Shown one piece after another: positions 1 to 64,000 of a DNA stretch of 64,000 nucleotides. The notes beneath the pieces are model-generated. The model was not told where the DNA came from. It ran no database searches and saw nothing but the letters and a program-made list of their open reading frames with translations. Source of the DNA: Sipunculus nudus (taxonomy: Eukaryota > Annelida > Sipuncula > Golfingiida > Sipunculidae); contig CM049318.1 of NCBI GenBank assembly GCA_026874595.1, positions 42,140,456-42,204,455 of the forward strand, read 5' to 3'. The translations under genes and the position numbers were made by a program. The stretch's first letter is position 1. Each line of letters starts with the position of its first letter.

Positions 1-362
1 TCAATGAAATCTACTTGAAATTTTTAGACAGCCTTTTTTATATAACCTTTCACCTTAAGTCGAGAATTTTCCATTTCTCGAACCATCTAAAGAATCTAAC
101 ACGGTATACACATTCAAAGATCATACTAGAAAAACGAATGCCGTGTCTCAACATATTAGGGTCTACACATGAGCTCGCCCCGGCTCGGCCAGGCGAGAAA
201 GCCCCAAGCTAGCATGACAACGAGAGTTCAACCAGTACGGATTAAGCTGAGAGTGCAACACCCTGCCAGGCGCGGCAGCCACAACACGAGTTACGCCCGT
301 GTCACACAACAAAAAAGACATCTGTAAAACTTGTGCACACAATAAAAAGGGCACCTGTAACA
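1..362 (-). mobile_element. Solo LTR copy 1, cut by the window edge
   Basis: Reading the minus strand, it starts with TGTTACAGGTGCCC and runs through a GC-richer U3-like part to a TATA-like TATATAAA near position 35, where the match to the other copies fades at the window edge. The same sequence recurs at 16306, 19190, 27955 and 59238. No gag or pol is attached, so I read it as a solo or truncated LTR of an unnamed LTR-retrotransposon family. Confidence 0.7.
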
Positions 363-1007
363 ATATTTTCACAAAACAACGTTATTTATGTCATATAAGC
401 TAACGCATTCACAAGACGGGACTTGTTGAGGATTTGTATACTATAGGACCATACAACCAAATGGCAACCGACTGCAGGTTTCTGTCAATTTCTTAAAAAC
501 GCAGTGCACTTAAATGCATGTTTTCAGGTAATTAACAAGTCTGAAACAATGTTGGTGTAAAAACGCACCCTTTTTAACAGACATGAAGAACAGCGGGTTA
601 CTTGTCGTAAGTAAATCAGAATGACAAGATACAGTTTCTAGGCCTTACATTTGGCACTTTATACATAGTGATTAATATCTAGAGTATAACATTATGACAA
701 ATTGAAAAAGGTTGTCCTCGATGTCTTTAGTATTTACCTACGTATTTACATTCACGGAAAGTTACGTTTGAATATCTAGTTTAGTATATCAGCTGTTATC
801 AGCATTTATATAAAATTTTATACTTTAGAAGCTGAGCATTATGGATAGAAGATCTATTTAAAACAAAAAAAATTATTTTAATTAAAACTGTTGTTTGCCA
901 ACATTTGTCAAGTCTAATGAGGTATTGATGTGTTTATTAACACTGTAATATAATCGTGTAAGTCTGCAGTTCAATTTGCCAACTGAATCACCAACCTAGC
1001 TTTATAT
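363..1007. other. AT-rich intergenic or intronic DNA
   Basis: No open frame with coding character, no RNA gene and no tandem repeat seen. A poly-A run lies near 865. Confidence 0.6.
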
Positions 1008-1290
1008 ATGTTATCATTAAATACACCTGCTGATTAATAATTGAACAACAGGTTTTATGATGACTTCTTCAAACCTAAAGAAAAACTGATCCATAATTAA
1101 GACTACATAATTCTTAGACTTCACTTGCTCATTTAATTAGCTTGATAAATGTTATCATTTAATACACCTGCTGATTAATAATTAAATAACACGTTTTATG
1201 ATGACTTCCTCAAACCTAAAGAAAATTTGATCCATAATTGAGACTACATCATTCTTTGACTAAATATTTTGGAATGTCACTAGCTCATTA
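1008..1290. repeat. Two-copy tandem duplication, 141 bp
   Basis: The segment starting ATGTTATCATTAAATACACC at 1008 is repeated from 1149 with scattered substitutions. The second copy degrades after about 1260. No coding content is seen. Confidence 0.85.
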
Positions 1291-1349
1291 ATTATGATTT
1301 AAAGAGAGCTTTATGTTAGGAATAGAAAATTATACGTACCTACGCGCAT

Positions 1350-1371
1350 GGGGGGGGGGGGGGGGGGGAGG
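1350..1371 (+). repeat. Poly-G tract
   Basis: A near-pure run of about 18 G. It could adopt G-quadruplex structure, and its length is prone to sequencing error. Confidence 0.9.
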
Positions 1372-1890
1372 GACTTGTCTCCCCTTCCCTCCAGTCCCTT
1401 ATGGAAGTGCGTCCATGACATTTGCTTGGTCACGAGAATAATATTTACCGTAAATTATTTTCTGAAAATGTGAGGAAATCACTGGTAATTTCAGCTAAAT
1501 CCAATTTTCTGTAATTTTTGCACCGAGTGTATAGTACCCGGGGCATCGATGTATGTTTTTGCTGAATCAGCCAGGCTGAGGTAGAGATATGCATGCAGTT
1601 ATATAGGCCTAGTCAGTATATTCCACCCGGGCAGTGAAAATTTTTGATTGTTCTCTCGCACTTCAATATGTGTTTTACGTATAGATTCAGAATATTAGTT
1701 GGGATTTTATTTTCGTGGTTTTCGTGGATCATGGTAATTTCCGAATTCATGATTCCAGCGATAAAAAAAATCACACAGGCAGAAAATATCTCAACGACAG
1801 CAGGTGGTCGACTTCGTCTATGGTTATTATTTCTGTCTGAGTTTTCAATAAAGGTACAGAAATTGTTTATTATTATTTTACGATTGCAGT

Positions 1891-1892
<2 letters not shown>

Positions 1893-1940
<48 letters not shown>
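1893..1940. repeat. (TA)n microsatellite
   Basis: About 24 TA dinucleotides. An upstream short open frame runs into it and is not credible as a gene. Confidence 0.97.
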
Positions 1941-1942
<2 letters not shown>

Positions 1943-2639
1943 AGTGTGCTAAATTACTATTTGTGTAAAAAACTAAAATACGTGATTAATATGTTGTCAA
2001 TTCCATTATGTTCACTAATATCAGACAATTACTGCACCCTGAAATGTTTACAATAAAACAACTTCAAACTTTACTTTTAACTGAAAACATATCCTCATTT
2101 CCATTTTTCAACATTTCTGGTAAATAGTGTGTATGAGGATATGCAGATACTAATAAACCACGAATTCTCATTGTCTTTCCAGGAATTCAAATATCCCACG
2201 ATATGCGTTTTGTAAAAAAAAAAAGCCAACGATATTATCGGAGTCTACAGTATCTGACAGGTGGCCGTGAGCGGATAAAGAACTAACATGAAAATATCAG
2301 GCCAAGACCCATCATTTACTTATATTTTTTTTTCAATCTTGTAGAGTCACTCGGCACCAGTACTTTTAAGAATACATGTGGTTATGCTTTAATGTGCATG
2401 TGACCAATGGCATTGGTTTTCATCAACTGAATGAAAATGTTTTGAAATTTAGGACATTTCCTTATTTTTATTCCTGCAACATTCAACTTTGGTTTCATAA
2501 AATTAATTCATTAAGTTAATTAAGCCTGTACGACTGATTACTTTATTTCAGCCTACTATTCTAAACGTGTCTGCAAATTTATAAGAAAGAAATTATAAAA
2601 TTTCAAAGAGCATTTAATAAAGATTAAAATTTGACTTAA
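1941..2639. other. AT-rich DNA without visible genes
   Basis: Nothing recognised on either strand; short homopolymer runs only. Confidence 0.6.
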
Positions 2640-3110
2640 AAGCTGGCCCCATGATTCGCCAAAAATTGGTGAGGCTCCAGCCTGTCCTGCCCCACCGCTT
2701 CCGCTGGCTCTGAAATGACAAATGCGTGAGTTCTCATAGGCGCCGTGTGGGCCTCGTGGTAAGCCGTTTCGCGGCAACCACCGTAGTAGACCCCAGTAAA
2801 CCTCAGGTAAACCTACTCATGCCGCACTGGCACCCTGCCAGAGCCGGGATGACCGTACTGGCAACCTATTGGCGCCCTATTGGGGCCGAAGTAAAAGGTG
2901 GGTAATCGGCATAAAACGTACTATAACCCTATTGGAACCGTAAATAGCCCATAGGAGAACTAGAACCTTTGAAGGACCGTCAGTACAGAATTCAACCCGG
3001 GTTTAGAGTCAAAACCGTAAAAGAGGGGCACCCGGATGTGCCCGGGCTACCCGTGAATGCGTGACAGGGGCCTAACCTCAGCCTGCAAATCGGATTGTTT
3101 TCATATATAC
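2640..3110. repeat. GC-richer island, likely dispersed repeat
   Basis: It stands out from the AT-rich flanks. Inside are degenerate short motifs around CCTATTGG (2866, 2875, 2928) and a CCCGG-rich end. No open frame crosses it and no tRNA cloverleaf could be folded by eye. A decayed short element or SINE-like repeat is possible; the family is unknown. Confidence 0.35.
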
Positions 3111-5700
3111 CATTCAATTATAGGCGGCAAGCCTAAGCTGAAAATTTAATGAATATAAAAAATACTTTAACTTCATCAAAATTATAGCCGTTGTTCCAGT
3201 CAATAAGATAACAAAATGATGATGTAACACCTATGAATTTTAAATAACTGACTTAATGACTGAAGAGGCTGATTAATCATACCTTAAGGTGATTCAGAGT
3301 GCAGCAAAACTAAATTCTCCGTTTGTTAAGTTAATATGTAATTCTATACATGTGCATCCGTAATCTCTCTTGTAGGTCCTGCTAGAATATCGTTTTCCTA
3401 TGCGGTTCTGTTGAAATGCATTTTTTTAACAAACTATTTTATATAGGTCAAGCTGCCTGTATTATCCCAGTACCTGCTGTCCACATATGTAGTACATTGA
3501 TACATGTTTCCATAATATAAATATATTAAGTATTCAACACAGATTACGTGTTACTAGTCGTTTTATTTTTTTTTTTATTTTTATAAAATGCTTTTATCAG
3601 ATGAATAAGCATAATACTAAAATAACAATGTCCCCCCCCCCCCCTCTTTCAGTCATCACTATAATGACCATCATACCCCCCCCCCCCAACAAAGAAACAA
3701 AAAATTCATATTATATGTCAAAGATCTTGTACAGTTTATTATCAAATATAGATTGAAATATGTATTGAACCCGAACTTTTATCTTAATAGGAAATGGCTG
3801 ACATCACTGAAAATCGGACATGAAAACATTTTGATTGCTTTATCTGGAGCATGAATGAATATCTTTACACTTGAATGCTCTGAGCATCTCCTTAGAGTAT
3901 AAACATATATAACTTAGACATGCCTACAGGAAACCATCATTCCGATAATATAAATGTCCCTGATTTTTTTGTAAATATAAGTTTTATATAAGCAGCAGTT
4001 ATTGCAAGAGAAATATATGTAAATATACATAAGATGCATATAAATCGTGATCCGGAGTGTTTCCTATACGTATATTATCTGTATAGGGGTTATCCATTTT
4101 GAAACGTGTTTTATCCTCTTAAACTATAAATGATATGCATTATCAGCATTGAATCCCCTTAATATGGAATGAAACCCCTTAGCTCTATATAACATGCTCC
4201 ACCTAATACTATATGACATCTTATGTATAGACAATACCACGGTGGGAAAGGTTCAGGGGAATTACACCCTTATCAATCACAAGGTTAGAAGGTTTGCACT
4301 AAAAAAAATTAAAATACTGCGCACTTTTATGGGTTTTTTTCACAGAAGTTATTAAATATAAAATCGACCGCTGGCGCAAGCCCATCGGCCGATAATGGGT
4401 CGGATCGACCGAAAGCGCGTGACATATAAATATATATCAGCTAAAGTTTTCTTTTTTAGATTTTTTTTCGGGGGGGGGGCTTATTTCTATGGTTCACAAT
4501 ATAAGGGCAAGGAACCAATCATCTGTCTCTAGACATTTCCAAAAATGGTTACTTCTATTAATATCGTAACACCAACATTATGTTTAACTCTCTTGGAATT
4601 TTATGGTCAATGTTTTCATTAAGTAAATCTTTAGAATGAACTTTGAAAGGAAGGTTGCAACCATTTATATGCCAGTGCCAAATATCTGTATTAGTTTACT
4701 GTTTACTGTGTCCTGTGTAAGCATGTTGAGCATGACCCTTTATAACAGCAAAAACGGTCATTTTGGGATTCACCAAGGAAAGGTCTTTCAACGTAACCAT
4801 CAATCTTTAATTTTGGAGTGTTTGACTGCGATTCTTTAGAATTATATACTAATCCATCAAGTTTCTGGCTTAATTAAAGTTAAATCTCACCAGTGAGTTA
4901 ACCATCATTTGTTATGGAGACTTCTTTACCGCGTCATCTCAATTAATTACATCGTAACATGCGTCGCTATTTTTGTATTTATGTCACAATATGTTTACAA
5001 GTTGAAGTTTTAAGCCCGCATGTAAACGAAATCGCCCCGCTGTCCCCGGAACACCACCGATCAAAGTCCGCTTTTAAGCTTTTAAGCTTTTACGCTGCCA
5101 ATATCAACTGGCGAAGTTCAACACCAAGTTCGGTAGCTACATCTATGTTACACTGAGAGACAGGTCCTAATCTCACACTCTCTATAGACATCTCAAAGAG
5201 ACTATCGACACCGAGCAAGACATCATAACTGGAGTATCTCTCCAGTTCATTCACAATTCTCAAAAGACTCAAACGATGGCCTAACTCTGGTGTCTTTACA
5301 CTCAACGTTACAATTGTCTGATAGAGTCTGATTTCTTTATAAATATTCCGAAATTATGTATCAAATCCCGTGAATTAAATGCATTTTATTAAATTTTTTT
5401 TACAGACAAACATATTAACCCCCTTGACATTGAGACATTTGCTGATGTTTCATTGCATGTAAGTAGGGGTGGGTTTTAATACTAACTTCATGTGTTTACC
5501 CCCTCAAAATAGTTAAACCCTCCTGTACATGGCCTCTGAAAGTTGTGAGGTCGTGAAAAACGTTAAAGCCATCATAAAGCGAACTCCTGTTCAGGATACA
5601 AGGCTTACAAGGGTTGATGTGAGTGGCATCGTTGCTATGAGAACGACCCGCTTGGTAACATTCATGTATTCAGGTATTCCACACACGGACCTTCATGTCC
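3111..5700. other. Low-complexity, AT-rich DNA
   Basis: Contains two poly-C runs (about 3632 and 3676), a poly-G run (4470) and a small hairpin near 4380 (CCCAT...ATGGG). Short open frames at 4636-4839 and 4959-5305 show no domain, splice-site or codon evidence, so I call no gene. Confidence 0.55.
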
Positions 5701-5704
5701 TATG

Positions 5705-6445
5705 ATATTGGTCCGACAGCTCGGGGGAGTTTATTTATTTTTTTGAGTGCAAAAGGTTTATGGGTTGTTCCTATAGGAATAATATATGGGAAATTCGAAT
5801 CTGAAATTCTTATTAACCTATCGGTAGCCGTTTTCTCATAAAACAACTGAGAAGAGGAGTCCCCGTAGGTATGGAGGACACGAAATGTAAATCTCATGAA
5901 ATTAATATTTGGCGATTTCTCAGCTCACAAATGAAAAAAAAACAGGCTTTTGATATCAATACCTAAGTTTCTTATTCCAACAAACTTGGTGGTACTATTT
6001 ATAAATTTGTATTTCTGGCGGCCATTTTGAAATCCAAGATGGCTGCCATCAAAGTCATGTTTTGATTACCTTTTTCATAAATTTACTACTCTAATTTTCT
6101 CCTACAGTCTAAAAATAAATTAACCAAGCCTCAAAATAGCTTAAAACGACAAAGGATTATTTTGCAATAATTAATGCATGACCTTTCGATGTAAAGGTAA
6201 TATATTTATGACATTTATTATAAGAGGCACTGAGCGAGGAAAAAGGCATTTTCCCCTATTTCGACAAACTTTTCAATATTTGATTTTCCATTTATCCTTA
6301 CGCGTCTTAGGGTGACCAAATGCAAACACGGTATGTTTACCAGGAGCTGTCATAGAATTCAATATGGCACCTATAAAATATGTGCCAATAACAATGTTGA
6401 AAAGGTGCAATATATGTTTATTATGAGCATCTAAACACTTGACAC
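5705..6445 (+). repeat. Left long inverted-repeat arm
   Basis: It pairs with 9710-10480 in reverse orientation. Landmarks shared by both arms are GGCGGCCATTTTGAAATCCA, GAGGCACTGAGCGAGGAAAA and GAATTCAATATGGCA. Both arms carry small indels, so the copies are old. Confidence 0.85.
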
Positions 6446-6689
6446 AAGACTCTACTTGGAAGAACACTATTAATATATACTTTTATTTTACAAGTAGTTA
6501 ATAACTCGTGCAAGGCACTCTCTGTGGCTCCGATGTTAGCGTTCAGTAGACCGCAGGGTTGGAGGACACGGAGAAAACCACTATTGCCATACGTTAAATT
6601 GTCTGTTGTCATACGTTTGTCCTTTGCTATACTATTGTTAACCATTTGTCTGTTGATGTTAGCCATGAATACACAACTCAGTATGCATC

Positions 6690-7160
6690 TATATTATTTG
6701 GCTGGCAAGCCTAACTTGAGTCGTGATAGAAACGTTGCTTGGGAATGTACTGCTGCACTAACCTATCCTGTTGCGTTGATAAAACAGGATAAAAACCAAA
6801 AAGAATACGTGTGAACTCACGAACCAAATTGAAAGTCCGTATCTATGGTAACGAGTCATTTCCGGTATCGAGTACACGTTGGCTATCGTCCATTGCCCCG
6901 TGTGAGCCATGTGTGCATTCATGCGGTTAGAAATTAAACAAACATGTAAAGGGATTTACCAGAATGGTGAGTTAAATCGGAATTTTTCTCGCACATGGCA
7001 GATGTTCTTTGAAAGTATACTAATAACCTAATGCTTGGTCTGGTTTATGTGAAGCGAAAGGCAGCGTATACGTAAGCAATGAGGCTTTGTCATATATGTC
7101 GGAAATATTTGCATCCTCATAGCGCCTTACAGTGCGGTCCTGTAGGATGTAAAGGCCGAC
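6690..7160 (+). repeat. Dispersed repeat, inverted mate at 41.3-41.76 kb
   Basis: Blocks such as CTTGAGTCGTGATA, TCTATGGTAACGAG and GAAAGTATACTAA occur here and, in the same order on the opposite strand, at 41300-41760. It lies inside the long-inverted-repeat element and may be part of that family's interior. Confidence 0.65.
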
Positions 7161-7953
7161 ATGAGGGCCGATATGGCGCTACTGTAGATATGTGAACATT
7201 CCGTGCGATATCACAATGGGATTTGTAAATGAACAATGCTGTATTCAGCTATAATGTAAAGTGTAATCTTTAACTATTTCTCGAACAATTGCCAATCTGA
7301 CAAAAGTTAATGTAGAATAAACAGGTGCCCTGTAAATACTATATCTATCTTTATCAATTTATCTTTTTACTAATTAGAACAGCGAATGTTAATTCGAGTC
7401 CTCTTAATCAAAAATAAAATATTATTTTTTTATATTCTTAAGCATTTACAAGTTTGGTGAGCTTCAATAATAAGAACATATATGTCAAAAACTGTTTATG
7501 GTAATTGATGAATATAAAACAATTTGGCGTGCACTCTTGCTCCCTTTGTTATTACTTTTGTTGGTAATGCATAAAAGGAAACACATGCAAAATTTAGTCG
7601 GATCAATCTTCCTTAATTATATATTCAATATTAAGAAACTTGCAGTCTCCTCGGATGAAATTTCTATTTTTCCATTGCTTTTGTGAAGGCTATCTCAGTT
7701 TTCTTGATGAAATGACCCTTCATTGTCAGTAATTAGCTATGTTTCCTTGCCTTGAATTCACACGTTTTTTAACAGGCCTGCCCGTTACCATACTGACGCT
7801 ACATAGCTGATATATACGCAGAGGCTTTCCCTGGAGAATCGCCTGACATGGTAGAAGGCTGCTTGGGTTTACACAACGGATCTGTTCCAAAGGATCTTCA
7901 TGTTTCTTCTACTATATGCATTCCGTAACTTATACCAGTAAATGTATCAATGG

Positions 7954-8555
7954 CTAAAAGGACACCAGCTGGGATTCTCTTCCAGTTTGCCAAATGAATG
8001 TCAAAAACCCTTTGTTCTTCATCATTCGACCAAGAGCTTCCACTTTTCCTGTATTCACAAAGGAAACTTTCGATCCTGTGAATGCATGAAGAGCAGGCAG
8101 TGCTGATTTAACTGAATTATACATATTTGCCACAAGTCGTGATCTGTTGATATACCTCAGTGTGATTTTGGGGCTGAGACATTCAACCAAACGGATGAAG
8201 GGTGGTTATCAAACTGAGATACGAGATATAACAGGAGTATGAATACATCTGTGTCAGGACTTCTCAATGCTATGTTTGTGTAAAGAATACCCTGAATGTG
8301 ATACATAGTCCGAGTGCCTGCCTCTGCATGATGCCAGACAATGGTTGGGATATCTTCAGGGTGAATATTTCTATATTCGACAGCGGTGGAGTCTCTTTCT
8401 ATGATTTCAAAGTAAGTTGATGATCGTTCAACACATCCTTGTTGGCATGCTATGGCCACTCACCATGCAGAATGCAGTTTAAAGCTTTTTTCTGCCAATC
8501 TATGGTTCTGTTGAGAGCCTGTTGTTGTATGTGTAGAGTTACCTCTAGATTTAGA

Positions 8556-8603
<48 letters not shown>

Positions 8604-8814
8604 AGAGTTCAACGTCCTTAACTGAAGGAGTAAGGTAGGTGTCAAAGACCAAATTTATTTGAGGAGACATAGTGCAAAGCTTAACAAGTATCATCTCGGC
8701 TATCTCACTGTCGATCAATGTCTTCTTCTGGAGCGCCCGTTTATATAAATAATGTTCTAAAGTAGACCAGTAAAGGTTCTGACGTATTTGTCTATCCTTC
8801 AGCCAAAACATCAA
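7954..8814 (-). pseudogene. Remnant of a PIN/FEN-like nuclease-type protein gene
   Basis: Minus-strand fragments read in order. First is VFDTYLTPSVKD (near 8625). Next is a Q/W-containing stretch (near 8480). Then come AEAGTRTMYHIQG and RSPDTDVFILLLY (near 8330-8230), and LPALHAFTGSKVSFV (near 8080). I associate this order of VFDxY, EADTR, SPDTDV and HAFTGxD motifs with a dispersed protein family of unknown function in invertebrate genomes. Its spaced acidic residues recall PIN/FEN nucleases. The gene is dead: a TA microsatellite sits after the first motif, frameshifts and a stop separate the fragments, and EADTR has become EAGTR. The family and nuclease assignments are inference from motifs recalled and read by eye. 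Confidence 0.6.
8556..8604. repeat. (TA)n(TG)n microsatellite inside the pseudogene
   Basis: About 20 TA units followed by TG units, interrupting the minus-strand coding remnant right after its VFDTYLTPSVKD motif. Confidence 0.97.
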
Positions 8815-9709
8815 CTGAGAAGACCCTTTTCAGTGCAAACAGATATCTCTACTGCCTGTCGACTAGCAGAAATGTCCCAGGTGATATTAAGCTAGGTCTG
8901 CTTCATTGCTTCACAGGAAGTGGACACCAATGATGTGAGCAAATTCCGGATCGTTACTTAGCAAATGCCACAAGGTTTGAAATACCGAATCTTCAATCTT
9001 TGCATCTACAGCTGTGGTCTACTATCAATATAGAAACGAAGCTGGTCTAAATACGGGGCACAAGAAACTTATTTGGTCGTCTGCTCTGCCTCAGTGCTAA
9101 TTACTAAAATTGACCTGGAAAAGGTTTTCCCCCACCCACTGAGACCTTTTCCCCCACTCAATGACACGAGTGTCCCCTCCTAGGCATATTTGGATGGAAG
9201 TGTGAACAGTTCCTATACAAGATAGAGAACATGTTTGAAAATGAGGATCCACCAGCCGCACCTAATGTGCCTAATGTAGATGCTATGTTCATGCTCCTCC
9301 AATCCAATATCTGCCAAGTACCTATATTGTGAGTTAGCCCATATGATACTCGTCAAGCTTTACAGTATGCCTCTTCAAGTAGACCTGGGCTTTGACACAT
9401 ACATTACAGTTAAGGACATTGACCTTAATGAATGATCAGCAGGTAACTGTGCATATACAATGAAAGGGTCGTTTTGTTGCGATAATTCAGTGATTTGTGC
9501 ACTTCCTGCACTTTACAATTAATATACTTGTGCACTCTATGGAATGGACAAGTTAAGCAACATTAATGATGAGGAATGTTAAAGACTACACTTTACACGA
9601 TAGTTGAAAAAAAAAACAACTTTGTTCAGAAAACAATTCCATGGGATATGATACGGAAGGACCTAGACACAACAACTCACAGGTGTGTGAGAACTGCGCC
9701 CTTGCTATT

Positions 9710-10480
9710 AGAATCATCCTTGTGTCACCATGGCCAGTGTTTTTGAAGCTCATATAAAACATAGCGCACCTTTGTAACATTTTATTGTATATATTTAACG
9801 GTTGCCATATTGAATTCCAAAATGATTCAAGCAAATAATTGGTTGACCCAAACATTTAGGTATAGGCAACAACATAATGTTTCTTTGGCTTCTGGGAGCC
9901 ACAAAATGCCAAATATTGAAAAGTTTGTCGAAATAGGGGAAAAATGCCTTTTTCCTCGCTCAGTGCCTCTTGTATGTCATAAATATATTACCTTTTCATC
10001 GAAAGGTCATGCATTTATTATTGCTAAATAATCCTTTGTCGTTTTATACTATTTTGAGGCTTGGTTAATTTATTTTTAGACTGTAGGAGAAAATTAAAGT
10101 AGTAAATTGATGAAAACGGTAACCAAAACATGAATTTGATGGCAGCCATCTTGGATTTCAAAATGGCCGCCAGAGATACAAATCTATAAATAGTACCACC
10201 AAGCCTGTTGGAATAAGAAACTTAGGTATAGATACCAAAAGCCTGTTTTTTGTCATTTGTGAGCTCGGAAATCGCAATATATTAATTTCATGAGATTTAC
10301 ATTTCGTGTCCTTCATATCTAAGGTTACCCCTCTTTTCAGTAGTTTTATTAGAAAACGGCTACCAATAGGTTAATAAGAATTTTCAGATTCGAATTCCCC
10401 GTATATTTTTCCTATAGGAACAACCCATAAAACTTTTGCACTCAAAAACATAAACTCCCTCGAGCTCTCGGACCATATAT
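9710..10480 (-). repeat. Right long inverted-repeat arm
   Basis: Reverse-complement mate of 5705-6445. Apparent open frames at 9586-9855 and 9810-10031 overlap this arm and are not genes. Confidence 0.85.
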
Positions 10481-11598
10481 CTCTGATGAACGAATATTAC
10501 GGACCATGGGCCAAATGTAAGCGCATGTTGTAGACACTATCGCAACAATTTTGTACCTAAAGGTCCAGTAAAATTCCCTCTGCCGAGATGACAAGAGCAG
10601 CTGGCAGCATTTGTCTCAACCCGTGTATTAACTGTCAAATTGCGAATCGTGATCGTTTCAGTCAGCCGGTACATTTTGACTGCGCTCGTCGCATGTGCTG
10701 ATCGCCTGAGCCAGATTTTGTTAGGCCTACTGTCAAGAGTGGTGGTCCGATAAACGTTAATACTGAGGCAGAGGGTTATAGTGTTTTAAAGTCTCACCGA
10801 ACTCAACATAAGCGACGGCCTAAAAATATTGAGACAAATTAAATGGGAATATTAGTAGCCAATTGGAAGCCCGGAATAGGCGATGACTGAATGAACCATG
10901 TTGGTTTTGAAAAAAAAAAAGATTCTGGAAATGACCACTACTGACGTCACTGGAAAAGACCTTAGTTCAGCGAGGCGGTGATGTGTGGCGCTGACCGTCC
11001 GGGAACCGGCCAAGATTACCAGTCCATGAAATTGAGAGGGTCAGATAGTGGTAAATTAGTTATATAAGTTGCCGCAAGATGGCTGTACCGATACTAAGAG
11101 CGATACAACGCGGGAACGTTTGGTTCCTCTGTCAGAAGCAACAATTAAGTCATAACTATTTCATGGACTGGGCCAGTCTAGGGTTGATGAGTTTATTACA
11201 ATACCAATATTTTGGTTCCATTGTTTGTGTATGGACTTGGTCAGGTTCCCCTGAGTACAAGACCATTAAATAATTGTTTACTCTCCTTTTTTCGGGTTAT
11301 TTTTTTTCTGTTTTTCTTTCTTCTGCCATGTTTGAGCTTGATCTCACATATGGCTGATTTTCAAAATCGGACCTTTATGCATAATACTAGTCTGAGGTGA
11401 TAGAGTTGCCCCTGATATCTACTTTGGACCTTGACCTGTTTGCTATGGGCATACACTCCATTGCTGATTCCCAATTATCAGTCAGCTGAGAGCGTCAAGG
11501 GTGATTGCAAAAATTTTGTTTTTCTTTAAAGGACATACCTAAAATATTTTGGGAAGATATGCCTTAATATAACTACATTACCTGGACTAAGTATTTAT
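10481..11598. other. No gene recognised
   Basis: Mixed-composition DNA. Short overlapping open frames around 11079-11400 lack domain or splice evidence. Confidence 0.5.
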
Positions 11599-11728
11599 CT
11601 ATATTTGCTTTTTGTTAAAGAAAAATATATATTTTGGATTTATTTTGGCAGAATGTAATAAATAGTCAATATATTCAAGTAATGATATGCAATTATTATC
11701 AAGATTTAAGGTCAATTCTTGAAAATTC
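11599..11728 (-). CDS. Possible terminal exon (very tentative)
   Basis: On the minus strand an acceptor-like TTTTGTTTGATAG precedes an open segment encoding NFQELTLNLDNNCISLLEYI and ending at a stop at 11599. Its phase fits the exon at 12436-12491, which leaves two bases of a codon. Only phase and one splice site support it, and AT-rich DNA gives such matches by chance. No protein family recognised. Confidence 0.15.
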
Positions 11729-12092
11729 CTATCAAACAAAAGAATAATTAAAACATATTTTGGTATAAAAATACCAGAATACCTTTCTATCAACAAAAAC
11801 AACCATAACATACAAAAGACGTAGTGAGACGTGAACACCAAAACTTTCCATGCATACCCCTCATGCTTGAAAAAAATGGTTGAACATTTTTCTGATAGAA
11901 TCTTTGATTTAGACGTATTTTCATATACATACTTCTTAAAAGTTTTTCTTCAATGATATTGGCATAAAAACAAAAAAAAATCTTGGGATATGGAAATATT
12001 TTCATTGTTGTCCGAAATTAACAAAAGCTTGATACATTTTTGATAGAATGAATAAAAGGAAGATGTAAAGTCACTCTCCCACTCAAAAGTTC

Positions 12093-12188
12093 AACCAAAT
12101 AACTACGGTATAAATGATATGGACAACCAAATAACTACGGTATAAATGATATGGACAACCAAATAACTACGGTATAAATGATATGGAC
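12093..12188. repeat. Three perfect 32-bp tandem copies
   Basis: Copies start at 12093, 12125 and 12157, each beginning AACCAAATAACTACGG. They are identical, so the expansion is recent. Confidence 0.97.
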
Positions 12189-12435
12189 ACTTTTAAAGAA
12201 CAGACCAGGCTCTATAAATACTTAAAAGTGCATGACTCAAGAATAATTTTTCAAAAAGTTGTAGCCATTTATGTGTTTATTTTTGCCAAAGTTTTCACTC
12301 ACAAAATAAAAACTGATCATGTACGTTTAACTGAAATATCTTTATCAATAAATGCTGTATATTATTGGTTAAGTTTTGAATCTCACTCACAAATTAACCA
12401 TTAAACTTTCATAAATAAATCTTCAAAGGTACTAC

Positions 12436-12491
12436 CTGTGCAGATAATTCCAACCAATCTGGCACCATCTCTTAAGATATCCAAGATTATC
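12436..12491 (-). CDS. Possible internal exon, 56 bp
   Basis: On the minus strand the acceptor TTATTTCTTACACAG and the donor CAG|GTAGTA bracket 56 bp. Two frames are open: DNLGYLKRWCQIGWNYLH, in phase with the exon at 13095-13214, and IILDILRDGARLVGIICT. Protein identity unknown. Splice sites are good but the segment is short. Confidence 0.3.
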
Positions 12492-13094
12492 CTGTGTAAG
12501 AAATAATAAGATAATCAGTGCAATAACCACGGAGAGTTTGTATGAATGTTTACATGAAATACACCATGAAAAGGGAAATTTGACATCTGATAGACCCCTT
12601 TTATAAGAATTATGTTGCCTACATTTGTTAAGCTTTGAATGATGATCAGAAAATGAGTAAGCCGGATTAATTTTTTTTTATTTCAAAGCCACACAAATAA
12701 CTGCAGAGTTATAAATGTCAGCTGAGTGTTAAATGTGAATCTCCCTATACAAACCGACAAAAAATACTCACTACAAAAATATTAATTATAGGTGGCTCAA
12801 GTACAAAAGATAAATTCATCTAAGATGGATTAGCATAGCATATTTCCAAGCAATGTATGGATTAATTATTAAAAAAAATGGAATTCTTTATGAACTTCAA
12901 ATGAAAATATTTTTCTCAAACTTTAGCAATTTGTTCAAATGTAGGACTGATAAGAGGAATGTATATGTACATGTTTATTATTTTCAATTAATGACCCTTA
13001 ATTTATGTGTAGCAGGGATTAATACTCAGATGTGTCTGACTGTTAAGATGTTTGCAATGATATAGCTCATATATAGAATACAGGTCATTATTAC

Positions 13095-13214
13095 TCTAAG
13101 GTTTCCCACAGGATTCCTCAGGACTTGTTTGAAGGCAGGATCTCCCTCAAGAATCATATTGTACTTTGACCTAGTGTTTGATGTTACCATATTTATTTGC
13201 CTAACTTTCTTCAG
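13095..13214 (-). CDS. Possible internal exon, 40 codons
   Basis: On the minus strand a strong acceptor (polypyrimidine tract then TTTCTTTCAG) is followed by exactly 40 open codons. The peptide starts LKKVRQINMVTSNTRSKYNM and continues ILEGDPAFKQVLRNPVGNLR. It ends at AGA|GTAATA, a weaker donor. The phase-0/phase-0 fit and ordinary amino-acid composition are what I would expect of a real exon. The family is not recognised. It would lie upstream of 12436-12491 in the same minus-strand gene. Confidence 0.4.
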
Positions 13215-15461
13215 CTGAAAGAAAAAAGTTATCATTATTTCTTCATACACATAGAGACCTTCCCACAAATACGACTGGTATGGGATTTCGTGAGGGAGAT
13301 GCTGTTCATTTATTTTATAGTTATAACTGTAAAGGTGTTCCCATCTGCAAAAGTATGGGCATAGTCCATACAGGAAAAAAATTTTCGAAAGGGGGGCCCT
13401 GAACCCGTGAGTCTTTATCTGTACCACTTAAAGGAAATATTTACAAGCGGAATATATTTTGTGTATTTTTCTGTTTGATATATTTTACTATACTGTTGTA
13501 AACACAATCACTGCAAGGCTAGGATATAGAACAAAAGTTTTGACTAACACAACCATATCTTCATGATAAATCTTTACACGAAGGCAGTAATCGCAATATG
13601 TTTAGCCAATGTAGATTTTGTTGAGCCGATTACTTTTCTGACAGCATTTCCGACTTAACACAAGTAGATCTACATAGATATTTAGCAGCAGTGTGCTGAA
13701 CATCTTTTTCAGGCTCTGAAGTTATAGTCCAGCTTTTATACACCAGTATACCAGTATCCGTTTTGATAATATCAATGTAACATATGACTATATGGCTATA
13801 TATGCGTCATTTCCTGATTTGTACGATTTATTCACATTTTGAGGCAAAGCTAAATATATCAATGAACTATGGTAATAATAGATCAATACCAGTTATTATG
13901 ATCATATCAGTACATTTGACACAATTTCGAACGGTTTTAAGGCCCAATTGATAAAGGATTTATAGGATCTATGGAAAAAAATACTAAAAAAGGTACTAAT
14001 ATATTTTATGCAATTTCAGAGGGGGTATACTGAGGGGTTACACTTGAAATAAAATTTGAAATAAAAATTTTATTCTAGGTTCTATATGCAAGTACATAAA
14101 TTCAGAGGGTTAAAGAATCTGATTTCCCAAATTTGTAAAATAATACCACCCCTAATGTAAGACATTGATCGCCAGTTCTGGTCGTTTGAAACTGACAAAT
14201 ACTGCTGGCATAAATCTGCCCGGTCAATGCTATCAACACGAACACATCACCCTGAGATACATATATGCTCAAAAACTGAACGTCTCTCCGCAGCGCAATA
14301 ATTATAAACCTATATGGGGACATAACACTGAGCCCTTGCATAAATATAATTCTGTTACAAAAATAATTAGTGATGTACAATGAAAAAATAACGACTCAAT
14401 CATGCAGGGCAGATGTCGTGCTTTTCAGTGTTTTGATTTTGCAAATTTTCTTAATGTTCAAAAAGACCTGAATAGGCAAATGGGGTAGAATTCTTAACTT
14501 GGTTTGCGGAGCCCGGATCACCACAGCAGTCATCATTCTTAGGTTTCTTGGACATGGAAAACTTTATTATATTTCTCTCAACGTTTCATGTTCATTTGTA
14601 GTTAATTTCTCTGACAGATAATTGAGATAAGTTTAGACATTTAGCTTCATGCCTCCCTTTAATCAAATACTATAATTGTTGATTGTATTATTCTGTGATT
14701 ATTTTTATATTCTGAGTCAATTGTTTCCATAATTAAATATAGAGACACTTTCAGTGGATTTGTACATCAGTCAAATAAGGGATATTAATATTTGCAACCA
14801 ATTTCATTTATTTGGTACGTTCGAGATTTATGCTTGATGAGCGTAAAATTGATATTAAAACCTTCCATCGGACATAGTGGCATGGAAGAATAAGGTGCTT
14901 AATTCATTATCAAATGATTTTTTTGGGCATAAAAAAAAATTCGTTTCTTACGATACTCAAACATTCTTATGAATTATATCGTATCTGAGTGATCAGTGAC
15001 GTCATTTCCGCTCTCCTCTTGAGATTAGTGCTCTTGCGTCACCAAAGCCTCTGGGAACCAATATTTGTGGTTGAGGTCATGAACATGGGCTGGGGCCTGG
15101 TCTCAGAGGGACTGACGCCTTAAATATCAGTACGCAGCAGACTTGTGATTTGTATAGTCTTTTTAAATAGCTTTATGCGAAAGAGAAGCCGTGGTTTATC
15201 GTGTCAAAGGTTTCTAGAAGAACGGTCCGCCATTAGACAACTCTGTGAGTTGTTCCGCTTGGTGACACAGGCCGGCAGGATAAATGCCTGGCTGCACGGA
15301 TCAACTGATCCACATTTTTGCTTATGGTACCAAATGTGTAAAATTTCGAATGTGATGGAGGTAGTACTTTCACTGGCGTTTGTTTAGGTGTTTGTTCATG
15401 GACAAAAAGTAAGGAACTGATTTGTTTATTGTGAATACTCTCATTCGGTCAATGGCTCACC

Positions 15462-15462
<1 letters not shown>
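13215..15462. other. AT-rich DNA, no gene called
   Basis: Open frames on both strands near 14102-14383 overlap each other and cannot be told apart. The frame at 15145-15387 has no recognisable domain. Repeats are few. Confidence 0.45.
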
Positions 15463-15532
<70 letters not shown>

Positions 15533-15534
15533 CA
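15463..15534. repeat. (TA)n microsatellite
   Basis: About 35 TA units with one interruption near the right end. Confidence 0.97.
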
Positions 15535-15959
15535 CGTCAGTCAGGAACCGCCAAAAGTTAAAATAACCCCCGCTAAGCTTCTCACCACTTAAAAATGTTC
15601 TCATTTCCTCTACCATTTTTCTTTTATATCTAAAATTGAGATTTACATTTTTTAATTGGGAAAATATTTAAAAATTCAATTTAAGTCAGAAAGAATCTTA
15701 ATACATGAAATAACCCGGATTTTCGATATAGTCATGTAGTTTTATATTAACCAATTAAAACATGACTTGCTGTTACTGGTTGCTTAAAATCATGTACCAT
15801 TTAAAAATTTGAAATGTAAAACAGTTAAAATTTAAAAACGAAAATGAATGTTAATTTCATAAATACATATACCCTTTAAAAACTCTGTTCCATGTTTAAA
15901 ATATGTACATAATGGGGTCATATATGCATTAGAAACAGCCTTTTGATTAATTTTAGATT

Positions 15960-16111
15960 TGGAGGTTTTGCCAATAAAATAATAAAAATGATAATAATAA
16001 TATTATTAATAATAAAATAATAATAATACAAAATTGATAATAATATTAATAAATGAATTGATATAATACTATTTACTTATTAAATATTAATAATAATAGC
16101 AATAATCTTTT

Positions 16112-16155
<44 letters not shown>

Positions 16156-16262
16156 GTAACGGTAATTGTAATAACAACAATAACTATTGATGATAGTAAA
16201 AAATGATAATAATAATAATAATAATTATTATTATAATATTGATGATGATGATGATGATGATG

Positions 16263-16306
<44 letters not shown>

Positions 16307-16307
16307 G
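15960..16307. repeat. AT-rich trinucleotide cluster (AAT, GAT, TTA)
   Basis: Imperfect AAT repeats (15980-16165) pass into a GAT run (16240-16262) and a TTA run (16263-16305). The D- and Y-rich open frame here is a repeat artefact. The cluster abuts the end of an LTR copy. Confidence 0.95.
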
Positions 16308-16905
16308 TTACGGAACCTAATAACAGCAGATCACGTAATCGGGATGAGCACAAATTTTGTTACGGATAAAAAAAATTAGATTCCGCAACACTAGGCAGCG
16401 AGAAATGTCTAGGGGAATGAATCAATAAGCCAGTGGTTTTTGTTAACAAATAATATGATTTATTCTTAGAACAATCCTAACATTACAATACACTACATCA
16501 ATACAATTACACAGTATAACAATTAAAAAATGTACAGTACCAGAGTGTCCGGATCCAGGACTTTGATTTCTTAATACCACCACTGTCACAGCTAAACAAG
16601 AGTCCTTTAACACTAATATTCCAGATAAACAGTTCATGTAAATCTTCTCAGAAAATAGTCCGATTTAAACACGAAAACAATCTGTTGTCATCCAAAATTG
16701 AAGATCTGGTAATATCCCAAAGGCAAACTAAGGACAATTAAAACCTGTTACAAAGTCTGAAGGATAGCTGTAAGTTCTGAATTATTAGAAAGGTCCCAAA
16801 ACTAACGAGAGAGTCACACTCTCCCGTGTCCGCTGGTATTTTTCTCGCTCACCCGACTCTCGCTCTCGCCCCTATTTATAGCTTTTCACCCGAAGCCCGG
16901 AAACT
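16306..16905 (-). mobile_element. Solo LTR copy 2, truncated in U3
   Basis: Begins TGTTACGGAACCTAATAACA on the plus strand, which is the 3' end of the LTR in its sense orientation. Sense features on the minus strand are a TATA box (TATAAATAG, near 16873) and, downstream, an AATAAA (near 16461). The first part of U3 present in the other copies is missing. No protein-coding interior adjoins it. Confidence 0.8.
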
Positions 16906-17239
16906 TCCAATATATTTATTATTGTCCTAACTTTTTTTTCAGACACTGAGACTAGCAGTCAATCTTGTATATTTCATGTGTATTATTTAATAAACGTCAA
17001 TGCCGCACAAGTTGTGCACCAAATAAGGGATGGGTATTCTGAGCACTGCAGTGGAAATACGTGATCCGGTTCAGGCCATCCCCAAGGAATATTTGATTCC
17101 ATATAAGAAAACCTGGAGCCGGACTAAGCTTGTTCGAACACTAGTCTTGGAGACAAGTGGGAAAATACCTTGTTCAAGAGTTTTGTTCACCCCATCTATA
17201 AAATTTCCATTAGTGCCAGGTTTCAGCTAAACTTCTCTA

Positions 17240-18490
17240 GTTTACTGTCAGGGCTGATGCAAGTGCGAAAAGTGGTGCATTTTTTGTGACAGTATATTTT
17301 TATACACTACTCCGGTGATGCAAATGTGTAAATCTGTGTTCCCAGGATGGTGGTGCGGTAATAAAATCTCTGTAATTATATAAATATTTCACATATTGCC
17401 ACAAATTACCCTTCACTGGAAAGGATAGGAATTTTGCTTTAACCTCAAATCATGCTTGATGATATTTTGTGAAAAGTCAAGGTCACAGGGTCGACTAGTG
17501 CATAAAAGTAAATTTTCTTCAACATTTTTTGCTTCCTTATTACATTTCTTTAGTGAAATGTTTTACCCAAACTGTCCGTTTATGGTTTGTATGCTTATTA
17601 TTGATATCACTGATTAGCTACAGCTCTCTGGTTGACTGTCAGGGCAGATTCAAGTGGGAAAAATACACCAAACCGGCTACAAAATCCTGTAAATCTCGAT
17701 CATAGGATAGGGGTAGGGGAAATGAAAATCTCTCTAACCTCTTGAGTATAAAACATATTGCAACAAATTATCCTTCATCTGAAAGAGTAGGAATTGGCTT
17801 TATAGGAACATTATCAGAAACAATATTATACTTATTCTGTCACATTATCAGTTCACGTTTCCTTTATACAAAAGTTTCCAAGCAAAACTATCCCAGCATA
17901 CGATCTCAGTATCTCCCTTTGAGCTGTTTAACACCTTGTCATGGTTTTGGGTGTTTGTAAACACAGTCCACTTGTGCTTGTTTATAATAACAAGGCCGCA
18001 TGGCCGGAGGTCCGATTTTGCGCATGCACAACAGGTAATATACGACGTTCCCGCCAGCGGGAACATGGATTACATATTTGAGGCCAAGTCAGCCAGGACA
18101 TCTCCGGATTGGCATATGTTTTGGCCCAGGCGGTGTACGCAGTCCATTGTGCTGTGTTTATGTTAATACCTGTGATCGCGCCCGGTCCATTGTTTTAGCA
18201 CTCGTGTACAGGGGTAAGCCAATGGATTAGATTATAATTTAAAAGAGAATACGCTATTTTTCGTGTTAATTCAATATGCTTTATGGGTGATTGTGCACCT
18301 TTAACCGTTAATCATGCTTGATGGTATTTTTGAAAGGTCAAGGCCACACGGGTCGACTAGTGCATGAAACTGAATTTTCTTTAAAAATTTTGTTTTTTAA
18401 GGTTCCCTTCTTGAGTGAAAAGTTTTATCCAGGCTATCCATTTAAGTTTCATAACATTCAATTATAATATAATATCTGCCTTTTATATCA
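17240..18490 (+). repeat. Two diverged ~390-bp direct repeats, second one interrupted
   Basis: Unit 1 (about 17240-17600) and unit 2 share ACTGTCAGGGC, ATATTGC(C/A)ACAAATTA, AATCATGCTTGATG and GGGTCGACTAGTGCAT. Unit 2 starts near 17636 but is split: the match stops near 17800 and resumes near 18300, leaving about 490 bp of unrelated sequence between. Confidence 0.7.
17800..18300. other. ~490-bp segment interrupting a repeat unit
   Basis: It is absent from the sister repeat unit. It contains small hairpins (GGCCGCATGGCC near 17994, CCCGCCAGCGGG near 18051) and two similar blocks with CAGTCCA(C)TTGTGC at about 17966 and 18141. It may be an insertion, but no terminal repeats or target duplication are clear. 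Confidence 0.4.
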
Positions 18491-18911
18491 ATACTCTTGG
18501 TTATTTCCCTGAAATCAACATTTTTTCCAATAAGTGTATATACTCCACATGACATTGTTGCTCAGAAAGAAAAGTACATTTCACCACGCCACTGTTTTGA
18601 CCAGGCATTCTCATCCTTTTGAACACAGTGACATTCTTGTAAAAAGCAGACTCCATTATGTGACCCATGCTTCACCAGCCAATTTAAAATCTGCATTCTT
18701 TCCACATTCTTGTAAAAAGCAGACTCCATTATGTGACCAATGCTTCACCAGCCAATTTAAAATCTGCATTCTTTCCACATTCTTGTAAAAAGCAGACTCC
18801 ATTATGTGACCAATGCTTCACCAGCCAATTTAAAATCTGCATTCTTTCCACATAATTCCTTAATCCACGTACATTTAAAGAGAGGATCTGAAATATTTTA
18901 TCATCTATCAA
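18430..18911 (-). pseudogene. L1-like LINE ORF2 fragment: endonuclease N-terminal region
   Basis: The minus strand encodes ILSLNVRGLRNYVERMQILN, then GVCFLQEC, then WSKQWRGEMYFSF and a CGVYTLIGKNVDF-like stretch. This matches the start of the apurinic-type endonuclease of L1-clade LINEs (LNVRGLR...FLQE...W...W.G...FS...S.GV). Stops and an internal 73-bp triplication show it is dead. ORF1 of what may be the same element lies upstream at 20095-20640. Confidence 0.75.
18631..18849 (-). repeat. 73-bp tandem triplication within LINE ORF2
   Basis: Copies start at 18631, 18704 and 18777, nearly identical, repeating the endonuclease segment QILNWLVKHW...GVCFLQEC. As 73 is not a multiple of three, each copy shifts frame. 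Confidence 0.95.
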
Positions 18912-19189
18912 ATTTAAAATTGAATGGTTTTATATCTTTTTTTTAAAGCATATTTATTTTTGTGTGTAATAATAATAATATTATCCCAAACAAAATGGCT
19001 GTAAATATCTGATATAAATATACATTGACCTGTAACTTGAAATACACATACATAAAACACAATAACATCAAATTTAATCATCAGGTCATGCCATGCCTGG
19101 CAGTCTTTACCTTAAAAAACATACCTTAGTCACTTGTTGGTAAGTCATGCAGGGTTTCACCATATCTTACTTTGTGAAGGTGTTCGTGT

Positions 19190-20096
19190 TGTTACGGAAC
19201 CTAATAACAACAGACCACGTAGCCGTGACGAGCATAAATCTTGTTACGGAGATAAATAAAAATCAGATTCTGTAACACTAGGCAGCGTGAAATGTCTAGG
19301 GGAATGAATAAAGAAGTCAGTGTGTTTTTGTTAACAAATAATTAAAATTTATTCTTAAAACAACCCTAACATTACAATACACTAAATCAATACAATTACA
19401 CAGTATAACAACAGCATAACAGTTAATCAATACAATTACACAGTGTAATAAATAAAGTGTACAGTACCAGATCGAGTGTCCGGATTCTAGGCTTTTCTGG
19501 ATACCACCACTGTCGCAACCTCACAAGTCCTTTAAAAAATAAAATTCAGATGAACAGTTTCCGTGAATCTTCTCAGAAATTAATAGTCCAATGATATCCC
19601 GAAAACAATCTGTTGCTGAAAACAATCCAAAAATGAAGTTCTGGTAGTAGTCCCAAAGGCAAACTGAAGACTTTAAAAAAATCCGTTACAAATTTCGAAG
19701 AAGATATATAACTGGTGCAATTATCGGAAAGGTCCACAAACTGACTCACACTCTTCCGTGTCCGCTGGAATATATCTTTCTCCTCTCTCTCGGCTCTAAA
19801 CACAGCCCCCTTTATATAACTTTTCACCTCAAGCCGAAAACTTTCCATTCCACGATCAATCCAAAAAACGCAACAAGACACGCGCTCATAGAGCGCGAAT
19901 AGCCCAGAAAATTCCAGATTAGCACGAACGCTGTGTCTTTACACATCAGAGTTCAACCAATGCGGATTACACCGACCCGGCACCCGGCAATGCGAGGTTG
20001 CTACAGCAACGAGCCACGCCTGCGCCACACGAAACAAGCGGCAACAACACATGTAACACCCCTGCGGAAAATAACACAGACATCTGTAACTCTTGT
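19190..20096 (-). mobile_element. Solo LTR copy 3, inserted in a LINE
   Basis: Starts TGTTACGGAACCTAATAACA at 19190. In minus-strand sense it has a TATA box (TATATAAAG near 19812) and AATAAA (near 19349). It ends near 20096 at CATCTGTAAC, short of the expected ACCTGTAACA. LINE ORF1 sequence stops where the LTR begins and an HEHLHKVRYGETLHDL-like tail resumes beyond it, so the LTR appears to have landed in the LINE. Target duplication not evident. Confidence 0.8.
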
Positions 20097-20640
20097 TTTT
20101 ATATTATGTCTCACAAATCTGACCATGACTGCCCTGGGCCTATCACTTTGTTGATTACTATTGCTCTTTCTAATTCGATAGGCAACTTCAATATCACTGG
20201 ATTCTATCTCCTTTCCCAACTTTTCTTTACATATTATCTAAAAAGTTGATACACCGTTTTCAGCTCCCCGTTCAGTTTGACAATTCTCTGGAATTCCAAA
20301 AATTCTTATACTTGATATTCTAGCATTTTGTTCTGTTTCAACTGTTCGCTTACTGCCTCTCTGGCTTCATAGTACATCAAGGTACTTTCCCTGACACTTT
20401 TAATTTGTCTGTTATCAATTCTTTGTTTTCATTCTCAAGAGTAAACACCCGTGATTCCAACAACTGCACAGTTTTCTCATACCTGTCTTTGATCTTTCTG
20501 ACAATTTCAGTCTCAAGATCATGCAGCATTTTCTTTAAAGTGTCTTCTGACACACCTGATATGTTTACTTTTGATTTATCTTTATTTCGTCTTTTTATTT
20601 TTTGCTGGGAAGTACCAGGAGAAGCTTGAGAGAACAGAAC
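20097..20640 (-). pseudogene. L1-like LINE ORF1 remnant
   Basis: Minus-strand fragments read as a coiled-coil-like segment (DTLKKMLHDLETEIVRKIKD ... LESRVFTLENENKELI). After a frameshift comes SSIRIFGIPE, then EIESSDIEVAYRIRKSN and RPRAVMVRFVRHN. A coiled coil followed by (N)IRIFGIPE and RPR.V.VRFxR is the usual order of L1-type ORF1 nucleic-acid-binding proteins. At least two frameshifts or stops are present and the C-terminus is cut by the LTR at 20096. Confidence 0.75.
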
Positions 20641-20889
20641 TTTGTCTTTTAAATATCCACCGATAACCGGGTATCAAAACATTATAAAACAGTAAAACTT
20701 GGTGAACATTTTCCCCGTCACAGTGAATGTTATTTCATTTTACATTTTGGAAAACAAATTTCTTCAAATTAGCAAAATAACATAAAATACTTCCCTTTTT
20801 GATGAAATAACTGCAGAGCCCTAATCTCTGGATGTTTATCTCACTGTGTACAAATTTGCAGTCACAGGGTAGGAGTATTTCTGTACAAA

Positions 20890-21500
20890 TATGCGCCTTA
20901 ATCAGGAGAGCACAAAAGTGTGTCCACTCCTTTCAGTGCACCAAGTCTCTCATCAAATCCCTTTCCCTGTACCTTGCCAAAAAAATTTAAATATTGTTGT
21001 ATTAATATGTGTACAAAAATTTTCCGGAATAGGGAGAACTATTAGTAAATGCAATATTTGCGAGACCAAAAAGCTCTTAACCACCACCACTTTACCATAT
21101 ATAGAAACAATCCATCTATTCCATATAAGGCAATAATATTTTGCATTTTATGTATTCCAATCTCCCAATTTTTCTTAACCTCTCCGGAAGACATATTATT
21201 GACAAAATATATACACCTAAGATCTTGGGAGTATCAGTTTTACCAACACAAACTTATATCCGTTATTCCTCAATTTACCCAACTACGTGGCCTTTGTTTT
21301 TCTTCTATTAAACCCAAGGCCTGAAAAGTTTTCAAAAGCACTTACTAAACTGATGGGTAACATCTACAGATTTGATTACGGTCACCACAAAAAAATGTAA
21401 GATCATCGGAGTATTGAGTCAGTCTATATCCTTAACAGAGTTTTCTGAAATTTTAATTCCACAAAATCATTCTTACTCTCGACTACAGGGTGATCTGTGC
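20890..21500 (-). pseudogene. L1-like LINE ORF2 fragment: reverse transcriptase region
   Basis: Minus-strand motifs in order: LTQYSDDLTFF (near 21410), the YxDD active-site box with S for the usual A; NFSGLGFNRRKTKA followed by a stop where W is usual, then LGKLRNN; ILG(V)Y; a KMQNIIALYG stretch; and a C-terminal thumb-like segment split between frames. Order and spacing match L1-clade reverse transcriptases. The piece has many frameshifts and lies upstream of the ORF1 remnant, so it comes from a second LINE copy. Confidence 0.8.
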
Positions 21501-21633
21501 TTAATAAGAAATATATAAATAAGAATTAGAAACCAATTATACTTATAATACTAAGCTCCTATACTCATTGTCAGTGCAAACTATTGTCCTGGGTATTTTG
21601 ATCACCAGAATAATAAAACGAAGTTTAAAATAT

Positions 21634-22368
21634 ATGTGGCATTTTAGCATGACTAATTTGTACAGTTACTGGGGCCTCTCAGGGGCTTTATTTACTCTTT
21701 GTGAAGCTGACTGTAGACACACACTTCTGTCCTGTTCATCAGTACGTTTACAGATAACACTTTCCTTCACAGACTGCATCAACCTTTATGGTGTCACCAA
21801 CTTCATTCGACAGATCGACGTTTTTGTTAGATTTTGTGTTGAAATTGGTCCGTGCAAAAGTCAACATCCGTCTCTTTTTTACGTAAATTCATTTAATGTT
21901 CACTCAAATCTGTTTAATCTGATTTATAACTTCATTATAAAACAGGCTAAGAATAAAGTAGAAAAAATTAATTTTAAGATGTTGGACGTGATAATGGGAA
22001 GGAAAACTGACTACACTACACTGTATACAGCACTGTATAAATACTCTCTTTGCATGGCGTCTCTTTATACGACGATCTATTTAACCACTAAAATGTTTTT
22101 GCATCATTTATATCCGAATTTTCAAAAAGGCTTTGCAAGTCTTATTTGTGTTTTGTCGCGTGTATGTGGGGAAGAGGAGACGTCTTTACCGTGGTGGAGT
22201 ATTTTATATTTTATATTTATACACGTATTGTGTACTTTATCAGTTTTAACGCTGATTTCCAGAAAATCACTTCTTCTATCACAATTCGTGAACACCCTAC
22301 AACTAAGTCCGGGTTTATATAATTTTCTGTTTCTGTATTTTGCGTTTTTTTCACTTTGGAGTTATTAA
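21634..22368 (+). CDS. Unexplained 244-codon open frame
   Basis: The longest non-repetitive open frame in the window, from ATG at 21634 (the frame is open from about 21568). It is hydrophobic at the end: WWSILYFIFIHVLCTLSVLT (about residues 187-209) and YNFLFLYFAFFSLW form two probable membrane segments. It has many Cys, Tyr and Leu and no family motif I recognise. Opposite-strand frames have stops, so it is not a shadow. A chance frame, a transposon piece or a single-exon membrane protein are all possible. Confidence 0.3.
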   Translation: MWHFSMTNLYSYWGLSGALFTLCEADCRHTLLSCSSVRLQITLSFTDCINLYGVTNFIRQIDVFVRFCVEIGPCKSQHPSLFYVNSFNVHSNLFNLIYNFIIKQAKNKVEKINFKMLDVIMGRKTDYTTLYTALYKYSLCMASLYTTIYLTTKMFLHHLYPNFQKGFASLICVLSRVCGEEETSLPWWSILYFIFIHVLCTLSVLTLISRKSLLLSQFVNTLQLSPGLYNFLFLYFAFFSLWSY

Positions 22369-23655
22369 TCCTGTTAATGGTAGGATAAATTTGCTGATTG
22401 GATGCGGTTGGTCCTCATCAGATTAGCAAACCGCACCAAAAACGTTTCCTTGTAACTCAAACAATTATGGTTTAAAGAAGACCAAACAATGGTTATTGAA
22501 TGGAATTTGAGTGTTAGGAATACTTTAAAAAAACTATCATTGTTGCTTCATCAAAGGCCTTTGGCGACTGGCTAGGGAGTTGGGTCATTTTTTTAATTTC
22601 GCTTGGCTTGCTCCGTCTCATTTCCGGAAAGGGTTTAATGGTGAAATCTTTCGTAAAAAGTACTATGCATTTGGATTTTTGCGGCGCCATACTGTCGCAG
22701 CTAGAAAAAGATTGCTGCCGCCAACACATAAATGTTCAATGCATTCAGTCAGGCATTATAAAGGTAGTCAGATGTGGGGAGAACGCATTCTAAACGCATG
22801 CTTTGTTCAGCGTGAACGCCGTCACGTCAGTTTGACCGATCGTTTCTCCACGCATGCCGGATTCCGCCACTCTCCAAGCAGATGAGAACGCCCGGGACAA
22901 GTTCATCGCGGTGCATACTCCCGGCATTAGGGCAACGAATCAGTACTGGGCATAACGTAAACCTCCAGCAGAGAACCTCACATGAACGGAATAGATCTAT
23001 AACTGCGGTTCAGTCATATGGAAGCCAATCATATGTATCTCGTTCAGGGGCGCCTTTACAATGAGCTGTGTTTTACTGGAAATAATAGAAGATTGAAGTA
23101 TCCATAAGGCAGGGATCAAGTGATTCTTGAATGACAGACGGAGCATCTAGCTCTGCTTTACTGGACCGATAACACCGTCCTTAATGACATAAACTAAGCA
23201 GGACCTTTCTCAGGTAAGTCGTGAAAAATTTATTAAGGCTTCAATTCTTTAAATCTGATCAGATTTGCAATGAGCCGTGTAGTTTTTAAAACATGCGAGG
23301 TCCAGTCTAATTGGAAACAAGCTGGGCCAGGCATGAATTCAAAATATTGTGAAGGATATTTTTATTTATATTTCAAGAATTAAGCCGTTTGGAGATATGA
23401 AAAACATGGATAAAACAGCAAGAAGACAGATAAATTAGTGCAGGACGGTTATAACTATTCTATTTAGTCATAATCATTTGACGAATACTAGCAAAAGCGG
23501 TCTGTGGGCATAAAACAAACTAGTGGAAAATAGTCATAAAAATTCGTGCTGGTTGTTATTCTTTTGATTGGTATAAGGGTATATATTACACCTATATCTG
23601 TCATCTATTCGGCGTTGGTCTATCTCCATTAGTAACTCGTAAGTAATAGGCTTAC
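22369..23655. other. No gene recognised; one good plus-strand donor
   Basis: A consensus donor CTTTCTCAG|GTAAGTC lies at 23216, but all frames just upstream are closed, so if used it would follow a non-coding exon. The open frame at 22580-22885 has no recognisable domain. Confidence 0.4.
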
Positions 23656-23824
23656 CTTCTGGTAAAACGAAGGTCAAACCACAATGGATTAGGTGAATTT
23701 TGCGTACATTTTTTGCCTTTACTTGCTGCTGTGGTAATGATTTGCCGTTGAAGAAGAGACTTACTGTGTGTGCGGTGCAGTCCTGGTTTATGGAGGCTTC
23801 AGGAACCAGCCCCACCCAGTGTGT
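23656..23824 (-). CDS. Possible internal exon, 169 bp
   Basis: On the minus strand an acceptor-like ATATATAG precedes an open segment beginning THWVGLVPEASINQDC, continuing TVSLFFNGKSLPQQQ and ending LIHCGLTFVLPEG. The donor GAAG|GTAAGC is close to consensus. Composition looks protein-like and the start is phase 0, compatible with the exon ending at 34527. I do not recognise the family. Confidence 0.4.
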
Positions 23825-24376
23825 CTATATATCTTTGCTTATCCCTGCTTTACACTTCACACGGGGGATCTTTTTTGAGTTAAGCAACGGTCGGGGTACT
23901 CTTTATTTATGATCAGATCTGGATACAGACTTCCTCATGTTTATACGTTCTTAGACGTTTAGGGCTGTGTTTAGGTCCTCGTTTATCTTAGATATTGGTT
24001 TTTGCTGTTCCAAATGGTCATGTGTAATGCAGTTTACGCCTATACACAATCACAAAAGTGCTTTCGTGTTCCCCTCCAGAAAATGAATTGATCAAATAAT
24101 TCAAAAGGAGTAAGAATGTAGGAACAGCTGCTAAGGTGCAAATGTAAAAATATCTCATCTTGAAAAGAGAGCCTGTAATACGATCGCTGTTTTAGCTAAA
24201 CTTTTGTTTTAAACCTTGTAATTAGAGATTGGCATGCAGTCCGGTATTTGGAGATCTCAGAGCTGAAGACCAGTGTCAAGGAATCGCCAGGAAGAACAAT
24301 GAACTCCTATCCAAATCCCCTGGAACTGGCTCTGAATAATTTCTTTGAATTATAATGGTTATTAAAAAAGAATCGT

Positions 24377-25337
24377 TGACGTTCTAATCCAGATAATAAC
24401 ACGGACCGAATATTACAACTTTTTAATAAAGTTTTTAACACGGACTGAATATTACAATGTTCTAATCCAGATAATAACACGGACTTAACATTACAACTTT
24501 TTAATAAAGTTTATAATACGGACTTAATATTGCAATCTAGAACTTTCTAATAAAGTTTATAATACGGACTTAATATTACATTTTTCTAATAAAGTTTATA
24601 TCACGGACTGAATATTACAACTTTTTTATAAAGTTTATAATAGGGACTTTATATTACAACTTTCTAATAAAGTTTATGATACGGAGTTAATATTACAATG
24701 TCCTAATCCAGTTAACAAAACGGACTTAATATTACAATATTTAAATAAAGTTTATAATACGGACTTAATGTTACAACTTTCTAATAAAATTTACAATACG
24801 GACTGAATAATACAACTTTCTTATCAAGTTTATAACACGGACTGAATATTACAACTTTCTAATCAAGTTTATAACACGGACTGAATATAACAATGTTCTA
24901 ATCAAGTTTATAACACGGACTTTATATTACAACTTTCTAATCAAGTTCATAACACGGACTGACTATTATAACTTTCTAATCAAGTTTATAATATGGACTG
25001 AATATACCAACTTCCTTATAATGTTTATTACACGGACTGAATATCAGAACTTTCTGATCATGTTTTTAAGACGGACTGAATAATACAACTTTCTAATCAT
25101 GATTATAACACGGACTGAATATATCGTTTTAATCATATTTATAACATGGACTGAATATAACAACTTTCTGATCAATTTTATAACACTGACTGAATATAAT
25201 ACTGTTCTAATCAAGTATATAACAGTGACTGAATATTACATTTTTCTTATCAAGTTTATAATGCTCACTGATTAATACAACGTTCTAATCATGTTAATAA
25301 CACGGACTAAATATTATTACGTTTGAATCAAGTTGTA
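24377..25337 (+). repeat. 39-bp minisatellite, about 24 copies
   Basis: Unit close to TTCTAATCAAGTTTATAACA plus CGGACTGAATATTACAACT. Copies diverge by substitutions and small indels, more so at both ends. Confidence 0.95.
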
Positions 25338-25630
25338 CACGTTTCCATTGAATACGCTGTGCACGGGTATCATGTCTTTAGTGTACGCCTGTATTCATTT
25401 TTAATTTAACCTTTTAAAATAATTCAAACAATTTTTTTCAGTTCTTGGAAACTGCTAGAACCAGACGTCATGAATTTCTTACTGACTGTTAAATCTGAGA
25501 AATAGAGCTATTGTTCAAGGGATGTATATCTTTATTGAAAATTTTAATTCTATTACAATGTACCTACGGGCCATCAAGATAACTATCTTTATAACCACCA
25601 AGTGGACAAAACTCCGCTTGTGGTAAAGAT

Positions 25631-26221
25631 ACCAGGGCATTGGTGTGGTAATGATGTCAGGGCAGCGGTGTGGTAAGATGTCAGAGCAGCGGTGTCGTTA
25701 AGATATGGTAGCAGTGTGGTAAAGATATTAGAGCAGCCGTGTGGTAAAGATATCAGGGCAGCTTTGTGGTAAAGATATCAGGGCAGCTTTGTGGTAGATA
25801 TATAAGGGCAGCTTTGTGGTAGAGATATCAGGGCAGCTTTGTGGTTAAAATATCAGGGCAGCTTTGTGGTATGATATCAGGGCAGCTTTGTGGTAAAGAT
25901 ATCATGGCAGCTTTGTGGTAGAGATATCAGGGCTGCTTTGTGGTTTAAAATATCAGGGCAGCTTTGTGGTTAAAATATAATGGCAGCTTTGTGGTTAAAA
26001 TATCAGGGCAGCTTTGTGGTTAAAATATCAGGGCAGCTTTGTGGTATGATATCAGGGCAGCTTTGTGGTAAAGATATCAGGGCAGCTTTGTGATAGAGAT
26101 ATCAGGGCAGCCTTGTGGTTAAAATATCAGGGCAGCTTTGTGGTATGATATCAGGGAAGCTTTGTGGTAAAGATATCATGGCAGCTTTGTATTAGAGATA
26201 TCAGGGCAGCTTTGAGGTAAG
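25631..26221 (+). repeat. 25-bp minisatellite, about 23 copies
   Basis: Unit close to AGATATCAGGGCAGCTTTG followed by TGGTAA. The first four copies (GCAGCGGTGTGG) are the most diverged; later ones are almost uniform, as expected of expansion in the interior. Confidence 0.95.
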
Positions 26222-26748
26222 TTCATTCGTACAACAATTGTGTGGCACTTAATAATGTAGTGTACTGGAAAATCTGTTATATTGTACTTCCATTACGCAT
26301 GACTATCAGTGTTTCATATACGGCGAACTTGAAAACAGCCTTTCGCTAGTGATTCGACTTACAAGTGCTGTTTGGGGTCAGCATTAAATGTTGTGATTGT
26401 TACATTCCGAAAAAAGACATAGTGGTAACAGATATGTATCTCAATTTCAGTTTACTTCGGCTTTACATTTATAAACAGAAATATTTCTCATATATATCGT
26501 ATTTTGTTATTGTCCAGGGATTTTTTAATTGTGCAGATGTTGGCTGCATTTTCCCAGAAAATGGCCCATTATTCAGAATTTTGTGCAGTAAGGTCATTTC
26601 TCTTTAATATTCCAGTAATAGGGTAATTCCTATGTTTTTTTCTCCAGTTTCCTTGCATTGTTTAGCGAAGGTGTGTCTTACGTTTCAGTTGTGATATCTT
26701 AAAATTATGACTAAGTGACACGAAGCCCAACGTCACAATGGCTTTGTT

Positions 26749-26903
26749 ATGACCTCACTGCATGAGGGCACGTGCATTATACGGAAAAGAAACTCTCTTG
26801 AATACATTTCAATGAAAACTCCTGCTGACACCAGACAGATCACATTACCAAACAGCAGGCACGCATCAACATACAAAGAAATAACAAAACTCCCACTATG
26901 CAG
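26749..26903 (+). CDS. Possible first coding exon (tentative)
   Basis: ATG at 26749 opens MTSLHEGTCIIRKRNSLEYI, continuing through PADTRQITLPNSRHASTYKE to a strong donor CAG|GTATGT at 26903. The frame is open upstream to about 26717. No domain recognised. It depends on one donor and about 52 open codons, so chance is a real alternative. Confidence 0.25.
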
Positions 26904-27374
26904 GTATGTTTACATATTCACATGAAATGCCTTATATAAAGAATACCGCTGTCAAATATAATACCATTTATCGCACAAGCTAGTTTATGATTGAAGCATC
27001 GCCAACTCAATACGGGTACACTGCAACAAGAACATATACACCAACGTTTACGGACAGCTTGCCAAATGTATATTGTGGTGGGAAAAAAGCGTGGCGAAAA
27101 CCATTGGTCGTCAGTGCCACCCAGTATTTTATGAAGTTAAGCAATACCGTTCAGTATTTCTCATAAACCGTAACGCATATGTGGAATCGACTCTACATCA
27201 TGATACACAAAGTCAATATAAACCAGAATGATTTAAAAACACAGAACTCAAGTATAGTCAATGGTTGTCAAGCTGTTTATTTATTGTTTAATTATTCAGG
27301 CTCTTGGACTGACATCAGAGGAGACCACAAACTCTAACAAATCACACAAAAAGGTCAACGAAACATGAGAGGCT

Positions 27375-27954
27375 CGCATATAGAGTTATAAAAGGTCATG
27401 TAATGTGAGAGGCTGGCATTTAGAGTTATAAGAGGTCAAGTTATGTGAGAGACTGGCATTTAGAGTTTTACCAGGTCATGTAAAAGACAGACGGGTATAT
27501 AAAGTTACACAAGTTCATGTAATGTGCGAGACTGGTATAAAGAGTTATACCCGGTCATTTAATGTGAGAGACTTGTATATAGAGTAATTCAAGGTCATAT
27601 AATGTGAGAGACTGGCATACAGAGTTATGCAAGGTCATGTATTGTGCGAGAATGGCATATAGAGTTATACAAAGTCATGTGATGTGAGAGACTGGTATAT
27701 AAAGTTACACAAGTTCATGTAATGTGAGAGACTGGTATAAAGAGTTATACCCGGTCATTTAATGTGAGAGACTGGTATATAGGGTTATACAAGGAGGAGA
27801 CCACAAACTCTAAAAAATCACAGAAAATATCAGTGAAACATGAGAGGCTCGCATATAGAGTTACACAAGGTTATATAATGTGAGAGACTGGTATATAGAG
27901 TGATACAAGGTCATGTAATGTGAGAGACTTGTATATAGAGTTATACAAGGTCAT
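27375..27954 (+). repeat. 40-bp minisatellite, left part
   Basis: Unit close to GTCATGTAATGTGAGAGACT plus GGTATATAGAGTTATACAAG. A longer block with GGAGACCACAAACTCTAA occurs at about 27312 and 27795, so part of the array was duplicated as a larger module of about 480 bp. The array continues at 28755 beyond an LTR insertion. Confidence 0.95.
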
Positions 27955-28754
27955 TGTTACAGATGCCCTTTTTATTGTGTGGCACGGGCGTAACTCGTGT
28001 TGTAGCGCCCGTGTCAGGCCGCGTATTGCATTCACAGTTTAATCCGTACTGGTTGAACTCTCGTTGTCATGCTAGCTTGGGGCTTTCTAGCCTGGCCGAG
28101 CTCACGTGTGAACCCTAATATGTAGAGACACAGCGATGTATTTCTAGATGATTCCTGTAACGCGTGTTTACTGTGTGTTGTGTTGGATTCTTTAGACTGT
28201 TCGAGAAGTGGAAAATTCTAGGCTTGGGGTGAGAAGTAGGGAACTGTGTTTTAAACCGAGAGAGAGGTTAAAGAATATTCCAGCGGACGCAGACGTGTGG
28301 GACCTATCCGATTATCTAGTAATTTCAGGAATTCTACTATTACTAACTATACAATTTAATGCTGCCTGCCTCAAGTTTACTTTCTAGATTGTTACAAGAG
28401 CTTTACATTGGACTGTTATTCTCCGATAGTATACATTTAAAGAACTTGTCGCTGTAGCGGTGATGGTATCCAGGTACTGTGCACTTTGTTTATCAGGCTG
28501 TGTGATTATATTGATTTGATGTTATACTGTTATTGTACTGTGTAATTGTATTGATTTAGTGTACTGTAATGTTAGGGTTGTTTTAAGAATAAATTATAGT
28601 TATTTGTTAACAAAAAAAAAAACACTGACTTCTTTATTCATTCTCCTAGACATTTCACGCCGCCTAGTGTTATAGAATCTGATGTTTTTATCTCAATTAC
28701 AAAATTTGTGTTCATCACGCATACCTGATCTGTTTATATTAGGTTCCGTTTACA
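27955..28754 (+). mobile_element. Full-length solo LTR copy 4, 4-bp target duplication
   Basis: Runs from TGTTACAGATGCCC to AGGTTCCGTTTACA, with TG...CA ends, and is flanked on both sides by TCAT (27951-27954 and 28755-28758). It splits one unit of the 40-bp minisatellite (GGTCAT/TCATGTAATG), which defines both borders. AATAAA lies near 28590. The TATA box found in other copies is lost through a small deletion near 28235. A 4-bp duplication is common for Ty3/gypsy-type elements, but without pol the superfamily is inference. Confidence 0.88.
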
Positions 28755-28999
28755 TCATGTAATGTAAGAGACTGGTATATAGAGTAATACAAACTCATGT
28801 AAAATGCGAGACTGGCATATAGAGTTATACAAGGACATGTAATGTGAGAGACTGGTGTATAGAGTTATACAAGGACATGTAATGTGAGAGACTGGTATAT
28901 AGAGTTATACAATGTCATGCAATGTGAAAGACTGGTATATAGAGTTCTACAGGGTCATGTAATGTGAGAATCTGTTATATAGAGATATACAAGGTCATG
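28755..28999 (+). repeat. 40-bp minisatellite, right part
   Basis: Continuation of the array at 27375-27954 beyond the LTR, about six copies. Confidence 0.93.
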
Positions 29000-30094
29000 T
29001 GAGGAACTGGCATTTGCTAGTTTCATTAATATGCATCAGTGTCCTTAAAACCCAGAATCCGCCAGTACTTACTCTACCTTTCACAGAATACTTGAAAAGT
29101 AACATGGATTTAGAGAACTTCTGAGTCCAATAACACCCACAAATATCATAAAGTGTACAAAAATAAAGTTTATGTGGAATACGGAACAAAGAAACTGTCA
29201 AGTGTACCCCCCGTGATCAGGGTGTATTGTTATCCGGGACAATGAATCCAGCTTCTTCTACGTAATTTACGAGTCAGCTGTAGTAACCGAATGCTGTCAA
29301 ATTTGATTTTATGTTAAAGCAACGCCTACCTATGCTGATACTACAAAAAAAATGGCAAGGCGAGCTGGTGACGTCACATCAACTAAAAATGTATTTTTGC
29401 AAGACTGAATTACAGTATGCTCGTGAAAATATATAATATTCATTCACAAGGACATATAAACTTTGCATATTATATTTAAAGACATGCGTTTCTTTGAGAG
29501 GTGAATATTACAGTAACCTTCAAGGGGGGCTACTTTTTAGGAAGGAGAGGTTATCAATGTAATCATAGCTTTAATATTCAAAGAATAAAATTAATATACT
29601 CTAGGAGTTTACGGACTGGAGTATCATCTGAGAGTCTGGCCGTGTCGAATATTGCTGACGGGGGCATAAAACTCGCTGCTTAAGGGAACACAGAGATACC
29701 GTTGATAAGCCCAACGCTAATTGATACAGCGCAAGAGTCCCCCCTTCGGCGTGACATCGGAACAGCTCGTTAGTTCCCGGAGACCCCAAGCGTGAACGTT
29801 TTGGTACTTCCGGTAACGCGTATATCCCTTTTTTGTTGCCCGTGACAGAAACTGCAGGGGAAACCCCGTCTGTAAACTCCTTGATATACTGGAAAGAAAA
29901 ATATCAGTATTTTAGACTGATGGACGTTGGTTCATTTTCTCCTTTTCGGAGTTAAATACTATTAATACTTAAATAATTATATATATAACATCTATAGGTC
30001 TATACAGAAAAACGTCCTTACTAATCAAGTTTTTCCATTATATGGAGTCATGCCCCCGATAAATCGACGCCACCGATAACCTTCCCACTGAAAA
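29000..30094. other. No gene recognised
   Basis: Unique-looking DNA. Open frames at 28995-29201, 29501-29683 and 29601-29789 show no domain or splice support. The 29690-29830 stretch is GC-richer than its surroundings. Confidence 0.45.
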
Positions 30095-33000
30095 CCGGTA
30101 TCTCTGACACCCGGTATCTCTGACACCCGGTACGTCTGACATCCAGTACCTCTGACACCCATTACCTCTGACAACCACACCCATTACACCAGGTACCTCA
30201 GATACCAAGTATCTCTGACACACAGTACCTCTAACACCCAGTACCTCTGATACCCAATGTCTCTGACTCCTGGTACCTCTGGCAACTGCTACCTCTTACA
30301 CCGGGTACCTCTGACACAGTACCTCTGACAGCCGGTACCTCTGACACCTAGTACCTCTGACACCAGGTACCTCTGACACTTGGTACCTCTGATACCCGGT
30401 ACAAATAACAACTGATACCTCATACACCGGGTACCTCTGACACACAGTACCTCTGACAGCCGGTACCTCTGACACCTAGTACCTCTGACACCAGGTACCT
30501 CTGACACCTGGTACCTCTGATACCCGGTACAAATAACAACTGATACCTCATACACCGGGTACCTCTGACACACAGTACCTCTGACAGCCGGTACCTCTGA
30601 CACCTAGTACCTCTGACACCAGCTACCTCTGACACCTGGTACCTCTGATACCCGGTACAAATAACAACTGATACCTCATACACCGGGTACCTCTGACACA
30701 CAGTACCTCTTACAGCCGGTACTTCTGACACCTAGTACCTCTGACAGCCGGTACCTCTGACACCAGGTACCTCTGACACCAGGTACCTCTGACACCAGGT
30801 ACCTTTGATACCCGTTACATCTGACACCTAGTACCTCTGACACCAGGTACCTCTGATACCCGGTACATCTGACAACTGATACATCTTACACCTGGTACCT
30901 CTGACACCTAGTACCTCTGATACCCGGTACTTCTGACAACTGCTACCTCTTACACCCGGTACCTCTGACACCCAGTGCCTCTGACACCCGGTATCTATAG
31001 CAACTGCTACCTCTTACACCGGGTACCTCTGACACCCAGTACCTCTGACACCCAGTACATCTGACACCAAGTACCTCTTACAACCAGCACCTCTGACACC
31101 CGGTACCTCTGACAACTGATATCTCTTACACCCGGTACCTCTGACACCCGGTACCTCTGACACCCGGTACCTCTGACAACCAGCACCTCTGACACCCAGC
31201 ACCTCTGACACCCGGTACCTCTGACAACTGATATCTCTTACACCCGGTTCCTCTGAATCCCAGTCCTTCTGATACCTGGTACTTCTGAGACCCGGTACCT
31301 CTGACACCCGGTACCTCTGACACCCGGTACCTCTGACACCCAGCACCTCTGACACCCTGCACCTCTGACACCCGGTACCTCTGACAACTGATATCTCTTA
31401 CACCTGGTTCCTCTGAATTCCAGTCCTTCTGATACCCGGTACTTCTGAGACCCGGTACCTCTGATACCCGGTACCTCTGACACCCGGTACCTCTGACACC
31501 CAACACCTCTGACACCCGGTACCTCTGACACCCGGTACTTCTGAGACCCGGTACCTCTGACACCCGGTACCTCTGACACCTAGTACCTCTGACACCCGGT
31601 ATCTCTGATACCCGGTACCTCTGACATCCGGTACCTCTGACACCCGGTACCTCTGACACCCGGTACCTCTGACACCCGGCACCTCTGACATCCAGCACCT
31701 CTGACACCCAGTACCTCTGACACCCAGTACCTCTGACACCCAGTACCTCTTACACCCGGTACCTCTGACACCCGGTACCTCTGACACCCGGTACCTCTGA
31801 CACCCAGTACCACTGACACCCGGTACCTCTGACACCCGGTACCTCTGACACCCGGTACCTCTGACACCCGGTACCTCTGACACCCGGTACTTCTGAGACC
31901 CGGTACCTCTGACACCCGGTACCTCTGACACCCGGTACCTCTGACACCCGGTACCTCTGACACCCGGTACCTCTGACACCCGGTACTTCTGACACCTGGT
32001 ACCTCTGACACCCGGTACCTCTAAAACCCGGTACTTCTGAGACCCGGTACCTCTGACACCCGGTACCTCTGACACCCGGTACCTCTGACACCCGGTACCT
32101 CTGATACCCGGTACCTCTGACACCCGGTACCTCTGACACCCGGTACCTCTGACACCCGGTACCTCTGACACCCAGCACCTCTGACACCCAGCACCTCTGA
32201 CACCCGGTACCTCTGACAACTGATATCTCTTACACCCGGTTCCTCTGAATCCCAGTCCTTCTGAAACTGGTACTTCTGACACCCAGTACCTCTGACACCC
32301 GGTACCTCTGACACCCGGTACCTCTGACACCCAGTACCTCTGACACCCGGTACCTCTGACACCCGGTACCTCTGACACCCAGTACCTCTGACACCCGGTA
32401 CCTCTGACACCCGGTATCTCTGACACCCGGTACCTCTGACACCCGGTACCTCTGACAACTGATATCTCTTACATCCGGTTCCTCTGAATCCCAGTCCTTC
32501 TGATACCCGGTACTTCTGACACCTGGTACCTCTGACACCCGGTACCTCTGATACCCGGTACTTCTGAGACCCGGTACCTCTGACACCCGGTACCTCTGAC
32601 ACCCGGTACCTCTGACACCCAGCACCTCTGACACCCGGTACCTCTGACACCCGGTACCTCTGACAACTGATATCTCTTACACCCCGTTCCTCTGAATCCC
32701 AGTCCTTCTGAGACCCGGTACCTCTGACACCCGGTACCTCTGACACCCAGCACTTCTGACACCTGGTACCTCTGACACCCGGTACCTCTGACACCCAGTA
32801 CCTCTGATACCCGGTACTTCTGAGACCCGGTACCTCTGATACCCGGTACCTCTGACACCCGGTACCTCTGACACCCGGTACCTCTGACACCTGGTACCTC
32901 TGACACCCGGTACCTCTGACACCCGGTATCTCTGATACCCGGTACTTCTGAGACCCGGTACCTCTGACACCCGGTACCTCTGACACCCGGTACCTCTGAC

Positions 33001-34048
33001 ACCCGGTACCTCTGATACCCGGTACCTCTGACACCCGGTACCTCTGACACCCGGTACCTCTGACACCCGGTACCTCTGACACCCAGCACCTCTGACACTC
33101 AGCACCTCTGACACCCGGTACCTCTGACAACTGATATCTCTTACACCCGGTTCCTCTGAATCCCAGTCCTTCTGATACCCAGTACTTCTGACACCCAGTA
33201 CCTCTGACACCCGGTACCTCTGACACCCGGTAACTCTGACACCCAGTACCTCTGACACCCGGTACCTCTGACACCCGGTACCTCTGACAACTGATATCTC
33301 TTACACCCGGTTCCTCTGAATCCCAGTCCTTCTGATACCCGGTACTTCTGACACCCGGTACCTCTGACACCCGGTACCTCTGATACCCGGTACTTCTGAG
33401 ACCCGGTACCTCTGACACCCGGTACCTCTGACACCCGGTACCTCTGACACCCAGCACCTCTGACACCCAGCACCTCTGACAACCGGTACCTCTGACAACT
33501 GATATCTCTTACACCCGGTTCCTCTGAATCCCAGTCCTTCTGATACCCGGTACTTCTGACACCCGGTACCTCTGACACCCGGTACCTCTGATACCCGGTA
33601 CTTCTGAGACCCGGTACCTCTGACACCCGGTACCTCTGACACCCAGTACCTCTGATACCCGGTACTTCTGAGACCCGGTACCTCTGACACCCAGTACCTC
33701 TGACACCCAGTACCTCTGACAACCGCTACCTCTAACACCTGGTACCGCCGACACTCAGTACCTCTGACACCCAGTACCTCTGACACCCGGAACCTCTGAG
33801 ACCCGGTACTTCTGAGACCCGGTACCTCTGACACCCAGTACCTCTGACACCCATTACCTCTGATACCCGGTACTTCTGACACCCGGTACCTCTGACACCC
33901 AGTACCTCTGACACCCAGTACCTCTGACACCCAGTACCTCTGACAACCGCTACCTCTAACACCTGGTACCGCCGACACTCAGTACCTCTGACACCCAGTA
34001 CCTCTGTCACTCGGTTGCTCTGACTCTCGTACCTTCGGCAACAACTAC
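30095..34048 (-). repeat. 16-bp minisatellite (GGTACCTCTGACACCC), about 245 units, with higher-order structure
   Basis: Nearly 4 kb of 16-bp units, most holding a KpnI site GGTACC. Between about 30290 and 30720 the units form a 128-bp (8 x 16) higher-order repeat marked by GGTACAAATAACAACTGATA at 30399, 30527 and 30655. From 31.1 to 33.5 kb a second marker, CTGATATCTCTTACACC then CCTCTGAATCCCAGTCC, recurs at spacings of about 164-240 bp. Long minus-strand open frames (up to 481 codons of RYRVSEVPGVRGTGCQ) arise because the minus-strand unit has no stop in any frame; they are not genes. Confidence 0.98.
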
Positions 34049-34526
34049 CATGGCTACCACGAATATCACGACCACCCAAGTACCTCGGCCGCCATGGTAA
34101 CACGGCCGACCCGGATTTACGCCATTCCCAGTGTCTTGAGAACCTTTGTGACAAATTGACATGCATGTAAACTGACACGCCACCAACTAGGGCAAGTCTA
34201 TATTTCTCAGTCTGTCGTATTGCTGGCATTTCACTCTATGTTTTAGGTGAGATATTTGTCGTCGGTTGCGTCCTTTAATAATACACTGTTATGAATCATT
34301 TAAAACAAGCCACAACCAAACACTACTGAACTAGAACTGCAGCCAGCATGGTCTATTTCTCTTGTATAATGCATATCTATCCCGGCGGCCACCGGCGTGT
34401 CAGTTTATCACTTGTTTCAGATGGATGGGGAGCTATTAAAAACAAGTTTCCCAAACAAAAGCAGCAATATATATCCTGATCTGGGTGACTCAGGCTGTTG
34501 ACTCTCGGGAGGCCAGCTCAGCTTAC
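34049..34526. other. Spacer between minisatellite and candidate exon
   Basis: Unique-looking DNA; no feature recognised. Confidence 0.45.
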
Positions 34527-34688
34527 CTTTATTCTTTGATGCTCTAGCTTGAAGGCCTGCCAGGTGGCCTTGGGTCTGTTTGAACGATTGCTAATTGAGG
34601 CAGAGCCAACGCGATGACGGCCACGCATGCTATTGAAACTAAACAGACTGTTTAATCTCTGTCTAGAAAGTCCGTCCAACCATGTCAT
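34527..34688 (-). CDS. Possible first coding exon, 54 codons
   Basis: On the minus strand ATG at 34688 opens exactly 54 codons, starting MTWLDGLSRQRLNSLFSFNS and ending ATWQAFKLEHQRIK at a consensus donor AAG|GTAAGC. An in-frame start upstream at 34730, directly after an acceptor-like TACATTCAG, is the alternative start of the segment. The middle is rich in Arg and Ser. GC is higher than the flanks. No family recognised. If real, its intron runs into the 4-kb minisatellite. Confidence 0.45.
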
Positions 34689-34777
34689 GATAAAAATCAA
34701 ATGGATCCCACTGAATGGCGTATTTACCATCTGAATGTATAGCTGTTAAGGCAATTTCTTGTAGTCTCTGTAGTCAC

Positions 34778-34778
<1 letters not shown>

Positions 34779-34827
<49 letters not shown>
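34779..34827. repeat. (TA)n(TG)n microsatellite
   Basis: Compound dinucleotide repeat; open frames through it are artefacts. Confidence 0.97.
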
Positions 34828-34828
<1 letters not shown>

Positions 34829-35521
34829 CCATTTATATGGCTCGACACCAGAACATATACATATCATTCTCCCACAGGTATTTTGAACATTTTGTAATAT
34901 GAATCTAACTTTTATGCTATCAAAGCCGGATAAGAGAAAGCAATCATTGTGAACGGAGCACCTTATAAGGTGTTGAATTGAAAGGAAATTTAAATTATCA
35001 TTATGCAAATTCAGAAATGGTCATTTCAAACCAAACTTGTTAAAGTTACACATGCTGTCAGTTGTTTGCCGCTAACGTGAGACGGTAAAATAATGAGGTC
35101 TTTTGTTATCAGACCTTGTTCATTTGGAAACCAGTGGTGCCTCGTAAGAAAAAAAAAAAGGTTTAACCAATATAACTAATTCTTGATTTACTGTTTTATG
35201 ATAATTCAAGTTCCTAAATTCCACATTGTGATATTGGCTATATGCATAGATATCTAGGTTGGCCAATTTAATAATGATAAGTACGTATTGTCTTATACCT
35301 GACGTGAGAATAATGTTCGAGTTATGAACTGCAAGTTGTTTCTTGAGTATTATATTTTAGCTATAATTGAAAGATTGAAAGAAAATGAATGTTTATAAAG
35401 GTTTTTTTAATCGGATACCTCTTATCACACCACATCAAGCACACCGTTATACATGTTGGAGCTTTACTGATGTTATAGTCTATGTCTCTTCACCATGGGA
35501 ATACCGTATGATCAGAATAGA
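34828..35521. other. AT-rich DNA, nothing recognised
   Basis: Short A runs near 35150 and no coding or repeat structure seen. Confidence 0.5.
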
Positions 35522-36103
35522 CATCACGTATCGATATGTGCCGATATACGTCGTTTAACATCACATATCGATATGTGCCGATACGTCGGTGGATAACGGT
35601 TCACGTATCGATTTGTGCCGATACGTCGGTGGATAGCTGTCCACGTATCGATAAGTGCTGATACATCGGTGGACATCACGTATCGATATGTGCCGATACG
35701 TCGGTGGATAACGGTTCACGTATCGATAAGTGCTGATACATCGGTGGACATCACGTATCGATATGTGCCGATACGTCGGTGGATAACGGTTCACGTATCG
35801 ATAAGTGCTGATACATCGGTGGACATCACGTATCGATATGTGCCGATACGTCGGTGGATAACGGTTCACGTATCGATAAGTGCTGATACATCGGTGGACA
35901 TCACGTATCGATATGTGCCGATACGTCGGTGGATAACGGTTCACGTATCGATATGTGCCGATACGTCGGTGGATAACGGTTCACGTATCGATATGTGCCG
36001 ATACGTCGGTGGATAACGGTTCACGTATCGATATGTACCAATACGTCGGTGGATAACGGTTCACGTATCGATATGTACCAATTCGTCGGTGGATAACGGT
36101 TCA
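35522..36103 (+). repeat. Palindromic tandem array of 40- and 35-bp subunits
   Basis: A 40-bp subunit contains CGTATCG-ATATGTGC-CGATACG, a perfect 7-bp inverted repeat. A 35-bp subunit has a weaker version. They alternate as a 75-bp composite unit (starts near 35676, 35751, 35826, 35901) and then the 40-bp subunit repeats alone to the end. Because 75 is a multiple of three and the sequence lacks stops, both strands show open frames of about 130 codons; these are artefacts. Confidence 0.97.
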
Positions 36104-36139
36104 GCACTGATAATAGCAAAGTTGGTTATGTCATGAATG

Positions 36140-36265
36140 TTTTTTTTCATACATTCGTCAGCAAAAGCCTTTTATAACAGGATCAACCCGTAGCCAAATA
36201 GAAAGCTTTATTACAGATAAATAATGTAATGAAAACAAAGGTAACGTTAACCGTGAATGAAATAT
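36140..36265 (+). repeat. Left part of a direct repeat (copy A)
   Basis: Matches 40535-40661, including AGAAAGCTTTATTACAGATA and the end GTGAATGAAATAT. The right part of copy A continues at 39385 after the inserted element. Confidence 0.88.
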
Positions 36266-36899
36266 AAACAAGAGACCCAGGGGTCTAATGTTCACTCTGT
36301 GAATTACTGTGCATTTTGGCAGGTGATTAAAAAAATGTTTCAGAAAGATCAGTCCAAGAGTCTCAGAGGAGACTATTTTGGCAGATTATAACAAATAAAT
36401 ACTAAATGACATATTATGGATAAAAGCAGAAAAGACCATTACAGCCTGCTGAAAGTAACGCCACCTGCAGGTCAAAATCATTAAGCAGTCACATGATCAA
36501 TATTCCTGTGAAATTTGAAACTGAAGGCTGCAGCAGTACCTAAGATATTTGATAACAGACAATACATCATGTTTGGAAACACATCAAGTTGTCAAATTTT
36601 GCAATTGTCACAATTTGAAGTTCTGTAGATATGCCATCTTGAAAATGACTGAATTTATACTCAAACTATAATACGGGTAGTCGACAAGAGACTACGTGTA
36701 TCCGCCTAAATCAGAGTGGAACGGGTGAAGTGAGGCATGGATCGAGTGGCAAGGGGAACTAGAGTGAAGTGTTGTATATTAGCATGGATGTCTGCAGCCA
36801 AATTGTGTATGTAGATTGCCCCCCTTACCACAAAATCCAGAAAGCCGTCCAAGTTGTATACATATGCAAAATTTAAGGCAGATAAGTCAAACCACTACA

Positions 36900-38180
36900 T
36901 GTATATGAGTGATTTTAGCCCGTGGCAGACAAACAGATGGACGCTGAGCAAAAATGGTTGCAGGTGACGCCACCAGTTTTGCGTATAATAAAGAGCTATG
37001 TGAGAACTATACACATGCAAAACTTTGGCCCAATCGGTCAAACGGTTCCCAAGATATGAGCTTGGATGTCTGCTGCATAAACTAGAATGCAGGTGGTGCC
37101 ACCTGTCATAAATCAAGAGAGCTGTCGGGGATGTATAAACCTGCAAAATTTTAGGCCGATATGTCAAACCACTGCGGAGATATGAGTGATTTTATCCCAT
37201 GGTAGACAAACAGACAGGAGCTGTGCAAAAATGGCTGCAGGTGGCGCCACCAGTTTTGCGTATGATAAAGAGCTATGTGAGATCTATACACATGTAAAAT
37301 TTTGGCCCAATCGGTCAAACGGTTCCCGAGATATGAGCTTGGATGTCTGCAGCGTAAACGTGAATGTAGGTGGCGCCACCTGTCATAAAATCAGAAAAGC
37401 TATCCAGGATGTATACGCATGCCGAATTTCAGGTGAATTAGTCGAGTCACTGCAGAGATATGAGTGATTTTAACCCAAGGCAGATGAACAGATGGACACT
37501 GTGCAAACATGGTTGCAGGTGGCGCGACCACTTTTTGTGTATGTTATAAAGCTCTCCAAGGGCTACATTTGTGCAAAAAAATTTTCCTGATCGGTCAAAC
37601 GGTTCCCGAGATATGAGCTTGGATGTCTGCAGCGTAAACGTGAATGTAGGTGGCGCCACCTGTCATAAAATCAGAAAAGCTATCCAGGATGTATACGCAT
37701 GCCAAATTTCAGGTGAATTAGTCAAGTCACTGCAGAGATATGAGTGATTTAAACCCAAGGCAGATGAACAGATGGACACTGTGCAAACATTGTTGCAGGT
37801 GGCGCCACCATGTGTATGTTATAAAGCTCTCCAAGGGCTACATTTGTGCAAAAAAATTTCCTGATCGGTCAAACGGTTCCCGAGATATGAGCTTGGATGT
37901 CTGCAGCGTAAACGTGAATGTAGGTGGCGCCACCTGTCATAAAATCAGAAAAGCTATCCAGGATGTTTACGCATGCCGAATTTCAGGTGAATGAGTCTAG
38001 TCACTGCAGAGATATGAGTGATTTTAACCCAAGGCAGACGAACAGATGGACACTGTGCAAACATGGTTGTAGGTGGCGCCACCATTTTTTGTGTATGTTA
38101 TAAAGCTCTCCAAGGGCTACATTTGTGCAAAAAAATTTTCCTGATCGGTCAAACGGTTCCCGAGATATGTGGGTTTATGT
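36900..38180 (+). repeat. ~275-285-bp tandem modules inside the Helentron-like element
   Basis: Marker ATATGAGCTTGGATGTCTGC recurs at 37331, 37611 and 37885 (older copy near 37056), giving spacings of about 275-280 bp. Each module carries two copies of GGTGGCGCCACC, a perfect 12-bp palindrome. Open frames here are repeated and end at module borders. Confidence 0.9.
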
Positions 38181-38375
38181 GTGGAAACAGACGCACAAAC
38201 GGACGCAGAGCGCAGAGGAAAGGTCAGAGGTCAAAACAAAATCGGGGCGCAGCAGTTCACATGTGACCCGAATGTAATCCGGGGTTTCGTAAAATTCCGC
38301 CCAGCGGTTACGGAGGAGTTCTCCGGACACCTACGCGGCGGCGGTGGCGGCGGCGGCGTGCAGCTGAAAACATAG
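38180..38375 (+). other. GC-rich patch with GGC repeats in the element
   Basis: A GC-rich block ending in a CGGCGGTGGCGGCGG run separates the two module types. It may be a composite or captured segment; no origin recognised. Confidence 0.4.
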
Positions 38376-38389
38376 TATCTGCAAAACTC

Positions 38390-39260
38390 TGTTTTGGCGG
38401 ATACAATTATTCCCCTTCCTCTAAGGAACTGCTGACTATGATATGAAGACCAAAATATTAATACTTTATGACATATCTTTGAAAAAGCAGAAAAGATCAT
38501 TACAGCCTGTAGAAAGTAGGTCAACACAGGTGGCGCCACCTGCGGGTCAAAATCATTCAGCAGTCACATGATCAATATTCCTGTGAAATTTGAAACTGAA
38601 GGCTGCAGCAGTTCCTCAGATATTTGGTAACAGACAATACATCATGTATATAGAAACACATCAAGTTGTCATATTTGCAATCGACAGAATTTGAAGTTCT
38701 GTAAAGACGCCATCTTGAAAAAGACTTGACTGAATTTATACTCAAATTATTCTCCTTCCTATAAGGAACTGCCTATGATATGAAGGCCAAAATATTAATA
38801 CTTTATGACATATCTTGGAAAAAGCAGAAAAGATCATTACAGCCTGTAGAAAGTAGGTCAACACAGGTGGCGCCACCTGCAGGTCAAAATCATTCAGCAG
38901 TCACATGATCAATATTCCTGTGAAATTTGAAACTGAAGGCTGCAGCAGTTCCTCAGATATTTGGTATCAGACAATACATCCTGTATGGAAACACATCAAG
39001 TTGTCATTTTTGCGCTAGACACGATTTGAAGTTCCGTAGAGACGCCATCTTGAAAATGACCTGACTGAATTTACACACAAATTATTCCCCTTCTTCTAAG
39101 GAACTGTTGACTATGATATGAAGGCCAAAATATTAATACTTTATGACTTATCTTGGAAGAAGTTGAAAAGACCATTTCGTCCCGCAGAAAGTAGGTCAAC
39201 ATAGGTGGCGCCACCAAAAGCTTATTTTTGCATCTCCATCCCATGATCAATAATTCTCCA
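38390..39260 (+). repeat. ~340-bp tandem modules, right half of the element
   Basis: Three modules begin near ATTATTCCCCTTC(C/T)TCTAAGGA (38407, 38747, 39076), each with one GGTGGCGCCACC (38529, 38866, 39204). A related single copy lies near 36400-36670, so the two module types are nested. Confidence 0.88.
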
Positions 39261-39429
39261 AAGTTTCATGAAGGTAGCTGCTGTGGCTGTTGAGATATTT
39301 GGTAACAGACGGTGGACGGTTGACAGTGGACAGTGGACAGTGGACGGCGGACGCTGCGCCATGGCTTAAGTTCACAGAGTGAACTAAAAAGCAGTACCTC
39401 AGTATCCAGTGCGATAATCGATATCCGAC

Positions 39430-39772
39430 TTTTTTAACAAGAATTTATTCACAAAAAAACATTCCACATACACGAAAACATACAAAAGCAACAAAACAGG
39501 TAATGAAGTTACTTGACAGTAGACCCGTCCTACAAAATGCATGCCTAACACAAAAGACTTCCAGGGACCAACAAAACGAACAGTTTCGCTTTTGCTACCT
39601 GCTTGCACTGGTTACTTTAATAATTGTAAATCGATTAAGAAATTTTCCCTATTTTTCTAAATGTGAATATTTTTGTTTTGTTTTTACCTGCAATATTCCT
39701 TTCAACATGATATACCTGTTCTAAATACTACACAGTTCTGTAAAATCTGGCAATTGACCTTTACACCTACAT

Positions 39773-39813
<41 letters not shown>

Positions 39814-40535
39814 TTTAACAGTTAGAATAATAGTTTTCGCCCTTTGTGAACCGTAAACATTCAAAATAACCTCCTTTAATCTTAATTCTTGTACTTGTGG
39901 CCGGTTTTCCTCCAACACATTATTTTTAATTTTGTTGCATATTGTACCCACTTTGGGGCAAAACCAAAGTATATGTTTCATAGTCTCTTCTTCCTGTTTA
40001 CAAAATGTACAAGAGGCATCATTTACCAAATTGATCTTAAAGAGAAAGGAATTCAAAACTAAGCAGTTATGCATTATCCTGTACTGGAATTAAATATCTC
40101 AGTTTACTATCAATTATTGTTCTGTATAAATTTTTAAAGCCTTTATAAACCTCATCTTCTGTGACATTTAACTCTCACATCCATCTTTTGACCGTTTTCT
40201 CAGGTTTTTCACTGAAATCCTGTAAAACCTTTCTATAAACAGTTTTGGTCATATCTTTTAATCAGGTTACAAAAATCTAGTTTGTTTCTTGTCTCTGATT
40301 CTACCTCACCATAATCGATATTATCTGTAATACATTTCTTCCATGGTAATGGTTAGGCGTTCTTTAAGCTTTGATAATCTAGAAAATTAATTTTACAACC
40401 GTTTTTTAAACTTAATTCATTATATTTCAACCATCTTAAATTTTGCCCGCTCTCACACAAGAAATGTTTCAGCTTTGTTACTCCTCTCTGTATCAAACTT
40501 TTTTTTTTACATACCACTCTTTCATCAATTTTAAT
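39430..40535 (-). pseudogene. L1-like LINE, 5'-truncated 3' fragment
   Basis: The minus strand encodes the end of ORF2: CKINFLDYQSLKNA (near 40390), then IIDSKLRY (near 40110), then LVLNSFLFKINLVNDASCTF running into CTFCKQEEETMKHILWFC (near 39960). The last is the Cys-Cys-His-Cys knuckle at the C-terminus of L1-clade reverse transcriptases. Several stops and frameshifts are present. A (TA)n run lies at 39775-39811, followed by apparent 3' UTR. Direct repeats of about 175 bp flank the fragment. Confidence 0.78.
39775..39811. repeat. (TA)n microsatellite
   Basis: About 18 TA units directly after the LINE C-terminal coding remnant. Confidence 0.97.
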
Positions 40536-40710
40536 ATTTTTTCATACATTCATCAGCATAAGCCCACTATAACAGGATCAACCCACAGCATAATAGAAAG
40601 CTTTATTACAGATAAATAATGTAATGAAAACAACGGTAACGTTATACCGTGAATGAAATATTAAAAACCAGTACCTCAGTATCCAGTTCGATAATCGATA
40701 TCCGACTTTA
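40535..40710 (+). repeat. Direct repeat copy B, holding the empty Helentron site
   Basis: Matches 36140-36265 joined to 39385-39430. The uninterrupted reading across GAATGAAATAT|TAAAAACCAG at 40661/40662 is the pre-insertion state of copy A. Confidence 0.9.
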
Positions 40711-40915
40711 ACATGCCCGGGACAGATCTGAATTATATAACAAGATATGTAATATTGACTGTGAATAAGATGCTTTATGAGCTTTGAATGAATTATTAAA
40801 AAAACAGTACTTCAAGACCCAGTACGATAATCAATATACGACTAACATACCAAGGACAGATCTGAATGAAATAACAAGATATATAATACTGACTGAGAAT
40901 AAGATGCCGCTATGA
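40651..40915 (+). repeat. Two 135-bp tandem units
   Basis: Units start at 40651 and 40786 (GAATGAAATATTAAAAA and GAATGAATTATTAAAAA) and share CAGTACxTCA, GATAATC and GGACAGATCTGAAT. Copy A at 36-39 kb holds part of a related unit. Confidence 0.85.
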
Positions 40916-40956
40916 GGGTCAAATAAACAAAGTCCATTGTGTGAGTACGGCCGGAT

Positions 40957-41792
40957 TTACTGAGTCGGGTTGTATCACGGCTAGCCATGAAGTACGGCCG
41001 GATTTCATATTTCTTATGCGTGAAGACAGCGTGTAGAATAATCATTTCAGCCTGAACTGTTGTTTGAGTCGTAATATACTACTGGAACCGACAATATTAT
41101 ATATATATATTGGGTGTAGCTATATTTGTATGTGTAGCTGTAGCTCTGTAAGATCGATCCTTTCCATTCATCCAGATTTAAAACTGGAATAATTTTTACT
41201 GAAATCTGTATGTGGATTATAGGACCTAGCCATTTCGCCCCTCTGACATTAAAGAGTCTACGACCAGCTCACTGGCTTTCAGAGTGCCGTTACCTCCTTC
41301 AGCTAGGAATGCACTATAAGGCTATATGACGATGTAATTATATTCGTCATATCTGGCAACGCCTCATGCATGGCCTACAGGTACACTGTCAATTGACATA
41401 AACCCAACTAATCGCTAGCTCTTTTAGTATACTTTCTAACAATACCAAATATGAGCGAGAAAAGTTTCAATTTAACTCAGCATATTGGTAAACCCCTCCG
41501 CATGGGTACAGGCATGGCTCGCACTTGTTACTAGACGCAGCCAACTTGACGGCGATATAGGAAATGGCTCGTTACCATAGACACGGAGTTTCAGTTTTGG
41601 TTGTGTTTTCTCTTGTATTTATTCATCATTCGTAACCCATTGTTAAGAGTATGGGCTCATTTACCACAATATAGATGCAACATGATGGAAGACCACCGCG
41701 ATGCATTCCTCGATATTGCTTGTATCACGACTCAAGTAGGCTTACAAGCCTAATTATCAGTGCCTACTGAGTCGGGTTGTATCACGGCTAGC
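40957..41792 (+). repeat. Segment bounded by a 27-bp direct repeat
   Basis: ACTGAGTCGGGTTGTATCAC plus GGCTAGC occurs at 40959 and again at 41766. The region between contains the dispersed repeat shared with 6690-7160. It may be a tandem duplication or an insertion. Confidence 0.65.
41300..41760 (-). repeat. Dispersed repeat, inverted mate of 6.7-7.16 kb
   Basis: Shares blocks in the same order as 6690-7160 on the opposite strand, including CTCGTTACCATAGA and TATCACGACTCAAG. It may be a relic of a sister copy of the long-inverted-repeat element. Confidence 0.65.
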
Positions 41793-42177
41793 TTTGAATG
41801 CTGGACTCATTGGACATTTTTGTCTGATAAAACCCGAGTCACACTCGCATCAGCAGTCATGCCGAAAACTGCATTGTCATGGCCATCCATGCTTTTGCAA
41901 GATTAATTCTCTACACGGCCGGTAGGTTTAAAAAGGACTTATAGTGAAGAACTAACGCCTAGGAAAACATGGGAATATACAAACCAAGGCGTAAATTAAT
42001 TCTAGTTAAAACTGGTTACCGGCTTGCACTATACAGAGGGTCACGAAAGGGATTTTTTTTTTTAATTTTCAGGTTAGCTGTACTTTTAAATGAATGGTTG
42101 CCGAGTGCATAACAGGTCTAGTTATGCTTTTCGTTTAAATGATCGCTTTAGAATTACCGTGTTTTTTGTTCCCAGCC

Positions 42178-43100
42178 TGTTAAGTATTTACTGTGCGCAT
42201 GAATATAGATGGGCCATTGTAGAAAAGCAGGGGAGGCTTTGTTTTAGTCTTTAAATTTCAATTAACCTCTGGGGTCTAAGGTTATTTAAGAGAGGCCATA
42301 AACAGTATTCGGGGAGAGAAAGTGTAGAGCCTGCAGACACAAGAAGTGCCGTCCGCCGGAGTCCAGGGAGTTGCCGCTACCCAGTGACCAGAGTGAAGCT
42401 GCTCTCCAGCGAGGTGCTATCCAGTGAGGTACTGTCCAGTTAGGGGCTGCCAGCGGGGGTCCGGAGGGGTGCTTCCAGCCGGTGTCCAGTGAGGTGCTGC
42501 CAGCTTATATGCTGCAAGCGGCTGTCCAGTGAGGTCTGCCAGCCGGTGTCCAGTGAGGTGCTGCCAGCGTGTGTGCTTCCAGCCGGTGTCCACTAAGGTG
42601 CTGCTAGCCGGTGTCCAGTGAGGTGCTGCCAGCCGATGTCAAGTGAAGGGCTGCTAGCCGGTGTCCAGTAAGGTGCTGCCAGCCGGTGTCAAGTGAGGTG
42701 CTGCCAGCCGGTTTCCAGTGAGGTGCCGCTAGCAGGGTGTCTAGAGAGGTCCCGCCAGCCGGGGTCAAGTATCACTAGTCCAGGAGATCTAGAGACTGTT
42801 ATAGACTCTGTGCTATAAGTAAAGTTTTATCTAGTGTATGTACCAGTGTAGCTAGTGAGGCTAGGCTGTGAACCCGATCTGGTTATTGATTTCGAATTCT
42901 GTACCTTTTGTGGTCTATTAATATATACTCTTGTTGTTAAGCCACTGACTTGTGTTTTGTTGTGTGCCTGATACGTTGAGTTCGCCATCATAACCACACA
43001 ATCTCTACTTTCCACATTGAACCAAAGGCAACCCGGTCCGTCACTTGGTAAGGGCAACCTTTTCTCTTGGGCACCAGAAGGTGTAACTTTTATCGGAAGA
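42178..43100 (+). mobile_element. Possible LTR-like region (weak)
   Basis: Seen: a TATA-like TTATTTAAGAG near 42280, a minisatellite, then a T/G-rich stretch and TTGGGCACCAGAAGGTGTAA near 43068. The last resembles the tRNA primer-binding leader of some gypsy-type elements. No second LTR, gag or pol is in the window, and both borders are guesses. Confidence 0.22.
42400..42770 (+). repeat. ~25-bp minisatellite (GCCGGTGTCCAGTGAGGTGC)
   Basis: About 15 imperfect copies of CAGCCGGTGTCCAGTGAGGT plus GCTGC, GC-rich against AT-rich flanks. Confidence 0.92.
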
Positions 43101-45040
43101 CACAGATTTCAAAAGAAAACGGAACATTAATCCCGACAGAACTTTAGAAATTTGATCTAATATTTTAATGATAGGCTATGTCTTATGGATGTTCTGAACC
43201 CCATGCATATAGGAAATCTGAAATCTAGAAATCTTGACAATAACATATCATTTTTATGAATGCTCCTTTATAAAATAGTACTGCCACAGGCGATGACCTA
43301 TCATTAGTGTGGGTTGACTATTACTTCAGGATTAATGGGTGCGTTATAAACCAGTCCTGTGCCAAGTGTGGCCATGTGAATGAAAAGAACGCCCGCATGT
43401 AACCCCAATGAATTGAACAACTTCATCTGATATATCACCTGTCACCAAATGGAAGTTGGACAAATTACATTTTCTTTATCGTCCGAATTTAAACTTTTTC
43501 CACTTGTCCATTTCAGTGTCTTCTCTAGAGCTTGTTAACTGCATTTAACACCCGACTAATCAATGCTAGCCGAAAGTAGGCAGGCCGATCTGCGGGGATT
43601 AACACCTTGATTAATTGTCCCAGGTTCATATGTTACTATTTATATCGTTTTTTCGAAATGTTAATGGCGGAAATCAACCCATAGGCAGTAAATCTCGTTC
43701 TCGAACCAAGATAAAACATTCTAGCGAAATACACAATGTGTATGTGCGTATGGACATGGAAGGTCGTGGGCCTTTCCATTATCTACATGTATGTCCATGA
43801 GTACTAGCCTCACAGTGAGGACGTGCGAGGACGTAGACACGTGTAACGTTACGCTCACACACTAGTCATTATCCTATTCAATGTGGCTGTGCCTTGATAT
43901 AAAACAATTAAATACATGAAGCATCCTATATGACATTACATTACATACCACCCGGGCGAGGCACATTTTGTTTCTTCCGTCCTTCCAGGGTTAATTGCTG
44001 GCATATCAACATAAATTCATATACATTAAACCACTTGTCACAAGTGAGAAACATGATTCCAGTTCTGAGAGTCCTCAGGGTTTTTAAACTGACAGTAGAA
44101 TGCACGGTCAGTATAGAGAAAAATCACATTTGTATGCAGGTTATAATCTGGAACATGACTATTGACACATAGCAGGTGACCAGAGCGCAGTAAGTGAATT
44201 GACTGCATTTGGAGATGCATTTGCTGATGTTCCCAGAATCACGTGGGCTGGTATCTACCAGATGGTCCCTCGAACAAAGCAGCAACGGACGTGTGTGGAC
44301 GTGGGGTATCTGACCGTGACAGGACTGACTGTCACCCGAAGCTCCTGCTTGGACTATTAGAATACCGGCAAAATGCGTATTTTACCAGTCCATGCCTATT
44401 TACCCACATACTCGGAAACGCAATATTTTTTTCACGCCTATTAGTTCAGTCATTTTATGAAAAAAGGGGCCCGACCCACCACAAGTTGCAACAAAATTGA
44501 TTTTTTCGTCATTTTTTTCGGAAATATCCCTGAAAAACATACTAAAGTCTAAGAAAATATTATGGGTGAAACAGTCCTTAAATTGCATAATTCCAAAATG
44601 GCGGCCAGGCCCTAATAATGATCCATATTGAGTATACTTTTTAGCGTTTACAATACATAATTGTTTAACCTAAGAGACTTCTGACCTAATATCCTGAGAG
44701 CAGGTCTCTTTGGAAATCCAAAATTAGGTCACGGTGACCTATAATCTCTGAGTTTTTCGGGCAAAAACATGACTTCCATCACCCCGAAAGTCAAAGGTGT
44801 TGTGTTTTTATGTTAACCTTGTAGTATGTGGTTAAACGACAGGTCTATAAAAGCAAAAAATGAGCCTTTGCATTGAACGATTTATATTTAAATCAATATA
44901 TATGTACTACTTGAACTTGAATGTTATAATTAATATAAATAAAACCATATTTTGGGAATAATCCGTAAATCGATTCATTTGTACGAATATTACTCGAAAT
45001 ACACCAGATCACTCCCACCAAATTAATGCTAGAATTGTAA
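43101..45040. other. No gene recognised
   Basis: Unique-looking DNA. Open frames at 43615-43800, 43930-44172 and 44243-44500 have no domain, signal or splice support. Confidence 0.45.
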
Positions 45041-45307
45041 ATGGAATCTATCTTCTCTCTCATAATTATATTGATTTCAACGGTGTCATTTCAACATTTT
45101 ATAGGGTTTTCAACTTGTTTACGTGGTTCAGTGATGGCGAAGTGGAAAGCGCAAAAGATTGAAAAGGAAAGAGCAAGAAAGCCACAGCCAGCCTTGTCTC
45201 ACGAAACATGTTATAAACCTATCCGAAATGAGTGTACGCCTCATACTGTAGGAAAAATTAATGCTTGGGATATCTGCACTATAAAAATACTTGGAAGGCT
45301 AATATAA
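45041..45307 (+). CDS. Small ORF, possible secreted peptide (88 aa)
   Basis: ATG at 45041 opens 88 codons. The first 26 residues look like a signal peptide (MESIFSLIIILISTVSFQHF then IGFSTC). A Lys/Arg-rich stretch (KWKAQKIEKERARKPQ) and spaced cysteines (STC, ETC, NEC, DIC) follow. A possible polyadenylation signal AATAAA lies at 45547. No family recognised. A single short AT-rich frame is weak evidence by itself. Confidence 0.25.
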   Translation: MESIFSLIIILISTVSFQHFIGFSTCLRGSVMAKWKAQKIEKERARKPQPALSHETCYKPIRNECTPHTVGKINAWDICTIKILGRLI

Positions 45308-46163
45308 TGATATTTTATGCTTTTGTATTGTAATTCCAATGTTAAACAAGACAGAAATACGGTAGAATCATGAAAAAAAACGTTGTTTTACTGTCATGTG
45401 GGTTTTAATTAGCAATTCCACCAAAAATTGGGTTGGTCATACAGGTCATTTTCATTATTTTTTTATTTTAATAAATATTATTTTAAAATGAACGGAGAGT
45501 TCATCAATACATAAACTATTGTAAAGAATGCTGTTTTCTTCAAAACAATAAAGTTTATGAGGTCTATTATGAATCTTAAACTGTTTTAATGATTTTTATT
45601 CAAGGGGTTCTTGCAAGAGATTTACCCTTAAATAGAAAAAAAAACGAAATCTTGTATATTTGACAGGTTTATTTCTGATGACTTGGCTATTAGGACAATT
45701 CATTAAATGTAACATAGCCTCACTGTACCATATCAGAGAGATATTTTCTTCAAGTTATCTACTTTAAGGCGTTTCTTTCTGTTGTACTATTAAAAGTGGT
45801 CCATGCTTATTTCCGGCAGTGTATCGGGATCATGACTCTTAGAGGGTTCATATCGCTGTTAATATATAGGTAACGTGAAAAGTATTTTATCAAATAAATG
45901 GAGTAAACATTCAGACTCTAACTGTTGAAACATCAGTTGCCATCTATGACCTTGAACTTACCCCATAATCAACCGGATTCTTTTAGGATTAGGGAATTAC
46001 AAATATGCATTTTGCACTGATTAATCACTTTCATTTAGACCCATAAATGTGAATAATGACTCACATAAATAATCCCTAAGAGTTCATCATCTGAAGTCAA
46101 AGCTCACAATAGCCTGTGACCTCGACCTTTCAGCCCAAAAATCAATAAGGCTGATGCAAACAG
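45308..46163. other. AT-rich DNA, nothing recognised
   Basis: No coding or repeat structure seen other than homopolymer runs. Confidence 0.5.
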
Positions 46164-46384
46164 CAGGCGCGGATCAAGGGTCGAGCCCCTCCCCCCCGCC
46201 CCCCCGCCCCCCGCCATCTGCTCTTAACCAACAACCTTTTTTCGGACAAATCTTATGCATGACGGGGGCTTTTGAGGGTTGAGACCACCCCCCCCCGGCT
46301 CTTAACAAACGACCTTTTTTTCAGACAATTTTTATGCATGACACCCACTGACCCCTGTCTAAAAAAATCCTGGATCCGTGCCTG
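46164..46384. mobile_element. hAT-like MITE, 221 bp
   Basis: Ends CAGGCGCGGATCAAGG and CCTGGATCCGTGCCTG are imperfect terminal inverted repeats of about 15 bp. The flanks AAACAG and AACAGA may be a short target duplication. Inside, a block with CTCTTAAC(C/A)AACxACC and TTATGCATGAC occurs twice, with C-rich runs between. CAGGxxCGGATCCAGG ends are a type I associate with hAT-like MITEs; that family call is inference. Confidence 0.55.
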
Positions 46385-46434
46385 AACAGATACACACAAC
46401 AAAGCCGAAAGGGTATTTCCTTCAGTGGTGAGGA

Positions 46435-46490
<56 letters not shown>

Positions 46491-46511
46491 TATCATATCA
46501 TATATATATCA
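46435..46511. repeat. (CA)n(TA)n(ATATC)n microsatellite
   Basis: Compound run passing from CA to TA to ATATC units. Confidence 0.97.
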
Positions 46512-46920
46512 CGGAAATTAGTCTACCAACTACCAATTACAAGGCATATATTATATCATGCATATATTTAACATATTTGCTTAAGCTCCCGATAGATGTT
46601 AACTAAACTTGAACGAGATGTCAGAAATCAATTTATGTCATAAGCGATTCTCTTATTATCAAGGAAAGAGTGAGTAATTGAGAAATCTTAAGAACCTAGT
46701 GCAGAAATGTATATGTCAAGACGAGTAAGTCCTGTCGATGTCAGTCATCGTAGAATATTATTTCTCACAGGTAGTGACGATAATGTTACAGTTAATATTA
46801 AAAGCCTAATTCTAAAATAAAAATAAATAATACACAACAACCTGTAGAAATAAATTTTATTCACACGTAACATATATGTAAGGTCAAATATTAGAGGAAA
46901 AAATACGGGCTTTCATGGTT

Positions 46921-47058
46921 GATAAAGTCCCATACTTTGGTCTCCGATACGTGGCCACAGCCGGACCTCTTGCGCCCGACCCCTCTGGGGCGGACAACCC
47001 GCTATAACGGACAAATCGTCCGGTCCCGTGACTGTCCGCCACAGAGAGGTTTCACTGT
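46921..47058 (-). mobile_element. Pogo/Tigger-like MITE fragment
   Basis: On the minus strand it begins TATACAGTGAAACCTCTCTG and continues GGCGGACAG...CCGTTATAGCGGGTTGTCCG. The CAGTGAAACCTC end beside TA is typical of pogo/Tigger-type elements. The opposite inverted repeat is missing, so only one end survives. Confidence 0.6.
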
Positions 47059-47285
47059 ATATAGAAGTTTGAATCAAACGAATTAACACAGTGACTTTCA
47101 AATTGTACATATGAAGGTTGTCCAAGAGAAAAATACGTAGCTGAAAAACATGACCTGTGGCTAACATTCAAAACGTTGTAGACTGAGAGAAATATAAATG
47201 TCTGGTTGAAGTACATAATCGCATTACTTGATAACCAGGGGCAAAATATATGATTGGTGAGCTAAAAGGAGCTAAAATTCTGACA

Positions 47286-47288
<3 letters not shown>

Positions 47289-47356
<68 letters not shown>
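47289..47356. repeat. (TA)n microsatellite
   Basis: About 33 TA units with one TTTA interruption. Confidence 0.97.
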
Positions 47357-47359
<3 letters not shown>

Positions 47360-48186
47360 CAGTCTAAGATCATTAATAAAAAGGCTGAAAAAAAAAGAAT
47401 TACAATAGGGCACCACCAGTATCATACATGTAACTGATAAAGTTAGCTATGATAAGTCAACACATCAATATTCAGATCAACTTATTCATCAAAAAGGGAA
47501 ATTGATGCTTCTGTGGGAAACGGCATTCAAAGTGTACCAACTCTGTTGAAACATATTGTTATTCATACTCCTTCAGATCTCTATGATTACTGATTTTAAT
47601 AATTTTTTTAATAATTTTAGTTGTGTTTTTAATGAGATCCTGCTACAATTTGTAACATAGAATACAACATATATATGACATAACAGTACGAGTACAATAT
47701 AAGAACAGGTGACATATTTGACAGTCCAGTTGTATTTTCATAAGATTATTTAAGTTTAACGAGTACACTAAATATGGAAACAATCAAATGTATCTGATGC
47801 TGATAGCAAAATATATAACATGGAAAAGGAGTATCTCTGTATATAACAATGATAAAAAACGTCATTAGGATGAATATCAGGTACAACAGTAGAATGGTAT
47901 CAATGTTTTAAAAACCAAAAGATCATTAACTTTTGCCGGAGTGTGCGTTTCAACATTCTCTTGAAAGACGGAATAGATTTGGCTTCACGGAGAGAAGTAG
48001 CAAGACTGTTCCAGCGAAAAGCTCCAGGGTATGGCAAGCAAGTTTTGTACGGTTCTATGGTTGGTTTCGGGTGTACCACTTTACATCTATATATAGTCTA
48101 GTAGAAATAGGTTTGAACCTGGTATAAATTACATCAGAAATGACTTTTGTTGTATGATGACCAGAATATTCTAGAGTGTAACATAT

Positions 48187-48495
48187 TCTAGAGAGTCCCA
48201 AAAAATTCCATTGGGGAAAGTCATTTAATTTTAATGGTTTTAATTGGTTAATGATTTTTTCATTACTTATCTGCACATTGTCGTATTATGCTTTCTCTTT
48301 ACCCCTATGGGTGACCATCAAAACATTTGAAAGATCTCTTCGTTGCCTGTCTATTGAATCTAACTAAGATGTAAATTTTACCAATAATAACGATTTTACG
48401 TTTATTGACCAGGGCAGGGCTCCACAATAACACTTGCCCGCTTACCCAAAGGGTTAGAAGTATCGTGAAAACAACTTGCCTCATTGTCTGAATTT
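48187..48495 (+). repeat. Dispersed repeat, inverted mate at 54.1 kb
   Basis: Shares in reverse orientation with 54137-54445: AGTCCCAAAAA, TTTTAATTGGTTAAT, GAAAGATCTCTTC, ATTGAATCTAA and GTTAGAAGTATCGTGA. A copy of a dispersed non-coding repeat about 300 bp long. Confidence 0.8.
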
Positions 48496-48830
48496 CCCGC
48501 TGGGGCCTCGATATATCAGACCATCCCCTTGACACAGTCGATTACGTGTCACTTGGTTGGGCGCCAGTTGGGTGGGTCTCAATAAGACGATCCCATTTGG
48601 AATCGGTCCCATATTTATAAACTCAAGCTCTATGCTATATTTACCTGAGTTGATCATACAATTAAGCGGCAGCATAAAAGTTAGTCGGGTCTCGAACCGA
48701 TCACGTATACCCTAAAAGGACCCGCACCAGCTCCCTCGTAAACGACAAAAGTGGAGAGTAGAGTTTTGATTCCAGTGATTTGGCATCCAGTTTTTCGTAA
48801 GGAGAATAATAGAAGCCACGTGTGTGAAGA

Positions 48831-51554
48831 TTGTTGAGAATGCCACACCAAGCCAAGCGTAAAAGGGTTCAAGACGCCTTCCCGGGTCAGCTCCAGAACA
48901 CCTCGCACCGGGTCCAAGAAACAAAGTCGGACGAGAAAAAAGAGCAGCAGCAACCACGCCCACTCCATACAGAACATCTGTACACCACCTTCACCCTCAC
49001 AACCACGCCCACTCCATACAGAACATCTGTACACCACCTTCACCCTCACAACCACGCCCACTCCATACAGATCATCTGTACACCACCTTCACCCTCACAA
49101 CCACGCCCACTCCATACCGATCGCCTGTACACCACCTCCACCCTCACAACCACTCCCGCTCCATACCGATCACCTGAACACCACCTTCATCCTCACAACC
49201 ACGCCCGCTCCATACCGATCACCTGTACACTACCTTCACCCTCACAACCACACCCACTCCATACCAAACACCTGTACACTACCTTCACCCTCACAACCAC
49301 GCCCACTCCATTCCAAACACCTGTACACTACCTTCACCCTCACAACCACGCCCACTCCATTCCAAACACCTGTACACTACCTTCACCCTCACAACCACGC
49401 CCACTCCATACCAAACACCTGTACACCACCTTCACCCTCACAACCACGCCCACTCCATTCCAAACACCTGTACACTACCTTCACCCTCACAACCACGCCC
49501 ACTCCATACAAAACACCTGTCCACCATTTCACCCTCACAACCACGCCCACTCCATACCGATCACCTGTACACCACCTTCACCCTCACAACCACACCCACT
49601 CCATACCAAACACCTGTACACCACCTTCACCCTCACAACCACGCCCACTCCATACCGATCACCTGTACACCACCTTCACCCTCACCACCACACCCACTCC
49701 ATACCAAACACCTGTACACCACCTTCACCCTCACAACCACGCCCACTCCATACAGAACACCTGTACACCACCTTCACCCTCACAACCACACCCACTCCAT
49801 ACCAAACACCTGTACACCACCTTCACCCTCACAACCACGCCCATTCCATAGAGAACACCTGTACACCACCTTCACCCTCACAACCACGCCCACTCCATAC
49901 CGATCACCTGTACACCACCTTCACCCTCACAACCACACCCACTCCATACCAAACACCTGTACACCACCTTCACCCTCACAACCACGCCCACTCCATACCG
50001 ATCACCTGTACACCACCTTCACCTTCACAGCCACACCCACTCCATACCAAACACCTGTACACCACCTTCACCCTCACAACCACGCCCACTCCATACAGAA
50101 CACCTGTACACCACCTTCACCCTCACAACCACGCCCACTCCATACCAAACACCTGTACACCACCTTCACCCTCACAACCACGCCCACTCCATACCGATCA
50201 CCTGTACACCACCTTCACCCTCACAGCCACACCCACCCCATACCAAACACCTGTACACCACCTTCACCCTCACAGCCACACCCACTCCATACCAAACACC
50301 TGTACACCACCACCCTCACAACCACGCCCACTCCATACCGATCACCTGTACACCACCTTCACCCTCACAGCCACACCCACTCCATACCAAACACATGTAC
50401 ACCACCTTCACCCTCACAACCACGACCACTCCATACAGAACACCTGTACACCACCTTCACCCTCACAGCCACACCCACTCCATACCAAACATCTGTACAC
50501 CACCTTCACCCTCACAGCCACACCCACTCCATACCAAACACCTGTACACCACCACCCTCACAACCACGCCCACTCCATACCGATCACCTGTACACCACCT
50601 TCACCCTCACAGCCACACCCACTCCATACCAAACACCTGTACACCACCACCTTCACAACCACACCCACTCCATACAGAACACATGTACACCACCTTCACC
50701 CTCACAGCCACACCCACTCCATACCAAACACCTGTACACCACCTTCATCCTCACAACCACGCCCACTCAATACCGATCACCTGTACACCACCTTCACCCT
50801 CACAACCACGCCCACTCCATACCGATCACCTGTACACCACCTTCACCCTCACAGCCACACCCACTCCATACCAGACACCTGTACACCACCTTCACCCTCA
50901 CAGCCACACCCACTCCATACCAAACACCTGTACACCACCACCCTCACAACCACGCCCACTCCATACCGATCACCTGTACACCACCTTCACCCTCACAGCC
51001 ACGCCCACTCCATTCCAAACACCTGTACACCACCTTCACCCTCACAACCACGCCCACTCCATACAGAACACCTGTACACCACCTTCACCCTTACAACCAC
51101 GCCCACTCCATACCAAACACCTGTACACCACCTTCACCCTCACAACCACGCCCACTCCATACCGATCACCTGTACACCACCTTCACCCTCACAGCCACAC
51201 CCACTCCATACCAAACACCTGTACACCACCTTCACCCTCACAACCACGCCCACTCCATACCGATCACCTGTACACCACCTTCACCCTCACAACCACGCCC
51301 ACTCCATACCGATCACCTGTACACCACCTTCACCCTCACAGCCACACCCACTCCATACCAAACACCTGTACACCACCTTCACCCTCACAGCCACACCCAC
51401 TCCATACCAAACACCTGTACACCACCACCCTCACATCACGCCCACTCCAAACCAAACATCTGTACACCACGTTCTCCTTCACAACCACGCCCACTCCATA
51501 CTGAACATCTTTACACCACCTTCACCCGCATACAGACAGCGCAGCCTTGCCTAA
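48831..51554 (+). CDS. 907-codon open frame, probably a repeat artefact
   Basis: A short non-repetitive start (MPHQAKRKRVQDAFPGQLQN, then SDEKKEQQQ) leads into repeats of PTPYxTPVHHLHPHNHAHS and the two other frame readings. The 49-bp unit has no plus-strand stop in any frame, and 49 is one more than a multiple of three, so the peptide unit is 49 residues by arithmetic. Single-base deletions (near 49525) do not close the frame, so its openness is no sign of selection. Only the 40-residue start might be genuine coding. Confidence 0.12.
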   Translation: MLRMPHQAKRKRVQDAFPGQLQNTSHRVQETKSDEKKEQQQPRPLHTEHLYTTFTLTTTPTPYRTSVHHLHPHNHAHSIQIICTPPSPSQPRPLHTDRLYTTSTLTTTPAPYRSPEHHLHPHNHARSIPITCTLPSPSQPHPLHTKHLYTTFTLTTTPTPFQTPVHYLHPHNHAHSIPNTCTLPSPSQPRPLHTKHLYTTFTLTTTPTPFQTPVHYLHPHNHAHSIQNTCPPFHPHNHAHSIPITCTPPSPSQPHPLHTKHLYTTFTLTTTPTPYRSPVHHLHPHHHTHSIPNTCTPPSPSQPRPLHTEHLYTTFTLTTTPTPYQTPVHHLHPHNHAHSIENTCTPPSPSQPRPLHTDHLYTTFTLTTTPTPYQTPVHHLHPHNHAHSIPITCTPPSPSQPHPLHTKHLYTTFTLTTTPTPYRTPVHHLHPHNHAHSIPNTCTPPSPSQPRPLHTDHLYTTFTLTATPTPYQTPVHHLHPHSHTHSIPNTCTPPPSQPRPLHTDHLYTTFTLTATPTPYQTHVHHLHPHNHDHSIQNTCTPPSPSQPHPLHTKHLYTTFTLTATPTPYQTPVHHHPHNHAHSIPITCTPPSPSQPHPLHTKHLYTTTFTTTPTPYRTHVHHLHPHSHTHSIPNTCTPPSSSQPRPLNTDHLYTTFTLTTTPTPYRSPVHHLHPHSHTHSIPDTCTPPSPSQPHPLHTKHLYTTTLTTTPTPYRSPVHHLHPHSHAHSIPNTCTPPSPSQPRPLHTEHLYTTFTLTTTPTPYQTPVHHLHPHNHAHSIPITCTPPSPSQPHPLHTKHLYTTFTLTTTPTPYRSPVHHLHPHNHAHSIPITCTPPSPSQPHPLHTKHLYTTFTLTATPTPYQTPVHHHPHITPTPNQTSVHHVLLHNHAHSILNIFTPPSPAYRQRSLA
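48952..51526 (+). repeat. 49-bp minisatellite, about 52 copies
   Basis: Unit close to AACCACGCCCACTCCATACC plus AAACACCTGTACACCACCTT and CACCCTCAC. Variant sites (GCCACACCC or ACCACGCCC; CAAACACC, CGATCACC or AGAACACC) recur in patterned order, so multi-unit blocks have been copied. A 46-bp variant lacking CTT occurs at least five times. Confidence 0.98.
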
Positions 51555-51736
51555 AATCTTATTGCGAATGTTATGCAAGCTATCTATAATTAAATGGCCG
51601 GGGGTTTTAAGTTTTATGAAAATGAAAACAAGAAAAATGATAAAACTTGATATACCACAAGTATGAAATTTAACGCAATCCATGATACCCATGTACATGA
51701 CTTACCATTTAGAGCCCTTTCGATTACGCGTTATTT

Positions 51737-52568
51737 TTATGCCCCCACCACAAAGTGGCCGGGGCATATAGTTTTACCCATGTCCGTCATTCCGTCCTTC
51801 CGAAATAAAACAGTTGTACGGACTTTTTTTCGCAATGCCTGCAGATATTGGCCTGATTTTTGGTGTGAGGGCAGATAATGACCAGTTACAGATCGAGTTC
51901 GCGTTTCGTCCCGGTTGACCTATTTTTGACCGTTTTACGGCTCCTTAACTTAGAAAATTTCATGAAAAATATAAATTTTCATGACAAATACACATGTACG
52001 GACTTTTTTTGCAATGCCAGCAGATATGGGCCTGATTTTTGGTGTGTTGGCATATAATGACCAGTTACAGATCGAGTTTGCGTTTCGTCCCAGTTGACCT
52101 ACTTTTGTACGTTTTACGGCTCCTTAACTTAGAAAATTTCATGAAAAATATGAATTTTCATGACAAATACACATGTACGGACTTTATTTTGCAATGCCTG
52201 CAGATATTGGCCTGATTTTTGGTGTGTGGGCAGATAATGACAGTTACAGATCGAGTTCGCGTTTCATCCCGGTTGACCTACTTTTGATTGTTTTATGGCT
52301 CCTAAAACATAGAAAATTTCATGAAAGACAGAAATTTTTATGGAAAATACACATGTATGGACTTTTTTTCACAGTGCCTGCAGATACTGGCCTGATTTTT
52401 GGTGTGTTGCTTGATAATGACCCGTAACAGATCGAGTTTGCATTTTGCCCCTGTTGACCTACTTTTGACCATATGACACCTCCTGAACTTAAAAATTTTT
52501 TTCAAAATTTAACAAATGTTTCTAATTTGCCCCAGTCGGGGGCATTCATGTCGTTCCGACACATCTAG
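51737..52568 (+). mobile_element. Helitron-like non-autonomous element with 4 tandem modules
   Basis: Left end: ATGCCCC at 51739 pairs with GGGGCAT at 51761. Right end: GCCCCAGTCGGGGGC, then a hairpin TGTCG-TTC-CGACA (52549-52561) and CTAG (52565-52568) followed by T. A hairpin just before CTRR is the Helitron 3' signature. Four modules of about 180 bp (marker ACATGTACGGACTTT at 51993 and 52172) hold no credible gene. The left border is approximate. Confidence 0.6.
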
Positions 52569-53243
52569 TTTTTCTTTCATGACATATCTTTTGTGAGAAC
52601 TGAAATAATTTTATCCCCAATGTTATCCGTATCATTAGTATCATCAGAGTTATATTAACGAACCATTATGCATAAAAATGTCAAATAAGTAATCGACGTC
52701 TACTTTAATAACCGATGTGCGGTCGACATAGTTAGCAAACTTATTTTATGTTTCAGCAAGTTTTGGGGGGATATTGCATTTTTTTAGTCCGATATATCAC
52801 ATTAATCCATGTGCTGCCATATTGTCAGTAAAAATCGTGCACATTTCCAAGAAACAAGAATAGAAAGACAGTTTGGAAACCCGTTTCCATAGTAGGAATT
52901 ATAATAGAGAAATCTGCACCTCCGACAAAGTCATTGCACTTCAAAGGAAAGCTTTCTAATTGAATGTAGGACTTATTGAGTTATGTTTCAAAATGATTGT
53001 CCGGCAAGGCATTTCATAATTGCAGGAAAAACATCAGATTACCTTTTCATAAGTATTTGAATATTCAATGAAAAACAAACCCACGAAAAAAAGGAAAAAT
53101 AAAACAGTAATCTCTCGCTGTCCCTTCTTTAATTTGGCGAAAATTAGCGGAAGGAGAGAAAGAGAGAGAAAATGAACATAGTGAGAGTGAAAGAGAGAAT
53201 AATTTTGTCCGGTTAACTGAGACAAAGGGGGGGGGGATTAGGT

Positions 53244-53245
<2 letters not shown>

Positions 53246-53299
<54 letters not shown>
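53246..53299. repeat. (GA)n microsatellite in a purine-rich tract
   Basis: About 26 GA units within a larger purine-rich plus strand (53140-53380), preceded by a poly-G run. It could form triplex DNA. Open frames rich in S and L on the minus strand are artefacts. Confidence 0.96.
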
Positions 53300-53303
<4 letters not shown>

Positions 53304-53399
53304 AATATACTTGCATACGATAACCTGAGAGTAAGACTTCAGGAGAGAAAGAAAGAGATAATGAAAGAAAGAAAGCTTTCATCTGGTAACCTGAAAGAC

Positions 53400-54136
53400 C
53401 ACCGTACTGTTATTATAACCGTTACAACAAGGCTTAGGCAATCAGTGCGGAACGGATTCTAATCAATGTAATTAGTTTATTATCAAGAAGCTGCACTAAA
53501 AGCTGTGGTTTCTCTCTGAAGCGTGGTAATATGGGATGTTACACATCTCCGTAAAGAAGCATCTAATTTGAATACCAAGAAATAATTATTAAAGGAAAAT
53601 ATGAAACATTTAAAATGAACATCTCATATTTTATTGACTGAATACTTAATTCGCCATCAGAAAAGTGTAATTCATGATGGAACACTAAACAGTGAGACAG
53701 AAAGGAACGAACACTAAACAGTAACACAGGATGGAACTTTCAACAGTGAGACTTTATATTTTTCCACTTTTTTTACCTTCAAATTTTACTAAGTCAGTGC
53801 TCCTGATTCAAATATTTAAGAGATTTAAAGATATGAAAACATAAATCAAAATAACAGACGTATTATTATATATTATACTTTTAATAAAACTCAAATTTTC
53901 ATGATGACCGGATTATTGTATTTAGTGCAATAAAGCAATAAAGGGGAGAATTAGCAAAGGTTACACAAATTAAATTGAAATTCATTGAAATAGGGTTGCA
54001 AATTGGGGAATGCTAAATATTCCCCAATGTCGATAAACCTGAAGCCCTCATGATACATACCGTGATATAAAACACCCCCATATCCAGTATATGATATTCC
54101 CTTGGATTGTCTCTGGAATGGTCTGACATACCGTAG
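53400..54136. other. AT-rich DNA, nothing recognised
   Basis: Contains three short partial repeats of GAACACTAAACAGT (53680-53745). Confidence 0.5.
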
Positions 54137-54445
54137 GCCCTGTGGGAAACTTTCAGACAATTGGGCAAGTTGTTCTCACGATACTTCTAACCCCTTGGGC
54201 AAGTGGTCAAGTGTTATTATCGAGCCCTGACCTGATCAAATATACATAAAAGGGTTATTATTGGTAAAATTAACATCTTAATTAGATTCAATAGACAGCA
54301 ATGAAGAGATCTTTCAAATTAGTGCATGGTCACTCATAGGGGTAAATTACGGCTATGGGCAGATAAATAATGTAATAATTATTAGTTAATTAACCAATTA
54401 AAATCATAAAATGAAATGTCTTTCCCCCAGTGGGACTTTTTGGGA
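54137..54445 (-). repeat. Dispersed repeat, inverted mate of 48.2 kb
   Basis: Reverse-complement copy of 48187-48495. Together they flank about 5.6 kb including the 49-bp array, but at this length and divergence they look like two independent insertions. Confidence 0.8.
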
Positions 54446-54741
54446 CTTTGATATGTTATATATTTTTACATTTATTTTGTGGGACTGTCCTTGTGGCAAA
54501 AAATTCATACATCGGTATATGTTTGCCTTGAAGACGTGGGCAGTGATGTTTACATTTGCGAACCGTAATGGAACTCGAGAACATCAGCTTTTCGAAAATC
54601 TTTGACTAGTTATATATATAATTATTGTTGTTAGACCCATAAAGGAAAGATTGATGTGAGGAAGATATGAAAGATGAATAACATGTTTATGTTTTAAGGC
54701 AAGGAAGCTGTTCCTAAAGAAAGAAACGGGAATATGCATAC

Positions 54742-54906
54742 CTCGTGGTTGAGGAAGCGGGAAGCAGGAAACTAAGGGGGTCCGGACTCTCTCTCCCATT
54801 TTTTCCCCGCCGCAACCTTTTTGAAGGATTTCAGACCAGTTTATGGACTCACCCCGCCTGGACTCCCCGCTTCCGGACCTTGGTACCGTTTTAGGTTTTG
54901 TAGGAA
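54742..54906 (-). CDS. Possible internal exon, 165 bp
   Basis: On the minus strand an acceptor TATCATTTAG precedes an open segment beginning PTKPKTVPRSGSGESRRGES, through INWSEILQKGCGGEK to PLPQPR, and a donor ACGAG|GTATGC. GC content rises sharply over this stretch compared with both sides, as expected of an exon. No domain recognised; polar and basic, probably a disordered region. Confidence 0.33.
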
Positions 54907-57261
54907 CTAAATGATATGTTCGTGGGAAACCACTCAAAGGAATATTGTTTTTTGTAGAGACTTTATATGATGTATTAAGACCCCAAAACCACTAAATTTA
55001 AGGAAACAAAGTTCAGTTGGTGAATTTTTAATGGACGGCCTGCGTGGCGGAGCACTGATTATCTGTATTAAGCACTCCCCCACCCACCCATATCAGATTT
55101 AAATGCTAGGTGATAGTGAAGCGACAATTATTGCGGTCATTTCAACATTAAGCAAAAGGGTTGCCTGGATGAATTGTGAGGTTAACCTTTTTTGGCTAGC
55201 TGACATAAGAATTCAGTGGCAAGGGATATCAAGACACATGTTTTAGCATTTACTTACTTAAGAGATTGGGTCAAATGTTAGGCCAAACATGCATAAATAC
55301 GTCACCCACAGCAGGGGTTATTCATGTGCACAATAGTCTTTATTCTTCGCCGGAGGTTTCTGTTGTCACGTGGTGTTTGTGTACGCAGGTATTCCGGTCA
55401 GTGCCGAAGGTAGTTCGACGGTGCTCGGTGCATGGAAACCTCCACATAAATTAGTTATCACATACAATCACTCAAAATGACGTGTACCTTATAAAAATTA
55501 TTTATTCTCATATTTTATTTGTTCTCACTGCGGGAAGAATAACTTTTAAATGAGGTAGTGCACAGTGGCATACGCAATGCGTTTTCAGAGAACATTAAGA
55601 ACAAAAATTGTTCATTTCCCTATCTTGTGGCTGAAACCTGTCCTGTTTGTTAAAGTATTCATACGTAATTTGCACCACCTCATTAATATACATGCGCATG
55701 TGTGGGCTTTTGTGCCTTTCGCGGTAAATGCATGGACCGTTTGGTGGCCGCGCAGTATGCAATAAAGTTCACGCCAGCAAGTCCTCCTTTGCTCATCTGT
55801 TGCAACTTTAATAAAGGGGGGGGGGGGGGGTATATAACAACATATGGTTGCTAATGTCGCGTATGAATAATGAAAAAATCGGATAAGTAGAACATAACTA
55901 AATAATACATCCTGTTTTGTCCTTTTCGAAGGTCCTGCCTGGGGACCTGGTGGCGTGCAGAACTTCATGCCGTCTTGGGTGCTGATCAGATGTCCTTGAC
56001 CCTCACGTGGGTGGAAAGGTAAACCAAGAATAATACTTTTCTAATCGTCTCTGGACTTAGTACATTGGCCAGGTTATTACACAGTCTTAATTATATCTAC
56101 CCATTCATGGCTTGTTTGGCAGTTTATTAAAAAAGCCTTTAGTTCAATGGTTACTTTAAAAATATATAAAACATTAACTGTTAACTGTTTAATGGATCAT
56201 ATATATGTTTAGAATGAATAATTATCGGTTAACACCACACGCTGAACACCGTACATGGGGAATAAAATACAAAGACTCAACATTTATTGCCTAAACAAAG
56301 CGGAATTGTGAAGTTTTTACTAGATATATTTATAGATATATTTTTATATTTAGTAATACTTGAAGCACCAAGTCTAGGATGCCACACGGGCAATACACAT
56401 TTCGCCATGTAAAAAAAAAGAAAAGTTTATTTTTCATAGGATCTGCCCCCCCCCCCTCCCCCCCCCCCCCCCCCAGAAACTATCAGGCAAGCAAGTCTGT
56501 TTATACAAATTTCGCGGGAAAAGGGCATGGCAACTATATGCCCAGTTCATGAAATATTCATTGTTGTAACAATTACTGTCAACATCCTACCGGAAAGTGG
56601 CATTTTACATGCCGTGTCAGTGTCACGTTTTATGCTCGTATTTCAAACACAAAGAGTAACAGTAAATAAAACACTGTTTGTGAGAAAAGGCCGCTCTTTC
56701 GCTGACTAGGCAGAAGTCTTGCCCAGGGAAAACTTTCTCGCCAGCGTACTCTCTCACTGTATAGAACCCACAATACCTGAGTAAAACCATATTAAATATT
56801 CGTGCTCATGTATCGTTTGCAAATTTCGCATGACTTTATTTGCGCCACATGTATAGGACAAACTGCTTTGTCGAGCAGATACGCCTCATATATATGATAT
56901 TACGACTATATTTAACATTTAATCTAATTTATTTTAACATTTAATCTAAAATTAGTTATTTTTTAAATAAATATATAACCTTTCTAAACTCTGAGTCTTA
57001 GTTTATTTTAAAAATTACATGGCAGTTACAAATAACCGGTTTTATCAATTCTCAGCTTAAGAAGACGAGAATAAAGAGTGTGTGTGTGTGTTGCTCATAT
57101 AAAAGTTTTTTTTTATATTTTTCTATTCCCAGGCTCATAATATAGAAAAATGAGATAAAAGAACTGTTCTAATTCATAAGCCAGTTAGTCTTAAGAAGAA
57201 CGCCTATTGGTGTCAACATAGTGCGTTCCATATATATACACCACTGCGTCCTCGGAGAAGA
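54907..57261. other. No gene called; poly-C and poly-G runs
   Basis: Poly-G near 55817 and a long poly-C near 56446-56474. The overlapping open frames at 55565-55968 on both strands cannot be separated, and a C/G run cuts across one of them. Confidence 0.45.
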
Positions 57262-57414
57262 ATGGCTATTTACATGTATAGAAGACTCCGTTCCCCCTCT
57301 CAGCCGACCATCTCGTCCAAGGACAATGTCAAAGTCTGTTTGGACGAGTTGAGCAAAGAGTTAGGAAATAATGTTTCCGTGCCAGACCTGGTCCTTTTGG
57401 GTTTGGCTCAATGA
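57262..57414 (+). CDS. Small ORF, 50 aa, with TATA-like sequence upstream
   Basis: ATG at 57262 opens MAIYMYRRLRSPSQPTISSK, then DNVKVCLDELSKELGNNVSV and PDLVLLGLAQ before TGA. The second half reads like a helix-forming protein segment, and GC is higher than nearby DNA. A TATATATACA lies about 30 bases upstream. No family recognised; it may be a small protein, a remnant or chance. Confidence 0.28.
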   Translation: MAIYMYRRLRSPSQPTISSKDNVKVCLDELSKELGNNVSVPDLVLLGLAQ

Positions 57415-57839
57415 ACCCTTAATCACCAATGAAACGCCTGCGGCTAGATCAGAAGCCCGGGCCCGGCCATAATGAGGTTAGAGTTGTGCAGCTTCCACGT
57501 CTCAATGCCCGATCGTCCTTTATCAGTCGCTGTCACATGTACGTTATCATCCCGGTCCCTGAACATGCCAGTTCAGAATTATACTCCAGTAACATTCACG
57601 TACAGCCCTCAGGGATTCTCTTCTCGTAAAAACACAGTTCTTCACAGTTCAGTCCAGATGAATATTCCTTCATTAAAATACGATCTCAATGGGTAGAACA
57701 TTATTTAGTGTGTAAGATAAAGGACTTCGGGTATGAAGGTCCATGGTAGTTTGTTCCACTTTACAGTTCACAGTAAAATGGGTTTTTTTCTTAAGTTCCA
57801 GATCAGTTTCAAAAAGTTAAATACAGCGAAGGAATTAGG

Positions 57840-58047
57840 CATATATATATATATATATATATATACAGTGAAACCTCGTTGTGTCGAAGTCGGAAGGGAC
57901 CCTCGGAAAACTTCGACACATCCGAGGTTCGACACAAGCGGGTTTTATTTGGCAATAATTTAACTGGAGTTTTCTGGAATATCGAGTCTGTAACTTCGAC
58001 ATAAGCGGGCTATTCGACTTAAGCGAGCTCGACACAACGAGGTTTCA

Positions 58048-58111
<64 letters not shown>
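57840..58111. repeat. (TA)n microsatellite split by a MITE
   Basis: TA runs at 57840-57865 and 58051-58111 flank the element at 57866-58050, which therefore inserted into a pre-existing TA tract. Confidence 0.93.
57866..58050. mobile_element. Pogo/Tigger-like MITE, complete, 185 bp
   Basis: Perfect terminal inverted repeats: CAGTGAAACCTCGTTGTGTC at the left and its inverse at the right end, flanked by TA on both sides. Inside, TTCGACA(C/T)A(A/T) words recur in both orientations. CAGTGAAACCTC ends with TA targets fit pogo/Tigger-type Tc1-mariner relatives. It has no transposase and depends on one elsewhere. Confidence 0.85.
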
Positions 58112-58113
<2 letters not shown>

Positions 58114-59237
58114 TCTTTCATATAAAAACCCTGCGCATGAGATAAACATCAGTCTCACGTTTTACCGAGGAACATTTACAACCGTGATCTGAAAAACGGC
58201 AGGCGCGTAGCAGTGGTTAACGTGATTTGCCATAGCAACCGAGTGTCACATGACGAGTACAACCATTTCTCCTACAATTCAGTGTGCCAATTTCATGATC
58301 TTATAACACACAGTCATTTTTCTACAAATATTGATGAGAGGTGTACTTGCCATTTGTTGCAGTGCGTGTCCATTTTCATTTTGTAAGGCAATTTGCATTT
58401 CTTGCCGGGTCTCTTGAGATTTTATCCAATAGCAACTCAACTTTTTTCTCTGACCCTGGTGCGAAGTTAATGTGTAACTTTGATAGATCAATCTTGTTGA
58501 TTATATATCGCTCGTTCCTTTTGTTGGAGGGAGTTAGTGTTTCCAAGTTTCGGGAAATTAATAAACTTCAATCAACGCAAGTGGTCTAGTAGCACGGTAC
58601 TGTGGACTGGGGAACGTCAGTCTGCAGCTAATTTACTGTTGACTTGGCGAGAGGGATCCCATTTCATGTTTCGTCCCCGTAGGTCCATTTTATTCATCTT
58701 ATTAGTAATTTTTATCTTCACAAAATGAACTCGTGATGCGATGATCAAGATGGATTAAGGCACGTCACGCGATATTCAGCATTAACACAACAGTCACAAG
58801 TGTTTATGGATTTTATATAGGTTCTAAATCATTTTGAGTTCATTTATCATTTTGATTAATTTAAGTCTGAATCTTTTGAGAAACATTCGCTAAATAAAAT
58901 CAGGGAGTTGTGATTCTCTCCCCCACCCCATCCTCTTTAAAATAATATTGTTTCAATCGATACTTCATCATGTTTACCTGATTAGTCTCATTTAGGTCAC
59001 TTTTTTTAAACGGTACCTGTGTCAGTCTAATTCATGTTAACGTTTGCTTGGATGTTCTCTGTCCGATGGAGCCGGTTCAAGCACTCCCCTGATCAGTTTA
59101 TGTTAATTATTAAACAGGCTTTGCCCGGTTTTATATTTATAAAAGTTGAACTAGCTCTTTATGACTGTATTTATAATATGTCCCCTCCTCTTTCTGAAGT
59201 CCTCTCACGGTGTGAGTCTATAATAATGGACCATGAA
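58112..59237. other. No gene recognised
   Basis: Open frames at 58341-58728 and 59034-59243 lack domain or splice support. Confidence 0.45.
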
Positions 59238-59922
59238 TTGTAAACAAATAACTATAATTTATTCTTAAAACAACCCTTACAATACAATACACTAAATCAA
59301 TACAAAAATACAGTAAAACAGCGGTATAGCAACAAGTCAATACAATCACATAGAAAAATAACGTGCACAGCACCCGGACACCAACATCGTCACCACGATA
59401 AGTCCTTTAAATGTTAACTCTCGGAGAATGACAGTCCAGTGGAAAGTTCTTGCAACAACCCAGAAAGTAAACTGAAGTCCAAATGTATAAAATCCAGGAG
59501 AAAGTCTTTGAAAATCTATAATTGCCGCATTAGTCGGATAAGGTCCTAGAATCTGAAACACACTTCTGCGTCCGCTGGAATCTTCTCTGCTCTCTCTCTC
59601 TGCCCCTCAGTTCTAAAACACACCCCTTTATATACCTTCACACCTCAAGCCGAGAATTTTCCACTTCTCGAACAGTCTGTAAGATCTTGCACAACACAGT
59701 CTACACGCGTTTCAGGAATTCTCTAGAAAAACAGCGCTGTGTATCTCCGCATACCAGGCTCATCACGTGACCCACGACCAAGCGTAAAAACCCAAGGCTA
59801 AACATGACAACGAGAGTTCAACCAATACGGATTAAACATAGAATGTAATACACGGCCAGACCCGAGTGTCACAACAGGAATTACGCCCATGTCACATAAT
59901 AAAAAGAGCACCTGTTACTACA
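59238..59922 (-). mobile_element. Solo LTR copy 5, missing its 3' end
   Basis: Minus-strand LTR starting near 59922 (AGGTGCTCTTTTTATTATGT) with a TATA box (TATATAAAG near 59632) and AATAAA (near 59260). The last ~120 bases present in copies 2 and 3 (ending TAGGTTCCGTAACA) are absent. The start reads GTAACAGGTG, close to the family end. Confidence 0.8.
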
Positions 59923-61360
59923 TGTGTTTGATGGTGTGTGTGTGATGGCGTCTGTGTGTGTGTGCGTGTATACATTGGTGCCTGTGCCCTCTTGTTGTCT
60001 TGCTCTCTTTTGTAAATCTGGTGTTGTCTGAATGTTCACTTTATATCAGTCCTTATCAGTTGTACCGCTTCTTCATAGCAGAGAGTATTTAAATAAGACT
60101 AGCCGTTAGAGCTGTTTTGACCCTTAACTTCGATCTTTGAAAAAAAAAACAACAAGGAACGCCAGTGTTTACCTCCAAAAAATGTTTGTCAGCTTGTAAT
60201 TAAGCATCATTATATTTATACTATTCATACTTAACATTGTGGTGTCATGGACGACAGTTATATTCATATTCATTCATATTATATGAAGTGTGATTAACCG
60301 TTTGACGATTTTTTATATCTAGTTTCCCAGGCCGAAGTCACGTGACATTGTCGGTTATCTTAAAAACAAGGCGTGGGTCCAGACTTTAGAATATGAAAGA
60401 GTGGTTTATTGTAAGATGTAGCAGGCAACAACCCCCCCCCCCCCCCGTCTGTATCCCAAATACACAACTCATTGTAAAAAAAATCATTTTGTAGAAGGGA
60501 GAATCCAGGCAAATCTGAATGGACGATGTGCTTGACTAGTACCTGCAGGACTATGGCAGAGTATTTGACAGGTAAAGTTGATGAAAAATTATACATGAAG
60601 TAAAGTCGATCAACGTTTGGGAATGTCAGGGTTCGAATTCTATCTGAGGCGATAACTTTCATATCAAAGTATTCATCTCTTTTGGAAACGGTTGTGTGAA
60701 GAAAAGGTGATTAGTCCCGGGAGTGGAGGTCCAAGTGATTGTACGAGGAATCCGTGTTATGAACCAGGGCATGACTCCGTGTGGAGATCTTAATCTAGGC
60801 ATCCGCCATGACTTTACAGTTTGTGCCGTACGAGCCCATAATAATGAGCTTCCGGGAGCAAATGAAATCAACATGGAATAAGCAAGGATTTTATCATATC
60901 CCCACATTCCCCGAGAAAACTGATCATTTTTTAAATTAAATCTTTCATTAGCCACCTTTATCATATTTTCAAAAGTAGGCCTTATTTGTATTCTACTGGC
61001 ATTGGAACTGATTGCTAAAAGTTCTTTGCCTTTCAGAAGTAATATTAACTGGATTTTTTTTTATCATATTGCGAGGCCAAACGTGCAAACCGCATTTTAA
61101 TTTGCAATATAATAATCAACCAGTTATGTTGTTTTGACATAATTTTCACCAATTCTTAATCCAACGGTAGGCATTTATTAGCCATCACAAAGATATTGAT
61201 CTTTTTATATAAAAAAAATTATTAGATCTTGGTGAGGTTAACATTTGGAAAGAACATAAGTATTGACAAACATGTAGGGAGTAGGGGCCGCAAATGACAG
61301 GAAGTGACACTGGTGTCATCGTTGTCGATACGAGAACCAGACCATTTATAATCGATTTAA
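59923..61360. other. No gene called; TG-rich and poly-C tracts
   Basis: TG-rich stretch at 59930-59975 and poly-C at 60431-60446. At 60700-60785 the plus strand reads DCTRNPCYEPGHDSVWRS before a stop while the minus strand is also open for 101 codons; neither is convincing. Confidence 0.4.
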
Positions 61361-61362
61361 TT

Positions 61363-61464
61363 TTATATAATAATAATAATAAGAAGAAGAAGAAGAAGAA
61401 GAAGAGAAAAAAAAGAAGAAGAAATAATAATAACTATTATTTTTATAATTATTATTATTATTAT
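61363..61464. repeat. Compound (TAA)n(GAA)n(TTA)n repeat
   Basis: Trinucleotide runs on the plus strand; the K- and N-rich open frame is an artefact. A CAT-rich stretch follows to about 61630. Confidence 0.95.
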
Positions 61465-61639
61465 ACCCGTTGTCATCTTAACGGAAGTCGTTTTCCAAGT
61501 GGTCATTGTTATCCTTATCATCACCATTAACCATCATCATCTGACATCTTGCATCGTCACCATCATAGTCATTATCCTTGTAGTCGTTAATTTCATGATC
61601 AGATTTATCATTATATTCATAGCCATCATCAGCAAAATC

Positions 61640-62700
61640 CTTAAATCTGAAAGTAATGCTTTATTTTCCCACATTTACGCTAGGCAGTGACAAGCTGACA
61701 TTTTCTGCTGTTCAATATTTTTCAGAGCCTCGTTTTAGACGTTAGTATATTAATTCTAATTGTGAGTTTGCATTTATCTCCCTAATGGGAGAACCGAGGC
61801 AGATCATTAAGGGCCCGTGTGAACTCAAAATTACGGAAGCTTAACTGCTGTGACTAAAATACTGTATGGTTATTTTGGGGTACCGACCTTCACTTTGTAA
61901 GAAATATGACACGTTAATATACATAATACCAGAGATAAAACGTTTTGGTTTCTTGCCATAGACTTGGATCCTATCCGTCGTGGTCTCCAAGGAAAACCTT
62001 TTGATGTATCCTGTCATAACTCACACCACCGGCTGCGGGGTTTTAAGAGAAGCATCTCAATTTCTCTATTTTTACTCCCAGCGGCTTGGCACTTTGCAAG
62101 CCCAGCCCTACTGTAGAATATATCTTACAAAGAAGTGAGTTTGGAAGGCGTCGCCCGACCTCCCGGGGCTCCCAGGGGTGGAGCGGAAGTGTTTGGCCGG
62201 ATCTCGTTTTGAACGAGATCGTCAACCAAGATGGCAAGAATATTCAGCACTTGTACGCATGACAAATACGTTCGTCGTGTAATCAGAAATATGAGGCCCC
62301 CAGCCGGTGCGATTGGCATAAACGTGTTTTATATGACAAAAGCGAATACGACCTCTATATTTGATTTAGTAAGACCTGTTTGTGTTTGGTAAGAGGGTCC
62401 CTGGTTTATTGATGTATAATTTAACAAAGGCTATATTGGTGATGCAAGCTTCTTATTTAATTGAAAATCCACTTACCACTGCACTGAACGAAACAGAATA
62501 AATTCTATTGCCGAAATAATTAATTATCAATTACCTTGTTAATCAGTGAAACTGAAAATGGAGAAATTAAAGCCTCTCCATTGAGGCTTAATAATTCAAA
62601 GGAAAGTTTAAGTCATAAAAGACTGCTAAATGTGTTTGATTTACACTGTCATCCAATATTGTTCTACGCCCATTTATCTACCTAAATATTGTTTTCTTAT
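61640..62700. other. No gene called; GC-richer patch 62020-62310
   Basis: Two overlapping minus-strand frames at 62043-62319 lie in the GC-richer patch. A small hairpin, GATCTCGTTTTGAACGAGATC, sits at 62201-62221. Confidence 0.4.
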
Positions 62701-62707
62701 TGGATGT

Positions 62708-63057
62708 GAATGTCCTTTGTACAGACGGTGCTTGTAGACTATTCCTTGAGATGTCTTGTTTTGTACAGACGGTCCTTGTAGACTATTCCTTGAGATGTCT
62801 TGTTTTGTACAGACGGTCCTTGTAGACTATTCCTTGAGATGTCTAGTTTTTTACAGACGGTCCTTGTAGACTATTCCTGGAGATGTCTTGTTTTATACAG
62901 ACGGTCCTTGTAGACTATTCCTTGAGATGTCTTGTTTTGTACAGACGGTCCTTGTAGACTATTCCCTGAGATGTCTTGTTTTGTACAGGCGGTCCTTGTA
63001 AACTATTCCTTGAGATGTCTTGTTTTGTACAGACGGTCCTTGTAGACTATTCCTTCC
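62708..63057 (+). repeat. 44-bp minisatellite, about 8 copies
   Basis: Unit close to GTACAGACGGTCCTTGTAGA plus CTATTCCTTGAGATGTCTTGTTTT. Copies start at 62719, 62763, 62807, 62851, 62895, 62939, 62983 and 63027 with exact 44-bp spacing and few substitutions. Confidence 0.97.
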
Positions 63058-63330
63058 TATTATTGAACTATGAAAGAATGATTTTGAAGCAATGCTATTC
63101 TCATTTAAAGGTTCTAATGTGAAGTATGGTAATGTACTGAGCTGTGTTGTGTAAGATCATTAGAGAAGTCTTCTGGTTTGTAAAGATGTTCATAAAGACC
63201 TAGCCTGACGCGTGCATGCATATACGCCTGTCATCACCTAAAACAGGAAAGCTGGTCTTCATTGTCCCCCCCATTCTGAGACGATAAGTTGTGATCATTA
63301 AGTGATCTAGTTACACGTCCTACCTTCTGT

Positions 63331-63425
63331 AGCTTTTTAGAGACGGGCAGCTTGTCTTGGACCTTTCCATAAGGACAGACGTCACCTTGTGTAACTTGGG
63401 TTTCCACAAGGTGACACTATATAGC
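63331..63425 (-). CDS. Possible exon overlapping a hairpin (very tentative)
   Basis: On the minus strand ATATAG precedes CHLVETQVTQGDVCPYGKVQ, then DKLPVSKKLQK at the donor CAGAAG|GTAGGA. The reading is protein-like, but its first half is an 11-bp-stem inverted repeat, so structure rather than coding may explain the sequence. Confidence 0.2.
63381..63415. repeat. Perfect hairpin, 11-bp stem, 13-nt loop
   Basis: GTCACCTTGTG and CACAAGGTGAC are exact inverses. No U-tract or RNA-gene context seen. Confidence 0.9.
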
Positions 63426-64000
63426 CCAGAGTTTATCGTACCAGTGCGAAAAAAAAAACATATTTTATGAAAGTGCACGGTAGTCTTTCAGGTTCCGTTT
63501 CAAGAAGTGTAATGTAGATTTCCCCTTTTTAGATAGTGTATTGGTGTAAGTTTCGTATTTCAAAGAGTGCGAAAGGGTCCCTGCTAACTACAGATTAAGG
63601 ATGTGTTTATTCAGGTCAGGCTGTTTGGATGATGCTCATGATGACGTGGCACTTTTTTTGCTCAGCTTGGAGTCCCATGGTTCCAGATTTAGGAGGTCAC
63701 AATGCAGTCGGAGATGTTCAGTCCGTCATTTTTAATTGGTCAGTAAGGAACAAATCATCCGAGGAAATCATACAATTCAACAGTGAGCGTATGCAGACTG
63801 ACGTTACATATCCCATGGAAAATATTTTATTTTGCAGGTTTTCCTGCGTTGTACTTATGATACTTTTACCTATACATTCTACACCGTTTATAGTTTATTG
63901 ATCATATTCAAACTGCCTCTACAACACCTACAAATTGTTATTTGTTTTTGAATAAAATACTGTAGGCCTACCATAACAGATTTTTTTTGAATTTCCTGTT
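63426..64000. other. No gene called at the right edge
   Basis: An open frame at 63629-63901 has no recognisable domain. Confidence 0.4.

Follow-up and report, generated by a model that had tools for sequence, protein, structure and literature searches.

A dead fold-back transposon copy with FEN-like nuclease gene pieces in Sipunculus nudus, probably of the AcademX type

The window analysed here, a stretch of 64,000 nucleotides from Sipunculus nudus, holds a transposon copy of 4767 bp at 5709-10475, lying between a TAT/TAT duplication (Table 1). In our best reading, in which we place good confidence, it is a dead, non-autonomous, fold-back copy of an AcademX-type cut-and-paste transposon, likened to AcademX by description only. 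It looks like a new family of a little-studied, already known kind.

Table 1. Features of the transposon copy, in positions of the window.
Feature	Position	Strand	Basis or remark
Left TSD copy, TAT	5706..5708		3-bp target site duplication
Left terminal inverted repeat, start TGGTCCGACAGCTCGGGGGAGTTTA	5709..6439	+	Arm alignment; border common to relatives
Internal DNA from left arm to gene remnant	6440..7998		Common to other copies
FEN-like half, profile 343-398, ...LHAFTGSK...	7999..8160	-	i-E 3e-4; motif Asp lost
FEN-like half, profile 279-330, HAEAGTR ... SPDTDVF	8208..8354	-	i-E 4.7e-4
FEN-like half, profile 169-200, VFDTY (NLVFDTYLTPSVKD)	8608..8706	-	i-E 0.056; inverted DNA repeat with 9329-9425
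FEN-like half, upstream part, IRGTRNLFGRLLCLS ... IDLEKVFPHPLRP	9039..9147	+	tblastn, L048 protein query
VFDxY segment copy, LGFDTYITVKD	9329..9425	+	Inverted repeat of 8606-8708
Right terminal inverted repeat, end ...GAGCTCTCGGACCA	9736..10475	-	Arm alignment; outer part like left-type arms
Right TSD copy, TAT	10476..10478		3-bp target site duplication

The initial annotation had described an element at 5705..10480 with two inverse arms 3.3 kb apart. Both arms are present at that spacing; they measure about 735 bp and are 84% identical over 761 alignment columns, with 91% in the outer ~580 bp. The ends are corrected to 5709 and 10475, flanked by TAT, and these borders agree with those of the relatives. 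With up to 3 mismatches allowed, a 23-base pattern of the ends is confined to the two element ends within the window and is found 0 times in shuffles, and an Rfam scan of the window gave no match. The interior of this copy is partly palindromic too, and the segment 7207-7812 has a match in inverted orientation, whole or in part, next to the right arm of three other copies (L009, L010 and L014).

The element used to move. Across the 1.43-Gb host genome the 25-bp end of the arm is matched 37 times and the control never, and the dispersed copies have common borders, different flanks and target duplications. Exact 3-bp duplications were found in 10 of the 13 copies of the window family read at both ends, being absent in L009, L011 and L022; L023-L027, with one end read, stand outside this count. 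When sister elements (see below) are included the figure is 14/19, with 1-2/19 in four other registers and 1/19 for 4-bp matches. Borders were shifted one base to the common terminus on the right of L014, L015 and the C7 copy and on both sides of L055, and the left border of L017, whose end is damaged, was set by eye. Scattered relatives with common borders and target duplications therefore indicate mobility, as had been proposed. An immobile structure, whether an inverted duplication that arose on the spot or a captured gene between repeats of unrelated origin, would be consistent with the partly palindromic interior, but we find it scarcely credible: the dispersed copies, the genome-wide termini and the target duplications refute a local duplication.

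The association of arms and gene, whose absence in other copies had been named as counter-evidence, holds in most places. Arms and interior occur together in 16 of the 17 other places fetched, and the interiors of L010, L014, L016 and L026 are co-linear with that of the window through the centre, but L021 has arms without the nuclease half, which in part goes against the proposed pairing. Arm-bearing places outside the fetched set include C16:5758819-5777657, two at C17:30.84-30.85 Mb, C4:47441139, C11:57853432, C11:37402510, C7:8500780, C1:57347428 and C6:36016660. Starting from the gene piece of the window, a search of the genome gave 22 matches; 18 of them, in 16 places counting the window, have an arm match no more than ~3 kb away and 4 have none so near, in agreement with the earlier view that a PIN/FEN-like gene accompanies the arms.

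This gene had been read as a single minus-strand remnant. Three minus-strand pieces do exist, collinear in order but split over two frames; plus-strand pieces are also present, at 9039-9147 and 9329-9425, and the pieces of the nuclease half are thus found on both strands, oriented outward from the element centre. The first plus-strand piece matches the protein of the sister element L048 (tblastn E 0.002 and 0.22, in a search space of 811 bp), and the second repeats 8606-8708 in inverse orientation with 77% identity over 103 columns (E 6e-16). As for the motifs, VFDxY (as VFDTY) and SPDTDV were rightly recognised, but the reported HAFTGxD reads HAFTGSK and EA(D)TR reads EAGTR. Compared with EADTR and HAFTGCD in the sister proteins, two motif Asp positions are lost; the acidic metal-binding residues are not intact and the reading frame is broken as well. 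Window pieces and, apart from a single Xni match described below, sister proteins gave chance-level matches at most in Pfam, NCBIfam and PHROGs, and the fold of one 100-aa piece was uninformative (pLDDT 46).

Across the copies, a profile of the nuclease half reached an i-E of 0.05 or lower in 16/39 matches vs 0/5 decoy matches. Plus-strand matches in the co-linear part were obtained for L009 (i-E 8e-4), L010 (2.5e-4) and L016 (0.008); an i-E of 0.05 was reached on both strands in L016 only, one strand being weaker in L011-L014, and no match was found in L017, L021 and L025. A profile of the N-terminal, non-nuclease half found no trace in the window copy and no match in any copy except L021, where it is a match by construction because L021 belongs to the set from which that profile was built. 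No autonomous member of the window's exact family was found.

Longer proteins are held by sister elements of ~4.3-7.7 kb, with inverted ends in 8 of the 9 fetched stretches. An exact 3-bp duplication borders 4/6 of these elements and is absent in L048 and L053; This set leaves out L050, whose ends could not be defined, L056, which is cut at the left, and L051, which lacks an inverted pair. The sister protein starts with a Cys/His-rich N-terminus and ends in a FEN-like C-terminus, and Asp/Glu blocks lie in the middle region between them; L048 shows frames of 881 and 536 aa either side of one stop. The blocks of the middle region are of the DNFD-, TFDL- and TIEET-type, with the exceptions of TFAL in L054 and DNLN in L052 and L046; from these Asp/Glu blocks, the region may be DDE-like and transposase-like. 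The FEN-like half is retained in many long open frames, and in L048 and L053 it makes up the C-terminal half of the long transposon protein. The initial annotation had favoured a nuclease instead of a classical transposase, and this is not supported: the FEN-like part of the sister proteins ends a longer protein with a transposase-like first part, and therefore the nuclease looks like one domain of a larger protein and not like a replacement for the transposase.

A PIF/Harbinger-type element with an acquired nuclease-like gene would also have 3-bp TSDs, and the 10.6-kb copy L018 contains ORFs that, we presume, resemble a Harbinger transposase. However, several kb of DNA in L018 break up the interior common to the other copies, and these ORFs lie within that DNA; the sister proteins are of another kind, and no Harbinger gene was noticed in the sister frames. 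Since TWA appears in only 2/14 exact TSDs (TAA and TTA), this explanation was rejected as highly improbable.

The nuclease half appears to be FEN-like, with a similarity that is statistically weak and a motif order that fits. This order (A1; sister proteins) is IIDG / VFD.Y / EEAD / DDTD / G.D followed by a G-G/R-G-K loop, with acidic motifs assigned to catalytic residues by eye, and it resembles that of FEN/XPG nucleases such as E. coli Xni, the PolA 5' nuclease and T7 gp6. Unlike these enzymes, the domain ends a long transposon protein, and its sequence similarity to them is weak. The NCBIfam model for the flap endonuclease Xni matched one of five nuclease-half proteins (E=1.5e-4) and none of the other four. 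Profile comparison by hhalign with Xni, PolA and T7 gp6 was also weak, with a score of 16.8 (E 0.23) and, in a second comparison, of 18.8 (E 0.095) vs 11.9-16.0 for seven controls. Pfam searches with window pieces and sister proteins gave no FEN/XPG match, nor did PDB sequence searches, whose matches were at chance level only, and no Pfam model recognises the sister proteins of the EADTR / SPDTDV / HAFTGCD type. No relevant match came from tblastn in phages and plasmids, nor any relative from viral and prokaryote contigs searched with one or two peptide patterns.

The nuclease of AcademX is of the XPG type. AcademX is described as nuclease-linked with TSDs of 3 or 4 bp and AcademH as helicase-linked with TSDs of 9-10 bp (PMC10045372), and bivalves as rich in Academ, with a mean length of 5565 bp (PMC10294476). 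The 3-bp TSDs of the window family fall in the AcademX range, and inverted ends and a gene that looks nuclease-like are shared as well, the length of the sister elements being comparable with Academ; on these traits Academ membership is probable. Unlike AcademX, the window copy is non-autonomous and palindromic inside with no transposase half seen. AcademH would belong to the same superfamily if the Academ assignment is right, but it differs from the window family, which has a TSD of 3 bp and no helicase in Pfam scans. Among the papers listed in our literature searches, none was seen to link Academ to XPG in a transposon context. The fold-back elements FB and Galileo, from other transposon groups, have long, partly palindromic inverted arms around a non-autonomous middle. 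The window element shares this architecture, but its inner arms hold FEN-like gene pieces.

A terminal inverted repeat transposon outside Academ must also be considered. It would represent an undescribed superfamily whose main strand cutter is the FEN-like domain, the middle region being something other than a DDE transposase. In its favour, no library recognises any sister or window part except for the single weak FEN match, the DDE reading draws on Asp/Glu blocks alone, which are variable, and the FEN-like half is preserved in many long frames. Against it, FEN nucleases are not, to our knowledge, known to catalyse strand transfer. Moreover, the 3-bp TSDs and inverted ends, together with the length of the elements and their nuclease, fit the AcademX/Academ traits described in PMC10045372 and PMC10294476, and we regard a separate superfamily as unlikely, though not negligible.

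For the AcademX-type reading, the ~735-bp inverted ends would have served as substrate for a transposase, which cut the element out and inserted it at 3-bp staggered cuts, and the role of the nuclease half was probably to trim the flaps, hairpins or branched ends to which the long inverted arms gave rise. An ancestor may have retained the DNA of the nuclease half alone, as inverted pieces placed head to head. The fold-back element formed in this way would have been moved in trans to many sites and would afterwards have decayed. Having no trace of the N-terminal half and two motif Asp lost, the window copy would therefore have moved in trans, if at all. Later, the outer ~580 bp of its right arm may have been overwritten by left-arm-type sequence, and nuclease motifs were lost. 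A bolder idea, to which we give little credence, is that the FEN-like domain takes an active part in transposition by opening or trimming long-end hairpins, so that nuclease-only head-to-head palindromes were good substrates and spread genome-wide; if true, the fold-back lineage would descend from a nuclease-fused transposon.

For the window itself this is an ordinary case, a decayed transposon copy. In a wider sense, proteins of the EADTR / SPDTDV / HAFTGCD type are now linked to inverted-repeat transposons, and scattered proteins without known function become a testable two-part enzyme, with a transposase-like region and a FEN-like nuclease. In addition, the copies suggest how a palindromic derivative may spread without a transposase of its own.

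The inverse arms described by the initial annotation are real: aligned to each other, the arms of the window element (5709-10475) are 84% identical over 761 columns and 91% identical in the outer 580 bp. Within the window, a 23-base end pattern, with 3 mismatches at most, is confined to the two arm ends; it was absent from shuffled sequences, and TAT lies at both flanks. The host genome (1.43 Gb, 153 contigs) was then queried with window 5600-6600, giving at least 48 matches (40 of 600 candidates scored), many of which form plus/minus end pairs a few kb apart. From among the matched places we fetched 19 stretches, representing 17 other places.

Features of the window element
Feature	Position	Strand	Relation or basis
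Left arm	5709-6439		inverse copy of right arm; alignment
Right arm	9736-10475		inverse copy of left arm; alignment
Plus-strand gene remnant	9039-9147	+	window search
Plus-strand remnant	9329-9425	+	inverted DNA repeat of 8606-8708

Constant borders and target duplications, looked for as signs of the mobility suggested earlier, were both found. Element ends have TGGTCC(G/C)AGAGCTCGGGGGAGTTTA in common with small changes, the left end of copy L017 being damaged. A 25-mer end scan of the genome (up to 2 mismatches) gave 37 matches, 17 forward and 20 reverse, at what we count as about 25 places, against 0 for the backward control. An exact 3-bp duplication was present in 10 of the 13 copies read at both ends (TAT, TAA, AAA, CAT, TTA, AAT, CTG, AAG, ATA, TGA), while the flanks differ by one base in L009 and L011 and do not match in L022. 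Sister elements, relatives coding longer proteins of the same type, carry exact duplications in 4 of 6 cases, which makes 14 of 19 combined, against 1-2 of 19 in four other registers.

The minus-strand gene motifs reported previously are present, but split among three stretches that fall into two frames (NLVFDTYLTPSVKD, HAEAGTR...SPDTDV, LHAFTGSK), the last reading LHAFTGSK instead of HAFTGxD. A TA microsatellite (8556-8594) within this remnant separates the VFDTY and EAGTR pieces. The 100-aa piece of the window matched 22 genome places (E up to 0.001), all with open frames of at most 173 aa, so an intact nuclease of the family was not among them. The association of arms and gene holds for the most part: for 18 of these 22 matches (16 places, the window counted) an arm match lies no more than about 3 kb away, judged against the matches listed for the 5600-6600 query, and for 4 it does not. 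Likewise, interior sequence is shared by 16 of the 17 fetched places, a count biased toward interior-bearing copies by the ~160 bp of interior in the query; L021 is the exception, and in L025 the likeness is limited to the first ~840 bp.

L021 (1.9 kb) has, in place of the nuclease piece, a 187-aa Cys/His-rich open frame that is 34% identical (E 1.5e-16) to the N-terminal part of the protein of sister element L048. This frame has 39 genome matches, and the longer proteins lie in sister families. An inverted-repeat pair occurs in 8 of 9 fetched sister stretches, that of L053 being only ~100 bp at 77%. L048 contains frames of 881 and 536 aa with one stop between, coding a Cys/His N-terminus, a middle region marked by the blocks HFSWDNFD and TFDLAVVMKA, a TIEET block, and a C-terminal half in which VVDSNA, VTDTY, EEADTR, SPDTDV and HAFTGCD occur. 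Judging from these blocks, which vary among sister proteins (TFAL in L054; DNLN in L052 and L046), the middle region may be a DDE transposase. With the L053 nuclease half as query, at least 78 genome matches were obtained, many of them within long open frames (75 of 708 candidates scored).

In the nuclease half, the succession of acidic motifs and a G.D with a G-K loop after it fit FEN nucleases (A1). One of five nuclease-half proteins, L053, matched the NCBIfam flap endonuclease Xni (E=1.5e-4), and with this model run genome-wide the L053 element and a near copy were top among the matches on contigs below C58 (E 0.04, 0.06). On the other side, Pfam and PDB sequence searches gave no match for the nuclease half, and the similarity to Xni, PolA and T7 gp6 in hhalign was weak (score 16.8, E 0.23; in a second result 18.8, E 0.095, seven controls scoring 11.9-16.0). 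On contigs C61, C62, C66, C69, C71, C72, C75, C89, C90, C91 and C94, a bacterial family model matches PolA-like proteins, most of them in open frames of 956-983 aa, which suggests that the host assembly includes the genomes of several related bacteria, perhaps symbionts.

We searched the window element and 17 stretches (18 sequences, translated in six frames) with a nuclease-half profile and obtained 39 matches, 16 of them at i-E <=0.05 spread over 10 sequences; reversed decoys gave 5, with 0 at that threshold. With the elements oriented as in the window, profile parts 161 to 398 lie on one strand and read outward toward the left end, and parts 68 to 204 and 381 to 463 lie on the opposite strand and read outward toward the right end. 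Both strands were matched in L011, L012, L013, L014 and L016 (both reaching i-E 0.05 in L016 only), and no match to this profile was found in L017, L021 and L025. In addition to the arms, 11 of 11 elements, including L026, whose right end is arbitrary, have one or more inner inverted pairs (about 90 to 1000 bp, 62-80%). From the nuclease-half parts on both strands and the inner inverted pairs, we read the copies as a fold-back derivative in which pieces of the nuclease half stand inverted, head to head. The N-terminal/middle profile matched L021 alone, which belongs to its own training set, and decay could mask weak traces in the others. Since co-linearity with the window element runs through the centre in L010, L014, L016 and L026, and the first three have their own target duplications, the fold-back derivative itself most likely moved.

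Two distinct arm types, 76-80% identical to each other, are found in L009, L010, L011, L014 and L017, whose arms are 87-93% identical to the nearest arms of other copies. The two window arms share 92.5% identity, their identity to other arms does not exceed 87.7%, and the right one is nearest to the left-type arms L015_R and L024_R; from this pattern of similarity, the outer part of the right arm looks to have been overwritten by left-type sequence. The arms of L012 and L013 are likewise similar (90%).

Other repeats were also observed. At window 41286-41790, a decayed inverted fragment matches the element interior (6804-7156 at 67%, 6660-6731 at 77%) and is probably the remnant of a related copy. 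L018, the 10.6-kb copy on C7, has an insertion at about 1800-7250 that is a nested transposon, with ORFs that resemble a Harbinger transposase. Adjoining the copy in L022, a tandem repeat (3-2030) is open for 676 codons and codes HPAFMLYWNHTSF repeats. A G+C-rich array of a 16-bp unit (window 30085-34049, about 246 copies), whose minus strand is left with long open frames, is probably a satellite rather than a gene, and an array of a 49-bp unit (48951-51530, about 53 copies) lies inside a plus-strand open frame of 908 codons.

The nuclease of AcademX, a lineage of the Academ DNA transposon superfamily, is XPG-type. A passage of one study gives target site duplications of 3 or 4 bp for AcademX and 9 or 10 bp for AcademH, and ties this difference to the encoded nuclease and helicase, respectively (PMC10045372); an extract of another describes Academ as amplified in bivalves, with a mean length of 5565 bp (PMC10294476). 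In view of the printed AcademX duplication length, the encoded nuclease and these descriptions of Academ, the window element is most likely an AcademX element, its transposase relationship being putative.
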